From the NCBI GenBank assembly GCA_017469955.1, contig JAFUFJ010000020.1, forward strand, positions 85,174-149,173: a stretch of DNA of 64,000 bases. The letters are read 5' to 3'. Positions 1-64,000 of this stretch are shown here, one piece after another. A program made the position numbers and the translations under genes. The notes below the pieces were generated by a model, which saw only the letters and a program-made list of their open reading frames with translations, did no database searches and was not told the origin of the DNA. Each line of letters starts with the position of its first letter. Position 1 is the stretch's first letter. Source of the stretch: Prevotella sp. Lineage in GTDB: Bacteria > Bacteroidota > Bacteroidia > Bacteroidales > Bacteroidaceae.

Positions 1-1531
1 TTCCCACTACCCCACCGACAAGTATCGGCACTACCGTCATCAACAGGCCATAGCCCATCCAGCGAAGTCCCTCGCTGCTTAAGGCCACACTGGCAAAGGC
101 GCTGCCCGACTCAAGGCCCACACATGCCAGAAAAATGCATATCCCCACCTCTCTGATCATCATGTTTGCCGACACCGTGTTATAGGTTATCAGCCTACAG
201 CGGGGGCCGAAGCAGCCCAGAAGAATGGCTGCGATCAGCGGGCCTCCTGTCATTCCAAGCTTCAACGGATGGTCCAAGCCCGGCAGATAGAGCGGAATGT
301 TGCCCAGCACACAGCCCAGAACAATGCCAAGAAAGATGGGTATCAGGTTGGGAGCATTCAAGTTCTTCATCTGATTTCCGAGCTGCTTCTCGGCATGATT
401 GACGGCCAGTTCGGTCCCGACAACAGTCAGTCTATCCCCTATTTGCAGGCGAAGATGAGGCATGGCCATCAATTCTTCTCCCGAACGAAACACCCGAGTC
501 ACGTTGGCTCCGAAGCGCAATCTGATGTGGAGTTGGGCTATTGTCTTCCCGTTGATCTCAGGTCTCGTGATCAGAATCGACCGCGATACAGGGCTATTGT
601 CGCACGTAAGCCAGTCGGTTTCGAGCGCTTCGCCGAAGATAGCCGTCACGGCTTCGATGTCGTTGGGTGCCGCTGTTACCAGCATTTCGTCGTTCAGGCA
701 GAACACAGTACGGCCGTTTGGCGAGAAGGACACAGCGGATTCTGCCTGTGAATCCTTTTCCTGGACGCCGTCAACGGCCTGCTTTCTCTTCAAAAGCGAC
801 ACCACAAAGTCGCGTTCAACGATGTCGCGAACCTCCTTTAAGGTTCTGCCTACGATCTGCTGATTGGTGACTTTTACCGAAAAAGGCCTGATGCCGCCAC
901 TCTCATGCGCCTTACTTTCCTGACGAGCCACAGCCACTTCACGCCTGGCATCGACGCGCAACACGTAGCGCAAGACCACAAACGAGAAGATGACTCCTGC
1001 AACTCCTGCCGGATAGGCCACCGCATAGCCCAGTACTATCGAAGGTCTTTCTTCGCCATACAGGCTGCGACAAGCCTGTTCGGCAGCTCCCAAGCCAGGC
1101 GTATTGGTGACGGCTCCCGAGAGAATGCCTGCGAGTGTAGGGGCATCAATGTCGGTCAAGGCGTAGATATTGAGTGCCACCAAAATGCTCAACAGCACCA
1201 CTCCCGAGGCTAACACAGTGAGCACCAGCCCCTCTTTGCGAAACGAAGCACAGAATCCCGGGGCCACCTGAAGACCTATACTGTAGACAAAAAGTATCAG
1301 AGCAAACTCCTTCATGAAGCCCGATAGCATGCTGTCTATGCCAAGACCGAAGTAACTGAAGAGCAGACCGACAAACAACACCCAGACCAAACCTGTCGGA
1401 ATACGCCCTATTTTGATCTTTCCCAAGACCAGTCCCGACAGAACTACCAGCGACAAGACTACCACCGAACGGACGATAGTGTCGCCAGAGAACGAGAATA
1501 TTTCGGCAAGAATGCCGTCCGAAAGTACCAT
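1..1531 (-). CDS. YidE/AspT-family putative antiporter (partial at window edge)
   Basis: Inner-membrane transporter of the AspT/YidE type, whose members exchange amino-acid or dicarboxylate-like anions; the substrate cannot be told here. Reading the minus strand from the ATG at 1531 gives an open frame of 510 codons that runs off the window. It has hydrophobic helices at residues 20-190, a soluble middle with two TrkA_C/RCK_C-like segments around residues 205-370 (for example TNQQIVGRTLKEV and ILITRPEINGKTI), then a second hydrophobic block containing GPLIAAILLGCFGP. This helices-RCK-RCK-helices layout is the family signature. Family members are about 550 residues, so only the last few dozen are missing. 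A 28-codon membrane peptide lies 41 bases upstream behind its own promoter, and the two are probably cotranscribed. Confidence 0.85.
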   Translation of the reverse strand, partial: MVLSDGILAEIFSFSGDTIVRSVVVLSLVVLSGLVLGKIKIGRIPTGLVWVLFVGLLFSYFGLGIDSMLSGFMKEFALILFVYSIGLQVAPGFCASFRKEGLVLTVLASGVVLLSILVALNIYALTDIDAPTLAGILSGAVTNTPGLGAAEQACRSLYGEERPSIVLGYAVAYPAGVAGVIFSFVVLRYVLRVDARREVAVARQESKAHESGGIRPFSVKVTNQQIVGRTLKEVRDIVERDFVVSLLKRKQAVDGVQEKDSQAESAVSFSPNGRTVFCLNDEMLVTAAPNDIEAVTAIFGEALETDWLTCDNSPVSRSILITRPEINGKTIAQLHIRLRFGANVTRVFRSGEELMAMPHLRLQIGDRLTVVGTELAVNHAEKQLGNQMKNLNAPNLIPIFLGIVLGCVLGNIPLYLPGLDHPLKLGMTGGPLIAAILLGCFGPRCRLITYNTVSANMMIREVGICIFLACVGLESGSAFASVALSSEGLRWMGYGLLMTVVPILVGGVVG

Positions 1532-1572
1532 TTCCCGACTTAATAAAGATATCGCGCGAGACACACCGGCCG

Positions 1573-1659
1573 TCAGGCCTTGTGTTCGTTGTATCGAATC
1601 AGGCACATGACGCCCACCACGGCCAGCACTATTTCGGCTGCAAGAACATAAATCTCCAT
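1573..1659 (-). CDS. 28-residue single-span membrane peptide
   Basis: Very short gene starting MEIYVLAAEIVLAVVGVMCL and ending RYNEHKA. It is one hydrophobic helix followed by a charged cytoplasmic-looking tail. Unusually for this organism it is preceded by a strong Shine-Dalgarno (AAGGAG, seven bases before the ATG), and a TAnnTTTG promoter box lies about 45 bases upstream, so it appears to be the first gene of the antiporter transcript. A longer frame exists upstream but runs through the promoter, so the ATG at 1659 is preferred. No family recognised. By analogy with KdpF-type peptides it may be a transporter subunit or stabiliser; that is inference only. Confidence 0.6.
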   Translation of the reverse strand: MEIYVLAAEIVLAVVGVMCLIRYNEHKA

Positions 1660-1701
1660 AGTCTTTCTCCTTGTTTGATGTTGAACAATCGGTTTCGAGG
1701 G

Positions 1702-1709
1702 CAAAGGTA
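1702..1709 (-). promoter_or_regulatory. Bacteroidetes-type -7 box for the small peptide/antiporter operon
   Basis: On the minus strand the box reads TACCTTTG, matching TAnnTTTG. It predicts a start about 35 bases before the 28-codon gene. The -33 element is not clear. Confidence 0.5.
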
Positions 1710-1922
1710 CTGCGGGGAAACGGTTGCCGGAAGCCGTGGCAATGGTTTGTTTCGAAAGCAGGTACAGGTGTTGCCGATAGCCGGACACAGTCAGTTTCCC
1801 TGCCTGAACGGCACCGACTGTGGGGTACATTCCCCACCCTTCCGCGACACATCAGAAAGGCATGCAGGGATGAATGGAACGGATTGTCACAGAACAAGAT
1901 GGCCGGCGCCACTGGAAATCCG

Positions 1923-2011
1923 GCCCTTTCCCGTCTGTACATCTGCCATGTATGCTCCATACATCATGCTGGTATGCTTCATACACCATAGATGTACAGG
2001 CATGAAAGGGC
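1923..2011. repeat. Family-1 palindromic repeat, copy a
   Basis: Nested inverted arms: GCCCTTTC (1923-1930) with GAAAGGGC (2004-2011), and TGTACATCT (1936-1944) with AGATGTACA (1990-1998). The centre holds TGTATGCTCCATACAT and TATGCTTCATACA, the core of a family seen seven times in this window. It occupies the middle of the gap between the divergent antiporter operon and the LysR gene; apart from the two promoters nothing else is visible in 1660-2161. Confidence 0.75.
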
Positions 2012-2110
2012 AGACTTCTCGCCGGCATACCTGACCGAAGACAGGAGGGAAGGCCGTCAGTCATTGGGAAAACCGATATCAGCTATTGGAACAAACGTTG
2101 GCAAACAGGA

Positions 2111-2139
2111 TTTGTTTCGGGCAAAAATCAGTAATTTTG
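2111..2139 (+). promoter_or_regulatory. Promoter of the LysR gene
   Basis: TTTG at 2111-2114 and TAATTTTG at 2132-2139 fit the Bacteroidetes -33/-7 pair with a 17-base spacer. The predicted start is near 2146, just before the ATGs at 2153 and 2162. Confidence 0.6.
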
Positions 2140-2161
2140 CAGCAGATTTACAATGATAACC

Positions 2162-3070
2162 ATGGAACTAAGACAACTCCGATATTTTGTAAAGGTGGCC
2201 GAGACGCTCAACTTCTCGGATGCAAGCAAGCAGCTTTTCATCACCCAGAGCACCCTTTCCCAGCAGATCAGCAACATGGAAAAGGAGCTCGGACAGCAGC
2301 TTTTCATGCGAAACAGCCATGAAGTGCTGCTCACAGAGGCCGGCCAAACGCTCCTGCCTCATGCCCGTGAAACCCTCAACAAGGCCAGCAACTGCATCAA
2401 CAGCCTGCAAGAACTTAAGGGAATGATGACCGGAGAACTGAATATCGGCGTAACATTCTCGTTTTGTGCCATCGTGCGTGAGGCGCTCATCAGTTTCCTA
2501 AAAAAGTATCCTCGCGTAAAAATGAACGTCGTCTACTCGCCCATGAACGAGCTGCTTCAGTCCATGTTACGCCATGAACTCGACCTTGTGCTGGCCTTCA
2601 GGCCCACCCAACGCGACTCGCGCATTGAGAGTCATGTGCTGTTCAACAACCGACTTGCAGCCGTAGTCAGGCAGGGTCACACCCTGGCACGGCAGTCTTC
2701 AGTCACACTCGAACAACTCAAGCGCTACGACTTGGTGCTCCCGGCCATCGGCCTGCAGGCCAGAAATGCCTTTGAACGCATACTCGAAGGCACGGGAATC
2801 CACTTTGAAGCCAAGGCCGAAATGAATAATGTCGACATGCTTTTCAAGGTCATCCGCGAAAGCAACTATGTCACTATATTGTCAGAATCGACAGCCATCG
2901 ACGAGCCAGACCTAAAGGCTGTCATCCTCGATGCACCGGCCAACGACATGGAAGGGTGCATACACTTGCTGAGAAACGCCTATGTGAAAACCTCGGCCAA
3001 GGAGTTTATCCACCAGCTTGTGCAGTCGACTGCAGTCTACAAAAATACTTTTTTCAGCGACTTCGGCTGA
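2162..3070 (+). CDS. LysR-family transcriptional regulator
   Basis: DNA-binding regulator of 302 residues. Residues 1-60 form the LysR winged helix (MELRQLRYF start; recognition region ASKQLFITQSTLSQQIS), and residues about 88-295 form the periplasmic-binding-like effector domain (GELNIGVTFSFC, LDLVLAFRP, YDLVLPAIG). The length is typical. The frame also allows an ATG nine bases upstream (2153), but MELRQLRYF is the usual family start. It lies alone, divergent from the antiporter operon and upstream of two outer-membrane barrels. LysR proteins often control the divergent gene, so the antiporter is the first candidate target; the effector is unknown. Confidence 0.9.
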   Translation: MELRQLRYFVKVAETLNFSDASKQLFITQSTLSQQISNMEKELGQQLFMRNSHEVLLTEAGQTLLPHARETLNKASNCINSLQELKGMMTGELNIGVTFSFCAIVREALISFLKKYPRVKMNVVYSPMNELLQSMLRHELDLVLAFRPTQRDSRIESHVLFNNRLAAVVRQGHTLARQSSVTLEQLKRYDLVLPAIGLQARNAFERILEGTGIHFEAKAEMNNVDMLFKVIRESNYVTILSESTAIDEPDLKAVILDAPANDMEGCIHLLRNAYVKTSAKEFIHQLVQSTAVYKNTFFSDFG

Positions 3071-3277
3071 CATTCCAACCCACACCGCACACCCGCCACA
3101 GCCTGAAACCATCCTGACAAACACGAGCCACATAAGCATCGAAAGGAAAAACTGAATTGAAAAACATTCAGTTTTTTTCGCAGCCAATTAAACCGAACAT
3201 CGTTTGTCGCGTCAAACTCTATGTAAAAAGACTTTTTCAGTACAGAATTAATCACCACTTGTATATATACAATCAGG

Positions 3278-6226
3278 ATGAAACGATTTTTTTCGATACT
3301 GCTACTGCTGACTGTGACGTGCTCGGCAATGGCCCAAAACAAAAGGATTTCAGGAACAATAGTCGACAATGACACACAGGAAAGGCTGATGCAGGTGACG
3401 GTCCAGCTGCTGAAACCAGACAGCACGTTTGCTGCAGGAGCCGTGTCAAACACCGAAGGGCAGTTCACTCTGACCGCTCCGAAGAACGGGAAATATCTGC
3501 TCAAGCTGTCAAGCGTGGGCTATCTGACGACCATCCAGAACATAGAGGTGGCCAAAAGTGCCGACGTCAGCTTAGGAACCATCCGCATGAAGACCGACGC
3601 CGTGATGCTGGCTGAGGCCAAAGTAACGGCCAATGCCGTAAAAATGACCATCAAAGACGATACGCTCGTCTATGCCGCAGATGCCTATCGCACACCGGAA
3701 GGCTCGGTGGTGGAAGAGCTGGTGAAGCGTCTTCCTGGCGCACAAGTCAGCGAAGACGGAAAGATAACCGTCAACGGAAAGGAGATACAACGCATCAAAG
3801 TAGACGGTAAGGAGTTCATGATCAACGACACTCAGACGGCCATGAAGAACCTTCCCACGTCGATTGTCAACCGAGTAAAATACTATGAAGAGAAGAGTGA
3901 CCTGTCACGTGTGACGGGCATTGACGACGGAAACGAGATACCTACGCTCAACTTTGAACTGAGACCCGGCATGAACCGGGGCTACTTCACTAACGTCGAC
4001 CTCGCTGTTGGCACGCATAACAGATATGCAGAACGCCTGTGGGGTGCCTACATGCAGGACAAATTAAGGGTAATGGTCTTCGGAAACGCCAACAATGTAG
4101 GCAACAGAGGCTTCGGTCCTGGACGTGGAAGCAACGGACGACAACAGTCAAAAATGCTCGGAACCAACATCAACTACGAGACGGAAAAGCTGAAACTCAA
4201 CAGTAACATACGCTGGAACCACAACAACACCGACCTTTTCTCGACCACGGCTACTGAGAATTATGTGAGCACCGCGGGAGCTTTCTCCAACAGTCTCAGC
4301 CAGAGTTACTCGCGCATTAACTCCTGGAATGGCAACATTCGCTTAGAGTGGATGCCCGACAGCATGACCAACATCATGTTCCGCCCTGAAGTTTCATTCA
4401 GCAAGAACGACTCCCGGTCATGGAGCTCGTCCGCTTCCTTTAATGCTAATCCCTATGACTTCAGCTACGCAGTCGACCCGTTGGCTGCCCTCACTCAGCT
4501 GGTCTCTGAGGGAATAGTACTCAACTCGCGCGACGGAAAAAACATCGGATACAACGAGAGTCAGCGCATAGGAAGCATGGTTCAGTACAACAGGAAACTC
4601 AACAACCTTGGCCGCAACGTCACCTTACGGGCCGATGCCAACTATTCAAAGGGAGAGGCCAACAACTTGTCGACCAACAACGTGCACCTCTATCAGGTGA
4701 AAAATGCCGACGGAAGCACCGACTCGACCTACCAAACCAACCGCTATCGCACCACGCCCACACGTAATTATAGCTATAGTCTGCAAACAACCTACAGCGA
4801 ACCGCTTTGGAAAGCCACGTTTCTTCAGCTCAGCTATAAGTTCACTTACGGCTATTCAAAGAGCGATCAGACTACCTATGATTTCTCTAATCTGGGAGAA
4901 AACTTCTTCACAGACCTTACTCCCATGTACCGTGATTGGGACAATTGGCTCGCACGTCTGAACAATCCAACCTTCGGACCTGCCTACATTGACACCGACT
5001 TGAGCCGCTTTTCAGAATACAAAAACTATACACACGACATCGAAACAACGTTCCGGATGATCCGCGAAAAGTACCAACTCAACGCAGGAATGCTCTTCCA
5101 GCCACAACATACCAGCTTCGTTCAAAACTATCTGGGAGTACATGCCGACACTGCTCGCAATGTCTTCAACGTCACACCAACACTCGACTTCCGATATAAC
5201 TTCAACAAACAAAAACAAATAAGGCTGAACTATCGCGGCTCAACGGCACAGCCTTCTATGGCTGATCTGCTTGACATCATCGACGACAGCGATCCCCTTA
5301 ACATCACAAGAGGTAACAGAGGTCTGAAACCTTCGTTCACAAACACCTTCAGAGGAGAATACCGCAATGCCGTCGAAAACCACTTCCAAGCCTTAAGTAT
5401 CAATGCCAACTTCAGCACTACACGCAACAGCATCAGCCAGATGGTGACCTATGATGAGCAGACAGGCGGACGAACCTCCCGACCAGAGAATATCAATGGC
5501 GAGTGGAGGGCAAACCTCTTTGCCACATATTCTGCATCCATCGACACCGCAGGGGTATGGACTGTCAGGACGTTATCTAATGTGGGATATACTAATAACG
5601 TGGGATATGTCACCCTGAATCAGGCCGAAGGACCGCAAAAAAACTATACCCGGACAACCACGTTGTTTGAGAATATCGCCCTGAACTACCACTATAAATG
5701 GCTTGAAGTCGAACCTAACGGATCCATCAACTTCCAACATTCCAACAACAAGCTTGTCAATATTGCCGATCCTAACACCTATACCTTCAGCTATGGAGGC
5801 TCCATTGACATCGAGCTTCCTTGGGGAACACGTCTTAATACCAACCTTAACATGAACTCGAGACGTGGCTATAGTGACAAATCTCTCAATACAAACGAAC
5901 TCATTTGGAACGGCCAAATATCCCAAGGATTCTTACGTGGAAAGCCATTAACCGTAATGCTTCAGTTCTACGACATTCTGCATCAACAGTCAAACTTCAC
6001 ACGTGCCGTCAATGCAATGATGAGGACTGACTCGCAGAACAACAGCATAAATTCCTATGCTATGCTCCATGTCACCTACAGACTCAATATCTTTGGAGGC
6101 AAGAATTCCATGGGAGGTCCCGGACAAGGGGCTGGGGGACCGGGCAGACCAGACGGCGATCGTCGCAGAGGTTTTGGCGGAGGACGTCCACCTATGGGAG
6201 GATTCGGTGGCGGACGACCGATGTAA
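3278..6226 (+). CDS. Outer-membrane beta-barrel protein with carboxypeptidase-regulatory-like domain and Gly-rich tail
   Basis: 982-residue TonB-receptor-like outer-membrane protein. The signal peptide spans residues 1-19 and is cut before QNK. A carboxypeptidase D regulatory-like beta domain follows (about 23-105, ISGTIVDNDTQERLMQVTV), then a plug-like region (about 120-230, GSVVEELVKRLPGAQVSEDG). The rest is a long barrel of alternating Asn/Tyr/Ser-rich strands up to LHVTYRLNIFGG. After the barrel comes a ~35-residue Gly/Arg/Pro-rich tail (GFGGGRPPMGGFGGGRPM) instead of a terminal aromatic residue. A paralogue of the same layout starts 35 bases downstream, so the two are probably one operon. 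No SusD partner is present, and the ligand is unknown. Confidence 0.88.
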   Translation: MKRFFSILLLLTVTCSAMAQNKRISGTIVDNDTQERLMQVTVQLLKPDSTFAAGAVSNTEGQFTLTAPKNGKYLLKLSSVGYLTTIQNIEVAKSADVSLGTIRMKTDAVMLAEAKVTANAVKMTIKDDTLVYAADAYRTPEGSVVEELVKRLPGAQVSEDGKITVNGKEIQRIKVDGKEFMINDTQTAMKNLPTSIVNRVKYYEEKSDLSRVTGIDDGNEIPTLNFELRPGMNRGYFTNVDLAVGTHNRYAERLWGAYMQDKLRVMVFGNANNVGNRGFGPGRGSNGRQQSKMLGTNINYETEKLKLNSNIRWNHNNTDLFSTTATENYVSTAGAFSNSLSQSYSRINSWNGNIRLEWMPDSMTNIMFRPEVSFSKNDSRSWSSSASFNANPYDFSYAVDPLAALTQLVSEGIVLNSRDGKNIGYNESQRIGSMVQYNRKLNNLGRNVTLRADANYSKGEANNLSTNNVHLYQVKNADGSTDSTYQTNRYRTTPTRNYSYSLQTTYSEPLWKATFLQLSYKFTYGYSKSDQTTYDFSNLGENFFTDLTPMYRDWDNWLARLNNPTFGPAYIDTDLSRFSEYKNYTHDIETTFRMIREKYQLNAGMLFQPQHTSFVQNYLGVHADTARNVFNVTPTLDFRYNFNKQKQIRLNYRGSTAQPSMADLLDIIDDSDPLNITRGNRGLKPSFTNTFRGEYRNAVENHFQALSINANFSTTRNSISQMVTYDEQTGGRTSRPENINGEWRANLFATYSASIDTAGVWTVRTLSNVGYTNNVGYVTLNQAEGPQKNYTRTTTLFENIALNYHYKWLEVEPNGSINFQHSNNKLVNIADPNTYTFSYGGSIDIELPWGTRLNTNLNMNSRRGYSDKSLNTNELIWNGQISQGFLRGKPLTVMLQFYDILHQQSNFTRAVNAMMRTDSQNNSINSYAMLHVTYRLNIFGGKNSMGGPGQGAGGPGRPDGDRRRGFGGGRPPMGGFGGGRPM

Positions 6227-6261
6227 CAACCTGACATACACGAAAACTATTCCATATAAGT

Positions 6262-9200
6262 ATGCTCAAGAGACTGCTCATATCAATCGTATTACTTGCA
6301 GGAGCCATATCCTTGCAGGCTCAACATGCCACGCTTTCGGGTCGCATCGTCGGCGGAGATGAGAAAGAAGCGCTGGAAAAGGCGACCGTACAGTTACTGA
6401 CTGCCGACACGACTTTTGTCAAAGGTACCTTTACTGACGAACAAGGATCGTTCACTTTGAGCAGCCTTCAAGCCGGCAAGTTCCTGCTAAAAGTCAGTAA
6501 TCTCGGCTATAAGACGGTCATTCAGGCCGTCAGTCTCCAGCGCGACAAGGCGCTTCATCTGGGAGATGTCATGCTAAAGCCCGACGCAATCGTGCTTGAT
6601 GAAGCCAATGTGACTGCAAACATCCCGAAGATGGTCATCAAGGATGACACCATTGTATATAATGCAGATGCCTTCAGAGTGCCAGAAGGCTCGGTCATAG
6701 AAGCACTGGTCGAGGCGCTTCCTGGTGCCAAAATCGATGATAATGGGGGCATTACCATCAATGGAAAGAGCGTGAAACGCTTCAAGATGGACGGACGAGA
6801 CTACATGACTGGCAATACAGAAACGGCCATGAAGAACCTGCCTTCATATCTTATTGAAAAAGTAAAGGCCTACGATGAGAAGAGCGATCTGTCGCGCTAT
6901 ACTGGCATTGACGACGGTAATGAGGACTTTGTGCTCGACTTCCAGACCAGAAGAGGCATGAGGAATGGTCTGATAATGAACCCTGATTTGGGCTATGGAA
7001 CCGATAACAGATACGGCATTCGCCTCACTGCCATGAAACCTCTTGGGGCCATGAGGTATACCTTTATGGGCAATGCCAACAACGTCAACGGGCGTAACTT
7101 CACAGGAAGAGGCGGCAGAGGACGTGGCAATAACAACGGACAGCAGCACACTAAGTCGACAGCACTCGACGTAAGCTATGAGGACAGGGATCAGGTTCTG
7201 AGGCTGAACGGGCGCGTCACTTGGGACCATAACAATACGGACAACTGGACAAAGACGGGCTCTGAGAATTTTGTCAACACCCGAGGTGGTGCATTTTCGA
7301 ACAGCATCAACCAGAGTTACTCGCGCCGAAACAGCTGGACAGGCAACATGAACCTGCAATGGAAGATAGACTCGGTGACGAATTTGTCGTTCCGTCCCAA
7401 CTTGAGTTTCAGCACAGGCGACCAACGTGGCTATTCTACCTCGGCCTCGTTCAATGCCAATCCATTCGACTATGTCGACGATGCACTGTCTGACCAGTCG
7501 CTGATGACGATGAACGACCTTGACCTTATCGTCAACAGCCGGCACAACAAGTCGCTGTCATACAACAGCAACAAGAACGTCAGCAGCAACCTTCAGCTCT
7601 ACAGGAGGCTCAACAACCGCGGACGAAACGTTGCCCTTTCGTCAAGTTTCAACTATCGTGACGGGAAGAACCAGTCGGCCAATCTCTCATCCGTGCATCT
7701 CTACCAGGTAGCAGACCGCTTCGGAAACGACTCCACCTATCAGACTAACCGCTATAATACCGGCCCAAGCAACAACTGGGGATACTCCTTTGGCGTCACC
7801 TATACTGAGCCTATATTCGGCAATGCGGCACCTGTCAATGCCGGAAGGGGCGGACGTGGAGGGCAGAGAGGGCCCATGTCGCCTGCAGCAGAAGAGACTT
7901 CGTCGACACCGTCGCTATTCCTTCAGACCAACTACAGGTTCAACTACAGCCATCAAAAGAACGATCCGTCGACCTACGACTTTCCCGATTACGCCGACGA
8001 GGCACTGCTTCAAATGCTGAACGACTACCGAGAGTGGACGGCCTTGTTCGGCTATCTCGACAATCCATATGAGAGTTATCTGTCAGAAAGGTTGAGCCGT
8101 TACTCCGAGCGCACTGAGTATGGCCACAACATTGACTTGCAGTTGCGACTCGTACATGCGAAATACAACATGAACGTCGGTGTGTCGGCACAGCCTCAAC
8201 GCTCGCATTACATCCAGCAATACCTCGGCTATCCGGTCGACACCGTACGTACGGTTGTCAATGTTTCGCCTACGCTCAACCTCAGATACCGCTTCGACAA
8301 GGTGACCAACCTGCAGGTCAACTACCGTGGATCGTCGTCGCAGCCGAGCATCACCGACCTGCTCGATATCTACGACGACACCAATCCTCTGTCTATTCGC
8401 ATGGGCAACCCGGGCTTGAAGCCCTCGTTCACCAACACCCTCTCGGCCAATTTCCAGACACAACGCAAGCAAGTGCTGCAGGAAGACAGCCTCGGTTTCC
8501 AGGTTCCGAAGGCCCAACGCCACTGGAGTTTCACCACAAACGCCAACTTCTCGCGCACAAGCAACAGCATCGGAAACGTCACTACCTACAACGAAGCCAC
8601 AGGCGGAAGCATCACAAAGCCCGAGAACATCAACGGTAATTGGAACGCCCGCTTGGGCACGTCGTTCAACCTTGGCCTCGACACTCTTAACCGTTGGGAC
8701 TTTAGCGGACGAATAGACGGCTCGTACAACCATCACATTGCCTACGTGAATCTCAACCGTACAGCCACGCCCGACCGCAATGTCACCCACACCTATAACA
8801 TCAATCCCTCGGTCTCGCTGAGCTATCGTGTGCGTAAATTCAACTTCTCCATCAACAGTTCTACCAGCTTTGCACACACGGAAAACCGGTTGCAGGCCTC
8901 GCGAAACCTCTCGACTTGGAACTTCAACTACGGCGGAAATCTCGGAGCAACGCTACCCTGGGGCTCGGAAATATCGACCGATGCCCACATGTACTCAAAG
9001 CGAGGCTACAGCGATCCGACGCTCAACACCAACGAATTCATATGGAATGCGCAGCTCTCACACGGATTCCTCAGGGGCAAGAAGCTCACCGTCATGCTCC
9101 AGTGGTATGACATTCTGAACCAGCAATCGAACTTCACGCGCGATGTAAGGGCCAACGGTTGGACCGACAGAGAGGTCAACACGCTCACATCCTACGCCAT

Positions 9201-9357
9201 GCTCCACGTCACCTACAGGCTCAATCTCTTCGGAGGCGGTGCCGGTCGTGGAGGCGAAAGAGGAGAAGGACGGGGCTTCAACCGCGGAGAAGGCGGGCGC
9301 GGACCTCGCGGAGGCTTCGGAGGACAGCGCGGAGGAGGGCCTCCGATGGGCTTCTAA
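6262..9357 (+). CDS. Outer-membrane beta-barrel protein, tandem paralogue with Gly/Arg-rich tail
   Basis: 1031-residue paralogue of the preceding gene with the same order: signal peptide 1-20, regulatory-like domain (about 24-105, LSGRIVGGDEKEALEKATV), plug-like segment (GSVIEALVEALPGAKIDDNG), barrel and low-complexity tail. Long identical blocks (NSWTGNMN/NSWNGNIR, QPSITDLLDI/QPSMADLLDI, FLRGKKLTVMLQ/FLRGKPLTVMLQ) show a tandem duplication. It has two extra internal Gly/Arg loops (FTGRGGRGRGNNNG near 280 and NAGRGGRGGQRG near 530) and a ~45-residue RGG-like end. A plausible terminator lies 25 bases after the stop. Function within the TonB-dependent/barrel superfamily is unknown. Confidence 0.88.
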   Translation: MLKRLLISIVLLAGAISLQAQHATLSGRIVGGDEKEALEKATVQLLTADTTFVKGTFTDEQGSFTLSSLQAGKFLLKVSNLGYKTVIQAVSLQRDKALHLGDVMLKPDAIVLDEANVTANIPKMVIKDDTIVYNADAFRVPEGSVIEALVEALPGAKIDDNGGITINGKSVKRFKMDGRDYMTGNTETAMKNLPSYLIEKVKAYDEKSDLSRYTGIDDGNEDFVLDFQTRRGMRNGLIMNPDLGYGTDNRYGIRLTAMKPLGAMRYTFMGNANNVNGRNFTGRGGRGRGNNNGQQHTKSTALDVSYEDRDQVLRLNGRVTWDHNNTDNWTKTGSENFVNTRGGAFSNSINQSYSRRNSWTGNMNLQWKIDSVTNLSFRPNLSFSTGDQRGYSTSASFNANPFDYVDDALSDQSLMTMNDLDLIVNSRHNKSLSYNSNKNVSSNLQLYRRLNNRGRNVALSSSFNYRDGKNQSANLSSVHLYQVADRFGNDSTYQTNRYNTGPSNNWGYSFGVTYTEPIFGNAAPVNAGRGGRGGQRGPMSPAAEETSSTPSLFLQTNYRFNYSHQKNDPSTYDFPDYADEALLQMLNDYREWTALFGYLDNPYESYLSERLSRYSERTEYGHNIDLQLRLVHAKYNMNVGVSAQPQRSHYIQQYLGYPVDTVRTVVNVSPTLNLRYRFDKVTNLQVNYRGSSSQPSITDLLDIYDDTNPLSIRMGNPGLKPSFTNTLSANFQTQRKQVLQEDSLGFQVPKAQRHWSFTTNANFSRTSNSIGNVTTYNEATGGSITKPENINGNWNARLGTSFNLGLDTLNRWDFSGRIDGSYNHHIAYVNLNRTATPDRNVTHTYNINPSVSLSYRVRKFNFSINSSTSFAHTENRLQASRNLSTWNFNYGGNLGATLPWGSEISTDAHMYSKRGYSDPTLNTNEFIWNAQLSHGFLRGKKLTVMLQWYDILNQQSNFTRDVRANGWTDREVNTLTSYAMLHVTYRLNLFGGGAGRGGERGEGRGFNRGEGGRGPRGGFGGQRGGGPPMGF

Positions 9358-9381
9358 GCCGACGAGTTTCACAACACACCA

Positions 9382-9415
9382 AGAGGGACGGGAGCCTGCT
9401 TCCGCCCCTCTTTTC
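9382..9415 (+). terminator. Rho-independent terminator after the tandem barrel genes
   Basis: GAGGGACGG pairs with CCGCCCCTC (one bulged base) and is followed by TTTTCTTT. It lies just downstream of the second barrel gene. Confidence 0.6.
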
Positions 9416-9512
9416 TTTACCCTCAACCCTTCACTCCAGCCACAAAAACGCCACATTCCCGACCCTTCTGTACATGAAAGGCCGGAGATGTTTTCGAGAA
9501 AGCTAAGACTTT

Positions 9513-9600
9513 AGCCCGAGAAGTCTATGGGTTATCAGTAAGAAAGCTATCCTTTCTCACCCAGAACTCTATGAGTTCTCGGGCTGAAAGGATAGCTTTC
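9513..9600. repeat. Interleaved inverted repeat A-B-A'-B'
   Basis: Arm A AGCCCGAGAA (9513-9522) pairs with A' TTCTCGGGCT (9576-9585), and arm B GAAAGCTATCCTTTC (9542-9556) pairs with B' GAAAGGATAGCTTTC (9586-9600), all perfectly. The order A-B-A'-B' means the two stems interlock rather than nest. It sits between convergent genes. The B motif also occurs beside family-1 palindromes elsewhere in the window. Confidence 0.75.
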
Positions 9601-9624
9601 TCAGGCATCGGGCTCAGCGTTCGC

Positions 9625-11493
9625 TCACTTTTTGGCTTGCCATCTGAACCTGTAGTTGAACCTTCGGTTGGGAGCAGTGTCGCCGGTTGTCGAGACAGTG
9701 ATGATGTTGTCGAGCGACGAAGGGTTGTCGGCCCACTTGAAGTCGAAAGCCATCGTGCGCCCTTTCTGGCCGAGTATCGAGCGCGGAAGCGTCACTTCCA
9801 CCCGGCGCCCTTCATAGCTGAGGGGCACGTCGGCCAGCCATTTCCAGTCGTTTTCGGCATTGTCAAAGCGGAATACCGTCGTGGTGTGGTCGTCTTTGAC
9901 GCTGCGGTTGACCAGCAGGTCGTAGCCCTCCCACCCCGTTGCGGCATCCTGGTCGGCGTCGATGAGCAGGAGCATCCAGTTGTTTTCTGTGTGAGGCGTC
10001 AGTAACGAGTCGGTCTCTGCGGCAAGCTTCACATACCGTCCTTCCACCCTTACCTCAGCCTTTACGATGTCGTTGCGCCCCGAAGAGTCGGTGTAGTGGC
10101 AGCCTCCGTAGCCGTTATGGTCGCGGTGCAGCACGTCGCCCCGCGTGTCTTCATAGCTGACAGGCTTCCTTCCCGTGGCAGCAGGCTGCTCGTGTACGCC
10201 CTTGTAGCGGCGGATGTTCTGCACCATCTGCATGTAGTAGTTGTCGGTATAGCCCCCCTTCATGGGCTGGATGGTGCGGTTGAACTCCGAGTTATACTGG
10301 TCGACAAAGTAGAAAGGATTGTCTCTCCCGAGAAAAGTCGTGGGCCCCGGCGCCGTGTTGCTGCCCGGAGCAAAGCCAGAACGATACCTTCCGGCGGTCC
10401 ATTCGTTCCAGTCGTTCAGGTAGATAAAGGGCGGATCAACCTGTAAAGCCTCGTCCCATCTGTCCTGGAAATAGATGCCATAACCCCCTGGACGGGCCAC
10501 ATTCCACCCCAGCCACGGCACGAAAGCCGAGTCGGGCAGGTCGTATTCGTCGAGTGAAGGCTCCCCCGTATTCCGGCGCCAGCTCTTCCCTACGACCGAC
10601 AAGGGATGCTGAGCCGGCGTTACAGCCATCTCTTCCACCTCGCCATGGTGGCGTGAAGCCAGCTCGAAAGGCGACTTCTCCATCACGCGAGGGTCGTGAA
10701 GCTCATAGCCAAACGCCCAGTTGTCCTCGGTGCCCACATAGGGTTTACCGCCCCAAGTGTCGTATCCCCACCACATGTTGCGCAGGGTAAAGAACGACTT
10801 CACTTCGTCACTATAGTCGCTCTTCTCATACTGATTGGGCGTAGAGTCTATCTGTGGTGTGGCATTATAGAGCAAAAGCGGGCGGTCTTCCCACATGAAC
10901 CAGAAGTCGCTATAGCGCCTTTCTCGGTAGATACGCTCATAAAGCTGCTGCACAACGCTTACCACCGGGCCGTTGAAAGCCCAGAAACAAAACTGAGGAA
11001 CACGGTTGCCCAGCCGGCGCATGCGCTGCATTTCGTCGAAAAGCACTTCCCATTCGTCCCAATAGAGCACAGCATTCGTCACGTCAAGTATCAGGACATC
11101 GACCCCAGCATCACTGAGCATTGACAGATCATGACGAACTACCCAGCGGTCTTGGCTCAGGAAATAGCCCCACTCGGGTTCGCCCCAATGCAGACTCCAC
11201 TCCTTCCAGACGGGATTGTCGATCTCCTTTCTCGCATTAGGGTCTTGAAGAAGCGTCTGAGTTACGTCGCCTCCGTAGGGCGACTGAAGGCCGTATTTAC
11301 CCTCGTCGTGCCACGTAATATGGAATATTCCCACCGTTCTTTGCTTGTCTTCCTTCAGGGGAGCCGTCTCGAATGTAGGCATCTGACGCCCTAAACCGTC
11401 GGTGGCAACCCACGTGTCTGCCTGCTGAGCTGCCAACGAAAGACACCACATCAGCAGCATTACCGTCATGTTTCTTCTCAGGTTTCCTGTCAT
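9625..11493 (-). CDS. Secreted glycoside-hydrolase-like protein with C-terminal CBM9/DOMON-like domain
   Basis: 622-residue exported protein. A signal peptide ends near residue 22 (LMWCLSLAAQQ); an internal Met at residue 9 is an equally good start. Residues about 40-430 look like a TIM-barrel hydrolase of the GH71/GH99-like kind: VGIFHITWHDEGKYG, a strand ending DVLILDVTNA, QFCFWAFNGP, and FIYLNDWNEWTAG with a conserved-looking NDWNEW. Residues about 450-620 resemble a CBM9/DOMON-type beta sandwich (LLLIDADQDAATGWEGYDLL, VEVTLPRSILG). No exact GH family is assigned. It stands alone and converges with the barrel genes across the interleaved repeat. A role in glycan degradation is likely; the substrate is unknown. 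Confidence 0.65.
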   Translation of the reverse strand: MTGNLRRNMTVMLLMWCLSLAAQQADTWVATDGLGRQMPTFETAPLKEDKQRTVGIFHITWHDEGKYGLQSPYGGDVTQTLLQDPNARKEIDNPVWKEWSLHWGEPEWGYFLSQDRWVVRHDLSMLSDAGVDVLILDVTNAVLYWDEWEVLFDEMQRMRRLGNRVPQFCFWAFNGPVVSVVQQLYERIYRERRYSDFWFMWEDRPLLLYNATPQIDSTPNQYEKSDYSDEVKSFFTLRNMWWGYDTWGGKPYVGTEDNWAFGYELHDPRVMEKSPFELASRHHGEVEEMAVTPAQHPLSVVGKSWRRNTGEPSLDEYDLPDSAFVPWLGWNVARPGGYGIYFQDRWDEALQVDPPFIYLNDWNEWTAGRYRSGFAPGSNTAPGPTTFLGRDNPFYFVDQYNSEFNRTIQPMKGGYTDNYYMQMVQNIRRYKGVHEQPAATGRKPVSYEDTRGDVLHRDHNGYGGCHYTDSSGRNDIVKAEVRVEGRYVKLAAETDSLLTPHTENNWMLLLIDADQDAATGWEGYDLLVNRSVKDDHTTTVFRFDNAENDWKWLADVPLSYEGRRVEVTLPRSILGQKGRTMAFDFKWADNPSSLDNIITVSTTGDTAPNRRFNYRFRWQAKK

Positions 11494-11593
11494 TTTCGTT
11501 GTTCTTCTTGATGCATTATCCTGCCTTTCTTGATGCGTTTCGTTGCTTTTTTTGATGCATTCTCCTGCTGTTTCCGATGATGTCAGGACCGCT

Positions 11594-12589
11594 TCAGCCC
11601 GGCTTCACACAGGGAAGGCTTTCCCTTGCCAGGCGTTCGGCTTCCCTTCGTGCGACTTTTCCGTTAGGAGTCATCGGCAGACGGGCAACCTCGCAATAGC
11701 ACCTGGGTTGCCAATATTTGGGAAGAACCTGCCCGCAAAGATGTTGAAAAGTGGGTATATCGCCGGAGAGGGCAAGCAAAACCACCGCTTCTCCGAACTT
11801 TTCGTCAGGCCGTTTCGTAATGCAAAACGGCCGGTCAGCATGTCTGTGTAGCAACGATTCGACCTCTTCAATCTGTATTTTCACGCCTCCCGACACGATG
11901 ACATTGTCTCTTCTACCCAGTATTTTGAACCGCCGATGGTCGATATCCAGCACGGCAATGTCGTTGGTCGTCAAGGATTCTGCACATAAATGGGGAGCAT
12001 CTATCACCAGACAACCTTCATTATCCAGCGAGAGTGCTATGCCTTCAAATGCTTCATACCACTCACTCGCCTGCGCTCCGTTAAGCCTTCTCAGTGCGAT
12101 GTGCGAGAGAGTTTCGGTCATTCCGTAGGTACTCCATACGTGATTGGGAAAGTTTCTCAGTTGCTTTTCCAGCCGTTCGTCGACAGAACTGCCACCTATT
12201 ATCAGGTGACGTATCTGTCTAAGACGTTCGCTTTCAATAGGATTCTCAAGGGAGTTGTATACCTGCAAGGGTATCATGGCACAGAGATCAATCGCACAAG
12301 GCAAGTCGTTCGCAAGAGGATGTCCCGTCGGAGCCGTGCTGAAGAGGCGCAGTTCCCTCTCTAAAGAGCGCACGACCATCATCTTTCCGGCAATGTAGTC
12401 GAGGGGCAAACACAGCAAAGCCGTGTCGCCTTCGTGCAGGTTCAGGTAGTCACACGTCATCCTGGCCGAGGCCAGCATGCGCTTTTTTTCCACAAGAATG
12501 GGCTTGGGCTGCCCCGTAGAACCGCTCGTACAGACCGTCATCCGGTCGTCTTCACGCTGCCATTCGGCTAAGAACGTCTGCAAATCCAT
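11594..12589 (-). CDS. menE: o-succinylbenzoate-CoA ligase (MenE)
   Basis: Activates o-succinylbenzoate to its CoA thioester in cytoplasmic menaquinone synthesis. It is an ANL-family adenylating enzyme of 331 residues, shorter than the roughly 450 of enteric MenE because the N-terminal subdomain is reduced; this may be usual for Bacteroidetes but was not checked. Visible motifs are the P-loop CTSGSTGQPKP (residues 20-30), STYGMTETLSH, the hinge GRRDNVIVSGG, and the catalytic Lys in PNGKVARRE. The first 22 bases overlap the end of menC, implying translational coupling. It is the last gene of the menB-menC-menE run. Confidence 0.92.
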   Translation of the reverse strand: MDLQTFLAEWQREDDRMTVCTSGSTGQPKPILVEKKRMLASARMTCDYLNLHEGDTALLCLPLDYIAGKMMVVRSLERELRLFSTAPTGHPLANDLPCAIDLCAMIPLQVYNSLENPIESERLRQIRHLIIGGSSVDERLEKQLRNFPNHVWSTYGMTETLSHIALRRLNGAQASEWYEAFEGIALSLDNEGCLVIDAPHLCAESLTTNDIAVLDIDHRRFKILGRRDNVIVSGGVKIQIEEVESLLHRHADRPFCITKRPDEKFGEAVVLLALSGDIPTFQHLCGQVLPKYWQPRCYCEVARLPMTPNGKVARREAERLARESLPCVKPG

Positions 12590-13584
12590 AGTCGGTCTCC
12601 TCTGATTTCCAAAGGCATCGGGATGTTATCGGTAAACAATCGGCCCGTTCCAAGGCCTTGTGGAAAGCGTATATCACGGCCATAGACATCGGAACAGAAC
12701 TGGGCTATGGCATTGAGTCCTATATTACTCTCCAGTGCAGAGGTGAGCCATGTGCCGATATTTCGCTGCCTTGCAAGGGCTATCCACTCACGACAGCCGT
12801 GCATACCTCCATGCAACGAGGGTTTCAAGACAAGGTATTGAGGACGTATTGTGTCCAGAAGGCAGGCCTTTTCGGCAAGGCTGCTCCCCCCGATCAGTTC
12901 CTCATCAAGGGCAATAGGCAAAGGAGTTTCTCGGCAAAGGCGGGCCATTGCCGGCCATTGTCCTTGCCGAATAGGCTGTTCGATGGAATGGATGTCGAGC
13001 CCGGCCAGCAACTTTATGCGGTCGAGAGCTGCCTCGGGACGGAAAGCACCGTTGGCATCAACGCGCAGTTCGACCTCGGCTTTTGTGAACCTTCGGCGTA
13101 TCTGACGGATAAGACTCAGCTCCTGCTCGAAGTCAATGGCTCCGATTTTCAGCTTCACACAGCCGAATCCTGCCTCGAGTTTCTCCTCTATGCGTGCCTG
13201 CATCTCCTCGAAAGTGCCCATCCACACCAAGCCATTGATGGGTATTCCCTCCTCTCCACGGGCGAAAGGTGTATCGAAAATCAGGTCGTTCTGCAAGCTT
13301 TTCAGGGCTGTTTCGATGCCAAAAAGCATCGAAGGATAGGGTCGCAATGCCTCATAGTCGATGGCATTCGTCTGCTCAAGCCTGTCGCAAAAACCACGCA
13401 ACACGGCTTCATAATCGGCAGAAACGTCGCAACTCAGGTCGGGCAACGGCGCACATTCGCCGATTCCCCGCCGTCCGTTTTCCTCGATTTCCACCAGCCA
13501 TATCTTCCGCTGCGTATAGACTCCTCGCGACGTTCCGGCAGGCTGCTTGAAGTGAAGCGTGCGCGCTTCGATACTGATGTTCAT
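12568..13584 (-). CDS. menC: o-succinylbenzoate synthase (MenC)
   Basis: Dehydrates SHCHC to o-succinylbenzoate. It is an enolase-superfamily enzyme of 338 residues with the expected catalytic set: the KxK motif in CVKLKIG, metal ligands in VDANGAF, SIEQPIRQ and ALDEELIG, and the second-side Lys in LVLKPSLHGG. The N-terminal capping domain is present (GIGECAPLP). It lies 62 bases after menB and overlaps menE, so the three are presumably one transcript. Confidence 0.94.
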   Translation of the reverse strand: MNISIEARTLHFKQPAGTSRGVYTQRKIWLVEIEENGRRGIGECAPLPDLSCDVSADYEAVLRGFCDRLEQTNAIDYEALRPYPSMLFGIETALKSLQNDLIFDTPFARGEEGIPINGLVWMGTFEEMQARIEEKLEAGFGCVKLKIGAIDFEQELSLIRQIRRRFTKAEVELRVDANGAFRPEAALDRIKLLAGLDIHSIEQPIRQGQWPAMARLCRETPLPIALDEELIGGSSLAEKACLLDTIRPQYLVLKPSLHGGMHGCREWIALARQRNIGTWLTSALESNIGLNAIAQFCSDVYGRDIRFPQGLGTGRLFTDNIPMPLEIRGDRLWICRRS

Positions 13585-13646
13585 CCGTTTGCAGTTGCTT
13601 TGATGTACGAAATCTCTAAGAATGCCCTCAGAAGGGCCTCTGCAGG

Positions 13647-14498
13647 CTATGGAAGCTTGGGGTATTTGTCAAAGTCTGGCTTGCGTTTTTCAAGGAAAGC
13701 ACGCCCGCCTTCCTGAGCCTCGTCAAGGAAATAGTAGAGCATCGTGGCGTCGCCGGCAAGCTGTTGTATGCCAGCCTGTCCGTCAAGCTCGGCATTAAGC
13801 CCGGCCTTGATCATGCGCAAGGCTAAGGGCGAACGCTCTATCATCTCCTCTGCCCAGGCCACACATTCATCCTCCAACTGCTCGAAGGGCACCACTTTAT
13901 TGACGAGACCCATCGACAACGCCTCCTGAGCCGAATACTGTCTGCACAGGAACCATATCTCGCGAGCCTTTTTCTGGCCGACAATGCGCGCCAGATAGCT
14001 GGCCCCGAAGCCCGCGTCGAACGAGCCTACCTTCGGACCTGTCTGCCCAAACACGGCGTTTTCCGACGCTATTGACAGGTCACAAACCAAATGAAGCACG
14101 TGACCTCCGCCGATGGCAAAGCCGTTGACCATTGCGATAACAGGCTTTGGAAGACGGCGTATCTGCATCTGAACATCCAGCACACTCAAGCGTGGAACTC
14201 CCTCTTCATCCACATATCCACCGCGACCTTTGACATGCATGTCTCCCCCGGAACAGAAAGCTTTGTCGCCTGCGCCGGTCAGAATCACCACGCGAATGTC
14301 GGTACGTTCACGACAAACAGCGAAAGCCTGGCTCAACTCAAGCGTCGTCTTCGGCGTGAAAGCGTTGCGGTAGCGGGGCCTGTTGATGGTTATTTTCGCT
14401 ATGTGATGATACTCTTCAAAGACGATTTCCTCAAACTCCCGGATTGTCTTCCATGCTCTTTTCCCACCTGTCATGGGCATTGAATCGCAGTTTTCCAT
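13647..14498 (-). CDS. menB: 1,4-dihydroxy-2-naphthoyl-CoA synthase (MenB)
   Basis: Crotonase-fold enzyme that closes the naphthoquinone ring. The protein is 283 residues from ATG 14498. A frame extension to a TTG at 14528 was rejected because that codon lies inside the promoter box. Motifs include [19 protein letters not shown] and [18 protein letters not shown], plus [16 protein letters not shown]. The Gln of GQTG and the Trp of REIW match the bicarbonate-dependent type found in E. coli. It is the first gene of menB-C-E and has its own promoter, although menD ends almost 10 kb away on the same strand. Confidence 0.95.
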
Positions 14499-14525
14499 AT
14501 TCTCTTCTGTTGTTTCTTCTCGATG

Positions 14526-14533
14526 CAAAGGTA
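14526..14533 (-). promoter_or_regulatory. -7 box for menB-menC-menE
   Basis: TACCTTTG on the minus strand, about 28 bases before the menB ATG. It argues against the longer TTG start. Confidence 0.5.
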
Positions 14534-14603
14534 CGAATAAAATGAGAAATACGAACTCTTTTCTTCATCAAAACATGGATTGTCGGCCAAGACGCTGCAT
14601 TGT

Positions 14604-14678
14604 CACAGCGCAATAGATGATGTTTTGCTGGGCAAAAGATGAACTATTGGTAGGCAAAACATCATCTATTGCGCTGTG
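14604..14678. repeat. Family-2 palindromic repeat, copy 1
   Basis: Perfect 25-base arms at 14604-14628 and 14654-14678, built on CAATAGATGATGTTTTGC, around a 25-base centre that contains a decayed third arm (GGCAAAAGATGAACTATTGG). Two relatives lie at 39237-39297 and 48246-48308. It sits between the menB promoter and the end of the next operon. Confidence 0.85.
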
Positions 14679-14712
14679 AATCCAGCCCTTTCTGCCCGAA
14701 AAGAATCTGGGG

Positions 14713-14741
14713 AAAAGAAAAAAGACGCGAGGATTCTCGCG
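14713..14741 (-). terminator. Rho-independent terminator of the 14785-17320 operon
   Basis: On the minus strand GCGAG-AATC-CTCGC (extended by one pair) is followed by TCTTTTTTCTTTT. It lies 44 bases past the NTF2-like gene. Confidence 0.8.
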
Positions 14742-14784
14742 CCTTTCCCTGATGCATGAACGGACGGCAGGGCTGAAAATACGG

Positions 14785-15153
14785 CTAATAGGCTGACGCC
14801 CGCGCCTCTAAGAAAAGCCACTTCCCCTGGCGTCTGGCCAGTTTGAAGCACAACTGCAGGCGCCATGTATGCCGACTTCCGCCAAAGACGGCGGCCTCAA
14901 CACGGCTCCTTCCCGTCAGCGTGGCACTGTCTTCATCCACACTGACGTCCATCTGCTCGTGCTCAGCTGAATAATAATTGAGCGTGCCGTCAGCTATTGA
15001 ACGCAGATATACCTGCTTCGGCTGGCGCATGCCGGTCATGTGGACCAGCACGAAGTCATCGGCATGCAGCGAGTCGAGCACAGCGATGTCCTTGGCAATC
15101 ATTGCCTTGTACATGCACTCATAGAGGCTTAATATCTGTTGTCGGTCGTCCAT
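14785..15153 (-). CDS. NTF2/SnoaL-like (DUF4440-type) protein
   Basis: 122-residue cytoplasmic protein from the ATG at 15153, which lies four bases after the stop of the flavoprotein gene. An upstream extension would overlap that gene. It has the cone-shaped NTF2 fold pattern: an N-terminal helix ILSLYECMYKAMIAKDIAVL, then LHADDFVLVHMTGMRQPK and a C-terminal sheet (RHTWRLQLCFKLARRQGKW). Such proteins bind or isomerise small hydrophobic molecules, but no catalytic set is evident. It is the last gene of an operon and is tightly coupled to the flavoprotein. Confidence 0.7.
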   Translation of the reverse strand: MDDRQQILSLYECMYKAMIAKDIAVLDSLHADDFVLVHMTGMRQPKQVYLRSIADGTLNYYSAEHEQMDVSVDEDSATLTGRSRVEAAVFGGSRHTWRLQLCFKLARRQGKWLFLEARASAY

Positions 15154-15157
15154 CAGG

Positions 15158-15781
15158 CTAACGAATGAAGTTGGTTGAGATGCGTTCCGGCTCGGTTTCG
15201 GGCAATCCGCTGCGCTCTCGTTCGGCAGCAATGGCACGAATCAGGAAAGCAATGTTACGCCCAAGCACACGCATAATTTGCATTCCTTCCTCATCTTTCA
15301 CGACTTCTTCGGGCGTGTTTCCATGCACTTCGTTCCAGTAACGGCTCGATGCCACTGGCATTTCGGCATAAAGGAAGTACTTATTCAGCTGGTCAAGTGT
15401 GTTTCCTGTGCCTGCTCTTCGGGCAGAAGCCACGGCAGCTCCCACCTTGAAACGTTTCGAAAATGGGGTTGAAAAGAAAAGGCGGTCGAGCAGAGAAATG
15501 AGCGTTCCGTTGGTTCCGGCAAAGTAAACCGGCGAACCAACGACCAGACCGTCGGCCTCTTCAAACTTGGTTGCAAGCGTGTTCACTATATCGTTGTCGA
15601 AGACACAACGACCTAATTCCCTGCATTTATAGCAGCCAATACACCCGCGAATGTCCTTGTGGCCCACATGAACGATTTCGGTTTCGACACCGTTCTGCTG
15701 CAATTCACGTGCTACTGCATCGAGAGCTGTGAACGTACATCCATGGACATGCGGACTTCCATTCAATAACAATACTTTCAT
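15158..15781 (-). CDS. NADPH-dependent FMN reductase / iron-sulfur flavoprotein
   Basis: Flavodoxin-fold redox protein of 207 residues. The FMN phosphate loop is LLNGSPHVHGCTFTAL (residues 4-19), and the second flavin loop is VVGSPVYFAGTNGTL. A Cys cluster CIGCYKCRELGRC has the CX2CX2CX5C spacing of Isf-type iron-sulfur flavoproteins, which bind a 4Fe-4S cluster and pass electrons to O2 or peroxide in anaerobes. It is coupled to an NTF2-like gene and follows an SMR exporter. A stress or xenobiotic-reduction role is plausible but not shown. Confidence 0.85.
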   Translation of the reverse strand: MKVLLLNGSPHVHGCTFTALDAVARELQQNGVETEIVHVGHKDIRGCIGCYKCRELGRCVFDNDIVNTLATKFEEADGLVVGSPVYFAGTNGTLISLLDRLFFSTPFSKRFKVGAAVASARRAGTGNTLDQLNKYFLYAEMPVASSRYWNEVHGNTPEEVVKDEEGMQIMRVLGRNIAFLIRAIAAERERSGLPETEPERISTNFIR

Positions 15782-15820
15782 ATCTGTAATCTTTTAGTTT
15801 CGGCATAAGTGCCTGTTCAT

Positions 15821-16144
15821 TCATGAAATCAGCTTCAGGCCGGCGATAGAGACGATGAGGGTGGTGATGAAGAAGAGCCTCCAAAAGGTGGCCGGCTCAT
15901 GAAAGACGACGATGCCTACCAGCACTGTGCCTACGGCTCCTATGCCTGTCCACACAGGATAGGCCGTTCCGAGGGGCAGAGTCTGCGTGGCTTTGGCCAG
16001 CAAGGCCATGCTTGCAAACGTAAAAACGAGAAAACCACCCATCCAAAGCCACCACTCTGTGCCTGTGACTGGGCGTGCACGACCAAGACAATAGGTAAAA
16101 CCCACCTCGCAAAGTCCGGCAACTATCAAAGCAATCCAATTCAT
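15821..16144 (-). CDS. SMR-family small exporter (SugE/Gdx-like)
   Basis: 107-residue inner-membrane protein with four helices and the catalytic Glu in the first (IVAGLCEVGFTYCLGRA, E13). The second half carries LPLGTAYPVWTGIGAVGTVL, the loop typical of the family. The AGLCEV form is closer to guanidinium exporters (SugE/Gdx) than to broad EmrE pumps, but the subtype is not certain. SMR proteins work as antiparallel or paired dimers; no partner gene is adjacent. Confidence 0.85.
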   Translation of the reverse strand: MNWIALIVAGLCEVGFTYCLGRARPVTGTEWWLWMGGFLVFTFASMALLAKATQTLPLGTAYPVWTGIGAVGTVLVGIVVFHEPATFWRLFFITTLIVSIAGLKLIS

Positions 16145-16194
16145 ATATGCTGATGTTAGCTATGCTCTTCCAAAGAGCCTGAAACAGTATCTGC

Positions 16195-17172
16195 CTATTT
16201 GAGGTGCTCTCTGAAGAAGGCTTCCAGCTGGTCGAAAGGGATGATGTCTTTGCGATCGTACAGATCGGTGTGCACTGCGCCGGGCACAATCACGAGCTTT
16301 TTGTTCGGGCCTTTGAGCCGTTTAAAGGCATCTTCACCCATATAGCGCGAGTGAGCCCTTTCCCCATGCAGGATGAGTACGGCCCTTTCAATCTCGTCGG
16401 CATAGCGCAAGAGGGCTGTATTGAGGAAAGACATGGTGCCCGTGACGTTCCATCCTTGGTTTGAGTTGAGCGATCTAACGTGGTAACCGCGCTGCGTTTT
16501 GTAGTAGTCATAGTAGTCTTTCACGAAGAAAGGGGCATCTTCGGGCAGCGGATCGACGACTCCTCCGGCCCGTTCGTAGGAGCCTTCACGGAAGTCTTTG
16601 GTGCGCTGCTCGGCCAGGGCATGCCTCATAGCCTGCCGCTTCTCTGTGGAGTCGTCGGCATCGAAGTAGCCTTTTGCGGCCACACGGCTCATGTCATACA
16701 TCGTGGAAGCTACGGTTGCCTTGATACGAGTGTCGAGTGCTGTGGCGTTGAGAGCTATGCCTCCCCATCCGCAAATGCCGATAATGCCGATGCGACTTGC
16801 ATCTACGAAGGGCTGCACCGATAAGAAATCAACTGCAGCAGAGAAGTCTTCGGTGTTGATATCGGGCGAGGAAACATAGCGAGGTTCTCCCCCACTTTCA
16901 CCTGTATAGGAAGGATCGAAGGCCATGGCGACAAAGCCTCTCTCGGCCATCTCTTGCGCATAGAGTCCGCTCGCCTGCTCTTTCACGGCGCCAAACGGGC
17001 CGCATACGGCGACGGCCGGCCGCTGTTCTCCGCCTGACACCTGAGCCGGAAGGTAGAGATCGGCTGCCAGTTCGATGCCGAACCGATTGCGGAATGTCAC
17101 TTTTCGATGGTCTGTCTTCGCGCTCTTGGGGAACGTCTTGTCCCACTCTTCTGTCAAATGTAATGGTTTCAT
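16195..17172 (-). CDS. Alpha/beta hydrolase, YcjY/dienelactone-hydrolase-like
   Basis: 325-residue soluble hydrolase. The nucleophile elbow reads GICGWGG (about residue 152), with Cys in place of the usual Ser, as in dienelactone hydrolases. PAVAVCGPFGAVKEQ near residue 55 supplies the oxyanion region, MAFDPSYTGESGG follows, and VIVPGAVHTDLYD near the end holds the His. An Asp/Glu acid probably lies near HGERAHSRYM. The substrate is unknown. It starts seven bases after the dehydrogenase remnant, so the broken gene is probably still transcribed ahead of it. Confidence 0.8.
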   Translation of the reverse strand: MKPLHLTEEWDKTFPKSAKTDHRKVTFRNRFGIELAADLYLPAQVSGGEQRPAVAVCGPFGAVKEQASGLYAQEMAERGFVAMAFDPSYTGESGGEPRYVSSPDINTEDFSAAVDFLSVQPFVDASRIGIIGICGWGGIALNATALDTRIKATVASTMYDMSRVAAKGYFDADDSTEKRQAMRHALAEQRTKDFREGSYERAGGVVDPLPEDAPFFVKDYYDYYKTQRGYHVRSLNSNQGWNVTGTMSFLNTALLRYADEIERAVLILHGERAHSRYMGEDAFKRLKGPNKKLVIVPGAVHTDLYDRKDIIPFDQLEAFFREHLK

Positions 17173-17179
17173 GTTCGGT

Positions 17180-17320
17180 TTATTTCTGGTTTTTGCCTAA
17201 TTTTCGAAGGTCTTTCGGTGTCAGTATCCGGCTGCCATAGCCCTGTTCTGCCAGAGAGATGCATGCCCGCAATGCGTCTTCGCCCACAAATCCTGTGGCT
17301 CCTGTCAGTATAACTTTCAT
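17180..17320 (-). pseudogene. Internally deleted NAD(P)-binding Rossmann protein remnant
   Basis: 46-codon open frame beginning MKVILTGATGFVGEDALRAC, the start of an extended-SDR/NAD(P)H-binding protein with an intact TGATGFVG dinucleotide loop, then jumping to EQGYGSRILTPKDLRKLGK, which resembles the far C-terminus of the same family (about 220 residues long). The roughly 170 residues between are missing, which suggests one in-frame deletion. It lies seven bases ahead of the hydrolase and behind a clear promoter box. No enzyme activity is expected; it may now act as a leader. Confidence 0.65.
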
Positions 17321-17376
17321 TGTATTGTTGTCTTTCTTTCCATGGCATATGCCGTCGGCTGCATTGAAAACCGATG

Positions 17377-17384
17377 CAAATGTA
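17377..17384 (-). promoter_or_regulatory. -7 box for the hydrolase operon
   Basis: TACATTTG on the minus strand, about 57 bases before the remnant's ATG. No comparable box was noticed between the genes downstream, which suggests one transcript to the terminator at 14713. Confidence 0.5.
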
Positions 17385-17490
17385 GCTATTTTCCTCCAAA
17401 TCAGCCATCAACAGCATGCAAAATAATCTAAAAAAAGAGGCGTTCCTGCTGATAAACACACTGACACGCCTGCATGAAGGCACGCCGAGG

Positions 17491-17592
17491 GCGGGCATAC
17501 ACGGCACATGTATGGAGCATATTCCTAAGGTGTATGCCTCGTACACATAAGATGTACGGAGCATACCAGCCACAGGTATGCCACAGGTATGT
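17491..17592. repeat. Family-1 palindromic repeat, degenerate copy b
   Basis: Contains TGTATGGAGCATA, GTGTATGCCTCGTACAC and AGATGTACGGAGCATACC, the family-1 words, but without long perfect arms. It fills part of the 17321-17827 gap. The rest of that gap holds the operon promoter and a terminator and shows no gene. Confidence 0.6.
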
Positions 17593-17800
17593 TGCACTTC
17601 CGGAGGGAATAGCCGAACTTCAAGATGCTGAAGTGGCAGGAAAATGGCGCAGAAACGAGGGGCAAGCTGCCGACATCATGCCGTGAACACCCTCGCTCAT
17701 GTATGCAGCAACGCCTGCTTGGAATAGGCTTCCTGCCTTCGCTGCCTATGTTTCAAGGCATGAAGTCTTCAGCTAACGACCTTCAAGGCTGGCTTTCGAG

Positions 17801-17838
17801 AAAAAAACAAGGCTTAGACAGTGTCGTCTAAGCCTTGT
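17801..17838 (-). terminator. Terminator overlapping the stop codon of the MBL-rubredoxin gene
   Basis: A perfect 13-bp stem (ACAAGGCTTAGAC and its complement, 6-base loop) followed on the minus strand by seven T residues. The first arm includes the last codons and TAG stop of the gene. Confidence 0.9.
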
Positions 17839-18769
17839 TGAACTTTGTCTTTGGCTGTTTGCATCGAGGACATCTCCAGTCTTCCGGAAGGTCTTCAAAG
17901 GCTAATCCGTCGTGCTCTGCAGGGTCATAAACATAACCACAGACAGAACATATATACTTGCCCGACGCCTCTTTCTGCATAAAGTCAACCTCGGCAAGAA
18001 CTGTTTCCACAGGATGGTCAAGGTCTATCACTCGCTTAGCCTCCAGATTCTCATATCCCTGAGGAGTGTGGGTGCCACAATAGACGGTAGGATGGTTACG
18101 GACAAACTCACGCACCTGGTCCAAAGTCTCACGAGCAGCGGGCAGGTCATCATAGACTACCGACAGTTTGTTCGCATACAAAGCTTCGTCGACATAGGTG
18201 ATATCGGCCTCGAACATATAGAAGAGTCCATCGTTCTCGGCTATCACAAGGCTGTTTCCACGAGTATGTCCCTTGGCCTTGACAAACCAAATTCCGTCAC
18301 TTATCTTCTGGCTTTCAGGGAAGTTATGGTAAGCTCCGTCAGTATAGTCGACGGGAACTATATTGGACAAGCCCTTCAACTCTTCAGCTTGCAACTCATC
18401 TGCACCGACATATATCTTGGCGTTTGGGAACGAACGAAGCTCACCAGAGTGGTCGCTATGACGGTGAGTAAGAAGTATCTTTGTCACCTGTTCTGGCCGA
18501 TATCCCAAATCTTCCAAGGCATCCATGTAGTCGCGAGTCGTCTTTCCTGTATAGGCCATCGAGGTTTCATCGGGAGTCTCCTCCGGAAAACCTGCGGGAA
18601 GGCCTGTATCTATCAGGATAACCTCTGTGCCTGTATCAATAAGATAGTTCTGCAAGCTGCCACGATAACGGACGTTATGGTCGAACTTTTCTACGCCTTC
18701 TTCACCGCCAAAGGCAAAGGGCTGGGTATAAAAACCCTCACTTCTGAATTTGACTGCTTCTATTTTCAT
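17828..18769 (-). CDS. Metallo-beta-lactamase-fold protein fused to C-terminal rubredoxin
   Basis: 313-residue cytoplasmic protein. Residues 1-260 are an MBL hydrolase with the metal motif [12 protein letters not shown] (HxHxDH), a second ligand region [15 protein letters not shown] and a late His (YCGTHTP). Residues about 268-313 form a complete rubredoxin ([17 protein letters not shown] and [11 protein letters not shown]). Flavo-diiron proteins pair an MBL domain with flavodoxin; here the electron carrier is a rubredoxin and no flavodoxin is present. The single HxHxDH pattern is more hydrolase-like than O2-reductase-like, so the role is open: redox-linked hydrolase or oxygen/peroxide defence. 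A separate rubredoxin gene lies 10 bases upstream. Confidence 0.87.
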
Positions 18770-18779
18770 AAGTCAACGA

Positions 18780-18941
18780 TTATTCTTCTACGGCTACAAA
18801 CTTCTCCTTCTTGCGCTTACAGCGCGGACAACGCCACGTGTCTGGCAGGTCTTCAAACCGGGTTCCGGGAGCGATACCCTGCTTAGAATCTCCTATTTCG
18901 GGGTCGTAGACGTACCTACAAGGACATTTCATCTTAGCCAT
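18780..18941 (-). CDS. Rubredoxin with shortened first Cys knuckle
   Basis: 53-residue electron carrier from ATG 18941; a longer frame exists but has no homologous sequence. The second knuckle is normal ([14 protein letters not shown]), and the core [15 protein letters not shown] is the family signature. The first knuckle reads [11 protein letters not shown], CxC instead of CxxCG, so one ligand is displaced by a residue. The codons were read directly (TGT CCT TGT AGG). It may still bind iron with altered geometry or use another metal. It is likely cotranscribed with the MBL-rubredoxin gene. Confidence 0.85.
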
Positions 18942-18960
18942 ATCCGTAAATATTTTTAGT

Positions 18961-19035
18961 TTAAAAAAAATGAAAAGGGACGGTGTAGCGTGGTATCTGC
19001 GCCGTAGCACAGTCACTCCGGCCAGACACCGTCCC
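18961..19035 (-). terminator. Long-stem terminator or attenuator before the rubredoxin
   Basis: GGGACGGTGT (minus strand, 19035-19026) pairs perfectly with ACACCGTCCC (18986-18977) around a 39-base loop that itself contains a weak GTG.TA/TA.CAC stem. The right arm is followed by TTTTCATTTTTTTT. It ends the winged-helix gene, yet lies only 36 bases ahead of the rubredoxin ATG with no obvious new promoter, so it could attenuate downstream expression. Confidence 0.75.
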
Positions 19036-19093
19036 GTGAAGAAAAAAACTTATTTGCGTCGAGGTGTATCTACACCTGTCAAAGCCGTAAGAA

Positions 19094-19264
19094 TTAAGCG
19101 GGTTGCCACTTGCAACGAACGGGAGAAATGATGGCGCCTTCCTTCTTCAACACGGCAAAAACTTTGTCAACTTCCTTACGGTCAGCACCCAAAACCTTGG
19201 TCACTTCGCCGGCCGAAACGGGCTTTCCAGCCTCACGCATAGCCTGTAATATCTGTTCTTTCAT
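19094..19264 (-). CDS. Small winged-helix DNA-binding protein
   Basis: 56-residue gene missing from longer ORF lists. The sequence begins MKEQILQAMREAGKPVSAGE and continues VTKVLGADRKEVDKVFAVL. This is a compact helix-turn-helix (residues 15-45) ending in a wing-like KKEGAIISPVRCKW. It resembles short MarR/ArsR-like or archaeal-type wHTH modules common in Bacteroidetes. Position between a ferritin-like gene and rubredoxins suggests local redox or iron regulation, but the single Cys near the end is the only possible sensor seen. Confidence 0.7.
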   Translation of the reverse strand: MKEQILQAMREAGKPVSAGEVTKVLGADRKEVDKVFAVLKKEGAIISPVRCKWQPA

Positions 19265-19367
19265 ATTGCTTTATTGGTTAAATTGTTAGTATTTCAAGCG
19301 GTATTACTGTCTCAAAAAGGCAAAAAAACTTTTCATTCAACACCAATCGCATGCCTGTATCTATTCA

Positions 19368-19823
19368 TCAAACTTGGGTAAACAGCCAATTCTGAATGCC
19401 AATGCACTCTATCATTTCAAGTGCTCCCTGGCTCCAATACAAGTCTTCTTCCTCATCTGCCAGATAAGCCTTCATGATATCATAGGTTGTCGGGTCGTTG
19501 ATCAAGGCTTCACAACATTTGTAGAGCATATCTACGCCTGCCACTTGGATCTTTAAATCTTCCTTGATATAGTCGATTGGATTCTTTATAAGTTCACGAC
19601 TCTTGGCGCCTTCGAACTTGATTTCACCACCCAAGTCAAGTATACGTTCGTTGAATTTCTCTACCCACTCCATTTCTTCATTGAAATGATTGATGTACTT
19701 TTGGCCGAGTTTTGCAAAACCTTGCGACTTAAAGAGCTGACCTTGGAGTTTGTGAATCAGCGCGCCTTCTGTCAGTCCTGTTGCAAAAAGCTGCAATGCT
19801 TCGATTGATTTCTTTGTGTCCAT
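19368..19823 (-). CDS. Bacterioferritin-like protein with degenerate ferroxidase site
   Basis: 151-residue four-helix protein. Aligned by eye to E. coli Bfr it shares the C-terminal signature (IGIQNWLFTQ versus MGLQNYLQAQ) and the EMxxxxxFxERIL pattern of helix B. Of the six di-iron ligands, only the equivalents of Glu51 and Glu127 remain; His54 is Trp (EEMEWVEK), His130 is Asp (DEEEDLYW), and Glu18 and Glu94 are also replaced. The Met that binds haem in Bfr (Met52) is kept. It may store or bind haem or DNA rather than oxidise iron at a classical centre. Own promoter; divergent from an AraC regulator. Confidence 0.75.
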   Translation of the reverse strand: MDTKKSIEALQLFATGLTEGALIHKLQGQLFKSQGFAKLGQKYINHFNEEMEWVEKFNERILDLGGEIKFEGAKSRELIKNPIDYIKEDLKIQVAGVDMLYKCCEALINDPTTYDIMKAYLADEEEDLYWSQGALEMIECIGIQNWLFTQV

Positions 19824-19856
19824 TTGTGTATTTCTTTAAGTTTGAATTTGATTTTG

Positions 19857-19864
19857 CAAAGTTA
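19857..19864 (-). promoter_or_regulatory. -7 box for the ferritin-like gene
   Basis: TAACTTTG on the minus strand, about 34 bases before the ATG. It is back to back with the AraC promoter. Confidence 0.5.
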
Positions 19865-19940
19865 CGGGGAATTCATATTACTGGAAAATCTGAAACAAGC
19901 GAAAAGTTATCCGAAACGAAACAAATTCTTAATAAATGTT

Positions 19941-19970
19941 TTTGCTTTAAGAATAATTACGCTACCTTTG
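19941..19970 (+). promoter_or_regulatory. Promoter of the AraC gene
   Basis: TTTG (19941-19944) and TACCTTTG (19963-19970), 18-base spacer. The predicted start is about 15 bases before the ATG. Confidence 0.65.
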
Positions 19971-19992
19971 CACTTGCCATCCATATATAGAT

Positions 19993-20922
19993 ATGTATAA
20001 TCTCACAGAAGCCTACAAGATTATCGGTCCAGACATTCAACATGAAGTGTGGAACGGACGTTTTGCCTGCGCTCTAAGCAACAGTCAGCGCACGTTTCTC
20101 ACCAATAGCATGAAAGAAACACTTGCCTGCTACACCTTCACGCTGGTCAGAAAGGGCGAGATGCTGCTCGAAACCAACGGGCAGACCATCGCATTCAAGG
20201 CTAATGACTTATATATCTACGCGCCTGGATTTCCTGTTTACATTCATTCCGTTTCCGAAGATTATGAATCAACGGTACTGCTTGTTGATGAACAGACCAC
20301 TTACGAAACGCCTGCCTTTCGCAATTTAATGCGAGCTTCGTTCTTTCCATTGGTACAATATGGAAGGCCCAAGCTGTCGGTTGCACCCGAAGATGCCTTG
20401 CGACTGAATGCCGACATGCTCGCCTTACGCGACCATATACAGCGTCCGACTGACTATTCCGATGAAGTTTTGGAAATGCTCTACTCTGTCTTTCTGCTTG
20501 ACATGCTTGCCATACAGGAGAACTCTGGCGGGCAACACGCTATTTCACGGCGTGCAGAAGATATTTTTCTTTCGTTCTACAGTATCTTAAGACGGCATTA
20601 TACGGAACAGCACAGCATCGGATACTATTCTGATCAGCTGCATATCACCGCCACTTATCTCTCACGCATCGTAAAGCAAGTGAGTGGAAGAACTGTCATT
20701 GAGTGTATCGACCAGATGCTTTCCATTGAAGCCGCCTGGCTGCTCACGTCGACAAGTCTCAGTATTGCGCAGATAGCCAGTCGGCTTAATTTTGCTTCAT
20801 CGGCTTCGTTTGACAAGTTTTTCCTGCGTATGCGTGGCCAGCAACCCAAGTCACTTCGCGGTAAAAGGGCCTTCGGCCACGCTTCATGCGCGACCGAAGG
20901 GAGGGTGGATCTAATGGGTTGA
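19993..20922 (+). CDS. AraC-family transcriptional regulator
   Basis: 309-residue regulator. Residues about 25-140 form a cupin-like sensor (VRKGEMLLETNGQTIAFKANDLYIYAP, about as expected for AraC_binding). Residues about 200-300 form the double HTH (YSDQLHITATYLSRIVKQ, SLSIAQIASRLNFASSASF, then the FFLRMRGQQPKSLR end typical of AraC). Divergent from the ferritin-like gene and convergent with an SDR, overlapping it by 12 bases. Either neighbour, or the oxidoreductase, may be a target; the ligand is unknown. Confidence 0.9.
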   Translation: MYNLTEAYKIIGPDIQHEVWNGRFACALSNSQRTFLTNSMKETLACYTFTLVRKGEMLLETNGQTIAFKANDLYIYAPGFPVYIHSVSEDYESTVLLVDEQTTYETPAFRNLMRASFFPLVQYGRPKLSVAPEDALRLNADMLALRDHIQRPTDYSDEVLEMLYSVFLLDMLAIQENSGGQHAISRRAEDIFLSFYSILRRHYTEQHSIGYYSDQLHITATYLSRIVKQVSGRTVIECIDQMLSIEAAWLLTSTSLSIAQIASRLNFASSASFDKFFLRMRGQQPKSLRGKRAFGHASCATEGRVDLMG

Positions 20923-21750
20923 CTTCAGGTATTGCAAGTCTCCATACCAATAGCTGGCAGTCGTCCCGCCGTCAATCAGGATGTCTGTACCGGTGATAAA
21001 CCGACCTTTGTTCGACATAAGGAACTCTGCCAAGTCGCCGACTTCATCGGGAGTACCGGCTCTTTGGGCAGGAGAGGCCTCGATCATGCGCAGGTATCCA
21101 TCCTTGCGAGGGCCGTGAAGTTCGTCGTTGGCCAAAGGAGTGATGATGATTCCCGGCGAGATGCTGTTGATGGTTGCTCCCCGCTTGGCCCATCGGGCGG
21201 CCTCATACATCACGCGAAGCACGTTGCATCTTTTCGAATACTGATAGGCTTTCAGCGTGTCAGTGATCTCGTTGAGGAACGGAAGGCTCATCAACTCGTC
21301 GACGGGAGTCATGGCCAATGCGTCGTTTTGCTCCTGAGACAGGGCGGGAAGCCTGTGGCCTGACTGCGAGGAGATGATGACTCCTGAGCCACCTTCGTCA
21401 ATAATCTTGCCGAATTCTTCCAGCAAAACACTCGTGCCATAGAGGTCAACCTGCAGGATATGCCGCACGGGTGCCTGCGAGGGAGACACGCCTGCTGCGT
21501 TTACAAGATGCTTCACCTTGCCCTTTTGTGTCGAGAACTCCACCAGTGAAAGGATGTCTTCTTTCGAGCCAAGGTCGCACTTGAAGACCGAGCACTCGAA
21601 GCCTGCATCCTCTAAAGTCTTGGCTGCGCGCCGGGCGTTTTCAAGACTATAGTCTGCCAGCACGACATGTTTTCCGGCTGAAACGCGACGGATGATGGCC
21701 TGTCCGATGCTTCCTGCACCGACCAGGACGGCTACTTCTTTTTCTTTCAT
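20911..21750 (-). CDS. Short-chain dehydrogenase/reductase
   Basis: 279-residue Rossmann oxidoreductase. The cofactor loop VLVGAGSIGQAI (residues 8-19) is a GxGxxG variant of the SDR motif, ADYSLENARRA suggests an NAD-type acidic end of strand two, NAAGVSP is the NAG motif, Ser is in IISSQSGH and the catalytic YQYSK pair follows. A roughly 30-residue insertion lies between Ser and Tyr. The end LIDGGTTASYWYGDLQYL is typical of classical SDRs. AraC-associated SDRs often act on small alcohols or sugars; the substrate is not determined. Confidence 0.88.
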   Translation of the reverse strand: MKEKEVAVLVGAGSIGQAIIRRVSAGKHVVLADYSLENARRAAKTLEDAGFECSVFKCDLGSKEDILSLVEFSTQKGKVKHLVNAAGVSPSQAPVRHILQVDLYGTSVLLEEFGKIIDEGGSGVIISSQSGHRLPALSQEQNDALAMTPVDELMSLPFLNEITDTLKAYQYSKRCNVLRVMYEAARWAKRGATINSISPGIIITPLANDELHGPRKDGYLRMIEASPAQRAGTPDEVGDLAEFLMSNKGRFITGTDILIDGGTTASYWYGDLQYLKSTH

Positions 21751-21801
21751 ACGATTTTCATATTCAATTTAAACGGTTGTTGACTCTCTGTTCGCTACCT
21801 G

Positions 21802-22233
21802 TCACCAGTCGTAGTCGGCCGAGGAGCGGTCGTAGACCGGTGCCTTTGTCCATCCGTGACGCCTGCATACACGTTCTACATCGCGCTGCATGCGAGGCGT
21901 AACGGGACGCAGTCCGTCGCGATAGCGATAGTACATCGTGTGGCCAAGGCGCTCTTCCAGCTCGCGTTTCACGGCCACTGCCACCCGTCGGGGCATTTCT
22001 TCATAGAAACGAGTCATGCCCCACTTCATCTCCAACCGTTCGCTTGAGCGGTAAAGGGGGCAGGATTCCGTGCCCGTAAGGGCATGATTCCGGCTCACAC
22101 ACGTCGTGCTTATCGCCTCTTCCGGTACATATTTGCCGGCCATATAGCGCAGGCAACGGCCCTGCAAGGGGCACTCTTCAAGGTAGCACACTAAATAGTT
22201 CCGGGCCTTTTCGGCCATCATTGCATTCTCCAT
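21802..22233 (-). CDS. DUF6078-like hypothetical protein
   Basis: 143-residue protein from ATG 22233; the upstream extension reads through a repeat and the promoter. It has four Cys in two pairs (EECPLQGRCLRY and TTCVSRN...ESCPLYRS), then a basic helical half ending RDVERVCRRHGWTKAP. The CPxxxxCLR start and the YYRYRDGLRPVTPRMQ segment resemble the DUF6078 family of Bacteroidetes, for which no function is known. The paired Cys could bind zinc. The long 5' leader carries a family-1 palindrome. Confidence 0.65.
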   Translation of the reverse strand: MENAMMAEKARNYLVCYLEECPLQGRCLRYMAGKYVPEEAISTTCVSRNHALTGTESCPLYRSSERLEMKWGMTRFYEEMPRRVAVAVKRELEERLGHTMYYRYRDGLRPVTPRMQRDVERVCRRHGWTKAPVYDRSSADYDW

Positions 22234-22270
22234 GGTTGTTTGTTCGTTTTGTGTTTTACATTTGTCTACT

Positions 22271-22360
22271 TTCATACATGCCACATGTACACCCCATACA
22301 TGTCGCGTGTACGGTCCATACATGTGGCGTGTATGGAGCATACCAGGCGCATGTACGACG
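22271..22360. repeat. Family-1 palindromic repeat, copy c (in a 5' leader)
   Basis: ATGCCACATGTA and TACATGTGGCGT form inverted arms around CCCATACATG, followed by GTGTATGGAGCATACC. It lies in the predicted leader of the DUF6078-like gene. The rest of 22234-22586 holds only the two divergent promoters. Confidence 0.65.
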
Positions 22361-22372
22361 GTGGTACGGCTG

Positions 22373-22404
22373 CAAAGGTAGGAAGTATTTACGTAACCTG
22401 CAAA
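22373..22404 (-). promoter_or_regulatory. Promoter of the DUF6078-like gene
   Basis: TTTG (22404-22401) and TACCTTTG (22380-22373) with a 20-base spacer on the minus strand. It predicts a leader of about 130 bases that includes repeat copy c. Confidence 0.65.
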
Positions 22405-22545
22405 CAAGAACACTATGTATTTGCATGGCTTTTCAATGCCCTCACGGCCGCAGATGGTCTCCTTCAAGACCGCCATCGGCAGGAAAATCGGCTTTCAAGG
22501 TAAAGATAGTGGGCCGTTGCGCACGTGTATTTCATATTTATTTTA

Positions 22546-22553
22546 TACCTTTG
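22546..22553 (+). promoter_or_regulatory. -7 box of the uridine-kinase-like gene
   Basis: TACCTTTG, 33 bases before the ATG at 22587. The upstream element is weak. Confidence 0.5.
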
Positions 22554-22586
22554 CAGGCAACTAACCATTTCATCACGCATAAGTCC

Positions 22587-24266
22587 ATGCTGCAAATACG
22601 GTGCAAGAACAACAACATCACGAAGAGTTTCCCAGAGGGAACCTCGCTGATTGATGTCTACCAAGAGTTTGCCGAAGAGCTGAACATGCCCTACCCCGTC
22701 GTGTCAGCTAAAGTGAATAACGCATCGCAAGGCCTCAAATTCCGCCTCTATCAGAACCGCGACGTTGAGTTTCTTGACGCACGAGAAGGGTCGGGCCATC
22801 GCGTCTACGTACGCTCTCTGTGCTTCGTTCTCTATAAAGCAGCAAGCGATCTCTTTCCAGGATCGAAGCTTTTCATCGAGCATCCTCTCTCACGAGGCTA
22901 CTATTGCAACTTCAAAAAGAAGGCGGTCGAACCCCTGACTGACGAGGATGTAGAGGCTATCAGGCAACGCATGCAGGAGATTATCGACCTCGACATGCCC
23001 TTCAGACGCAACGAAGCAACCACGGAAGAAGCGGTCAGAGTGTTCGCCGAACGGGGCTTTGCTGACAAAGTAAAGCTACTGGAGACCAGCGGACAGATAT
23101 ACAGTGACTACTACACACTGGGCGATACCGTCGATTATTACTACGGGCCGCTCGTGCCTTCGGCAGGCTATCTGAAAGTGTTCGGACTGGAACACTACAA
23201 TGAAGGCCTGCTCCTGAGGGTGCCAGACAAGGCCAATCCGCTGCAGGTGGCTGAGAAAATAGACATGCCAAAGACGTTTGACGTGTTTGCAGAGAAGGTG
23301 AAATGGGACATCATCATGCGGCTTTCCAACGCAGGAGACGTCAACAAGGCCATCTTGAGGGGCAAGGCTTCAGAGCTGATACAGGTGAGCGAAGCACTGC
23401 AAGAGAAGAAAATCGTGCAGATAGCCGAAGAGATCGACCGCCGGTTCCACGACGAGGAACACCCTATTCGCATCGTACTCATCACCGGACCGTCAAGCTC
23501 TGGCAAGACGACTTTCTGCAAACGACTGTCAATTCAGCTGCTCGCATGCGGCTTAAGACCCATCTCTTTCTCGACCGACGACTACTTTGTCAACCGTGTA
23601 GACACCCCTCTCCTGCCCAATGGCGACTACGATTTCGACAACATCAAGACCGTAGACTGCCAGCTTCTGGACGAACACTTGTCGAGACTGATGAAGGGAG
23701 AACGGGTAGAAGTGCCAGAATACAACTTCGTAACCGGCAAGCGAGAATACAACGGAAAGAAGCTAAAACTGTCAAATGACAGCGTACTCATCATCGAAGG
23801 CATACACGCCCTGAACCCCTTACTTACCGAACGCATCCCAGACACGGCAAAGTTTCGCATCTATGTGTCGGCCCTTACAAGCATCTCTCTTGATGACCAT
23901 AACTGGATTCCGACACGTGACAACCGCTTGTTGCGCCGCATCATCCGCGACTACAACAAGGGAGCCTACACAGCTCAGCAGACTATCAGCCAATGGAAAA
24001 ACGTATGTGAAGCAGAGGAACAGTGGATATTCCCCTTTCAAGAGACAGCCGACGTGATGTTCAACTCGGCCTTGAACATCGAGTTTGCCGTCCTTCGCAC
24101 CCATGCAGAGGTAATACTTGCCTCCGTACCCCGCAACTGTCCCGAGTATGCAGAGGCCCATCGCCTGCTTAAATTCATCCACTACTTCATCCCAGTCAGC
24201 GACAAAGAAATACCACCAACCAGCATTATGAGAGAGTTTGTCGGTGGAAGTAGTTTCAAGTATTGA
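22587..24266 (+). CDS. Nucleoside kinase with TGS-like N-terminus (uridine kinase family)
   Basis: 559-residue protein from ATG 22587; the open frame continues upstream through the promoter and is not coding there. Residues 1-60 are a TGS/ubiquitin-like fold (KSFPEGTSLIDVYQEF), about 60-270 resemble the editing/linker region of threonyl-tRNA synthetase (HPLSRGYYCNFKK), and 285-500 are a P-loop kinase of the PRK/uridine kinase group: Walker A ITGPSSSGKTTFCKRL, FSTDDYFVNR, and IEGIHALNP. This domain order is a known Bacteroidetes/Firmicutes nucleoside kinase type, likely phosphorylating pyrimidine nucleosides. It is convergent with menD, overlapping it by 11 bases. Confidence 0.85.
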   Translation: MLQIRCKNNNITKSFPEGTSLIDVYQEFAEELNMPYPVVSAKVNNASQGLKFRLYQNRDVEFLDAREGSGHRVYVRSLCFVLYKAASDLFPGSKLFIEHPLSRGYYCNFKKKAVEPLTDEDVEAIRQRMQEIIDLDMPFRRNEATTEEAVRVFAERGFADKVKLLETSGQIYSDYYTLGDTVDYYYGPLVPSAGYLKVFGLEHYNEGLLLRVPDKANPLQVAEKIDMPKTFDVFAEKVKWDIIMRLSNAGDVNKAILRGKASELIQVSEALQEKKIVQIAEEIDRRFHDEEHPIRIVLITGPSSSGKTTFCKRLSIQLLACGLRPISFSTDDYFVNRVDTPLLPNGDYDFDNIKTVDCQLLDEHLSRLMKGERVEVPEYNFVTGKREYNGKKLKLSNDSVLIIEGIHALNPLLTERIPDTAKFRIYVSALTSISLDDHNWIPTRDNRLLRRIIRDYNKGAYTAQQTISQWKNVCEAEEQWIFPFQETADVMFNSALNIEFAVLRTHAEVILASVPRNCPEYAEAHRLLKFIHYFIPVSDKEIPPTSIMREFVGGSSFKY

Positions 24267-25965
24267 GCAGGTTCTCCATCGCAAGGGCATCCTCTCTTGG
24301 ACTGGTAAACACCTCAAGAAGGCGGGGACGGCCGTCATCATGGCATTGAGCGGTCAGCCACTCGATGCCATTTTTCATCTCTTCTGCATCATGAGCCTCA
24401 CGATAGTCCACGCGATAGCTTTGGCATATGCCCTTGGACGACGTCTGATGACGGGCTTTGATATAGTCACTGGCAGGGCTGTTTCCTAACCCTTCAAACT
24501 TTTCAAAGATGCCTCCGCCACCGTTGTTGAGCAGCAAAATGCGCAGGTTTCCGCGCAATTCACTGTTCCATAAGGCATTGGAATCGTAGAAAAAGCTCAG
24601 GTCGCCCACCACGCAAAATACCATATCGTCGTCACTTACCAACGAATAGCCGCAGGCAGTCGACAGACTTCCTTCTATTCCATTTACCCCTCGATTGCAA
24701 TAAACCAGCCTGTTGGCATAGATATTTGCCAGGCGAATGGCTGAACTGTTTGCATAGAATGTGGTCGTTTGGGGAGGAAAATGGTTGTAATGGGAAAGGT
24801 CGAAGTCCGCCTTCTCTACCCGTTGACGCAGAGCATCCTCAAAATATTTCACGGCAGCCATCTGGGAATAGGCCGGCTCATAGCACTGAATACGCCCGGA
24901 AGCCTTCTTCAACTCGTCTTTCCATCTCGCATAAAATGGGGTTGTTTCCTTATGTTCAAACTCACGGAACAAGGCGGAAATGAGCGTGTTCAGGTCGCCT
25001 GCTATGACACCTTTGGCCCGCATCGTAGGATCAGAGAGCACACCCGTCGGGGAGAAAAGCCACACTTCTGCCTCATTTGCCTTACGCAACAGCCTACGAA
25101 AGCCCTTGCTGACAAGGCATCCTCCTATGTAAATAACGAAGTCGGGCAGATAGTTCTCGTCGTCAGACAGGGCATCCAACAGCCTGTCGGCATAGTGTTC
25201 CCCCATTGGAGGACTCAAAGTCTCCTGCAATACCAGCACGTGTTTCGACAGGTTTTCCATCTCTTCGTCGCAAAACCACTCATATGGAGAGAGTTGACCG
25301 ACTACTATCATCGGTCGCTTGGCATTGGAAAATGCATCGACTACCTCCTCAACGCAGCCGTGAGGATAGGCATCTCCCTGCAATTTCTCAATCTTTCGTA
25401 CGTCAGGAAGAGCAGGTTTCGTGAACTGATACAAAGGCTCTGAGATCGGTACATTGATGTGAACTGGCGCACCATAGGCGTCATTGACTGTGGGAAACAG
25501 TTCCATCAACGCCTCGTTGACCAGCCTGTTACAATACCAACGCTCCTCGTCGTCGTGCGGTTCGGGCAGCGTTACGGCCTTGTTTACAAACCTTCCAAGG
25601 GCATCAGCCTGTGGAATCGTCTGGCCATCGAGCTGATTGATCCACTGAATGGGCCGGTCTGCAGAGATGACGACTAAGGGAACATGCTGATAAAAGGCTT
25701 CAGCTACGCCGGGCAAGAGGTTCAACAAGGCCGATCCGGACGTCACACAAACGGCAACTGGCTCACCTATGCACTGTGCAATGCCCATTGCATAGAAGCA
25801 CGCAGAGCGTTCATCTGTGACAGGATGGCAGTCGATCTCCGGCACTTCATTGAGGTTATGCACGATGGGAGCATTCCTTGAACCAGGGCAAACCACTGCA
25901 TGATGCACGCCATGAGCCACCAGTAAGGCCGTCAATATATTTACATTTTCTCGGTCTGAATACAT
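24256..25965 (-). CDS. menD: SEPHCHC synthase (MenD)
   Basis: Thiamine-diphosphate enzyme that adds 2-oxoglutarate to isochorismate, committing it to menaquinone. The length is 569 residues, typical. The N-terminal Pyr domain has CPGSRNAPI and the catalytic Glu in VTDERSACFYAMG. The C-terminal PP domain has VVGDLSFFYDSNALWNSE and NNGGGGIFEKFEG (the Mg-ThDP motif). It lies 17 bases after menF on the minus strand, the end of a menI-menF-menD run. menB would follow it if the 14499-24255 block were removed. Confidence 0.94.
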   Translation of the reverse strand: MYSDRENVNILTALLVAHGVHHAVVCPGSRNAPIVHNLNEVPEIDCHPVTDERSACFYAMGIAQCIGEPVAVCVTSGSALLNLLPGVAEAFYQHVPLVVISADRPIQWINQLDGQTIPQADALGRFVNKAVTLPEPHDDEERWYCNRLVNEALMELFPTVNDAYGAPVHINVPISEPLYQFTKPALPDVRKIEKLQGDAYPHGCVEEVVDAFSNAKRPMIVVGQLSPYEWFCDEEMENLSKHVLVLQETLSPPMGEHYADRLLDALSDDENYLPDFVIYIGGCLVSKGFRRLLRKANEAEVWLFSPTGVLSDPTMRAKGVIAGDLNTLISALFREFEHKETTPFYARWKDELKKASGRIQCYEPAYSQMAAVKYFEDALRQRVEKADFDLSHYNHFPPQTTTFYANSSAIRLANIYANRLVYCNRGVNGIEGSLSTACGYSLVSDDDMVFCVVGDLSFFYDSNALWNSELRGNLRILLLNNGGGGIFEKFEGLGNSPASDYIKARHQTSSKGICQSYRVDYREAHDAEEMKNGIEWLTAQCHDDGRPRLLEVFTSPREDALAMENLLNT

Positions 25966-25982
25966 TTTCTACTCAATTTTCT

Positions 25983-27089
25983 TTATTCTTTCAGCAATCT
26001 TCTCATGGTGTCAAGCTTGGCTTCCGTCTCGTCCCACTCTTTTTTTTGCATGCTGTCTTTCAGAAGGCCGCCACCTGCATAGAGACGATAGGCCGTTTTT
26101 GTCAGTTCCATACATCGCAACGTTACGTAGAGATGTGTGCCTTTTTCGCAGTCCAAAGGTCCGCAGAATCCGCTATAATAGCGCCGGCGGCGGGGCTCAT
26201 TCCTCTGGATGAAGCCGAGCGTCTCTTGCTTTGGCAGCCCACAAACGGCAGGTGTCGGGTGGAGAGTTGCCAGCAGTTTTCCCAAGAGTCGCCGGTCGTT
26301 CATCTGAAAATAGAAGTCGGAACGCAGGTGAGCCAGGTGTCCTGCACGCTGCGTATAGGGGCCTTCCTCATCAATATCATGGGCAAAAGGCTTCAGGCAT
26401 CGGGCGATATAGGTGGCAACATATCGCTGCTCCTTGATGTTTTTGTCGTCCCATGCCACCTCGTTTTCTTTCCATTCTCCCCTTCCCATGTTCTGAGTGC
26501 CGGCAAGAGCCATGGTGTGGAACATGTTGTTTTCTTCCTCAAGCAGCACTTCAGGAGTAGCCGTCAGCCACACACCTGTCTGCGGAGTCGCCACCAAGGC
26601 TATCATCATTCGCGGATAAAGGTTGCAGGCGCGGAAGAAAAGGCGCAGCATCGCCTCGTACTTCTCTGCTTCCGAACGGGCCAAGGAATGGCGGTTTCGG
26701 GCCTTTTCCGCATCATTTGAGAGGCAGAACGGCAACTCTACGACGCGAGAAAGGACTATCTTCCGGAACTGTTCCGAGAGCAACTGCCGGTGAAACAGGG
26801 CGAAAGGCCATGCTCCTGCCTGCTCTTCCATACAGGCTGAGGGCAGGAAGGCGGAGGGAACATCTGCCAGACCAGCCTCTGACGGCATGGGAATGCTGCA
26901 GACTTCATGCGTGCCTTCGATCAAGACGATGGGGGTTTCTGCGTCAGCACTGAAAGGTGCAAAGACGAAACCCTGCACGTTTGTGAGGTCTTCATACCGC
27001 AGAAATTGCCGGGGAAGGCCAGCCTGCTGCCTGACGACATGAAAGGTTGCGGCATGCGGAAGCCTGTATAGGGCAAAACTTTCGTCCAT
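25983..27089 (-). CDS. menF: Isochorismate synthase (MenF)
   Basis: Chorismate-using enzyme of 368 residues that makes isochorismate for menaquinone. ATG 27089 lies two bases after the thioesterase stop; the longer frame into that gene is rejected. Chorismate-binding core motifs are TPEVLLEE, MALAGTQNMG, the helix KNIKEQRYVATYIARCL, TLHPTPAVCGLPK and YYSGFCGPL near the C-terminus. Stop-to-start spacing implies translational coupling in menI-F-D. Confidence 0.92.
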   Translation of the reverse strand: MDESFALYRLPHAATFHVVRQQAGLPRQFLRYEDLTNVQGFVFAPFSADAETPIVLIEGTHEVCSIPMPSEAGLADVPSAFLPSACMEEQAGAWPFALFHRQLLSEQFRKIVLSRVVELPFCLSNDAEKARNRHSLARSEAEKYEAMLRLFFRACNLYPRMMIALVATPQTGVWLTATPEVLLEEENNMFHTMALAGTQNMGRGEWKENEVAWDDKNIKEQRYVATYIARCLKPFAHDIDEEGPYTQRAGHLAHLRSDFYFQMNDRRLLGKLLATLHPTPAVCGLPKQETLGFIQRNEPRRRRYYSGFCGPLDCEKGTHLYVTLRCMELTKTAYRLYAGGGLLKDSMQKKEWDETEAKLDTMRRLLKE

Positions 27090-27091
27090 GA

Positions 27092-27502
27092 TCACTTTGA
27101 CGCGATGATGTAGTTTGTCACCTGAACGGTAGAGATGAGCTCGCCTTCGCCGTTGGTGATGTCGACCTGCCATTGATGAAGCGTGCGCCCTTGATGGCGC
27201 AAGCGGGCCAGAGCGGTCACGGTGTCGCCCTCGACGACGGCCTTTACATGGCTGCCGGTGACGTTGACGCCGACGGCAATCTTATGGGGACACAGCGCCA
27301 TCGAGCCCACTCCTGCCAGATTTTCGGCCAAAGCCAGCGACGCACCTCCGCTCAAGAAGCCGAAGGGTTGCCTGTTTCGTTCGTCAACTTTCATACGAGC
27401 CATGCACGTGTCGGGCTCGCTTGTCGACAAGAACTCCATGCCAAGCGCCGTAGAAAGGCTTGGTTCCTTATAGACCATCGGCTTTATCTTTTCTATATCC
27501 AT
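27092..27502 (-). CDS. menI: Hotdog-fold thioesterase, probable DHNA-CoA thioesterase (MenI)
   Basis: 136-residue PaaI-type hotdog protein from ATG 27502 (a TTG at 27526 extends it by eight codons). Signature residues are FGFLSGGASLALAENLAG, where the Glu of LAEN is the usual catalytic acid, and ALCPHKIAVGVNVTGSHVK. Clustering directly ahead of menF and menD supports hydrolysis of 1,4-dihydroxy-2-naphthoyl-CoA, the step after MenB. The family assignment is firm; the exact substrate rests on the neighbourhood. Confidence 0.85.
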   Translation of the reverse strand: MDIEKIKPMVYKEPSLSTALGMEFLSTSEPDTCMARMKVDERNRQPFGFLSGGASLALAENLAGVGSMALCPHKIAVGVNVTGSHVKAVVEGDTVTALARLRHQGRTLHQWQVDITNGEGELISTVQVTNYIIASK

Positions 27503-27550
27503 ATACTGTAATTTACTGGTTTCCAACAGATCATAATCCTAATCAACTAT

Positions 27551-28519
27551 CTACGACAGGAAGAACAGCGACACTCCTATCACAGAAATGACAGCTCCGA
27601 CGACGTTTCTTGCCGTGATTTCCTGCCCGAACAGATAGCGTGAAGGCAGCAGAATGAGTATCGGCGTCATGGCCATCAGCGTGGATGTTGTGCCTGCCGC
27701 GGCATACTGTACGGCCATCAGCGAGAGACCTACGCCCAGGAACGGGCCTGCCACTACGGCTGCCGTCATGGCCTTCAGCCCCGTGCGATTGCTGAAACTG
27801 TCGGTAAAGGTCTGCCGTTTTTCCACAAGACGACGGCGAGTCAGCAGATACCACATGCCGAAACAGGCCAAGCCGGCCATGCATCTTACTCCATTTGCAC
27901 TAAAAGGCAGGTAGTAGACTGCTTGTTCGAGCACCTCTCTTGGCAGGCTTGCCTCATAACGGTCGAGCCCCATCTTGCTCAGCACAAGGCCCAGTCCCTG
28001 GCCTATTGCAGCACCGATGCCGAACAACACGCCACGCAATGACACCCTGTCGCCTGCATATACAGCCCCTGAACGGGTCTCTTCCCTACGGTGTAACGGC
28101 AGGCTTATGATGATGCCAGCCAGCGTAACTGCCATTGCAAGCAAAGCCTTCCACCCCATTGTCTGCCCCAACAGCAGCCATGCCGACAGAGCAGTGAAGA
28201 CGGGAGCAAGCGTCATAAAGAGCTGCCCATAGCGCGAACCAATGGTAAGATAGCTGTTGAACAGGCACCAATCGCCGAAGAAATAGCCCACAACACCGCT
28301 CAGCAGCAGCCACGACCAAGCCCCTGCGTCGGCATATTCCAGCCCCGTCGTGCCCGTGAAAGCCCACATCAGCCCCAGAGAAAGCAACAGGGCCAGCGAC
28401 ATTCGCCACACGTTCATGACGAACACACCCAAGCGACGACTGGCTATTTCGCTCGCCAGCGCAGCCACAGTCCACAGGGCTGCAACCAGCAATGCTATCG
28501 CTTCACCAACATATTGCAT
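27551..28519 (-). CDS. EamA/DMT-family transporter
   Basis: 322-residue inner-membrane protein with ten predicted helices in two EamA halves (about 5-140 and 165-320). Recognisable are SRYGQLFMTLAPVFTALSAWLLLG in the first and AAGTTSTLMAMTPILILL in the second, each the conserved helix pair of the family. It exports or imports a small metabolite, not identifiable. It has a promoter box upstream, while the 48-base gap to menI shows none, so it may lead the menI-F-D transcript. Confidence 0.88.
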   Translation of the reverse strand: MQYVGEAIALLVAALWTVAALASEIASRRLGVFVMNVWRMSLALLLSLGLMWAFTGTTGLEYADAGAWSWLLLSGVVGYFFGDWCLFNSYLTIGSRYGQLFMTLAPVFTALSAWLLLGQTMGWKALLAMAVTLAGIIISLPLHRREETRSGAVYAGDRVSLRGVLFGIGAAIGQGLGLVLSKMGLDRYEASLPREVLEQAVYYLPFSANGVRCMAGLACFGMWYLLTRRRLVEKRQTFTDSFSNRTGLKAMTAAVVAGPFLGVGLSLMAVQYAAAGTTSTLMAMTPILILLPSRYLFGQEITARNVVGAVISVIGVSLFFLS

Positions 28520-28562
28520 CTCAAAAAAGCGGCTACAGATTAGTTGTTACGTAAAAACAGGG

Positions 28563-28570
28563 CAAAATTA
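28563..28570 (-). promoter_or_regulatory. -7 box for the EamA-men transcript
   Basis: TAATTTTG on the minus strand, 43 bases before the EamA ATG, with a TTG about 21 bases further up. Confidence 0.5.
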
Positions 28571-28707
28571 TACAAAAAACAGCAAACCGCCAACATTCTG
28601 AACGACTATCTTCGAAAAACTTTATCCTGACCATTGCCTGCGGGAAGCGCAGGTGTCCACACCGCCTTCACAGCCCATTCAGGGCAAGAAACGCCCCCTA
28701 CCAGCCG

Positions 28708-28793
28708 CATACACCTGCCTGGTATGAAGCATACACCATAGATGTATGCTCCGTACACCTAAGGAATATCAATCGTACACCTTAGATGTACGG
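28708..28793. repeat. Family-1 palindromic repeat, copy d
   Basis: Contains GGTATGAAGCATACACC, AGATGTATGCTCCGTACACC and CGTACACCTTAGATGTACGG, the family-1 words, in the gap between divergent EamA and lysS genes. Other than two promoters the 28571-28911 gap holds nothing else visible. Confidence 0.65.
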
Positions 28794-28851
28794 AAACGAC
28801 TCCTGAAAGAGACCCAAACTATAAAAAAAACAAAAACTATGCATTCTTTTC

Positions 28852-28882
28852 TTTGTAATTCGTACAGTTATTCGTATCTTTG
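28852..28882 (+). promoter_or_regulatory. Promoter of lysS
   Basis: TTTG (28852-28855) and TATCTTTG (28875-28882) with a 19-base spacer, a near-ideal Bacteroidetes promoter. Confidence 0.75.
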
Positions 28883-28911
28883 CAACTTGTTAACGTAATT
28901 AAGCTATAAGA

Positions 28912-30687
28912 ATGAACATATTAGAACTGAGCGAACAAGAGATTGGCCGACGCCAAAGTCTCAAAGAGCTGCGCCAGATGGGCATTGACCCCTATCCCGC
29001 AGCAGAATACCCCACGAATACATTCTCTGTTGACATCCGTCAGAACGTAGAAAACGGCACTTGGAAGATTGACGTTCCCGAAGGCGAAGAGCCCCTTTCG
29101 GCCGGACAACTGCCACAAGTATGCATCGCCGGACGCATGATGACGCGTCGCGTAATGGGCAAAGCATCGTTTGCCGAAGTGCAAGACTCGAAGGGACGCA
29201 TACAGGTTTACATCTCGCGCGACGAGCTTTGTCCCGACGAGAACAAAGACCTCTACAACATTGTCTTCAAGCGTCTGCTCGACATCGGCGACTTCATCGG
29301 CGTGAAAGGCTTCGTGTTCCGCACGCAAACCGGCGAGATTTCCGTCCACGCCAAGGAGCTTACGCTGCTTTCAAAGTCACTCAAGCCACTGCCCATCGTG
29401 AAATACAAGGACGGCGTGGCCTACGACAAATTCGACGATCCCGAACTGCGCTACCGCCAAAGATACGTCGACCTGGTGGTGAACGAAGGCGTAAAAGACA
29501 CATTCCTGCAGCGTGCGACCGTGTTGAGAACCATGAGAAAAGTGCTTGATGAAGCAGGATACACCGAGGTAGAAACGCCCACTCTGCAGATGATTGCTGG
29601 CGGAGCATCGGCACGTCCCTTCATCACCCACTTCAATGCGCTGAACCAAGACATGTACATGCGCATCGCTACCGAGCTGTATCTGAAACGACTCATCGTC
29701 GGAGGATTCGAGGGTGTCTACGAAATCGGAAAGAACTTCCGCAACGAAGGCATGGACCGCAACCACAATCCAGAGTTCACTTGCATGGAGCTTTACGTGC
29801 AATACAAGGACTACAACTGGATGATGTCGTTCACAGAGAAACTGCTTGAAACCATATGCACGGCCGTAAACGGCAAACCCGAACGGGAAATCGACGGACA
29901 AGTCATCTCGTTCAAGGCCCCCTATCGCCGTCTGCCCATCCTTGATGCCATCAAGGAAAAGACGGGATTCGACTGCAACGGCAAGAGCGAAGACGAGATA
30001 CGCGCGTTTTGTCTGTCGAAGGGAATGGACGTAGATGAGACCATGGGCAAGGGAAAACTCATCGACGAACTGTTCGGAGAGTTCTGCGAAGGCACGTTCA
30101 TCCAGCCCACATTCATCACAGACTACCCAGTGGAAATGTCGCCTTTGACCAAGATGCACCGCTCGAAGCCCGGCCTTACCGAGCGATTTGAGCTGATGGT
30201 CAACGGAAAAGAACTGGCCAACGCCTACTCGGAACTTAACGATCCTATCGATCAGGAAGAACGCTTCGTCGAGCAAATGAGACTGGCCGACAAGGGCGAT
30301 GACGAGGCAATGATCATAGATCAGGACTTCTTGCGCGCCTTACAGTACGGCATGCCTCCCACCAGCGGTATCGGTATAGGCTTTGATCGCCTTGTGATGC
30401 TCATGACAGGAAAGACCTTCATACAGGAAGTCCTGTTCTTTCCACAGATGAAACCCGAAAAGAAGGTGCCGCAAAGCAGCACCGAAGAATGGGGCAAAGC
30501 AGGCGTCACAGAAGAATGGGTGCCAGTGTTGCGCAAGGCAGGATTCAACCTTGTGGCCAACATCAAAGACGAAAAACCGCAAGGACTGCAACAGAAGATC
30601 GGCGACATCGTCAAGAAATACAAGCTCGACATGCAGAAACCATCGGTAGACGAAATACAAAAGTGGATCGAAAAGGCCAATGTCTAA
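28912..30687 (+). CDS. lysS: Lysyl-tRNA synthetase, class II
   Basis: Charges tRNA-Lys. 591 residues, with an OB-fold anticodon-binding domain at about 70-190 (VCIAGRMMTRRVMGKASF) and the class II catalytic core: motif 1 at VLDEAGYTEVETPTLQ, motif 2 FRNEGMDRNHNPEF, motif 3 GIGFDRLVMLMTG. A C-terminal extension of about 80 residues beyond motif 3 (to EKANV) is longer than in enteric LysS and is seen in Bacteroidetes homologues as I know them. gpsA starts eight bases before its stop. Confidence 0.96.
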   Translation: MNILELSEQEIGRRQSLKELRQMGIDPYPAAEYPTNTFSVDIRQNVENGTWKIDVPEGEEPLSAGQLPQVCIAGRMMTRRVMGKASFAEVQDSKGRIQVYISRDELCPDENKDLYNIVFKRLLDIGDFIGVKGFVFRTQTGEISVHAKELTLLSKSLKPLPIVKYKDGVAYDKFDDPELRYRQRYVDLVVNEGVKDTFLQRATVLRTMRKVLDEAGYTEVETPTLQMIAGGASARPFITHFNALNQDMYMRIATELYLKRLIVGGFEGVYEIGKNFRNEGMDRNHNPEFTCMELYVQYKDYNWMMSFTEKLLETICTAVNGKPEREIDGQVISFKAPYRRLPILDAIKEKTGFDCNGKSEDEIRAFCLSKGMDVDETMGKGKLIDELFGEFCEGTFIQPTFITDYPVEMSPLTKMHRSKPGLTERFELMVNGKELANAYSELNDPIDQEERFVEQMRLADKGDDEAMIIDQDFLRALQYGMPPTSGIGIGFDRLVMLMTGKTFIQEVLFFPQMKPEKKVPQSSTEEWGKAGVTEEWVPVLRKAGFNLVANIKDEKPQGLQQKIGDIVKKYKLDMQKPSVDEIQKWIEKANV

Positions 30688-31675
30688 CTGCGGAAAAATA
30701 GCCATCATCGGCGGAGGTTCTTGGGCAACTGCCATAGCCAAGATAGTGGTGAGCCACACTCATCACATCGGTTGGTATATGAGACGTGACGATCGCATAG
30801 AAGACTTCCGCCGAATGAAGCACAATCCGGCCTACCTTACGAGCGTACATTTCAATGTCAACGAGATATATTTCTCGAGCGACATCAACAAGATCGTGCA
30901 GGCCTATGACACATTAGTCTTCGTCACACCGTCGCCATATCTGAAAAGTCACCTGAAGAAACTCAAGACACGACTGCGCGACAAGTTCATCGTCACAGCC
31001 ATCAAAGGCATCGTTCCCGACGAAAACCTCTCGTGTTCAGAGTACTTTCACCAAGTATACGACGTGCCTTTCGACAATCTGGCCGTCATCGGAGGCCCCT
31101 CTCATGCCGAAGAAGTGGCCCTCGAGCGCCTCTCATACCTCACCGTTGGCTGCACAGACATGGACAAAGCCCGCGCCTTTGCTGACGTTCTTGCCTCTGA
31201 ATACATCAAGACCAAGACGTCAAGCGACGTACTTGGCATCGAGTACTCGTCGGTTCTGAAGAATGTCTATGCCATTGCTGCCGGTATATGCTCAGGACTC
31301 AAATACGGAGACAACTTCCAAGCCGTGCTCATGTCTAACGCAGTACAGGAAATGGCACGCTTCATGCAAGCCGTACATCCCATCGATCGCAACGAGTATG
31401 ACTCCGTCTATCTGGGAGATCTCTTGGTAACAGGCTATTCAAACTTCTCCCGAAACCGGACCTTTGGCACAATGATTGGCAAAGGATACTCCGTCAAATC
31501 GGCACAAATCGAAATGGAAATGATTGCCGAAGGATACTTCGGTACCAAATGTATGAAGGAAATCAACCGGCACATGCACGTCAACATGCCCATTCTCGAT
31601 GCCGTATACAATATTCTATACGAACGCATCTCGCCGAAAATCGAAATCAAACTCCTCACCGACTCATTCCGCTGA
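30680..31675 (+). CDS. gpsA: Glycerol-3-phosphate dehydrogenase (NAD(P)+)
   Basis: Reduces dihydroxyacetone phosphate to glycerol-3-phosphate for phospholipid synthesis. 331 residues. N-terminal dinucleotide site AIIGGGSWATAIAK (residues 8-21), VFVTPSPYLKSHL, IGGPSHAEEVAL, and the catalytic Lys region SSVLKNVYAIAAG. The C-terminal helical domain ends with FGTMIGKGYSVKSAQ. It overlaps lysS, so it is probably translationally coupled. Confidence 0.93.
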   Translation: MSNCGKIAIIGGGSWATAIAKIVVSHTHHIGWYMRRDDRIEDFRRMKHNPAYLTSVHFNVNEIYFSSDINKIVQAYDTLVFVTPSPYLKSHLKKLKTRLRDKFIVTAIKGIVPDENLSCSEYFHQVYDVPFDNLAVIGGPSHAEEVALERLSYLTVGCTDMDKARAFADVLASEYIKTKTSSDVLGIEYSSVLKNVYAIAAGICSGLKYGDNFQAVLMSNAVQEMARFMQAVHPIDRNEYDSVYLGDLLVTGYSNFSRNRTFGTMIGKGYSVKSAQIEMEMIAEGYFGTKCMKEINRHMHVNMPILDAVYNILYERISPKIEIKLLTDSFR

Positions 31676-31764
31676 GAAAAAGACATCTTAGCAAACACAC
31701 ATGAAACTCACAAACTATTCAATCTAAGCAAGCATAAAGTACAACCACATAAAACCTTTCTATC

Positions 31765-34700
31765 ATGAAAAAAATAATCTTTTCAGCTGTTGTTTCGGCG
31801 ATGTTTGCCACGCCAATCCTGGCACAGCCCGCACACATCAGCAACCAACCCGAAAGAGTTGTCTCACAAGTGGACTTCTCACAAGTAAAGATCAACGACA
31901 CCTTTTGGTCGCCGCGTCTCGACCGTCACGCATCAGCAACACTGCCAGTGTGCATCGATCAGATTGAGAACCAAACGGGACGCATGCGTAATTTCATCAA
32001 TGCGGCGAACAAAACCGGCCAACATTCAGGGATATTCTTTGACGATTCTGACGTATACAAAGCGATGGAAGGCATGGCGTATAGTCTGATAAACCATCCT
32101 GATGCAGCCCTCGAGTCCAAGTTAGACCAATGGGTTGCCAACATCGCTGCTGCCCAACAAGAGGATGGATACATCAACACCTACTTCACTTTGACCACGG
32201 AAGAGCGGTGGAAAGACATGGACAAACACGAAATGTACTGTGCCGGACACCTCATAGAGGCAGGAGTTGCCTACTTGAAGGCTACGGGAAAACGCACACT
32301 TCTCGACGTCGGGCAGCGCATGGCCGACCACATGATGACCCTGTTCGGTCCTGAAAAACGCCATTGGGTGGCAGGACACGAGGAAATAGAGCTGGCACTT
32401 GTGAAGCTATATGAGGTCACTGGCGAGCAAAAATACATTGACTTCGCCTACTGGTTGCTTGAAGAACGCGGTCATGGATATGGCACTAACGGCAAGAACA
32501 ACAACTGGAACAAGACGTATTACCAGGATCTTGTACCAGTGAAAGACCTGAGAAAAATCGGAGGACACGCCGTCAGGGCGATGTATTTGTTCTGTGGTAT
32601 GGCCGACGTTGCATCCTATCGTGACGATACAGACTACATGACTGCCCTCGATGCCCTATGGCATAACACCGTAGACCGTAACATGTATATCACAGGAGGC
32701 ATCGGATCGTCGGCCTCAAATGAAGGATTTACCTACGACTATGACCTGCCAAATGCTTCAGCTTACTGTGAAACTTGCGCCTCGGTGGGTATGGTTTTAT
32801 GGAATCATCGCATGAATCTCTTGACGGGAAACGGCAAGTATGTCGACGTGATGGAGCGGTCAATGTACAATGGATTGCTGGCAGGTATCAACTTGAATGG
32901 CGACCGTTTCTTCTATGTTAACCCGCTTGAGTCGGCCGGGAACCATCACCGTCAGGCCTGGTTTGGTACGGCTTGCTGTCCAAGTAACGTATCCCGCTTC
33001 CTGCCATCCATAGGCAGTTACATCTACGCTACTAACGATGATGCCCTTTGGGTGAACCTATACATCGGCAATGAGGCTACCTTTAAACTCGGCAATGAGA
33101 CGGTCAATGTGACAATGGAGACCCAATATCCATGGGAAGGGCTTGTCAACATCACGCTCGACAAGGCTGCATCAAAGCAGGTTCGCCTTCGTATTCCCGA
33201 CTGGTGCAGGAGCTATTCGGTCAAGCTTGACGGCAATACTGTCGAGACTTCCTTGGAAAACGGCTATGCAATTGTAAATACTGCCGACAAGAACGGAAAG
33301 GTTTCCATCGAACTTTCCTTGGACATGCCGATAGAAACCGTTGAAGCCGACCCTCACGTCATTGAGGATCTTGGCTGTAGAGCCATACAACGCGGGCCGT
33401 TAGTCTATTGTGCTGAGGGCGTCGACAACCGCCAAGCTATCTTCGATGCGTTCAGAATCACCCCCGAAACTACCTTCTCTGAAGAGCAGTCAAGCATCTT
33501 GGGAGGCATACGTCTCATAACAGCCAAGACCCAAAACCTAAGCTTGAAGCTCATTCCATACTATGCATGGGACAACCGGACGGCAGGAAAGATGCTCGTA
33601 TGGCTGAAGAACGAGGACTATGACGACTATCATAAAGAGGTGGCTTTGGCACCGTCGTTTGTCACTCGCGACTGGGGTTACCAGTACGGAAATATCGTTC
33701 CTATCGATATGAGGAATGATGGAAAGAAGGAATTGCTTATCGGTGCATGGTTCAAGTATGGCTCTGAAACTCCAAGATACAGCCTAATCCTCGAACCAAA
33801 CGGCGATGGAACGTGGAAAGAGACCACTTCTCCCTTCAACATTGCCGACCGTCCTTCGTTCTCTCCCTGCGACATCAACGGCGACGGCATTCTGGATCTC
33901 ATCATGTTTGAGCAGACCGGCAATTCGTCAGACGGCATATACCTGGGCAAAGGCGACGGCACTTTCACCCGCTTGCGCTATCGTTTCGTCGATGCAAGGG
34001 AGGGATTGCCCGAAAACTATACGGCACCTATCACCAACATTGTCAACATCATGTCGGCTGACGTGGCCGACTTCAACAACGACGGTCTGATGGATATCGT
34101 CGGCATAGGCCATGAATCGTCGCCGACAGTGGTGCTTCTTAACCAGGGAATCAGCGGCAATTTCATCAACCTGAAGCCTATCTACTTCGACAGCGGCATC
34201 ACTAATCCCGAGCTTGACATAGCTGACGGCAAGCCATATGCCAGCCGTAACTTCACGTGCGGTATGGTTTATGCCCAAGATTTCAACAATGACGGCTATG
34301 CAGACATCCTCATTTCGTCCAACAACTGGAACCGCCAGAACTATGATGCCGACTGGGAACGCTACACGGAGGTATACCTCAACAACGGCAAGGGTACGGG
34401 GTTTGAACGGACATACTTTGCCCGGTCGCTCGGACAGGAGAACGACGAGCTGCAGAACCCGTCGGTCTCTGACGGAGGAGTGGCCATTGCCGACTTCAAC
34501 GGAGACGGCTATCTCGACATCTTCCTGCAGGGAGCAGGCGGATACTACACCTACTACTACGACCATTCCTTTGTCGTCATCAACGACGGCACGGGCCATT
34601 TTGCCCCGCTTCCGCCTGAAGAGTTCGACAGACTCGACATCCGTAATTACAACAGTGTTTCGGGTGGTGCCCAAGCTTACGACTGGAACGGCGACGGACT

Positions 34701-35433
34701 CATCGATATAATATACTCTGGTATCTGCCATTCGCTCAACTCGCAGGCTGGATTTATCTGGCTAAACAATACCGGAGGTGCAGGACAAACCTTTAAGCGT
34801 GCCATCCGCTGGGCTGGCGGAGAAGAGTCGGCTTCATGCCTTGTCGACTGGAACGGCGACGGACTTAAGGACCTGGTCAACACGGGTCACACCGATGATG
34901 CCACCTTCCTTTCGGGCAACAACACGGGAAGAACCATGCGCGTCACTTTCTCAGAAGAGCGTGAAACCCCACAACCCAACAAGCCTCTCAGCATCAATGC
35001 CACCGTCGAGGGCAACCAAGTCACGCTTGAATGGACACCTGCCGACGGCGCACCGAAGAGCACTACCTATGAGCTTTACATCAAGAACGAGGAAGGCATG
35101 CTGCTCGGAAGCCCGAGAGCCTATGTCGACGGCGAGATGGAGGGTCTGAGAAAATGTGAAGAATACGGAAAACTCGGATGCGTAACTGCCATCACTTACA
35201 CCCTTCCCGACGGCAGTTATGAGTGGGGAGTGCAGGCTGTTGACGGTCGCAGGGTTGGTTCAAAATTCGCTAAAGGCACGTTTGCCGTCGGAAGTTCCGG
35301 CATCAGCGAGCAGCCCGTCGGGCAGCCTTCCCAGGAGCAAGCCTACTATATGACCGACGGACGGAAGCTCAATCATCGGCCCGACCGCAAGGGAATATAC
35401 CTGCATCAGGGCCGGAAGGTCGTCATAGAGTAA
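31765..35433 (+). CDS. Secreted GH127 beta-L-arabinofuranosidase-like enzyme fused to a seven-motif FG-GAP propeller
   Basis: 1222-residue exported enzyme. Signal peptide 1-20. Residues about 35-630 are a GH127 (DUF1680) barrel. The five key residues of the characterised HypBA1 enzyme have clear counterparts: E320 (acid/base), E336 and C338 (zinc), and C404-C405 (nucleophile and zinc, in GTACCPSNVSRF), with matching spacing. Residues about 640-1065 carry seven Ca-binding DxNxDG motifs starting at D649, D703, D769, D839, D910, D973 and D1029, spaced 54-71 residues, as in a seven-bladed FG-GAP/VCBS propeller. A fibronectin-III-like domain (about 1070-1180) and a tail (GIYLHQGRKVVIE) follow. GH127 enzymes are usually near 650-800 residues. 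Confidence 0.88.
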   Translation: MKKIIFSAVVSAMFATPILAQPAHISNQPERVVSQVDFSQVKINDTFWSPRLDRHASATLPVCIDQIENQTGRMRNFINAANKTGQHSGIFFDDSDVYKAMEGMAYSLINHPDAALESKLDQWVANIAAAQQEDGYINTYFTLTTEERWKDMDKHEMYCAGHLIEAGVAYLKATGKRTLLDVGQRMADHMMTLFGPEKRHWVAGHEEIELALVKLYEVTGEQKYIDFAYWLLEERGHGYGTNGKNNNWNKTYYQDLVPVKDLRKIGGHAVRAMYLFCGMADVASYRDDTDYMTALDALWHNTVDRNMYITGGIGSSASNEGFTYDYDLPNASAYCETCASVGMVLWNHRMNLLTGNGKYVDVMERSMYNGLLAGINLNGDRFFYVNPLESAGNHHRQAWFGTACCPSNVSRFLPSIGSYIYATNDDALWVNLYIGNEATFKLGNETVNVTMETQYPWEGLVNITLDKAASKQVRLRIPDWCRSYSVKLDGNTVETSLENGYAIVNTADKNGKVSIELSLDMPIETVEADPHVIEDLGCRAIQRGPLVYCAEGVDNRQAIFDAFRITPETTFSEEQSSILGGIRLITAKTQNLSLKLIPYYAWDNRTAGKMLVWLKNEDYDDYHKEVALAPSFVTRDWGYQYGNIVPIDMRNDGKKELLIGAWFKYGSETPRYSLILEPNGDGTWKETTSPFNIADRPSFSPCDINGDGILDLIMFEQTGNSSDGIYLGKGDGTFTRLRYRFVDAREGLPENYTAPITNIVNIMSADVADFNNDGLMDIVGIGHESSPTVVLLNQGISGNFINLKPIYFDSGITNPELDIADGKPYASRNFTCGMVYAQDFNNDGYADILISSNNWNRQNYDADWERYTEVYLNNGKGTGFERTYFARSLGQENDELQNPSVSDGGVAIADFNGDGYLDIFLQGAGGYYTYYYDHSFVVINDGTGHFAPLPPEEFDRLDIRNYNSVSGGAQAYDWNGDGLIDIIYSGICHSLNSQAGFIWLNNTGGAGQTFKRAIRWAGGEESASCLVDWNGDGLKDLVNTGHTDDATFLSGNNTGRTMRVTFSEERETPQPNKPLSINATVEGNQVTLEWTPADGAPKSTTYELYIKNEEGMLLGSPRAYVDGEMEGLRKCEEYGKLGCVTAITYTLPDGSYEWGVQAVDGRRVGSKFAKGTFAVGSSGISEQPVGQPSQEQAYYMTDGRKLNHRPDRKGIYLHQGRKVVIE

Positions 35434-35499
35434 AGCCTTTTCGGCACGAGCAGCCCTCCTTGCGAGGCTGATTAGGAAGGCATTAGCGGGAGAAAGCTA

Positions 35500-35596
35500 T
35501 CCATTCTCATCCGTACATCATAGATGTATGAAGCATACCAGCAAGATGTATGGAGTGTACATCTATGATGTACGGATGAGAATGGACAGTTTTTTT
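35500..35596 (+). terminator. Family-1 palindrome, copy e, serving as terminator
   Basis: Two perfect 29-base arms (35500-35528 and 35558-35586) around a 29-base loop that contains GAAGCATACC and AGATGTATGG. The right arm is followed by CAG and seven T. It lies 66 bases after the GH127 stop, between convergent genes, so the family-1 element itself is the likely terminator. It carries the GAGAAAGCTATCC-like word in its left flank. Confidence 0.85.
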
Positions 35597-35643
35597 GTGG
35601 TCTATACATCACGTTCCCAGCATGAACGCTGCCCTCTCAGCTC

Positions 35644-36138
35644 CTAAAGCGAAAGCCTCAGCGCGATCCAGGCGCAGGCTTCAGCGTCGGCAAGGGCATG
35701 ATGATGGTTCGCAAGGCTATAGCCGCAGGCCTCGGCCACAGTGTGCAGCTGATGATTAGGCAGATGCTTCATCTGACGACGCGAGGCCACACAGGTGCAG
35801 AAGAAGTCATAGTCAGGGTAATCCATCTGGTAGCAGCAGAACACAGCCCTCAGACATCGCTCGTCGAAAGCCTTGTTGTGAGCCACCAAAGGCAGGCCCG
35901 CAACCAGCGGTTCCACCTGTTTCCACACCTGCGGAAACACCGGAGCTCCGTCGGTATCGGCCCGAGTCAGCCCGTGCACGCGCGTGTTCCAATAAGAATA
36001 ATAGTTGGGTTCAGGCTGAATGAGCGAATAGAAACGGTCGGCCACCGCGCCGTTTCTCACCACGACCACTCCCACCGAACACACGCTTGAAGGCTCGCTG
36101 TTGGCCGTTTCAAAATCAATTGCTGCAAAGTCATGCAT
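35644..36138 (-). CDS. DEDDh 3'-5' exonuclease (DnaQ/epsilon-like)
   Basis: 164-residue nuclease from ATG 36138; an ATG eight codons upstream is also possible, but sits next to the predicted transcription start. Exo I AAIDFETAN (DxE), Exo II VAHNKAFDERCL, Exo III HHALADAEACAWIA (HxxxxD) are all present. Stand-alone proteins of this type trim or proofread DNA or RNA ends. Divergent from pgi with separate promoters. Confidence 0.88.
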   Translation of the reverse strand: MHDFAAIDFETANSEPSSVCSVGVVVVRNGAVADRFYSLIQPEPNYYSYWNTRVHGLTRADTDGAPVFPQVWKQVEPLVAGLPLVAHNKAFDERCLRAVFCCYQMDYPDYDFFCTCVASRRQMKHLPNHQLHTVAEACGYSLANHHHALADAEACAWIALRLSL

Positions 36139-36175
36139 GGCTGCTGTGCTGCATCCCATTGTCGGATGATCCGCA

Positions 36176-36183
36176 CAAAGGTA
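36176..36183 (-). promoter_or_regulatory. -7 box of the exonuclease gene
   Basis: TACCTTTG on the minus strand, about 38 bases before the chosen ATG. Confidence 0.5.
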
Positions 36184-36270
36184 GCAACAAATCGGCTTTC
36201 CCGGCAACTTTTCTGTATTAATCATTATTAAATCATCAGCAAGTTTGATGGTTTTCTGCCCGATAAGTTG

Positions 36271-36278
36271 TAATTTTG
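36271..36278 (+). promoter_or_regulatory. -7 box of pgi
   Basis: TAATTTTG, 36 bases before the pgi ATG, with TTTG at 36244-36247. Confidence 0.55.
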
Positions 36279-36314
36279 CACTCTTAAACGACTTATACAC
36301 ATATCAATATCACA

Positions 36315-37664
36315 ATGAAGAATATCACACTTGACATCACAAAGGCTGCGTGTTTTCTGGGAGAAGGCGCAGTAAAGGCTTACGAGCCGAAGGTAAAAGA
36401 GGCACAGCAGGCCCTGGAGGCAGGCACCTGTCCCGGTAATGACTTCTTAGGCTGGCTGCACTTGCCCACGAGCATCACGCCCGAATTTATCGAAGAAGTA
36501 CAAGCTGTGGCCGACATCCTGCGCGAAAAGTGCGAGGTCGTGGTCGTTGCAGGCATCGGAGGCAGCTATCTTGGAGCACGTGCCGTCATCGAAGCACTCG
36601 GTAATTCTTTCGCTTGGCTCATAGAGAACAAGGACAACCCCACCATCCTTTTCGCCGGCAACAACATCGGTGAAGACTATCTTTTCGAACTCACCGAATA
36701 CTTGAAAGGCAAGAAATTCGGCGTCATCAACATCTCAAAATCAGGAACAACCACCGAGACAGCCCTCACATTCCGCCTGCTCAAGAAGCAGTGTGAAGCC
36801 CAGCGAGGCAAAGAAGAGGCCAAAGACGTCATCGTAGCCATTACCGACGCCGTGAAGGGAGCAGCCCGTGTATGCGCAACAAAGGAAGGATACAAGACCT
36901 TTGTCATCCCCGACAACGTCGGCGGACGATTCTCTGTTCTCACACCAGTAGGCCTCTTGCCCATCGCCATCGCAGGCTTTGACATCAAGGCCCTTGTCGA
37001 AGGTGCACAAGACATGGAACGGGCAACCGCCCCAACCGTACCCTTCGAAGAGAACATCGCAGCCCAGTATGCTGCCATACGCAATGCCCTCTACAACGAA
37101 GGAGGCAAGAAAATCGAGATCATGGTGAACTATCAACCCAAACTTCACTTCATTGCCGAGTGGTGGAAGCAGCTCTATGGCGAAAGCGAAGGCAAGGACA
37201 ACCTGGGAATATTCCCCGCATCATGCGACTTCACCACCGACCTTCACTCCATGGGACAATGGATACAAGAGGGTGAGCGCTCGATCTTCGAGACCGTCAT
37301 CAGCATCGAAAATACCAACCATCGCGTAGACTTCCCCTTTGATAACGAAAACCTTGACGGTCTGAACTTCCTCGCAGGCAAGCGAGTTGACGAAGTAAAC
37401 AAGATGGCAGAACTCGGTACTCGTCTGGCACATGTCGATGGCGGCGTGCCCAATATCCGCATCTCTGTGCCCGAGCTCAACGAGTATTATGTCGGCCAGT
37501 TGCTCTACTTCTTCGAGATAGGTTGCGGCATTAGCGGCAATGTTCTTGGCGTAAATCCGTTTAATCAGCCGGGAGTTGAAGCCTACAAAAAGAACATGTT
37601 TGCCCTGCTTAACAAACCTGGCTACGAAGCAGAGAGCAAGGCTATACAGGAAAGACTTAAGTAA
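36315..37664 (+). CDS. pgi: Glucose-6-phosphate isomerase
   Basis: Interconverts glucose-6-phosphate and fructose-6-phosphate in glycolysis. 449 residues, the short bacterial form. Sugar-phosphate loops [12 protein letters not shown] and [18 protein letters not shown], the signature [16 protein letters not shown], and the C-terminal catalytic Lys region [20 protein letters not shown] phosphatase starts at the base after its stop, so both are probably one transcript. Confidence 0.96.
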
Positions 37665-38369
37665 ATGAAAGCATTTCGATGCGTACTCTTTGACATGGAC
37701 GGCGTGCTTTACGACAGCATGCCTCTCCATGCCAAGGCTTGGGTCGAAGCAATGCAGACATTCGGCATCAGCATGACCGAGCACGAGGCATACATGACCG
37801 AAGGACAACGGGGCATCGACACCATCAGGCAGATGGTCTTCGAGCAGCAGCACCGAACCATCTCAGAAGCTGAAGCCCAAGCCATGTACGACGAGAAGGC
37901 ACGCCTTTTCCACCTGAACCCTAAGGCTCCTGTCTTTAAAGGAGTGACCGCTCTGATGGAGAAAATCAAGGCCGACGGTCTGGAAATAGGCATTGTCACG
38001 GGCAGCGGGCAGCGCCCTCTCATCAAGAGACTGCTCGATGATTTCGGAACATACGTAGAAGCGTCGCACATCGTGACGGCCTATGACGTCGTCCATGGAA
38101 AGCCTTCTGCCGAACCTTACTTGACGGGTCTGCAGAAATGCAGTGGCCCTTCTGAGGAAGAAAGGCTACGGCCGTGGGAGGGAATTGTGGTCGAAAACGC
38201 TCCAATGGGTGTGCGTGCCGGAGTTGCTGCGGGCTGTTTCACGATTGCAGTCAATAGCGGTCCGCTGCCCGATGAGGTGCTTCTTGCCGAACATCCCGAC
38301 CTGCTGCTCCACAGCATCGACGAACTTCAGCGCGGCTGGGACGGCATTTCAAGACAACAACCACATTAA
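37665..38369 (+). CDS. HAD-family hydrolase, beta-phosphoglucomutase/phosphatase-like
   Basis: 234-residue cytoplasmic HAD protein. Motif I LFDMDGVLYDSMPLH (nucleophile D and acid D), a four-helix cap (about 18-90), motif II VTGSGQRP, motif III Lys in GKPSAEPYL, and motif IV EGIVVENAPMGVRAGVAAG. It belongs to the DNA-phosphatase/beta-PGM subgroup and acts on a sugar phosphate or similar. It starts directly after pgi. Confidence 0.88.
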   Translation: MKAFRCVLFDMDGVLYDSMPLHAKAWVEAMQTFGISMTEHEAYMTEGQRGIDTIRQMVFEQQHRTISEAEAQAMYDEKARLFHLNPKAPVFKGVTALMEKIKADGLEIGIVTGSGQRPLIKRLLDDFGTYVEASHIVTAYDVVHGKPSAEPYLTGLQKCSGPSEEERLRPWEGIVVENAPMGVRAGVAAGCFTIAVNSGPLPDEVLLAEHPDLLLHSIDELQRGWDGISRQQPH

Positions 38370-38381
38370 AACCTGACGCAT

Positions 38382-38876
38382 ATGAAAAAGAAAACACTGG
38401 GACTTATGAGCCTCATTGCCCTGTTAAGCTGCGCACTCTCGGGCTGTTTACGCGACGATAGTGCCAACGACGGCAAGGAACCCGTCAGTGCCTACATCAA
38501 CTTCAGGCTGAACTTGGGCGAAGATCTGCTCAACTTCTACGACGTCACAGGCCAGAATTCCGACCTGATGAGCTACAAGATGCGATACACTGCCACGGAG
38601 ACTGAATGGACCTATACCGAAGAAAGCGACCAGAGCAAGCGCATGCCCGAGGTGGTTTTCAACGCCACTGCCCGCAGAAAAGACAATTACACCATTGATC
38701 CGCAGAAGGAAATTTTCGACTTTACCTTCTCCTATCACATCAGTTGGAAGGGCGAACTCTCGTCGAAGGTCGTCAACAACGGTGGAGGTCTGAAGGTGTC
38801 AAAGGCCGATATCGAGCAATATCTGGCCGACAACCCAGAGATAAAGCTCTTCGATTACTCCTACAAATCAAACTGA
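38382..38876 (+). CDS. Hypothetical lipoprotein
   Basis: 164 residues with a lipobox (LLSCALSGC, lipidated Cys at 22) and an acidic mature start (LRDDSANDGK). The mature part is a beta-rich domain of unknown family (EPVSAYINFRLNLGEDLL, TFSYHISWKGELSSK). It begins 12 bases after the HAD gene and is followed after seven bases by an 88-residue gene. Membrane-anchored, function unknown. Confidence 0.7.
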   Translation: MKKKTLGLMSLIALLSCALSGCLRDDSANDGKEPVSAYINFRLNLGEDLLNFYDVTGQNSDLMSYKMRYTATETEWTYTEESDQSKRMPEVVFNATARRKDNYTIDPQKEIFDFTFSYHISWKGELSSKVVNNGGGLKVSKADIEQYLADNPEIKLFDYSYKSN

Positions 38877-38883
38877 TCTGCGC

Positions 38884-39150
38884 ATGACACAAGAGAAACT
38901 CTGGCAGGACAACTACAATGCCTACATGAACTACATGAAGAGGTATCGCCAGCGCCCTTCGAAATATGACCCGAAACTGGCAAAGATGGTGAACTGGATG
39001 AAGTACAACAAGAAGCTGCTTGCTGCCGGAAGAATGTCAGCCGAACGTGCCGTTCAGTTCCGTTACCTGCTGGAAGTGGCCGAGAAATACCGCATGGTCA
39101 ACCAGCACAGCTATGTCCACACCACCGAAGAGCAGTGGCTCATGCTGTAG
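38884..39150 (+). CDS. 88-residue basic helical protein, helicase-associated-domain-like
   Basis: Short, very basic protein (LWQDNYNAYMNYMKRYRQRP, LAKMVNWMKYNKKLLAAG, AVQFRYLLEVAEKY). The order of W...Y, a middle W and a final Leu-rich helix recalls the helicase-associated (HA) domain, a nucleic-acid-binding three-helix bundle usually repeated behind helicases; here it stands alone. No active site. Tightly spaced behind the lipoprotein gene, yet it carries no export signal. Confidence 0.55.
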   Translation: MTQEKLWQDNYNAYMNYMKRYRQRPSKYDPKLAKMVNWMKYNKKLLAAGRMSAERAVQFRYLLEVAEKYRMVNQHSYVHTTEEQWLML

Positions 39151-39236
39151 AACAGCCACCCTTCTGCCGTAGAAATGCTTGCCAGATTGACGTTTCTGCC
39201 TGTTTTTCTAACGCACATTCCCAAGTCTTCATCGAA

Positions 39237-39297
39237 CAATAGATGATGTTTTGCCGGGTAAAAGATCATCTGTTGCCCGGCAAAATATGATCTATTG
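39237..39297. repeat. Family-2 palindromic repeat, copy 2
   Basis: CAATAGATGATGTTTTGCC followed by two complementary copies, AAAGATCATCTGTTGCC and GGCAAAATATGATCTATTG, so the first arm can pair with either. The rest of the 39151-39543 gap shows no gene or clear promoter. Confidence 0.8.
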
Positions 39298-39543
39298 CTT
39301 GCTGAACCGACAGACTTCAAGTCGACATCGACGGCGTATGCGCGCGAAAAAGGATGGGAAACTTCCGATGAAAAGTGCCTCCGGCCAGCCTGATGGTCGA
39401 TGCTTCCTTGCCACGGCAAGCAGCAAACGAAGGCGAGAACGAGGTGTTAAATAAACATAAATCTCAGCCGTCAACTGTCTCAAACCGCCATTTCATGCGT
39501 ATTATATATAGATGTACCTGGAATAATAACCGTTGACTACTAT

Positions 39544-42462
39544 ATGAACCGACTGATTGCAACCGCGCTCGGCTTATGCCTGACGCTCGCATGTCTGGCA
39601 CAAGCCGACTCAACCAAGGCCGTAAAACAGAAGAAAGAACGCACGATTCAGATGAACGGACAAGTCTTTGACTCGTTCACAAAAGCTGCCTTAGAGGCTA
39701 AGATGACGCTGCTCAAGAGCGACTCGACCGTCGTTGACACCACGACTTGCTACAGATGGACCTGGGGAACGAGCAACTGCTTCTACACTTTCAATGTCTC
39801 CCGCCAGCCCGAACGATACATTATCAAGGCTGTCAGCGAAGGATACGAGGACACCTACCTGAACTACGACGTCAAGAATGTGGGCAGGAAACAATGGCTT
39901 GAGGTGCCCCGCATCCTGATGAAGAAACGGGCTGACGAGAATGCCTATACCGGTGGCGACCTTGACGACGTAGTGGTCACGGGCACCAAGGTGAAGATTG
40001 TCTACAAGGGTGACACCATTATCTATAACGCTTCGGCCTTCAACGTGCCCGAAGGGTCGATGCTTGACGGGCTTGTCAGGCAGATGCCAGGCGTAGAACT
40101 GAAAGACAACGGCGACATCTACGTCAACGGAAAGAAGGTAGACTATCTGACTTTAAACGGTTCAGACTTCTTCAAGGGGCAGAACAAGGTGATGCTTGAA
40201 AACCTTCCCCACTACACTGTACAGAACATTAAGGTGTATGACAAGCCGACAGAGGAGAGCCGGATGCTCGGAAAAGACATCGCACAGAAGGACTATGTGA
40301 TGGATGTCATCCTGAAAAGAGAGTACAATCGGGGCTACATGGCCAACACCGAAGCCGGATATGGCACCCATGACCGCTACTTGGCACGCATGTTTGGACT
40401 CTACTTTGACGACCATACGCGGGCTTCGGTCTATGCCAACACCAACAATATCAACGAGGACCGTCGCCCAGGAGAGGAAGGAGAATGGTCGCCAGCCGAA
40501 AGCCCTCAGGGGCTGAAGACTACCCATACCGTAGGATTTTCGCTCGCTACCGAGGACGCAGACAAGCGGCTCAACCTGCGCAACGAGGGCAGTCTGACCT
40601 GGCAAGACGATGAGAACGAGACACGATCGGCCAGCGAACGCTTCGCCGAAGCAGGCAACATATCCAGAGGATCGGAGTCGTGGAGCCGGCAAAAGGATTT
40701 CCGTTTCGAGAACAACGGAGTGCTCAGCCACCAGCCATTGAAGCTCGGGTTGAGCTATAACATCAGCTATTACAACGGACATCGCGACGCTCATAGCAGT
40801 GACTCCACCTTCCAGTCGGCCATCATCAACCGCACTTTCAGCGAGAGCTACAACCGCTACGCACGTTTTTCGTCAAGTCTCGGAGGCTATTGGTTCAAGG
40901 AACTGCCCTGGGGCGACCACATTACACTGGACGGAACGGGCCGATTCCAGTCGAACAAGCCGTCGGAATCGTTCAGCAACAACCTGACTCAATATGCACA
41001 AACGGGCACCGACGACCTGAGACGCCGGTATATAGACAGTCATTCCCACAGCTATTCCTATTCACTTTCAGCAGGATACACGCTCGCACTGCTCAATAAT
41101 TGGAACTTTGAATTGAACCATAAGTTTGTACAAGACTATAGCAATAGCACCAACGACAACTACCGTCTTGACTGGCTTCTGCCCTTGATCGGCGACCAAA
41201 CCGGCACAGAACAGGAGCAGGAGACTGCCTTTTCGCGCCCGCTGAGGTGGCTTCCGTCGAACGACTTGCTGCTGCAAGCCATTGACGCGCCCAACAGTAA
41301 TGAGGAAGGAGAGATGGGGCGCACCCACACAAGCAGGCTGAGCATCTATCAGAGCAAGGAGCTCAAAGGGGGCGGATGGCAATATGTCAGGCTGCAACTG
41401 CCCGTGGAATTTCTGGACGAACGGCTGCACTATGTGCAACCGGCCAACCTGTTCAGGGGCGAAGAGCGCTATGACACGGTCGTGCAGCGGTCGTATAAGA
41501 CCTTTGAACCCTCGTTAACCCTATACAGAAGCACGCGCAGGCAGAGCATCAGCATGGACTATCGCATGAGTGTTTCGGCGCCCAGTCTGTCGGCACTCGT
41601 GCCCAACGACGACACGACCAACCCGCTCTATACGCGTATCAACAACCCCAACATGAAGAATTCACACCGTCATTCGATGAACATCCACTACCGTCACACG
41701 AGTGATTCGCTGAAACAGACGGTGGCATTGTGGGCAAACGGCTCGACGACTCGTAACGCATGGGGCACGCGTACCTTATATGACAAGGAGACGGGTGCCT
41801 ACACTTACATGCAGGACAACATCAATGGCAACTGGAATGTATCGGCCGGATGGTCGTGGGAACGGCCGGTTGACCGCAAGAAGCATCTGCGCTTCTACCA
41901 GCGAAACGATGCCTCGCTGAACCATAACGTCGACTTTGCCATCACGAATGTAGGACCGACGACGTCTGCAGGAATTACCGAAACCGGCAAGTCTGCGGTG
42001 AACACAGCGACTGTGAGCGAACACCTGCGGTTCACCTATGAGCTCGACAAGCTCACGATAGGCCTCGGAGGCAACGTTGACTGGCGCCACAGCACGAGCG
42101 ACAGGGAGGGATTTCAGACCATCGACACTTACGACTTTGACTATGGACTGACAGCCAAGTACACCGTTCCCGTCGTGAAGATAGACCTTGGAACCGACTT
42201 GAAGATGTTCTCACGCCGTGGCTATGAGAGCGACATCATGAACTATAACAAGCTGATATGGAACGCCTCGGTCTCAAAAGCATTCGCCAAAGGCAAGGTC
42301 GTTGCCAAGCTCACTGCGTTTGACATCTTCCATAACACCACCACAACCGACTACTCGATCAACGCGCAAGGATACACAGAAACGTGGCACAACAGCATTC
42401 CGTCGTATGCATTGCTGACCCTTGCCTACAAGTTCCAGAAGATGCCTAAGGGCCGACGCTAA
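39544..42462 (+). CDS. Outer-membrane beta-barrel protein, third paralogue
   Basis: 972-residue barrel protein related to the two at 3278-9357. Signal peptide 1-19, a regulatory-like domain (VFDSFTKAALEAKMTLLKSD), a plug segment (GSMLDGLVRQMPGVELKDNG, DYLTLNGSDFFKGQ) and a long barrel ending LLTLAYKFQKMPKGRR. It lacks the Gly-rich tail of the other two. Stand-alone, with a family-1 palindrome as terminator downstream. Ligand unknown. Confidence 0.87.
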   Translation: MNRLIATALGLCLTLACLAQADSTKAVKQKKERTIQMNGQVFDSFTKAALEAKMTLLKSDSTVVDTTTCYRWTWGTSNCFYTFNVSRQPERYIIKAVSEGYEDTYLNYDVKNVGRKQWLEVPRILMKKRADENAYTGGDLDDVVVTGTKVKIVYKGDTIIYNASAFNVPEGSMLDGLVRQMPGVELKDNGDIYVNGKKVDYLTLNGSDFFKGQNKVMLENLPHYTVQNIKVYDKPTEESRMLGKDIAQKDYVMDVILKREYNRGYMANTEAGYGTHDRYLARMFGLYFDDHTRASVYANTNNINEDRRPGEEGEWSPAESPQGLKTTHTVGFSLATEDADKRLNLRNEGSLTWQDDENETRSASERFAEAGNISRGSESWSRQKDFRFENNGVLSHQPLKLGLSYNISYYNGHRDAHSSDSTFQSAIINRTFSESYNRYARFSSSLGGYWFKELPWGDHITLDGTGRFQSNKPSESFSNNLTQYAQTGTDDLRRRYIDSHSHSYSYSLSAGYTLALLNNWNFELNHKFVQDYSNSTNDNYRLDWLLPLIGDQTGTEQEQETAFSRPLRWLPSNDLLLQAIDAPNSNEEGEMGRTHTSRLSIYQSKELKGGGWQYVRLQLPVEFLDERLHYVQPANLFRGEERYDTVVQRSYKTFEPSLTLYRSTRRQSISMDYRMSVSAPSLSALVPNDDTTNPLYTRINNPNMKNSHRHSMNIHYRHTSDSLKQTVALWANGSTTRNAWGTRTLYDKETGAYTYMQDNINGNWNVSAGWSWERPVDRKKHLRFYQRNDASLNHNVDFAITNVGPTTSAGITETGKSAVNTATVSEHLRFTYELDKLTIGLGGNVDWRHSTSDREGFQTIDTYDFDYGLTAKYTVPVVKIDLGTDLKMFSRRGYESDIMNYNKLIWNASVSKAFAKGKVVAKLTAFDIFHNTTTTDYSINAQGYTETWHNSIPSYALLTLAYKFQKMPKGRR

Positions 42463-42502
42463 GACTTCTCCGGCCGAAGCGAAAGCCTGTCGCACGAGAA
42501 AG

Positions 42503-42599
42503 CTGCCCTTTCAAGGTCGTACATCTATGATGTATGGACTGTACCAACGAGATGTATGAAGCATACACCTTAGATGTACGACCTTGAAAGGGCAGTTTT
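42503..42599 (+). terminator. Family-1 palindrome, copy f, serving as terminator
   Basis: Perfect 24-base arms (42503-42526 and 42572-42595) around a centre with TGTATGGACTG and TGTATGAAGCATACACC. The second arm runs straight into TTTTA. It sits between the third barrel gene and convergent rsgA. Confidence 0.85.
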
Positions 42600-42638
42600 A
42601 TGCTCCAGTATGCGAAAGGAACGGGCTGAGAAGGCAGG

Positions 42639-43766
42639 CTAATAGGCTGCGCGATACTTGTCGTCGTCCTTGTCGTCGAGCATCGAAAGATAAGACTGAT
42701 AGCGTGAAGGCGCGATGTAATGGTCGTCGATCGCCTTCAGAACGGCACATCCCGGCTCGTGGGTATGGGTGCAGTTAGAGAATCGACAGCCCTTGGAGAA
42801 GAGGAAAATCTCCTTGAAATAGCTCGTGATTTCCTCGGGCTGCATGTCGAAAGTGCCGAAACCCTTGATGCCAGGCGTGTCGATAAGCCAGCTTGAAGGG
42901 CTGCCGGATGCTGGGCTATGGCCGTCGGACAGGGGCTGAACGCCCGGCTGACAGCCGTCGTTTGGTGCAGAATAGTCAATGCAGAGAGGAATCATCTCAG
43001 AGAAAGTGGTGGTGTGCATGCCCGTGTTATGGGCATCGGAAATCTCAGCCGTGCGCAGGTTCACGCCCGGAACGAGTCTGTTGATGAGGGTCGACTTGCC
43101 CACTCCACTGTTGCCAGAGAGCAGAGTTATCTTGCCTTCCATCAGCGAAAAGAGCTCGCTGACGCCCTCTCCTGTCTGAGCAGAGATAGCCCTGCACTCG
43201 TAACCGATGGTCTCATAGAGGTTGATCATCAGCGAAAGCAGGCGGCGTCCGTCGTCGTCGAGCAGGTCGACCTTGTTGAACAACAGGACGACAGGCACGC
43301 TGTAAGCCTCGGCCGAAGCCAGGAAGCGGTCGATGAAGGTGGTGGAAGTCTCCGGGTAGGCAATGGTGACGACCAGGAAAGCCTGGTCGACATTGGCAGC
43401 GATGATATGACTTTGCTTCGAGAGATTCTGCGATTTCCGGATGATATAGTTACGCCGGTCTTCAATAGCCGTGATATACGAGACCGAGGAAAGTGGCTGA
43501 CCCTGACGCGAAGGTTCCTGATTGACGACGGAAGAACGGCCCTTTCCCGCCTTCTTTCCTGCCCTTCTCTCCTCCTTTCTCTCTCCTCTCTCCTCTACAA
43601 GTTCCGTCCTTTCCTCGATGACCACTCTGTCTCCTACGGCAACAGGGTTGGTGCTGCGGATGCCTTTCAGGCGGAAATTGCCCTTGATCTTGCAGTCAAC
43701 AACCTGGCCATCCTCAGTAAGGACGGTATACCAGCTGCCCGTATTCTTGATGACAAGTCCTCTCAT
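42639..43766 (-). CDS. rsgA: Ribosome small-subunit biogenesis GTPase RsgA
   Basis: Circularly permuted GTPase that checks 30S maturation. 375 residues against about 310 for many Bacteroidetes RsgA. OB domain 1-110, permuted G motifs (G4 LLFNKVDL before G1 [17 protein letters not shown] and G3 [10 protein letters not shown]), and the zinc finger [14 protein letters not shown]. Two low-complexity insertions account for the extra length: about 52-92 in the OB domain ([15 protein letters not shown]) and about 262-292 before G3 ([17 protein letters not shown]). The insertion at 52-92 comes from a long polypyrimidine tract in the DNA. Confidence 0.94.
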
Positions 43767-43776
43767 CGCCCTATAA

Positions 43777-43870
43777 CAAAAAAAGAGGAATTGATAATCA
43801 TGATGGGCTTTCGGCTGCGACGATGCCCCGTCAGCAGCTGTTCAGCCTCAACTCATCATTATCAATTCCC
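43777..43870 (-). terminator. Terminator of frr
   Basis: GGAATTGATAAT with downstream TGA (minus strand, 43869-43855) pairs with ATTATCAATTCC (43798-43787) across a large loop, followed by TCTTTTTTTG. Confidence 0.6.
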
Positions 43871-43886
43871 TGCTGTTCACTTACAA

Positions 43887-44447
43887 TTATACCGTCATTA
43901 TTTCTTTTTGCTTGGCAGCAAGCAGGTCGTCAAGCTTCTTGATGTACTTGTCATGCACCTTCTGCAGCTCGAGCTCGGCGTCTTTCTCGTTGTCTTCCGA
44001 AAGACCTTCCTTGATGGCTTTCTTGAGTTTATCCTTGACTTCTCCACGCACGTTGCGCACTTCCACCTTGGCTTTCTCGCCGATCTTGTTGCATTGCTTG
44101 ACAAGTTCCTTACGGCGCTCCTCGGTAGGCTGCGGTATTCCGAGGCGTATTATTTCGCCGTTATTCTCAGGAGTGATGCCCACGTCGCTGTCCATGATGG
44201 CTTTTTCGATGTCGCGAATGGCCTTTTTATCCCAAGGACGGATGGCAATCGTCCGCGCATCGGGGCACGAAACGTTGGCAACTTGGTTCAAAGGCACCAT
44301 CGAACCATAGGAATTCACTCTCACGCCATCAAGGATGGCCACGTTTGCACGGCCTGCACGAATACGGTTAAGCGACTCTTCGAGGAACATCGCAGCCATC
44401 TCCATGCGCTCTTCAGCTGTGCTTAATGTTGCTTTTACGTCTAACAT
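43887..44447 (-). CDS. frr: Ribosome recycling factor
   Basis: Releases post-termination ribosomes together with EF-G. 186 residues, the usual length. Diagnostic blocks: ESLNRIRAGRANVAILDGV near residue 30, VSCPDARTIAIRPWDKKAI near 80, and the three-helix bundle end EDNEKDAELELQKVHDKYI. Separated from rsgA by its terminator, so the two are not necessarily cotranscribed. Confidence 0.96.
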   Translation of the reverse strand: MLDVKATLSTAEERMEMAAMFLEESLNRIRAGRANVAILDGVRVNSYGSMVPLNQVANVSCPDARTIAIRPWDKKAIRDIEKAIMDSDVGITPENNGEIIRLGIPQPTEERRKELVKQCNKIGEKAKVEVRNVRGEVKDKLKKAIKEGLSEDNEKDAELELQKVHDKYIKKLDDLLAAKQKEIMTV

Positions 44448-44476
44448 ATTCCCTGTATATTAATTTTCTTAGGCAC

Positions 44477-44507
44477 AAAAATAGAGATAATCTTCGAATT
44501 ATGCAAG
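44477..44507 (-). promoter_or_regulatory. Promoter of frr
   Basis: TATTTTTG (44484-44477, minus) with TTG about 20 bases upstream, 30 bases before the frr ATG. Confidence 0.55.
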
Positions 44508-44557
44508 CGTTTTCAGAGTTTTTTGAGAAAAAAGTATGCGTTTGAGATTTTTTGTAT

Positions 44558-44565
44558 TATCTTTG
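44558..44565 (+). promoter_or_regulatory. -7 box of the OPT transporter gene
   Basis: TATCTTTG, about 79 bases before the ATG. The -33 element is unclear. Confidence 0.5.
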
Positions 44566-44643
44566 CATACCAGCCTGTTGACGGGTTGGACAGCAAAAAC
44601 AATGCATCAGAACTGAAACATTACATCCTATAAAAAGACAGAC

Positions 44644-46638
44644 ATGAACAAGAATGAAACCGCAGGACTGCCCGAAAACGCGTTTCGGGAACTGAAAGAG
44701 GGCGAACAGTATGAGCCCATTATGAAAGCAGATCACGAGTATTCTGAGGTCAATGCATGGTCGGTAACATGGGGCATCATCATGGCAATGCTCTTCTCTG
44801 CAGCCGCCGCTTACCTGGGTTTAAAGGTAGGACAGGTGTTTGAGGCGGCCATCCCCATTGCCATTATCGCCGTAGGAGTGTCGACTGCTGCCAAACGAAA
44901 GGGAGCCTTGGGCGAGAATGTCATCATCCAAAGCATCGGCGCATGTTCGGGTGCTGTGGTAGCAGGAGCAATATTCACGCTGCCAGCCATCTACATTCTA
45001 CAGGCTAAATACCCAGAGATGACGGCCGATTTCGGCAAGATATTCCTCGCCTCTGCATTGGGTGGTTTCCTTGGAATCTTGTTTCTCATCCCCTTCCGGA
45101 AATACTTTGTCTCCGACATGCATGGCAAATATCCCTTTCCTGAGGCCACAGCTACGACTCAAGTGCTTGTCTCTGGCGAGAAAGGAGGCGAACAAGCCAA
45201 GCCGCTACTCATGGCAGGTCTCATCGGCGGAGTTTACGATTTCATCGTGGCAACCTTCGGATTCTGGACCGAAAACTTCACGAGTCGTGTCGTCGGACTG
45301 GGCGAAACCGTGGCTGAAAAGGCCAAACTCGTGTTCAAAATCAATACGGGTGCAGCCCTGTTGGGTCTGGGATATATCATTGGTTTGCGCTATACGCTGA
45401 TCATTTGTCTCGGTTCAGTTGCCGTTTGGTGGTTAATTGTTCCGGGCATGTCGCTGCTCTTTCACGGCACGATTCTTAACATTGGCGGTACAGACTTGTC
45501 GATGACTGTCGGCGAGATGTCTCCCGAAATGATCTTCAAAACCTATGCCCGCTCGATCGGTATCGGCGGTATTGCGATGGCCGGAATTATCGGTATCGTG
45601 AAATCATGGGGCATTATCAAGAACGCAGTTGGCCTTGCAGGCAAGGAACTGAAGGGCGGGAGTGACGCCAATACGGCAAATGTCAAGCGCACACAACGCG
45701 ACCTTTCGTTCCGTTTCATCGGCATAGCCTCGCTGCTTGCCATAGCTGTCACGTTCGTTTTCTATTGGTTCGGCGTGATGCACAACCTTCTGTTTGCCAT
45801 TGTTGCCATCCTGCTCACCACCGCCATTGCCTTCCTTTTCACCACCGTTGCAGCCAATGCCATTGCTATTGTGGGCTCCAACCCCGTCTCGGGCATGACC
45901 CTCATGACCCTGATTCTGGCTTCTGTCGTCATGGCCGGCGTAGGTTTGAACGGTACAAGCGGCATGCTGGCAGCCCTGATCATGGGCGGTGTTGTGTGTA
46001 CAGCCTTGTCAATGGCCGGCTGTTTCGTTACCGATCTGAAGATAGGATATTGGCTTGGCACCACACCACGCAAGCAAGAATCGTGGAAATTCCTCGGTAC
46101 TCTTGTGTCAGCAGCCACAGTAGGTGGGGTGATGATGCTGCTCAATCAGACCTACGGATTTGACCCTGATGTAGAAGGACACCTTGTTGCGCCACAGGCA
46201 AACGCCATGGCTGCCGTCATCGAGCCTATGATGAACGGGGCTGGTGCACCGTGGTTGCTTTACGGAATAGGTGCCCTCATCGCCTTGATACTCGACCGTT
46301 GCAAGGTGCCTGCACTGGCTTTCGCGCTGGGTATGTTCATTCCTCTTGAGCTGAACCTGCCGTTGCTTGTCGGAGGAGCGGTCAATTGGTATGTGACCAG
46401 CCGTTCGAAAGACGCAGAGGTGAACAAGGCACGTGGCGAACGAGGCACACTGCTTGCCTCGGGATTCATTGCCGGAGGTGCGCTGATGGGTGTCGTTTCT
46501 GCCCTGCTCCGCTTCTTTGAAATCGACCTGAACTGTGCCGAATGGCAGCAGACTGCCTATGCCGAGATGCTCTCACTCGTGGCCTATGTGCTGCTCATCA
46601 CCTACCTTGTCAAGGCTACGAAGGCAGCCAAGAAATAA
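44644..46638 (+). CDS. OPT-family oligopeptide transporter
   Basis: 664-residue inner-membrane transporter with about 16 hydrophobic helices. The N-terminal SEVNAWSVTWGIIMAML and LGLKVGQVFEAAIPIAI are typical of bacterial OPT proteins, which take up peptides or metal-peptide chelates with protons. A soluble Lys/Gly loop lies near residue 335. It has its own promoter and terminator, so it is probably monocistronic. The exact substrate is unknown. Confidence 0.9.
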   Translation: MNKNETAGLPENAFRELKEGEQYEPIMKADHEYSEVNAWSVTWGIIMAMLFSAAAAYLGLKVGQVFEAAIPIAIIAVGVSTAAKRKGALGENVIIQSIGACSGAVVAGAIFTLPAIYILQAKYPEMTADFGKIFLASALGGFLGILFLIPFRKYFVSDMHGKYPFPEATATTQVLVSGEKGGEQAKPLLMAGLIGGVYDFIVATFGFWTENFTSRVVGLGETVAEKAKLVFKINTGAALLGLGYIIGLRYTLIICLGSVAVWWLIVPGMSLLFHGTILNIGGTDLSMTVGEMSPEMIFKTYARSIGIGGIAMAGIIGIVKSWGIIKNAVGLAGKELKGGSDANTANVKRTQRDLSFRFIGIASLLAIAVTFVFYWFGVMHNLLFAIVAILLTTAIAFLFTTVAANAIAIVGSNPVSGMTLMTLILASVVMAGVGLNGTSGMLAALIMGGVVCTALSMAGCFVTDLKIGYWLGTTPRKQESWKFLGTLVSAATVGGVMMLLNQTYGFDPDVEGHLVAPQANAMAAVIEPMMNGAGAPWLLYGIGALIALILDRCKVPALAFALGMFIPLELNLPLLVGGAVNWYVTSRSKDAEVNKARGERGTLLASGFIAGGALMGVVSALLRFFEIDLNCAEWQQTAYAEMLSLVAYVLLITYLVKATKAAKK

Positions 46639-46662
46639 GCAAGCATTGCCATATTCAACCTA

Positions 46663-46706
46663 AAAAGGGCACCGCCAGCCTCAGAATGCTGACGGTGCCC
46701 TTTCTC
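46663..46706 (+). terminator. Terminator of the OPT gene
   Basis: AAAGGGCACCG pairs with CGGTGCCCTTT, ending in TCTCTTT. It lies 25 bases after the stop codon. Confidence 0.85.
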
Positions 46707-46770
46707 TTTGGCTGACGAGATGCGAAACAAGCGCCAGAAACGTGGCAGGCATGCGCCATGGACGCTGTCG

Positions 46771-47820
46771 TCAATAGCTGTCCTTCTGGTTGAAAAGCCT
46801 TACGACACGCTCAATTATTCGCCGTTCAACTGGCGACAACAGCAATGCCCTCATCTCGTCTATCACCCAGCAAACAGCATAAATTGCTATCGGGAAAAGG
46901 AATAAAAGCAGGAAATAGCCCGCGCCATGTATCTCTTCTATGTGCAAGAAGGTGCACAACGGTTCCCATACGCAGGGATGAAAATGGATGAGATAGACCG
47001 ACAGACACGGCACAGCAAGACGATTGATCAGCCACGACTTCACGTCAACATGCGCAAAGAAGAGGAAGAACTTCACGGAGGCAACGAATACGAAAAGCGT
47101 GTTATAGGAGTAGAAAGACGTGAACGGAAAACCCAACAACCAGCTTAATCCATACTGCACGACAAAGAGCATCACACCCGCTGACATATAGCCATACAGA
47201 TAAAATCGGGCACGATGGCTGTCTACGTAATGACGGTGAAGGTAGAATCCCAAAAGATACAGATAGCAAAAATTGACAATTCCATAGCCTGCATCAGGAA
47301 TAAACTGCCGGCAAGCGAGCAAGTAGCATAGCGTTGGCCAAAGATAGATGAAGGGAAACGCGACCTTCAACAGCCTCTTCATCTCGCTGCCCGACATGTT
47401 TTCTGCCCAACGATTGAGCAAAGGAGCCAGCAGACACAGCACCATATAGCAGGTTACAAACCAATACTGGCCGGTCAGAAGCGGAAGGAATATCCGGACG
47501 TCATACTTCCATTCAACGACATGCCAGCCCACGATCACGGCCAAGACAAAAAAGAATATTGCATAAAACCATGTGTGCAACGTCAGACGAAGCAGCTTGC
47601 TTGGCTTCAGGCGGATGCCGAACCAGCCCGAAATGAGCACGAACACGTTGACGGCTATCATAAAGAATCCCCGCAGAAGCAGCTGGATCGTCCACTCGCT
47701 TCCGCGCAAATCAAAATCAGTATGATGCTGCAAACACACGTGACCGGCCACAATCATCAACATGCAGACAATGCGAAGAAACTCAAAACTCGACTTTCTG
47801 ACCTTTCGTTCCATTTCCAT
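46771..47820 (-). CDS. Membrane acyltransferase (acyltransferase 3 family)
   Basis: 349-residue inner-membrane protein with about ten helices; ATG 47820 or 47814 (MEMERKVRKSSFEFLRI). The family signature lies at the start: FEFLRIVCMLMIVAGHVCL with the catalytic His in AGH, then FVLISGWFGIRLKPSKLLRL. These enzymes O-acylate sugars on surface polysaccharides or lipids. A longer frame to a TTG at 47934 runs through a hairpin and is not supported. It has an unusually long structured leader. Confidence 0.85.
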   Translation of the reverse strand: MEMERKVRKSSFEFLRIVCMLMIVAGHVCLQHHTDFDLRGSEWTIQLLLRGFFMIAVNVFVLISGWFGIRLKPSKLLRLTLHTWFYAIFFFVLAVIVGWHVVEWKYDVRIFLPLLTGQYWFVTCYMVLCLLAPLLNRWAENMSGSEMKRLLKVAFPFIYLWPTLCYLLACRQFIPDAGYGIVNFCYLYLLGFYLHRHYVDSHRARFYLYGYMSAGVMLFVVQYGLSWLLGFPFTSFYSYNTLFVFVASVKFFLFFAHVDVKSWLINRLAVPCLSVYLIHFHPCVWEPLCTFLHIEEIHGAGYFLLLFLFPIAIYAVCWVIDEMRALLLSPVERRIIERVVRLFNQKDSY

Positions 47821-47877
47821 TACAAACCAGCCTGCCGTCCCCTCACGCAGACTATTGCCAACAAGTTTATAATGAAA

Positions 47878-47957
47878 GGGCGTGGGGACTATCGGTTTAT
47901 TATCTCTTCGAGGTTGTGGAAGGACCTTTGCCAAATAATAAACAATAGCCCACGCCC
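47878..47957 (-). promoter_or_regulatory. Structured 5' leader hairpin of the acyltransferase gene
   Basis: Nested inverted repeat of about 80 bases: outer GGGCGTGGG plus CTAT (47957-47945 minus) with ATAG plus CCCACGCCC (two bulged bases), inner TTTATTAT (47942-47935 on minus) with ATAATAAA (47903-47896). It lies between the predicted transcription start near 48120 and the start codon. It could be a regulatory RNA, or less likely an invertible segment. Confidence 0.5.
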
Positions 47958-48126
47958 ATGAGATATATCACGCCCTACGGAATAGGACACAATAATCCAC
48001 AGACGTGAACGCTATTGCTATTACCCTTGGCATTCAGAAACTTCCACATTTCGAAGAAGGATAATATCACTAACGCTCTAACGTTATCAGTCATGTCGTG
48101 CAGCAGCCCGGGGCTGAAGCACGGTG

Positions 48127-48155
48127 CAAAGATAAGAAAACTTTTGCATTATCAA
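48127..48155 (-). promoter_or_regulatory. Promoter of the acyltransferase gene
   Basis: TTG (48155-48153) and TATCTTTG (48134-48127) on the minus strand, 18-base spacer. It implies a leader of about 300 bases. Confidence 0.5.
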
Positions 48156-48245
48156 GGCGTCTGCATGAGAAATTTTCACCGAAAGCCTATGGGTTATCCC
48201 GGCCGTTCCATCAATTTCTCATGCAGAACGATGTGGGTTGTGGGA

Positions 48246-48308
48246 GCAATAGATGATGTTTTGCCGGGCAAAAGATCATCTATTGCTCGGCAAAACATCA
48301 TCTATTAC
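48246..48308. repeat. Family-2 palindromic repeat, copy 3
   Basis: Three arms: CAATAGATGATGTTTTGCC, then AAAAGATCATCTATTGC, then GGCAAAACATCATCTATT; the first can pair with the second (short hairpin) or third (long hairpin). It lies in the 47821-48356 gap, otherwise filled by the acyltransferase leader and promoter. Confidence 0.85.
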
Positions 48309-48356
48309 CGGATGAAGGCAATGGGATGAGAAGGAAAAACGGTATCGAAACGGGTA

Positions 48357-51095
48357 TTAAAGAGCCTGCGTGTCGAAGAAATGCCCAATGGGTTTGAGGA
48401 ACCTGGAGAGCTCTCGCGGAACGGTTTGGTTATGCCGGTCAACGGCAGTAAGGCTGTAAGCGAGCGTCAACCGGCGCCGTGCACGGCTCATTGCCACATA
48501 AAGCTTGCGGGCATCTTCGGCTGCCAAGCGCGGTATCTGCTGGCTATAATAGCTGGGATAGCGCCCGTCGGCAACGTCGAAGACGATGACATTGTCGAAC
48601 TCAAGGCCTTTTGCTTTATGAACTGTGGTAAGAAAGACGCGGTCGGTGATGGTGCTGCTGCCACAGAGGTCGGCCTCTTTCAGGGTGTTGAGCTCAACGA
48701 TGTGGCGGTTAAGCTGCTCGATCAACGAGGGTTCACGCGTGGCATCAATGACGTCTGAGGCAAGATAGCGCTCCACATAGCTGATGGAAGGCAGCGGTTC
48801 GAGCAGCCGGTCGTCGCAAAGACGGCGATAGAGATACATCATTTCGCTGACGAGCACGGGCTTGACCGTGGAGACATCGCGCCGATAGAGCAGCGACTGC
48901 GCGCGGAAGAAGTATTCGCTATAGCGTCGGCGGAGCACTTCTACTCGGGATGTTACACGGCGTTCGCCCATGAATTTCCGCTGCTCGTCGACGATGGAAA
49001 GGGCTTTTCCGTAGCAATGACGCACGACACTGACGGTGGCTTGCACGTCGTCGTCGGCCAAGTGAGTGTTGCTTCCTTCGAGATGAAGCACCTCCAGCAA
49101 GTGCTTCAACTTGTAGGCTCTCAGGTCGGGTTCTAAGAGTCGTGAGAGGCGAAGGGTGTCAAAACAGGGCATCTGGGCCACGCTTTGCGCCTCTTCGGGG
49201 CCGAGATATCGCTCAAGATTGCTGATGAGAATGTGGACATCGAAGTCGGCATTGTGGCCGACAAGCACCGCATCACCCACGTAAGTCATAAAACGGCGCA
49301 GGGCTTCGGCATGAGAAACCTGCACGTTATGCTGCAATGCCTCGATGAGAGGATTGTCGATGTCGCCGAGCTTGCGCGGTATTTCACGGTCGGTATCGAT
49401 ATAGATGCAGAACTCAGAGCCCTCGACTATGCTCCCCTGACGCATCCTTACTGCTGCAATCTGCACAATGTCGTCCTCGAAAATGCTGAGCCCCGTGGTT
49501 TCGGTGTCAAAGACAACAAGGTCACGCCGGTCGTAAGTCTTGACGAACTGCTGCACGTATGTGCTGTTGTCATACCGTATATAGTCGCTGGGAAGGATGG
49601 CCCTGTTGAGCGAAGCCCGCACGAAATTGCGCGCCGAAGCATTGGCTTCAAACACCCCAAGGCCCTTCAACAGACGAGCCCAGGCTATGAAATTATGCTC
49701 GTTAGAAAGGATATTCAGGTGGGCTAAGAGCAGCTTTATCTCTGGCGAGGCAAAGACATCTTCACCAGAAACCTTGAAATGGGGCAACGGCAACTGGCGC
49801 AATTCGTCGCTCAACTGGTCGGCATCGTAGTTGGAATTGACGATGATGGCGGTCGTCGAATCTGGCTCATCTTGATAGAACTGCTGCGCCAATAAGCAGA
49901 CATTGCGCATCTCTGCCTCGAACGTTTCGCTGCTGACAATGCGCAAAGGAGCTTCTATTGCAGGCTCTTTTGAAGGTTCTGGCGAGGAAGAAAAAGAGGT
50001 GGGCAGCAGTTTTTCGTCGATATGGAGCACCTGAGAGGCATAGGTGTTGAAGACCTCCAGCAAGTAGTCTGGCGAACGATGGTTGACATTCAGGTAGTGA
50101 ATATGTCCCTCACAACGGATCTTCAGCATCTGGAGCGTGTCCATCTTGGCACCCATGAACGAGAAGATGGCTTGCTGTTCATCGCCTAAATAGACAACAG
50201 TATGGCCATCGTCCTGCGAGGTTATCAGGTCGATGATGGCGAGTTGTATGGGACTAAGGTCCTGAACCTCGTCGACCTGGATCCACGAATAGCGAGGATA
50301 AGAGCCTGCCGACAGGGCATCATAGGTAAGCATCAAGAGGTCTTCAAAGTCGAGTAGCAGGTTATCTCGCTTATAGTTCTCATACTGTTTGGCCAGCTCC
50401 ATCTTGCGCAACAGCGAGCGAATAATCTTTTGAGAACCAAAGTCGTAGGCGTCAGAACGGGTCAGTTCGCGATAGACATCTACGTGATCGTAGACATCTG
50501 TCATAAAATCGGGGGTGAATTCCGTCTGCTGTACCTCGCTGATACGTCGCAATGCAGCCACATCGTCACTGGTCAAACACTCAGGATGTGTGCGCAGATG
50601 TCGGGCATGGCGCTGACGAATCTGGTGCATGAAGATGGAGAAATGAAACACCTCTGCATAGGAACGGCGACGACGTGCGTTGCCTTTCACCCCGTATTCA
50701 TCCTCGTCAAGATAGCGCGCAAGTATGCTTATTGCATCATCATCGTCAATAACCGACGACTCAGCCGGAACCAATCCATTCGTAAAAAGAAACCGGGAAC
50801 AGAAGCGATGGACGTTACCTACGTAGACTTCCGTCGAGCCTTCACTGCCTATATTCTCAGCAATGCGCTCCTGCATGCCACGGGCTGCGCGGTTTGTAAA
50901 CGTCAGACATACCATATCGGCATAGGCAATGCCATGATGATCGTGGGCATATCGGATGCGCTCCGACAAGATTTGTGTCTTTCCACAACCAGGAGGTGCA
51001 AGCACCATGTGGTAGCCTTCTCGGACTTCTATCACAGCCTGCTGACAGGCATCTGGAACGAAAACAGGCTTCGAAGTTAGCATTTCCATCGGCAT
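48357..51095 (-). CDS. UvrD-like helicase with an internal DEDDh exonuclease domain
   Basis: 912-residue SF1 helicase. N-terminal half: Walker A LAPPGCGKTQ (residues 32-41), motif Ia VCLTFTNRAARGM, Walker B IQVDEVQDLSP (about 275), motif III YLGDEQQAIFSFMG and motif IV LNVNHRSPDYLLEVF. A complete DnaQ-type nuclease follows at about 522-700: VVFDTETTGLS, LVGHNADFD and HLADDDVQA. Motifs V and VI are C-terminal (TTVHKAKGLEFDNVIVFDV, RKLYVAMSRARRRL). The nuclease therefore sits inside the helicase, between motifs IV and V. Likely DNA repair. Divergent from recJ-recQ. Confidence 0.9.
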   Translation of the reverse strand: MPMEMLTSKPVFVPDACQQAVIEVREGYHMVLAPPGCGKTQILSERIRYAHDHHGIAYADMVCLTFTNRAARGMQERIAENIGSEGSTEVYVGNVHRFCSRFLFTNGLVPAESSVIDDDDAISILARYLDEDEYGVKGNARRRRSYAEVFHFSIFMHQIRQRHARHLRTHPECLTSDDVAALRRISEVQQTEFTPDFMTDVYDHVDVYRELTRSDAYDFGSQKIIRSLLRKMELAKQYENYKRDNLLLDFEDLLMLTYDALSAGSYPRYSWIQVDEVQDLSPIQLAIIDLITSQDDGHTVVYLGDEQQAIFSFMGAKMDTLQMLKIRCEGHIHYLNVNHRSPDYLLEVFNTYASQVLHIDEKLLPTSFSSSPEPSKEPAIEAPLRIVSSETFEAEMRNVCLLAQQFYQDEPDSTTAIIVNSNYDADQLSDELRQLPLPHFKVSGEDVFASPEIKLLLAHLNILSNEHNFIAWARLLKGLGVFEANASARNFVRASLNRAILPSDYIRYDNSTYVQQFVKTYDRRDLVVFDTETTGLSIFEDDIVQIAAVRMRQGSIVEGSEFCIYIDTDREIPRKLGDIDNPLIEALQHNVQVSHAEALRRFMTYVGDAVLVGHNADFDVHILISNLERYLGPEEAQSVAQMPCFDTLRLSRLLEPDLRAYKLKHLLEVLHLEGSNTHLADDDVQATVSVVRHCYGKALSIVDEQRKFMGERRVTSRVEVLRRRYSEYFFRAQSLLYRRDVSTVKPVLVSEMMYLYRRLCDDRLLEPLPSISYVERYLASDVIDATREPSLIEQLNRHIVELNTLKEADLCGSSTITDRVFLTTVHKAKGLEFDNVIVFDVADGRYPSYYSQQIPRLAAEDARKLYVAMSRARRRLTLAYSLTAVDRHNQTVPRELSRFLKPIGHFFDTQAL

Positions 51096-51138
51096 ATCGT
51101 CGCTTACCTATCAATCTACTATAAAAAACTTTCTGCTG

Positions 51139-51146
51139 CAAATATA
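51139..51146 (-). promoter_or_regulatory. -7 box of the helicase gene
   Basis: TATATTTG on the minus strand, 43 bases before the ATG. In the 326-base gap to recJ a weaker plus-strand box TAACTTTA (51293-51300) may serve recJ; nothing else is visible there. Confidence 0.5.
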
Positions 51147-51421
51147 GCCATTTTTTCTGCAAAGACCACTATCTGGAAGTCCTTATTTTCTCTTTCTTGC
51201 AAAAAAACTTCCGACAACACTTCCAAAAAGCCAAGAACTATAAATTTTTATAAAAACAAATTACATATTGCACATTATTCATCAATATTTAGTAACTTTA
51301 CACGCAATTTGTAAATTGGGGCACTATGCGCTCTGCAGAAACATCCATTCCGCTTTACGAGGACGCTGATTGCCACAGGCTTCAAGCCTCATCCACACGC
51401 TAAAAAAAGAGAAATAGATAC

Positions 51422-53161
51422 ATGCACTTTAAATGGAATTACGAACAACCTGAACCAGAAATGCTGGCAACGGCCAACGAATTGGGCGAGAAACTGGGCA
51501 TAAGTCCCATTCTTGCAGGCCTACTCATCCGAAGAGGCATCACCACTGAGTCGGCCGCAAAGCGTTTCTTCCGCCCACAACTCGCCGACCTCATCAATCC
51601 GTTCCTGATGAAAGACATGGACTTGGCTGTCGATCGTCTGAACGATGCCATGGGAAGAAAGGAGAGAATTCTGGTGTATGGCGACTATGATGTCGACGGA
51701 TGTACTGCTGTTGCGTTAGTTTACAAATTCTTACAGCAATTCTATTCCAACATTGACTACTACATTCCTGACCGATATGAGGAAGGATATGGGGTCAGCA
51801 GGAAGGGTCTTGAATATGCACAACAGACAGGTGTCAAGCTCATTATCATTCTGGATTGCGGGATAAAAGCTGTCGATGAAATCAGTTATGCCAAAACTCT
51901 CGGCATCGATTTCATCATCTGTGACCACCACGTACCTGACGAAACTATGCCGCCAGCCGTGGCCATTCTCAATCCGAAAAGGCCCGATGATACCTATCCT
52001 TTCAAACATCTGTGCGGCTGTGGCGTGGGGTTTAAGCTCATGCAAGCTTTCGCAAAAAACAATGGAATCCCATTTTCAAGGCTCATTCCCCTACTCGATT
52101 TCTGTGCAGTAAGTATCGCTGCTGACATAGTTCCCGTGACAGATGAGAACCGTATTCTTGCCTTTCATGGGCTTAAACAGCTCAATCAGAACCCGAGTAT
52201 CGGCCTGAAAGCCATCGTCGACATTTGCGGATTAAGCGGGCGAGAGTTGTCTATGAGCGACATTGTTTTCAAGATTGGTCCTCGTATTAACGCCTCCGGA
52301 CGCATGGAAAGCGGCAAGGAAAGCGTCGACTTGTTGGTCGAACGCGACTTTTCCGAAGCCCTGAAGCAGGCCAAACATATCGATGAATACAATGAGCAGC
52401 GAAAGGATGTCGACCGACAAGTGTCAGAAGAGGCCAACCAAATTGTCGAGCGTATCGAGAGCCAACGCCACCAATCAGCCATTGTTCTCTATGACGAGGG
52501 CTGGAAAAAGGGCGTCATTGGCATCGTTGCATCACGACTGACCGAGATATATTTCCGGCCGACTGTCGTATTGACACGTGACGGAGATCTGGCAACTGGG
52601 TCAGCAAGGTCGGTGACTGGCTTCGATGTCTATGCTGCTATTAAGAGCTGTAGAGACCTGTTAATGAATTTCGGAGGCCACACCTATGCGGCCGGTCTGA
52701 CCCTTAAATGGGCCGACATTCCCGAGTTCAGACGCAGATTCCAGAAGTATGTCGAAGAGCATATCCAGCCTGAACAGACTGAGGCCATCCTGCAAATCGA
52801 TGCCATGATCGACTTCAAAGACATCACCAAACGCCTGCACAACGACCTGAAGAAGTTCGCACCCTTTGGCCCTGACAATCAGAAACCTCTCTTCTGCACG
52901 CGGAATGTCTACGACTACGGCACGAGCAAGGTGGTGGGTCGCGACCAGGAACACATCAAACTTGAGCTGGTAGACTCTAAGTCAAGCAACGTAGTCAATG
53001 GCATTGCGTTCGGCCAAAGTGCCTCGGCCCGTTATATTAAGTCAAAAAGGGCCTTCGACATTGCCTATACGATTGAAGAGAATGTTTTCAAGAGAGGCCT
53101 CGTTCAGCTGCAGATCGAAGACATCAAGCCTACCGAGGAGGACTTGCTGAACGAGCGATAA
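51422..53161 (+). CDS. recJ: Single-stranded-DNA-specific exonuclease RecJ
   Basis: 5'-3' nuclease for recombination and mismatch repair. 579 residues. DHH-family motifs: VYGDYDVDGCTAVALV (motif I), IILDCGIKAVDEI, CDHHVPDETMP (DHH), CGCGVGFKLMQAF and the DHHA1-type GGHTYAAGLTL. The C-terminal OB domain (about 450-575) is present. recQ starts 42 bases downstream on the same strand, a natural pairing since RecQ unwinding feeds RecJ. Confidence 0.95.
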   Translation: MHFKWNYEQPEPEMLATANELGEKLGISPILAGLLIRRGITTESAAKRFFRPQLADLINPFLMKDMDLAVDRLNDAMGRKERILVYGDYDVDGCTAVALVYKFLQQFYSNIDYYIPDRYEEGYGVSRKGLEYAQQTGVKLIIILDCGIKAVDEISYAKTLGIDFIICDHHVPDETMPPAVAILNPKRPDDTYPFKHLCGCGVGFKLMQAFAKNNGIPFSRLIPLLDFCAVSIAADIVPVTDENRILAFHGLKQLNQNPSIGLKAIVDICGLSGRELSMSDIVFKIGPRINASGRMESGKESVDLLVERDFSEALKQAKHIDEYNEQRKDVDRQVSEEANQIVERIESQRHQSAIVLYDEGWKKGVIGIVASRLTEIYFRPTVVLTRDGDLATGSARSVTGFDVYAAIKSCRDLLMNFGGHTYAAGLTLKWADIPEFRRRFQKYVEEHIQPEQTEAILQIDAMIDFKDITKRLHNDLKKFAPFGPDNQKPLFCTRNVYDYGTSKVVGRDQEHIKLELVDSKSSNVVNGIAFGQSASARYIKSKRAFDIAYTIEENVFKRGLVQLQIEDIKPTEEDLLNER

Positions 53162-53203
53162 GCGTCTCTCCTGCAACCGTTTCCACCCAAAAAGCCCACG
53201 ACC

Positions 53204-55099
53204 ATGGACAGGTATCTTGAAATATTAAGGAATAACTGGGGCTTTACCGACTTCAGGGGAATACAGAAAGACATCATTGCAAGCATCGGTTCTGGAAGAG
53301 ACACCTTAGGACTGATGCCAACAGGAGGCGGAAAGTCCATCACGTTTCAGGTGCCAGCCTTGGCAAAAGAGGGTGTATGCATCGTCATAACTCCGCTCAT
53401 TGCCCTGATGAAAGATCAGGTTCAACACCTTCGAAGGAAAGGTATCCAGGCAGCAGCCATCTATTCCGGCATGTCAAGAAGCGAGATTATCGTGTGCCTT
53501 GAGAACTGTATTTTCGGAGGAGTGAAAATACTCTACGTGTCGCCGGAACGCATTGGTTCCGAGCTTTTCAAGCAAAAACTTCGCCGTATCAACGTAAGCT
53601 TCATCACAGTCGATGAAGCTCACTGCATCAGCCAGTGGGGATACGACTTCCGTCCCTCCTATTTACACATCACAGACCTGCGCAAACTGAAGCCAAATGC
53701 TCCCGTTCTTGCCCTTACGGCCACGGCCACTCCCGAGGTGACTGACGACATTCAACGCCAGCTTGGCTTTGAAAAGCCGAACGTTTTCCGCATGAGTTTC
53801 GAGCGCAAGAACCTTGCCTACATTGTCAGAACGGCTCCCGACAAGCACGCCGAACTGAAGCATATCCTCCGTTCTGTCAACGGTTCGGCCATCGTATACG
53901 TGAGGTCAAGGAAGCGCACCAAGGAGATTGCCGAGCTGCTTCAGTCAGACAACATCAGCGCAACCTACTATCATGCGGGGCTGGAACACAGCACAAAAGA
54001 CCTGCGACAAGAAGCCTGGCAGCACGACAAGGTAAGGGTTATGGTGGCGACCAATGCCTTTGGCATGGGCATCGACAAGCCCGACGTGAGGCTGGTCATT
54101 CACCTTGACTGCCCGAGTTCGCCAGAGTCGTACTTCCAAGAGGCAGGCCGTGCAGGCCGCGACGGGCTCAAGTCATATGCTGTTCTGCTATACAACAGCG
54201 GCGACACTCCGAAGCTTCACAAGCGCATCAGCGAGAATTTCCCTCCAAAAGAGTACGTCAGGAAGGTGTATGACCATCTTGCTTACTACTATCAGATTGC
54301 CGCAGGCAGCGGATATGGCCATACCTTCACCTTCAAACCCGGCGAGTTCTGCCACTATTTCAAGCACCATGCCATCCAGCTCAACTCTGCCCTTCACATC
54401 TTGGAGCGAGCCGGATACATCGAGTATGAGGAGGATCCCGACGCAGCAGCGCGCCTGATGTTCCTCTTAGAGCGCGACGACCTCTACCGCCTCGAGCAGC
54501 TCTCGCCCCTTGAAGAAAAGGTCATCACGACCATTCTGCGCCTCTATTCGGGCGTATTCTCCGAGTATTGCTACATTGACGAAGGCCTGATTGCCCAAAA
54601 AGCAGGCCTCCAGACGAACACGGTCTACCAGGTTCTTCGCGGACTTTCCCATCAACGCGTCATCAGCTTCATCCCCCAACGCAAGATGCCACTCATCACT
54701 TATCTGCAAGACAGGGAAGAAGGCAGCCAGATTGTGCTGCCCAAAGCGGTCTATGAAGACCGAAAGGCGCAGTATGGAAAGCGCATCGAGGCGATGGTGA
54801 ACTATGCCACTTGTGAGGATATCTGCCGCAGCAGTTTCCTGCTCAACTATTTCGGAGAAGACCGTGGAGCCGACTATCAGTGCGGGCAATGCGACGTGTG
54901 CATCGGGAAAAAGCAGCCGAGACAAGCTGCTGCCTCGGCTGAAGAGCAGGTCATGAAACTGCTGGCCGACGGCAAGGGTCACCGTCCTTCCGAACTCAAG
55001 TCGCTGGGCATCCCGACCGAAAGGCTCAGCATAGCCATCGAGAACCTTCGACAGGAGCAATGCATCATCCAAAGCGAAGGCAGGCTCTACAAAGCCTGA
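53204..55099 (+). CDS. recQ: ATP-dependent DNA helicase RecQ
   Basis: 3'-5' DNA helicase of 631 residues. Motif I LMPTGGGKSITFQ, Ia TPLIALMKDQV, II DEAHCISQWGYDFRPSY (with the aromatic-rich loop), III ALTATATP, V ATNAFGMGIDKPDVR, VI QEAGRAGRDG. A zinc-binding RQC follows (CEDICRSSFLLNYFGED and CGQCDVC), then a short winged-helix end (about 580-631) where many RecQ proteins have HRDC. Downstream of recJ in a probable operon. Confidence 0.95.
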   Translation: MDRYLEILRNNWGFTDFRGIQKDIIASIGSGRDTLGLMPTGGGKSITFQVPALAKEGVCIVITPLIALMKDQVQHLRRKGIQAAAIYSGMSRSEIIVCLENCIFGGVKILYVSPERIGSELFKQKLRRINVSFITVDEAHCISQWGYDFRPSYLHITDLRKLKPNAPVLALTATATPEVTDDIQRQLGFEKPNVFRMSFERKNLAYIVRTAPDKHAELKHILRSVNGSAIVYVRSRKRTKEIAELLQSDNISATYYHAGLEHSTKDLRQEAWQHDKVRVMVATNAFGMGIDKPDVRLVIHLDCPSSPESYFQEAGRAGRDGLKSYAVLLYNSGDTPKLHKRISENFPPKEYVRKVYDHLAYYYQIAAGSGYGHTFTFKPGEFCHYFKHHAIQLNSALHILERAGYIEYEEDPDAAARLMFLLERDDLYRLEQLSPLEEKVITTILRLYSGVFSEYCYIDEGLIAQKAGLQTNTVYQVLRGLSHQRVISFIPQRKMPLITYLQDREEGSQIVLPKAVYEDRKAQYGKRIEAMVNYATCEDICRSSFLLNYFGEDRGADYQCGQCDVCIGKKQPRQAAASAEEQVMKLLADGKGHRPSELKSLGIPTERLSIAIENLRQEQCIIQSEGRLYKA

Positions 55100-55366
55100 A
55101 GCCGAGGTGAACTGCCAAGAAAAACAACCGGGAAAGTGTTAAAAAACGCTGAAAAAGCAAGACAAAACGACGCTGAAAAGCCCTTTTCTATCCTATAATA
55201 CGTGTTTTCGGACGTAAATGAACGCCGGCAAATCGCCAAATTGCAACACAATGAATAACAACGATTTGCAACTCATCGCCTCATCATCTCCAAGCAATGA
55301 CCCCTGCATTCCGACTTCTTCGCCTGCAGAAAGAGCAGCTTTCTGAAGCTGAAAACTATGGATTCT

Positions 55367-55459
55367 CGACATGAAGTCTCAGGATTCAACGGGCAAACCC
55401 TATGCTCTGTGCACGAGAAAGGATAGCATTCTCGGTGAGAAGCCCTGACTTTCATGTCG
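55367..55459. repeat. Imperfect palindrome with GAGAAAGGATAGC motif
   Basis: CGACATGAA (55367-55375) pairs with TTCATGTCG (55451-55459), and the centre holds a small hairpin CGAGAA...TTCTCG (55414-55434) around AGGATAGC, the B motif of 9586-9600. The rest of the 55100-55660 gap shows no gene besides a terminator. Confidence 0.5.
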
Positions 55460-55534
55460 GAAACTATTAGTTTTGTCGGAAAGAATGGTCTGATTGTTAC
55501 TAAATTTTTCTACTTTTCTTGCTCTGTAAATGTT

Positions 55535-55573
55535 AAAAACCGGCAAGAATTTTTACAGTCTCATTCTTGCCGG
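55535..55573 (-). terminator. Terminator of the acyl-ACP thioesterase gene
   Basis: CCGGCAAGAAT pairs with ATTCTTGCCGG (12-base loop) and is followed on the minus strand by TTTTTAAC. It lies about 90 bases after the stop. Confidence 0.8.
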
Positions 55574-55660
55574 CTGTATGTATTTTGTCGCTGAACACAT
55601 CTGACAGCGGTGCAGAAACTGGCGCCCGCCAGCCCATTCAGCCAAGGAAACGCCCCCTGT

Positions 55661-56437
55661 TCACTGCTCTGTGAACACGACACGCCCGCGACAAACCTCC
55701 GTAAGAGCTTCGCCTTCGTCGGGCGTCTGCTTCATGATGCGCACCGAGAAGTCGCCCTCTCCCGTCTGCTCGCGATAGAAATGCAGGCGGTCGCCACCAT
55801 GTGCCTCGGCCACATAGGCAGCCTCGAAGCGCTTGATGGCATGGCTGCGATACCAGTCTACAGGCCAAAGGTCGGCAATATGCTCGATATACTTGATGCT
55901 GTTGATGTGCCCGTTAATGTCGACATCGTTGTAATAGGTGTCTATCGAGCGCACAAACTCGGCCGACTCGCCTATCTTTACCCGGCCAGACTTCTCCATC
56001 GGACAGGGCTTATCCTTGTCAATATAGCTGACGATCTGCCCGTCGCGAACCGCCAAGAGGTCGGTAGGCTGGCGCGTCTCAGTATCAATCATGGCCCATA
56101 CCGACCGACCATAGCCGTAGACTTTTCCCGTCTTTGCGTCCTCGATTTTGAAGTTACGGTTCGTAAAAAAGCGCATGACACCCTCTACCCATGTCTCCAC
56201 TGCAAACCTGACATAGGCCTCGGGCATCTCATTCATCTCGACCGCAAGTCGCGACAACACCCACGTCTTATGGATGGTATTCAGATAATGCATGCCGAAA
56301 CCACGGTCGTTGCTGTGGAAGTCGGCTGCGTTAAGCAGATGGTTTCCCAGGTGCCCGATGAAGAGACGATTGCCGAAATCGCAGTGGAAAGGCTCCGAAA
56401 GAAACTCGTAGCGCCCTGTTTTGCTTAGCTTGTCCAT
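55661..56437 (-). CDS. Acyl-ACP thioesterase (FatA/B-like)
   Basis: 258-residue cytoplasmic double-hotdog enzyme that releases fatty acids from acyl-ACP. The N-terminal hotdog has NDRGFGMHYLN and AVETWVEGVMRFFTNRNF. The C-terminal hotdog has DVDINGHINSIKYIEH with the family's catalytic Asn/His pair and a following Glu. Typical length for bacterial members. Stand-alone with its own terminator. The chain-length preference cannot be read. Confidence 0.88.
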   Translation of the reverse strand: MDKLSKTGRYEFLSEPFHCDFGNRLFIGHLGNHLLNAADFHSNDRGFGMHYLNTIHKTWVLSRLAVEMNEMPEAYVRFAVETWVEGVMRFFTNRNFKIEDAKTGKVYGYGRSVWAMIDTETRQPTDLLAVRDGQIVSYIDKDKPCPMEKSGRVKIGESAEFVRSIDTYYNDVDINGHINSIKYIEHIADLWPVDWYRSHAIKRFEAAYVAEAHGGDRLHFYREQTGEGDFSVRIMKQTPDEGEALTEVCRGRVVFTEQ

Positions 56438-56557
56438 TGTCTTTCAATAAGTAATGCCGGCCTATGGCGGAAAAAAGACGGGAGTCCAAACACACGCCTC
56501 GGAAAGGCATCTGCCTGAACTCCCAAAAGTAAACAATCTATTATGCTGCGGATGTTC

Positions 56558-57610
56558 TTACTTTACGTAGACAACAGCCAGGCGGTTAGAGGTTGTACCC
56601 TGTACACCCTTACCAGTAGCCTCGTCGACAACGACGCCACGTCCCTTCAGGTATTCAGCCACTGCATCGGCACGAGCCTGAGAGAGTTTCTGGTTGAGTT
56701 CAGCACTTCCTTCAGGAGAAGCAGTACCTACGATCTGGACGTGAGCACCCTCTTTCACTCCGTTAAGAGCCTTCTGAGCGTCAGCAGTGAGAGCAGACTT
56801 GCCCTGAGCGAAGGTTACAAACACGAGGTTCTCAACCTTGACTTCCTTAGGCTCGGCAACAGGTGCGGGAACTTCCACACGCTTCTCGACAACCTTCTCT
56901 ACTACTTCAGGCTTGCGATTGCGCAGATCGTTGATGATAGCATTCAAGGCATCAATCTCTGATTGGTCACGAAGCTGGGCAATAGCGAAGTTGTGTGTAC
57001 CGTTGGAGTTCTTGAATTTATAGACGATACCGGCATTGAGCTGAACCATCGACTTATTGATATTATACTCCATTCCCTCATATCCAGCACCGTTAAGTGT
57101 GTGGTAGATGGCGGGCTCTACATAGAGTTGCCAAGCTTTTTTCTCGCCAAGATTGAAGGTGAAGTCTAAGCCAGCTTTGGCAACAGCCGAGTTGATGTTC
57201 TTCTCTCCATAGCTGTTAAACGAGTGTCCCCAGCCTGCTCCACCGACAGCAACGAGCTCAAAGACGCGAGGAGTGCCCTTGTATCCGCCGAACCAGTTGG
57301 ACAGATTAACTGTTGCAAGCAGGTCGGTGTTGATGAAACGGACTGCTGTTCCCCAAGACTCTGCCGGCTTATTTGAGAAGTAAGCATTGCCTTCAACTGC
57401 CAGACCGAATACTGGAGTGAAGTAGCGACCTATGCGAAGACCGGCATTCGGATTGAGATCACTCATCCATGAATGGCCTGTTGTTGGGGTTGCTACGCCA
57501 CCGTTTACGCCAATGTAGAAATTGTCGAAAGTCTTGCTTCCTACTACAGTCTGAGCAGAAGCAGAAGCTGCCATGAGTGCGACAGCTGCAAATAGTACTA
57601 ATTTTTTCAT
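56558..57610 (-). CDS. OmpA-family outer-membrane protein
   Basis: 350-residue envelope protein. Signal peptide 1-19 (ASASAQ), an eight-strand-like barrel to about 205, a coiled/charged linker with repeats (VVEKVVEKRVEVPAPVAEPK) and a C-terminal OmpA/MotB peptidoglycan-binding domain (about 245-350: VFVTFAQGKSALTADAQKAL, VQIVGTASPEGSAELNQKLS, RADAVAEYL). The TASPEGS and NRLAVVYVK ends are typical. Likely abundant structural porin-like protein. A promoter about 190 bases upstream gives a structured leader. Confidence 0.9.
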   Translation of the reverse strand: MKKLVLFAAVALMAASASAQTVVGSKTFDNFYIGVNGGVATPTTGHSWMSDLNPNAGLRIGRYFTPVFGLAVEGNAYFSNKPAESWGTAVRFINTDLLATVNLSNWFGGYKGTPRVFELVAVGGAGWGHSFNSYGEKNINSAVAKAGLDFTFNLGEKKAWQLYVEPAIYHTLNGAGYEGMEYNINKSMVQLNAGIVYKFKNSNGTHNFAIAQLRDQSEIDALNAIINDLRNRKPEVVEKVVEKRVEVPAPVAEPKEVKVENLVFVTFAQGKSALTADAQKALNGVKEGAHVQIVGTASPEGSAELNQKLSQARADAVAEYLKGRGVVVDEATGKGVQGTTSNRLAVVYVK

Positions 57611-57691
57611 ACTCTTCTGAATTGAATTGTTAATAATGAAAACTATATACCTAATATTTATCTAAATATCCAGAGTCTCATGCCAGTGTCT

Positions 57692-57736
57692 TTGGGCTGC
57701 AAGCGAAGCGCCTTTGAAGGGGCTTCCTGAGCCCAA
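57692..57736 (-). promoter_or_regulatory. Leader hairpin upstream of the OmpA-like gene
   Basis: TTGGGCT (minus, 57736-57730) pairs with AGCCCAA (57698-57692), with an inner GAAGC/GCTTC pair. It lies between the predicted transcription start near 57795 and the ATG at 57610. The 57611-57982 gap holds otherwise only the promoter. Confidence 0.45.
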
Positions 57737-57802
57737 GCTGCATTATCCTTATGTTAAAGTGTCGTAAAGACGAGTAATACCTTTTATTGATCTTTATGGT
57801 TG

Positions 57803-57834
57803 CAAAGTAATACAAATTAGTCGAGACTGCCAAA
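57803..57834 (-). promoter_or_regulatory. Promoter of the OmpA-like gene
   Basis: TTTG (57834-57831) and TTACTTTG (57810-57803) on the minus strand, 20-base spacer; one mismatch to TAnnTTTG. Confidence 0.5.
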
Positions 57835-57982
57835 TTTTTTAAACATTTTTGAACATTACTTTGCCCAAGAATGCCGAAAACGAACCATTTTACAGCATTA
57901 TTAACCATTTTGTGAGGTGCCCTTCGATTATTTTTCGTAACTTCGCAACCAGTAATCATCATTTCTTTCCAACAGGTTTTCC

Positions 57983-58684
57983 ATGCGAATAGACATCAAT
58001 CCATCAAGACTTGTCGAGCGTATTGCTGCTTCGTTTGTCGTCTTCACCCGCGTTTCGTTCGGCCGCGACTTCCGGTTGCCGGCCTCATCGCTGATGACTG
58101 CCGTCGAGCACTGGCCTCTTTCTGCCTGGTTTACGTCGGCGCTTCAGGCTCTGACACTGCTGGCATTAAGCCGTTTTCTGCCGTGGTTGGCGGCCATTGC
58201 GGTGGCCATTGTGCTGCGCATGCTGGTGGTCGAACGCCCGCAAGTGTTCGGAAAGTCCTACGAACGGCTGGCGCTGGTGGTCTATGAAGTGCTGCTCTCG
58301 GCCTGTCTTCTGCATCTTGAACCGCTCACGGCAGCCGCCACTCTGTTTGCCGCAGGTCCCTTTTCACGCATGATCACGTCGCAGATGGTGATGATGCTTC
58401 CTTATGCCGAAGAGCACGAGACGGCCCGTTATCACATTGCTTTCCGCAAATACAGCACCCTGAACGGGCTGTGGCTTTTTGTTCAAGGCATAGTGCCCTT
58501 GCTGTTGATGCTCATGCTGACGGGAGGCAACTGGCAGTGGCTGGTGTTTATTCCCTGCCTCATGATGTATTTTTCCTATATGTTTGTCTACCGTCAATAT
58601 GGCGGTTATACCATTGACATCCTGCTGACCGTGGCCAGTCTGATCGAGATAACTCTCCTACTGACGGCAGCCCTCACCCTCTGA
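57983..58684 (+). CDS. CobS-like membrane protein lacking the catalytic Asp-rich motif
   Basis: 233-residue membrane protein with about six helices. Its overall pattern follows CobS (adenosylcobinamide-GDP ribazoletransferase): ASFVVFTRVSFGRDFRLP at the N-terminus, AAIAVAIVLRMLVVE, GPFSRMITSQMVMMLPYA in the middle, and a C-terminal YGGYTIDILLTVASLIEI where CobS normally has GYTGDxxG. The H-x-DGLxD segment that CobS uses for catalysis should follow LRML but is absent, replaced by a short ERPQVFGKSYER. No cobalamin genes are nearby. Either a decayed or re-purposed CobS relative; the relation is by eye. Confidence 0.5.
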   Translation: MRIDINPSRLVERIAASFVVFTRVSFGRDFRLPASSLMTAVEHWPLSAWFTSALQALTLLALSRFLPWLAAIAVAIVLRMLVVERPQVFGKSYERLALVVYEVLLSACLLHLEPLTAAATLFAAGPFSRMITSQMVMMLPYAEEHETARYHIAFRKYSTLNGLWLFVQGIVPLLLMLMLTGGNWQWLVFIPCLMMYFSYMFVYRQYGGYTIDILLTVASLIEITLLLTAALTL

Positions 58685-58706
58685 ACCATATCGTCAGCCA
58701 TACAGC

Positions 58707-58744
58707 AAGGCAGGCTTTCCCTTCAAGAGAAAGCCTGCCTTTTC
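58707..58744 (+). terminator. Terminator after the CobS-like gene
   Basis: AAGGCAGGCTTT pairs with AAAGCCTGCCTT and runs into TTTT, 23 bases after the stop. Confidence 0.8.
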
Positions 58745-58790
58745 AGGTGGAACCTGGGAATTGTGCCTGTAAAGGCTATCCTTTCACGGC

Positions 58791-58853
58791 CGTACATCTC
58801 AGGTGTATGCCTCATACATGCCGTTGGTATGCTCCATACATCTGAGATGTACG
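58791..58853. repeat. Family-1 palindromic repeat, copy g
   Basis: CGTACATCTCAG (58791-58802) pairs with CTGAGATGTACG (58842-58853); the loop holds GTATGCCTCATACATG and GTATGCTCCATACATC. It lies between convergent genes with CGAGAAAGCTGC directly after. Confidence 0.8.
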
Positions 58854-58866
58854 CCCGAGAAAGCTG

Positions 58867-61800
58867 CTATTTCTTCACTATTTTGCGCTTGTCGGCAGTC
58901 ACATAGATGCCTTTTGGCAGGTCGGAAATGTTGCCGACAAGCTTGCCATCCAGCGTGTAGATGCCCTTCCCGGCTGCTTCTTCTGCATCGGCAGTCAGGC
59001 TTTTCAGGCCGGCAAGCTGCCCTGCGATGAAGGTGACCGTATTGAGACTCTGCGCACGGTTCTCGATGTTCTGCTTCGCATCGTCGGCCAATGGCGAGTA
59101 GATCTCAAGGCTCGACTTGAGCATTCGGCCTGCCGCATGGGCAGCAACCTCTTCATAGCTCAGGGCCGAACGCCAGAAGAACAGTTCGCTCAGCTGACGT
59201 TCTACGGGCGAATCGGCATCGCCGATGGTGAAGGTCGTGCCTGTCATCGACTCTGACAGTTCTGCACTCTGACGCTCCACGTAGAGCAAAGTGCGCTTTT
59301 GGGCTGCATAATGGGTGAGCGTAACCGTGGTCCATGTGTCGTCGTTCAACACGCGATCAACTACAAGACTGTCGGCTTGGTTGGGCGTGTGATAGTAGAC
59401 TTTTCCTTCTTTATTCACACCGACCCACAGCTCTTTGTTGCGCGACTTGAACGAGATCAGCCGGCCTTCCTTGCCGCCTTTCACGCGCAGGCTGATGGTG
59501 AACGGGCTGAGTGTAGGCTCAGCAGTGAACTGAATCACGTCGCCGTTGCTGATGGTCATCGACTGCGACTGGTCGCGTTCGGGCAGTGGCTTGCCTGCCT
59601 TCAAGGCGTCGAAGAACGAAGGTGTCATGGCATACATGAACTCGCGATGGCCTGAAGTGTTGGGATGATAGACGTCGTCGCCGTTCTGATAGTTGGTTGC
59701 CCATCGGCCATTGCCGTCGTCAATCGCACCAAGTGTGTTGAACGAAGGCACGTCCCACTGGTGTATAAGCACGTTGAGCTGCTTCACATAGCTGTAGTCT
59801 GAGGCCGTGAAGTCTCCACGGGTATAGTTGTTCATCACGACAGGTATCTTCCCATCTTGGCGTGCTTTCTCGATCAGACCGAGCATGTTGTCGCGCCACT
59901 GGCTGTAGATAGCTTGCGGATTAGCAGCACCGTGAATGCCCTCATTGCCCAGCGAAAGGCCGAAGATGACATAGCGTCCGAAGTCATGTATCAACTCGTC
60001 GTAGCGGTTTTGCAGGTCGATGGTGGTGTTGCCTCCTATCGATATGCCGGAAACAGTGAATGGATTCTCGCTCACTCCACGGCGATATCTGGTCTGCAAC
60101 TGCTGCCCATACAGGTAGGCATAGCCCTGATTGCTGGCTGCTCCGGTGCCGTTGGCCACCGACGATCCGAACATTGATATCTTGTATTCGTCAATAGGAG
60201 CGTCAAGATCAAAGTCATAGTTGCGCATGTCGAGCGTCACAGTATAGGTGCCTCGGTTAAGTCTGATGTTGTCAGCTCCATAGCCTTCGCTCGGCATGGC
60301 TACCTTTGTCCGGCTGCCAGACTGGCGTCTGATAGCCAGTTGGTCGTTGTTGTTGATGGCAAAGTAGAAATACTTGTCGGAGAAAAGGAACACGGTTCCG
60401 TAGTTCAAGTCTACCTCCGAACGCCATACACCGTCACCTGCGTAGTCGAGCTTTGTATTGGACGGGCAGATGTTTCCTTTCACATACATCACTACAGGGG
60501 TCACATCAAGCTTGCCAGTCTTCGACTCATATCGCACACGTACCACACGCTCTTCATCAGCTGTATAGGCTTTTCCGTCGACGATGACTGACGTTCCTGA
60601 CTCGTCTTGGCCAAGACTTACCTCGGCACCCGAGGTCGTAATGCCCCGCAGATGCCACGTTCCCGGCTGTAGACGCAGGTAGGTCTCATAGACACCGTTC
60701 GAGACTCCCAAGGGAGCAAGCTGAACCATCTCGACGTCTTTACCGCCCTCTGAGGCCGTTCCCGACACGAAAAGCTTGGAGAAACTGAGAGGCTCGGCCG
60801 GACGTTCGGCACCCTCATACTCCTCAATCTTGATGAGATTAAAGTGACCATAGCCGGTGGAATTGTAGCGTTCGAGCGTGAAAAGTATGTTGCCATCGGC
60901 ATCAGGATACATGTAATCGCTCACGGCTACGTTGCGCACATTTCCCTGAACACCCTGACCACCGATGTCCACGCCAGACGTCTGGAACACCGTTGTCCAG
61001 TCGTTCAGTCCGTTAAGCGTATAAACCGAGTGACGGTCTTCGTTGATATTACGGCTGCCGAAGATGTAGAACTTGTAGACACTGTTCTTGTCAAGACCCT
61101 TGAAACGCATCTGACGCTTGCCGTCTACGGCTATCCACACATAGTCTTCGGTGGCAGTGGCAATAGCCAAGTCGCCGAGATTGGCATCAGTCGGATCGGT
61201 CATGCCACCCGCTGCCGAACTGCCATTGGTATACATCACGGTGACCATCTCTGCCTTGTATCCCGTATTTTCATTAGCCGAGTTCACGAGATTGACGGTG
61301 CGTCCCACGGGAATGATATAGTCAGAACCGGAAGGATCGCTGACCATGTTGTTCCAGTGGTTGCCGTTTTTGTCGGCTCCTTCTGTCTTGTGTCCGCGAG
61401 AATTATTGTTCTCGCCAACGTCAAGATATAGTTTTTGCTTGAGCTTCAACTGCTGATTAGGTCTTTCCAGCCCCGAAAGTTCCTCGACTTTGAGCGCATT
61501 GAGCATGAGCATTCGGTCGGTACGAAACTTTTTCATGGTCATTCTGATCTCGCCATTGGCATCGGGGAAGATAGGGTCGGACACCAATATCTGGTTGTTG
61601 TTGCCGTTATAGCCGTTGGCACCAATCGCCGATCCGGCTATCTGCTGATAGCCTTCCCATACGTTCTCACCACGATACTCCCACCAACCGGCTCGTTCTT
61701 CGGCGGTGTTGCGTGAGCCAAAGGAATGGAAACGATAGGCTTTCTGCGGGTCAAGGCCACGGAAAGTCATGAAAGCATGATGCTGATTGATGCTTGCAGC

Positions 61801-62178
61801 ACTCTCCAAAAAGCAGTAGTCTTCTGTGGCTGATGCGACAGCAAGGTCGCCTAACAAATCGGCAGACGGGCTGAGCAAGCCCCCTCCACCTGACTTTCCA
61901 TTGGTGGTAAAGCGAACATTCACAAACAAATCATAGCCGGTCTGCGAGTTGTTGGCATCGACAATACTGAACGATGTGCCAGGATAGATGTAGATACCTC
62001 CCATAGAACAGATGTTGTTCCAGTAATGTCCATTCGCGTCAACTCCCTCGGTTTTCATCCCTCGAGATGAGTTGTTTGACTCGCCAAAGTCAAAATACAT
62101 GGTTTGAGTCACAGTCTGTGCACTTGCCGAAAGCATCGCTACTGCCGACAATAACAAAAAGATGAATCGGTTCTTCAT
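58867..62178 (-). CDS. Large secreted SGNH-hydrolase/LamG multidomain protein
   Basis: 1103-residue exported protein. Signal peptide 1-20. Two tandem ~210-residue beta domains follow (about 25-235 and 245-455, each opening YFDFGESNN / YLDVGENNN and containing ATATEDY or SATEDYC). Then come SusE/F-like sandwiches (about 460-660), an SGNH esterase domain (about 660-860: ISMFGSSVANG with the Ser, GLSLGNEG, and the Asp-His pair in DDVYHPNTSGH), a LamG-like domain (about 880-1040) and a GIYTLDGKLVG tail. Likely a cell-surface glycan esterase with accessory binding modules; substrate not determined. Confidence 0.8.
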   Translation of the reverse strand: MKNRFIFLLLSAVAMLSASAQTVTQTMYFDFGESNNSSRGMKTEGVDANGHYWNNICSMGGIYIYPGTSFSIVDANNSQTGYDLFVNVRFTTNGKSGGGGLLSPSADLLGDLAVASATEDYCFLESAASINQHHAFMTFRGLDPQKAYRFHSFGSRNTAEERAGWWEYRGENVWEGYQQIAGSAIGANGYNGNNNQILVSDPIFPDANGEIRMTMKKFRTDRMLMLNALKVEELSGLERPNQQLKLKQKLYLDVGENNNSRGHKTEGADKNGNHWNNMVSDPSGSDYIIPVGRTVNLVNSANENTGYKAEMVTVMYTNGSSAAGGMTDPTDANLGDLAIATATEDYVWIAVDGKRQMRFKGLDKNSVYKFYIFGSRNINEDRHSVYTLNGLNDWTTVFQTSGVDIGGQGVQGNVRNVAVSDYMYPDADGNILFTLERYNSTGYGHFNLIKIEEYEGAERPAEPLSFSKLFVSGTASEGGKDVEMVQLAPLGVSNGVYETYLRLQPGTWHLRGITTSGAEVSLGQDESGTSVIVDGKAYTADEERVVRVRYESKTGKLDVTPVVMYVKGNICPSNTKLDYAGDGVWRSEVDLNYGTVFLFSDKYFYFAINNNDQLAIRRQSGSRTKVAMPSEGYGADNIRLNRGTYTVTLDMRNYDFDLDAPIDEYKISMFGSSVANGTGAASNQGYAYLYGQQLQTRYRRGVSENPFTVSGISIGGNTTIDLQNRYDELIHDFGRYVIFGLSLGNEGIHGAANPQAIYSQWRDNMLGLIEKARQDGKIPVVMNNYTRGDFTASDYSYVKQLNVLIHQWDVPSFNTLGAIDDGNGRWATNYQNGDDVYHPNTSGHREFMYAMTPSFFDALKAGKPLPERDQSQSMTISNGDVIQFTAEPTLSPFTISLRVKGGKEGRLISFKSRNKELWVGVNKEGKVYYHTPNQADSLVVDRVLNDDTWTTVTLTHYAAQKRTLLYVERQSAELSESMTGTTFTIGDADSPVERQLSELFFWRSALSYEEVAAHAAGRMLKSSLEIYSPLADDAKQNIENRAQSLNTVTFIAGQLAGLKSLTADAEEAAGKGIYTLDGKLVGNISDLPKGIYVTADKRKIVKK

Positions 62179-62212
62179 TGCGTCAAGTTTAATTATCCAT
62201 ATTTATTTTCGG

Positions 62213-62243
62213 CAAAGATAAGCCCTTTTCCGCACATGACCAA
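62213..62243 (-). promoter_or_regulatory. Promoter of the SGNH gene
   Basis: TTG (62243-62241) and TATCTTTG (62220-62213) on the minus strand, 20-base spacer, about 35 bases before the ATG. Confidence 0.6.
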
Positions 62244-62472
62244 TTTTTCTTGCAAGTATTTTTTACAAGTATCAATGGTGTATAAGGGTACACAACATAT
62301 CCGCCTCTGGCAAATTTGAAGGACAAAAGACATCTTCATGGCAGCAAAAATGAGCAGAAAGCACAAGGTGAAGACATGTCGTGTTGTGTCAAAACCCATC
62401 GACAAGAATATGTCTGATCATTGAAAACCAATAAGTTAGATATCGGCATTTGTGTCAAGTTCATAAAGGGTA

Positions 62473-62503
62473 TTGCAAAGAGATTTCATTCTTTATATCT
62501 TTG
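62473..62503 (+). promoter_or_regulatory. Promoter of the double-TonB-domain gene
   Basis: TTG (62473-62475) and TATCTTTG (62496-62503), 20-base spacer, about 69 bases before the ATG. The remainder of 62179-62571 shows nothing else. Confidence 0.6.
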
Positions 62504-62571
62504 CAAGTGTCAACTGACACCCAACAGCCTCTGCAAGGCAAGAATGTATAACCATTAAAAACGTAGAAATC

Positions 62572-63672
62572 ATGAACAAAGGAAAATCAATTTGCAACGT
62601 GCTTAGAGGCATAAGGAAACAAATAGCCGAGAAGAATGGCATCAGTTATGAACCAAAAGTGTGCACACATGAGGGGCAGTGTCGGGGCACTTGTCCTGCT
62701 TGTGAGGCAGAGATGCGATACATCTGTCAAAGCCTTAAGCACCTGCAAACGGCAGGTCATAGGATACAAATTGCAGGAGTGTCGCTCGGAATGATGACTT
62801 TAGCTGCCTGCGGAAATGCGCAAATCCAAACAGAATCCACGGCAAAAGATTCTCTGAAAACGGCTCATATAAATGAAGACATGTGTCACAAGGATTCCAC
62901 GAGAAGGGATACGCTGGCTAAGAAGGCTGCTCCTCCTGTGGCAAAAGACTCGCTCATCGTATTGCCGGAAAATATGGTTTTCGGTGAGATTGCCGAGGAA
63001 ATGCCGGCATTCCCTGGAGGAAACACAGCCTTAATGGAGTTCCTCTACGCAAACACAACTTATCCGGAAGAATGCTTAAAAGAAGGGATCGAAGGACGTG
63101 TCATCGGCTCTTTTGTAGTAGAAAAAGACGGCTCGACGACGGGACACCACATCGTTCGTTCCGTTCATCCGCAGCTCGATGCCGAAGCTTTGCGGGTCTT
63201 AAGAATGATGCCGAAATGGGTTCCTGGCTGTATCAATGGCCAACCTACCTGTATAAAGTATAATGTACCCATCACTTTCAAACTCCCAGAAGTTCGTGAT
63301 GAAGTGTTTTCAACAACAGGAGAGATTGTAAGTACCGACATTGAACAGCCCATCGTGACACAAGAAGTCTATGATGTCGTAGAGGAAATGCCACAATTCC
63401 CCGGAGGAAGCAAGGCACTAATGGAGTATCTCAATCAGAATTTAAGATATCCAGAAACAGAAGAATGCGCCCAAGGTCGCATCATTGTCGGATTCATTGT
63501 CAATGAAGATGGCACATTAAGCAACTTCGAATTGAAGCGTTCACTAACCCCTGCACTTGACAAGGAGGCTCTCAGAGTCGTTAAATCCATGCCGAACTGG
63601 ATTCCCGGACGCCAAAATGACAAGGTTGTCAAGGTGAGATATTACGTTCCTATCCTCTTCCGATTAGAGTAA
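62572..63672 (+). CDS. Protein with Cys motif, one membrane segment and two TonB C-terminal domains
   Basis: 366 residues. An N-terminal segment has four Cys (C31, C37, C41, C44 in CTHEGQCRGTCPAC), a likely metal or redox knuckle. It is followed by one hydrophobic segment (AGVSLGMMTLAACG), a charged linker rich in DSxxK, then two TonB_C domains (about 140-240 and 270-366, each with a MPxFPGG opening and a GRVIGSF/GRIIVGF core, ending in VPITFKL / VPILFRL). TonB_C domains normally occur once and energise outer-membrane receptors; two copies on one protein is unusual. The next gene also begins like TonB. Confidence 0.8.
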   Translation: MNKGKSICNVLRGIRKQIAEKNGISYEPKVCTHEGQCRGTCPACEAEMRYICQSLKHLQTAGHRIQIAGVSLGMMTLAACGNAQIQTESTAKDSLKTAHINEDMCHKDSTRRDTLAKKAAPPVAKDSLIVLPENMVFGEIAEEMPAFPGGNTALMEFLYANTTYPEECLKEGIEGRVIGSFVVEKDGSTTGHHIVRSVHPQLDAEALRVLRMMPKWVPGCINGQPTCIKYNVPITFKLPEVRDEVFSTTGEIVSTDIEQPIVTQEVYDVVEEMPQFPGGSKALMEYLNQNLRYPETEECAQGRIIVGFIVNEDGTLSNFELKRSLTPALDKEALRVVKSMPNWIPGRQNDKVVKVRYYVPILFRLE

Positions 63673-63690
63673 AACCGAAGAATTCACCAA

Positions 63691-63822
63691 CATCTTCCCT
63701 ATTATCATACGACTCCTTCCCTTTTATTATATGACATCTTCCCTATTATCATACAACTCCTTCCTTATTATTATATGACTCCTTCCTTATTATCATACGA
63801 ATCCTTCTTTATTATTATATAA
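63691..63822. repeat. Six-copy 22-bp tandem repeat
   Basis: Exactly six 22-base units, from CATCTTCCCTATTATC onward. Odd units end in ATTATCATAC(G/A)A and even ones in TTATTATAT(G/A)A, so the array is also three copies of a 44-base higher-order unit. It lies between the stop of the double-TonB gene and the next ATG, 39 bases ahead of the latter. Confidence 0.9.
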
Positions 63823-63860
63823 GGTATATAGAACTGTTTAACTCTAAAAATCTATGAATT

Positions 63861-64000
63861 ATGGCAAAAATTGATATTGTTTCAAATGAATGGTCGGACA
63901 TTGTATTTGCCGGCCGCAATCAGGCCTATGGTGCTTACCAGCTTCGTCGCGACACATCGAAGCGCAATGTTATTTCGATTATATCGATGCTTACCCTTGC
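63861..64000 (+). CDS. TonB-like energy transducer, N-terminus (partial)
   Basis: The open frame from ATG 63861 runs off the window: MAKIDIVSNEWSDIVFAGRN then QAYGAYQLRRDTSKRN and the beginning of a hydrophobic segment (VISIISMLTL). The NQAYGAYQLR motif followed by a membrane segment is the usual start of Bacteroidetes TonB proteins. The C-terminal domain is outside the window, so the exact class is not visible. Confidence 0.75.
   Translation, partial: MAKIDIVSNEWSDIVFAGRNQAYGAYQLRRDTSKRNVISIISMLTL

Follow-up and report, generated by a model that had tools for sequence, protein, structure and literature searches.

The window examined here, a stretch of 64,000 nucleotides from a Prevotella sp. 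contig, carries a set of short repeat arrays dispersed among its genes. An initial annotation described seven palindromes of ~90 bp, and the sequence words that it listed are present at the given coordinates in all seven. These copies lie between genes as stated, the mechanical open reading frames that overlap those at 1923, 17491 and 22271 probably having over-long starts. The copies are not simple palindromes, as each is an array with a 22-bp period composed of alternating inverted half-sites. The finding is real and larger than first stated, and this family (F1) is one of several in the genome. The F1 unit is TGTAYG-N3-CRTACA-N7, repeated in tandem every 22 bp, and because the hexamer and the inverted hexamer alternate in each unit, the dyad axes are 11 bp apart. 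The features of the window are listed below.

1923..2011, unstranded: F1 array, half-sites 1936-1998, arms partly matched
9496..9602, unstranded: F3 array, GAGAAAG / GAGTTCTC words with 11-bp axes
11505..11568, unstranded: short non-palindromic array, Tandem Repeats Finder period 22, 2.9 copies, 9% indels
14603..14679, unstranded: F2 array, architecture like F1, half-site GCAAAA
17491..17592, unstranded: F1 array, 8 half-sites at 17496-17580, arms unmatched
22271..22360, unstranded: F1 array, 8 half-sites at 22273-22357, Tandem Repeats Finder period 22, 3.9 copies
28708..28793, unstranded: F1 array flanked by divergent genes
35493..35593, unstranded: F1 array, half-sites 35512-35574, long matched arms followed by seven T, convergent genes on either side
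39228..39306, unstranded: F2 array, half-site GCAAAA
42499..42599, unstranded: F1 array, half-sites 42518-42580, best-matched arms, detector score 6 (below the threshold of 7)
48244..48311, unstranded: F2 array, half-site GCAAAA
55325..55474, unstranded: array with axes every 11 bp, placed in F3 solely for its resemblance
58781..58863, unstranded: F1 array, half-sites 58791-58853, flanked by convergent genes
63690..63820, unstranded: non-palindromic tandem array, 5.7 copies at period 22, the only occurrence in its own assembly

Phased arrays across genomes

Arrays were identified with a detector that takes no account of the letters themselves and rates local self-complementarity at axes a set distance apart, for odd-axis palindromes only; its thresholds (7 or 8) were set after the window had been seen. 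At threshold 7, the window contains 11 arrays at a spacing of 11 bp and 7 at 22 bp (twice 11), and none at spacings of 5-10, 12-21, 23 or 24 bp, while scores on 20 Markov shuffles peaked at 4-6. Five of the 11 arrays belong to two other families, F2 (n = 3) and F3 (n = 2), with sequences unrelated to F1. The common properties are an intergenic position and either an 11-bp dyad spacing or an exact 22-bp tandem period.

The F1 family itself is strongly amplified. With up to one mismatch allowed, the window holds 14 occurrences of TGTAYGNNNCRTACA where 0.36 would be expected; none of 100 shuffles contains as many as 14. In the source genome (G000; 2.26 Mb, 22 contigs), the 28-base pattern TGTAYG-N3-CRTACA-N7-TGTAYG has 58 exact matches and 190 at up to one mismatch, compared to 0 for a reversed-pattern control, so the genome-wide search that had been proposed does yield further copies of a dispersed intergenic family. 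Near-identical repeat copies (184 bp, 98%) are found on different contigs. Because this assembly is only 76% complete, absence from it is provisional. The nearest relatives of this genome by lysS are only about 82% identical, and the exact pattern had no match in 300 other genomes drawn from the family. At up to one mismatch it occurs in 17 of 398 genomes of the genus including the source, five of the 17 by a single match; in this draw G649 has 128 matches and G501 has 91, each with its own inner letters. A search of related Prevotella, also suggested at the outset, matched the four-hexamer F1 pattern in 20 stretches belonging to four public MAGs; their titles all read Prevotella sp. or Prevotellaceae, in agreement with the genus presumed at the outset.

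The same architecture recurs with other sequences. At threshold 7, arrays spaced at 11 bp were detected in G501 (10 in 194 kb), G667 (11 in 157 kb) and G649 (2 in 23 kb), in stretches mostly picked around matches, and in G639 (7 in 100 kb), G342 (2 weak arrays in 100 kb), G495 (2) and G499 (3), in stretches that were not. Any one spacing other than 11 and 22 bp gave 0 to 2 arrays per genome: 2 at 9 and 2 at 12 in G501; 2 at 9, 1 at 21 and 1 at 23 in G667; 1 at 12 in G649; and 1 at 21 in G342. Arbitrary 20-kb stretches from 20 Prevotella genomes, which were not picked around matches and overlap the previous set for G639 and G342, contained at threshold 8 a total of 13 arrays at 11 bp, distributed over 8 stretches, together with 2 at 9, 1 at 12 and 6 at 22 bp. 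Fifteen stretches of other Bacteroidota (the usable ones of 20; 285 kb, one stretch being short) gave no arrays at this threshold, and 50 kb of E. coli gave none at a spacing of 11 bp. A 420-kb sample of G380 contained 51 arrays at 11 bp, one at 12 and thirty at 22.

The GCAAAA pattern, at up to one mismatch, was found in 90 of 277 Prevotella genomes with 1 to 904 matches each (61 in the source genome). Its reversed control, AAAACG-N3-CGTTTT-N7-AAAACG, outnumbered the pattern in G490, G577 and G429 (135, 31 and 36 matches) and nearly equaled it in G531; the excess in the first three suggests another array family of the same 6-3-6-7 format.

A phage origin was considered and rejected. The exact four-hexamer F1 pattern had no match in a viral collection, in which a shorter F1 pattern matched six stretches and the GCAAAA pattern two, and few of these were positive by the detector: L263 and L269 carry an array at the match, L262 carries a weak array elsewhere, and the other five carry none. 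The array in L263 (IMGVR_UViG_2876634834_000001, positions 9389-9466) is a 22-bp phased array with a score of 14 in a contig filed as viral, which is possibly a prophage with host DNA.

The 22-bp period and its possible origins

The period is exact. In the pooled autocorrelation, lags 22 and 44 stand at 0.67 and 0.65, compared with 0.32 for lag 21 and 0.34 for lag 23, and one array pattern in G639 has 296 matches with a 22-bp period and 0 with a 23-bp period. The arm dyads of four window copies are in register with their own array (axis scores 4-6 of 8). In G639, all but one of 38 framed arrays measure exactly 89 bp, and a leader, array, half-unit and tail are common to 34 copies, many of these loci having been retrieved through pattern matches. 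In G380, 40 copies, chosen for being well formed among 58 anchor matches (of which some overlap), align over 115 columns with no gaps. In the source genome, two composites of adjoining F3 and F1 arrays (L051:2496-2863 and L055:6742-7087) hold both families in one 11-bp phase; as they are homologous, they count as one case, and the sole gap in their alignment of 346 bases is 22 bp.

Some additional features of the G639 elements are recorded here. In 26 stretches (L133-L137, L174 and L222-L241), the linker orientation of the arrays differed between the two arms of the chromosome, with 14 forward and 3 reverse before 1.48 Mb and 4 and 9 after it (p=0.008). The elements are flanked by palindromic boxes of the TGTATATTTATGCA type, which we take to resemble ARG boxes, and none of the 39 boxes found over 520 kb is more than 130 bp from an array. 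A flanking motif proposed from this genome, TAA-N5-TGA-N3-TCA-N5-TTA, was dropped, with 6 occurrences in G639 and 0 in G380.

We tentatively favor an explanation, drawn from the sequences themselves, in which the arrays are operator-like sites where proteins sit next to each other at intervals of two helical turns. It draws on the exactness of the period and its independence of sequence, on the one indel of unit size, on half-sites that change almost without compensation, and on the placement of the arrays, which shows no bias in gene context and avoids genes: 4 of 125 array midpoints fall inside long open reading frames (from a crude gene caller), with 81-88% of bases coding. Each 22-bp unit would represent two half-sites in opposite orientation (X-N7-X'-N3), so that consecutive units would face the same side of the helix, separated by two turns at about 11 bp per turn. 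These sites would be read by one or several DNA-binding proteins with genes at other places in the chromosome; the proteins would bind next to one another, and we infer that once bound they hold each other along the array, that is, bind cooperatively. The resulting coat would cover or bend the intergenic DNA. The repeats presumably spread passively as non-coding cassettes, and the arrays would gain or lose whole 22-bp units. A scan of 118 of the 169 neighboring proteins (mainly long ones were omitted) found no protein family in more than three of them and provided no candidate for the binding protein.

Palindromy and period can be separated, and this argues against the protein-site explanation in its simplest form. 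Tandem Repeats Finder reports a period of 22 also at non-palindromic sites in the window (11505 and 63694), and the array at 63690-63820 has no second copy in its own, 76% complete assembly. Of the intergenic tandem arrays, those with period 22 make up 4 of 5 in the window, the remaining one having 44, and 21 of 42 across 18 Prevotella stretches taken arbitrarily. Their share is 30 of 74 in G639 (period 44 adds 9), 45 of 56 in G380, 9 of 24 in G667 and 11 of 33 in G501; in the pooled G342, G495 and G499 stretches period 22 accounts for 7 of 46 and is exceeded by period 14 (8). In most of the Prevotella samples, no other intergenic tandem period is as frequent as 22. Periods of 7, 14 and 21 are also common in those three pooled stretches. 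The constant feature is thus the 22-bp spacing, across unrelated sequences in one genus, and not palindromy. As the period is kept by non-palindromic arrays, a single dimeric binder does not explain it.

For the same reason, the main rival explanation is a mutational one, in which an enzyme of Prevotella would create or lengthen tandem duplications by 22 bp at a time, in any sequence, with palindromy and dispersal following later. This account, which we regard as somewhat unlikely, is consistent with the predominance of period 22 among low-palindromy intergenic arrays (11 against 3 for the next period in the 18 Prevotella stretches, 31 against 17 in the other Prevotella samples), with its presence in an array that lacks a second copy, with the indel of one 22-bp unit between the composites and with its occurrence in 0 of 5 intergenic arrays of other Bacteroidota. 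However, the members of a family are dispersed together with their arms and leaders, which would call for copying over a distance as well, the strong palindromy and the common register of F3 and F1 are left unexplained, and no such enzyme was found.

Pairing, dispersal and gene context

The half-sites vary almost without compensation, and this bears on the choice between sites for side-by-side proteins and a folded nucleic acid, in which a transcript or single-stranded DNA would form long hairpins serving as a terminator, an RNA stabilizer or the target of some transposition enzyme. For 48 hexamer pairs from four genomes compared with permuted columns, one pair was above expectation (N3 pair 1/15 in G000, 47 of 73 against 39.7 expected, p about 0.01), two were below and the rest were as expected. 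Independent protein half-sites are expected to give this result and a selected stem is not. The spacers are less uniform, and their pairing counts in part against the protein-site explanation, with an excess at N7 pair 8/12 in G000 (56 of 92, 38.9 expected) and 9/11 in G649 (24 of 34, 17.7 expected). Deficits are seen in G000 (7/13 of N7 and 7/9 of N3), in G483 (8/12 of N7 and 7/9 of N3) and in G501 and G649 (8/12 of N7 in each).

The outer arms were initially described as differing between copies yet remaining self-complementary, with compensatory change or arm-templated rewriting as the suggested cause. With shifts of up to 3 allowed, this is strongly apparent for the copies at 42503 (20 of 24) and 35500 (18 of 24), but the other five score 14 (1923), 10 (58791), 9 (17491), 8 (22271) and 7 (28708), as compared to 9.9 (sd 2.7) for arms swapped between copies. 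Among 27 distinct F1 arrays of the source genome (mean 10.7), strong self-matching of the arms is confined to 2, with a moderate level (13-15 of 24) in another 7, and own-arm means in G501, G649 and G483 are slightly below swapped-arm means. Some of 17 G501 copies have visible inverted ends with complementary arms of differing letters, as judged by eye. The suggestion therefore remains applicable to the arms of a minority of copies and does not extend to the dyads, with their excess in one of 48 hexamer pairs.

A folded form is nonetheless suggested at individual loci. The long matched arms at 42503 and 35500 are followed by four and seven T, respectively. In G380, unit 1 is the reverse complement of unit 3 in 32 of 40 copies, and the stem between them has 92.3% of cells paired and 5 pairs changed on both sides, which favors a fold-back structure in that element, but most of this signal comes from a single word swap, and the other 8 copies lack the match. 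Units 2 and 3 of these 40 copies always contain two different seven-base words, one each, in either order. The Rfam 15 covariance models had no match in the window at gathering score, and an exact 22-bp period is not required by a hairpin. Gene context shows no bias: the 36 assignable of 46 arrays were situated between divergent (9), tandem (16) and convergent (11) genes, relative to 62, 125 and 50 gaps (chi-square p 0.43), so that arrays between divergent genes are as frequent as expected and a terminator or 3'-end function was rejected as a general role. We consider folding unlikely as the general explanation.

Sites for side-by-side proteins would still have to be dispersed, and it is conceivable but quite doubtful that dispersal is all there is, with the arrays as passive MITE-like cassettes moved in trans by some transposase, for which they would be binding sites or cargo, and with no function for the host. 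The leader-and-tail elements conserved in 34 copies in G639 and those of about 200 bp in G380, the inverted ends of some G501 copies and the near-identical copies on different contigs are consistent with such cassettes. On the other hand, no target-site duplications were noticed in flanks read by eye, the 25 most frequent of 180 protein families in the 118 scanned neighbors include no transposase, and the array lacking a second copy obeys the same period.

The initial assignment to REP/BIME elements mobilized by a RAYT (Y1 HUH) transposase is highly improbable: the arrays are small intergenic palindromes of high copy number and Y1_Tnp occurs in G649, G495, G499, G504 and G473, five of the 11 further array-bearing genomes searched, but it is absent from the array-rich G501 (98% complete), G667 (100%) and G639 (99%, one contig) as well as from G000, G483 and G622 (74-81%) and G634, and GTAG/CGTC tags occur at chance level in 4 of 26 distinct source-genome arrays (about 6 expected, about 0.23 per array). 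A linked RAYT, which had been proposed as a check, was seen neither in the source assembly nor among the 25 most frequent neighbor families, and a Y1 gene in the missing quarter of G000 would not rescue this assignment for G501, G667 and G639.

There is also a broader reading, which we regard as less probable than the protein-site explanation. Prevotella would possess a genus-specific, sequence-independent 22-bp ruler, in the form of a filament of protein or of an enzyme, by which intergenic arrays are built, copied or maintained in exact two-turn steps whether palindromic or not, and F1-F3, and probably the PINSR repeat considered below, would be products of it. Dispersed bacterial repeats usually take their definition from their sequence. 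In these arrays it is the spacing that stays constant while the sequence varies freely, and this holds over many species of the genus, with several families in each genome. Unrelated repeats of this abundant gut, rumen and oral genus thereby collapse into one question, namely what measures 22 bp in Prevotella, and an answer would bring to light either a novel protein, chromosome-coating or regulatory, or a novel mechanism of tandem duplication.

Relation to described repeats

The literature searched gave no account of a 22-bp ruler common to unrelated sequences. Plasmid iterons and ARG boxes are tandem sites bound by dimers about two helical turns apart, with the binding protein known. The arrays described here differ in occupying many loci with many unrelated sequences and in having no known protein. 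They resemble REP/BIME elements with RAYT (PMC3733652) as small dispersed extragenic palindromes and differ, to the extent of the description there, in their tandem 22-bp period, in lacking the tetranucleotide tag and in their abundance in several genomes without a Y1 transposase.

The closest named repeats are BrickBuilt and PINSR. BrickBuilt is a MITE minisatellite of Porphyromonas gingivalis with strong matches in P. gulae (Klein et al., PMC4596501), and its intergenic, dispersed tandem units (1 to 22.8 copies) between a leader and a tail are organized like the arrays here. As described in that source, it has a 23-nt unit in direct repeat and IS5-type terminal inverted repeats, and the period here is 22. 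The same account recalls 22-nt repeats noted earlier in P. gingivalis W83. PINSR, the P. intermedia/nigrescens group-specific repeat, is intergenic, is taken as non-coding and is 188 bp long, with 177 and 184 copies in one Prevotella clade (Naito et al., PMC4755523). It is thus like the window arrays in being intergenic and amplified in Prevotella; F1 has other sequences and is shorter. The portions of that description available to us report no period, palindromy or kinship to other Prevotella repeats and state no terminal inverted repeats, and in neither account, to the same extent, is a phase shared by unrelated sequences mentioned. Judged by description, the G380 element, with its leader, 22-bp array and tail in about 200 bp, may be PINSR.
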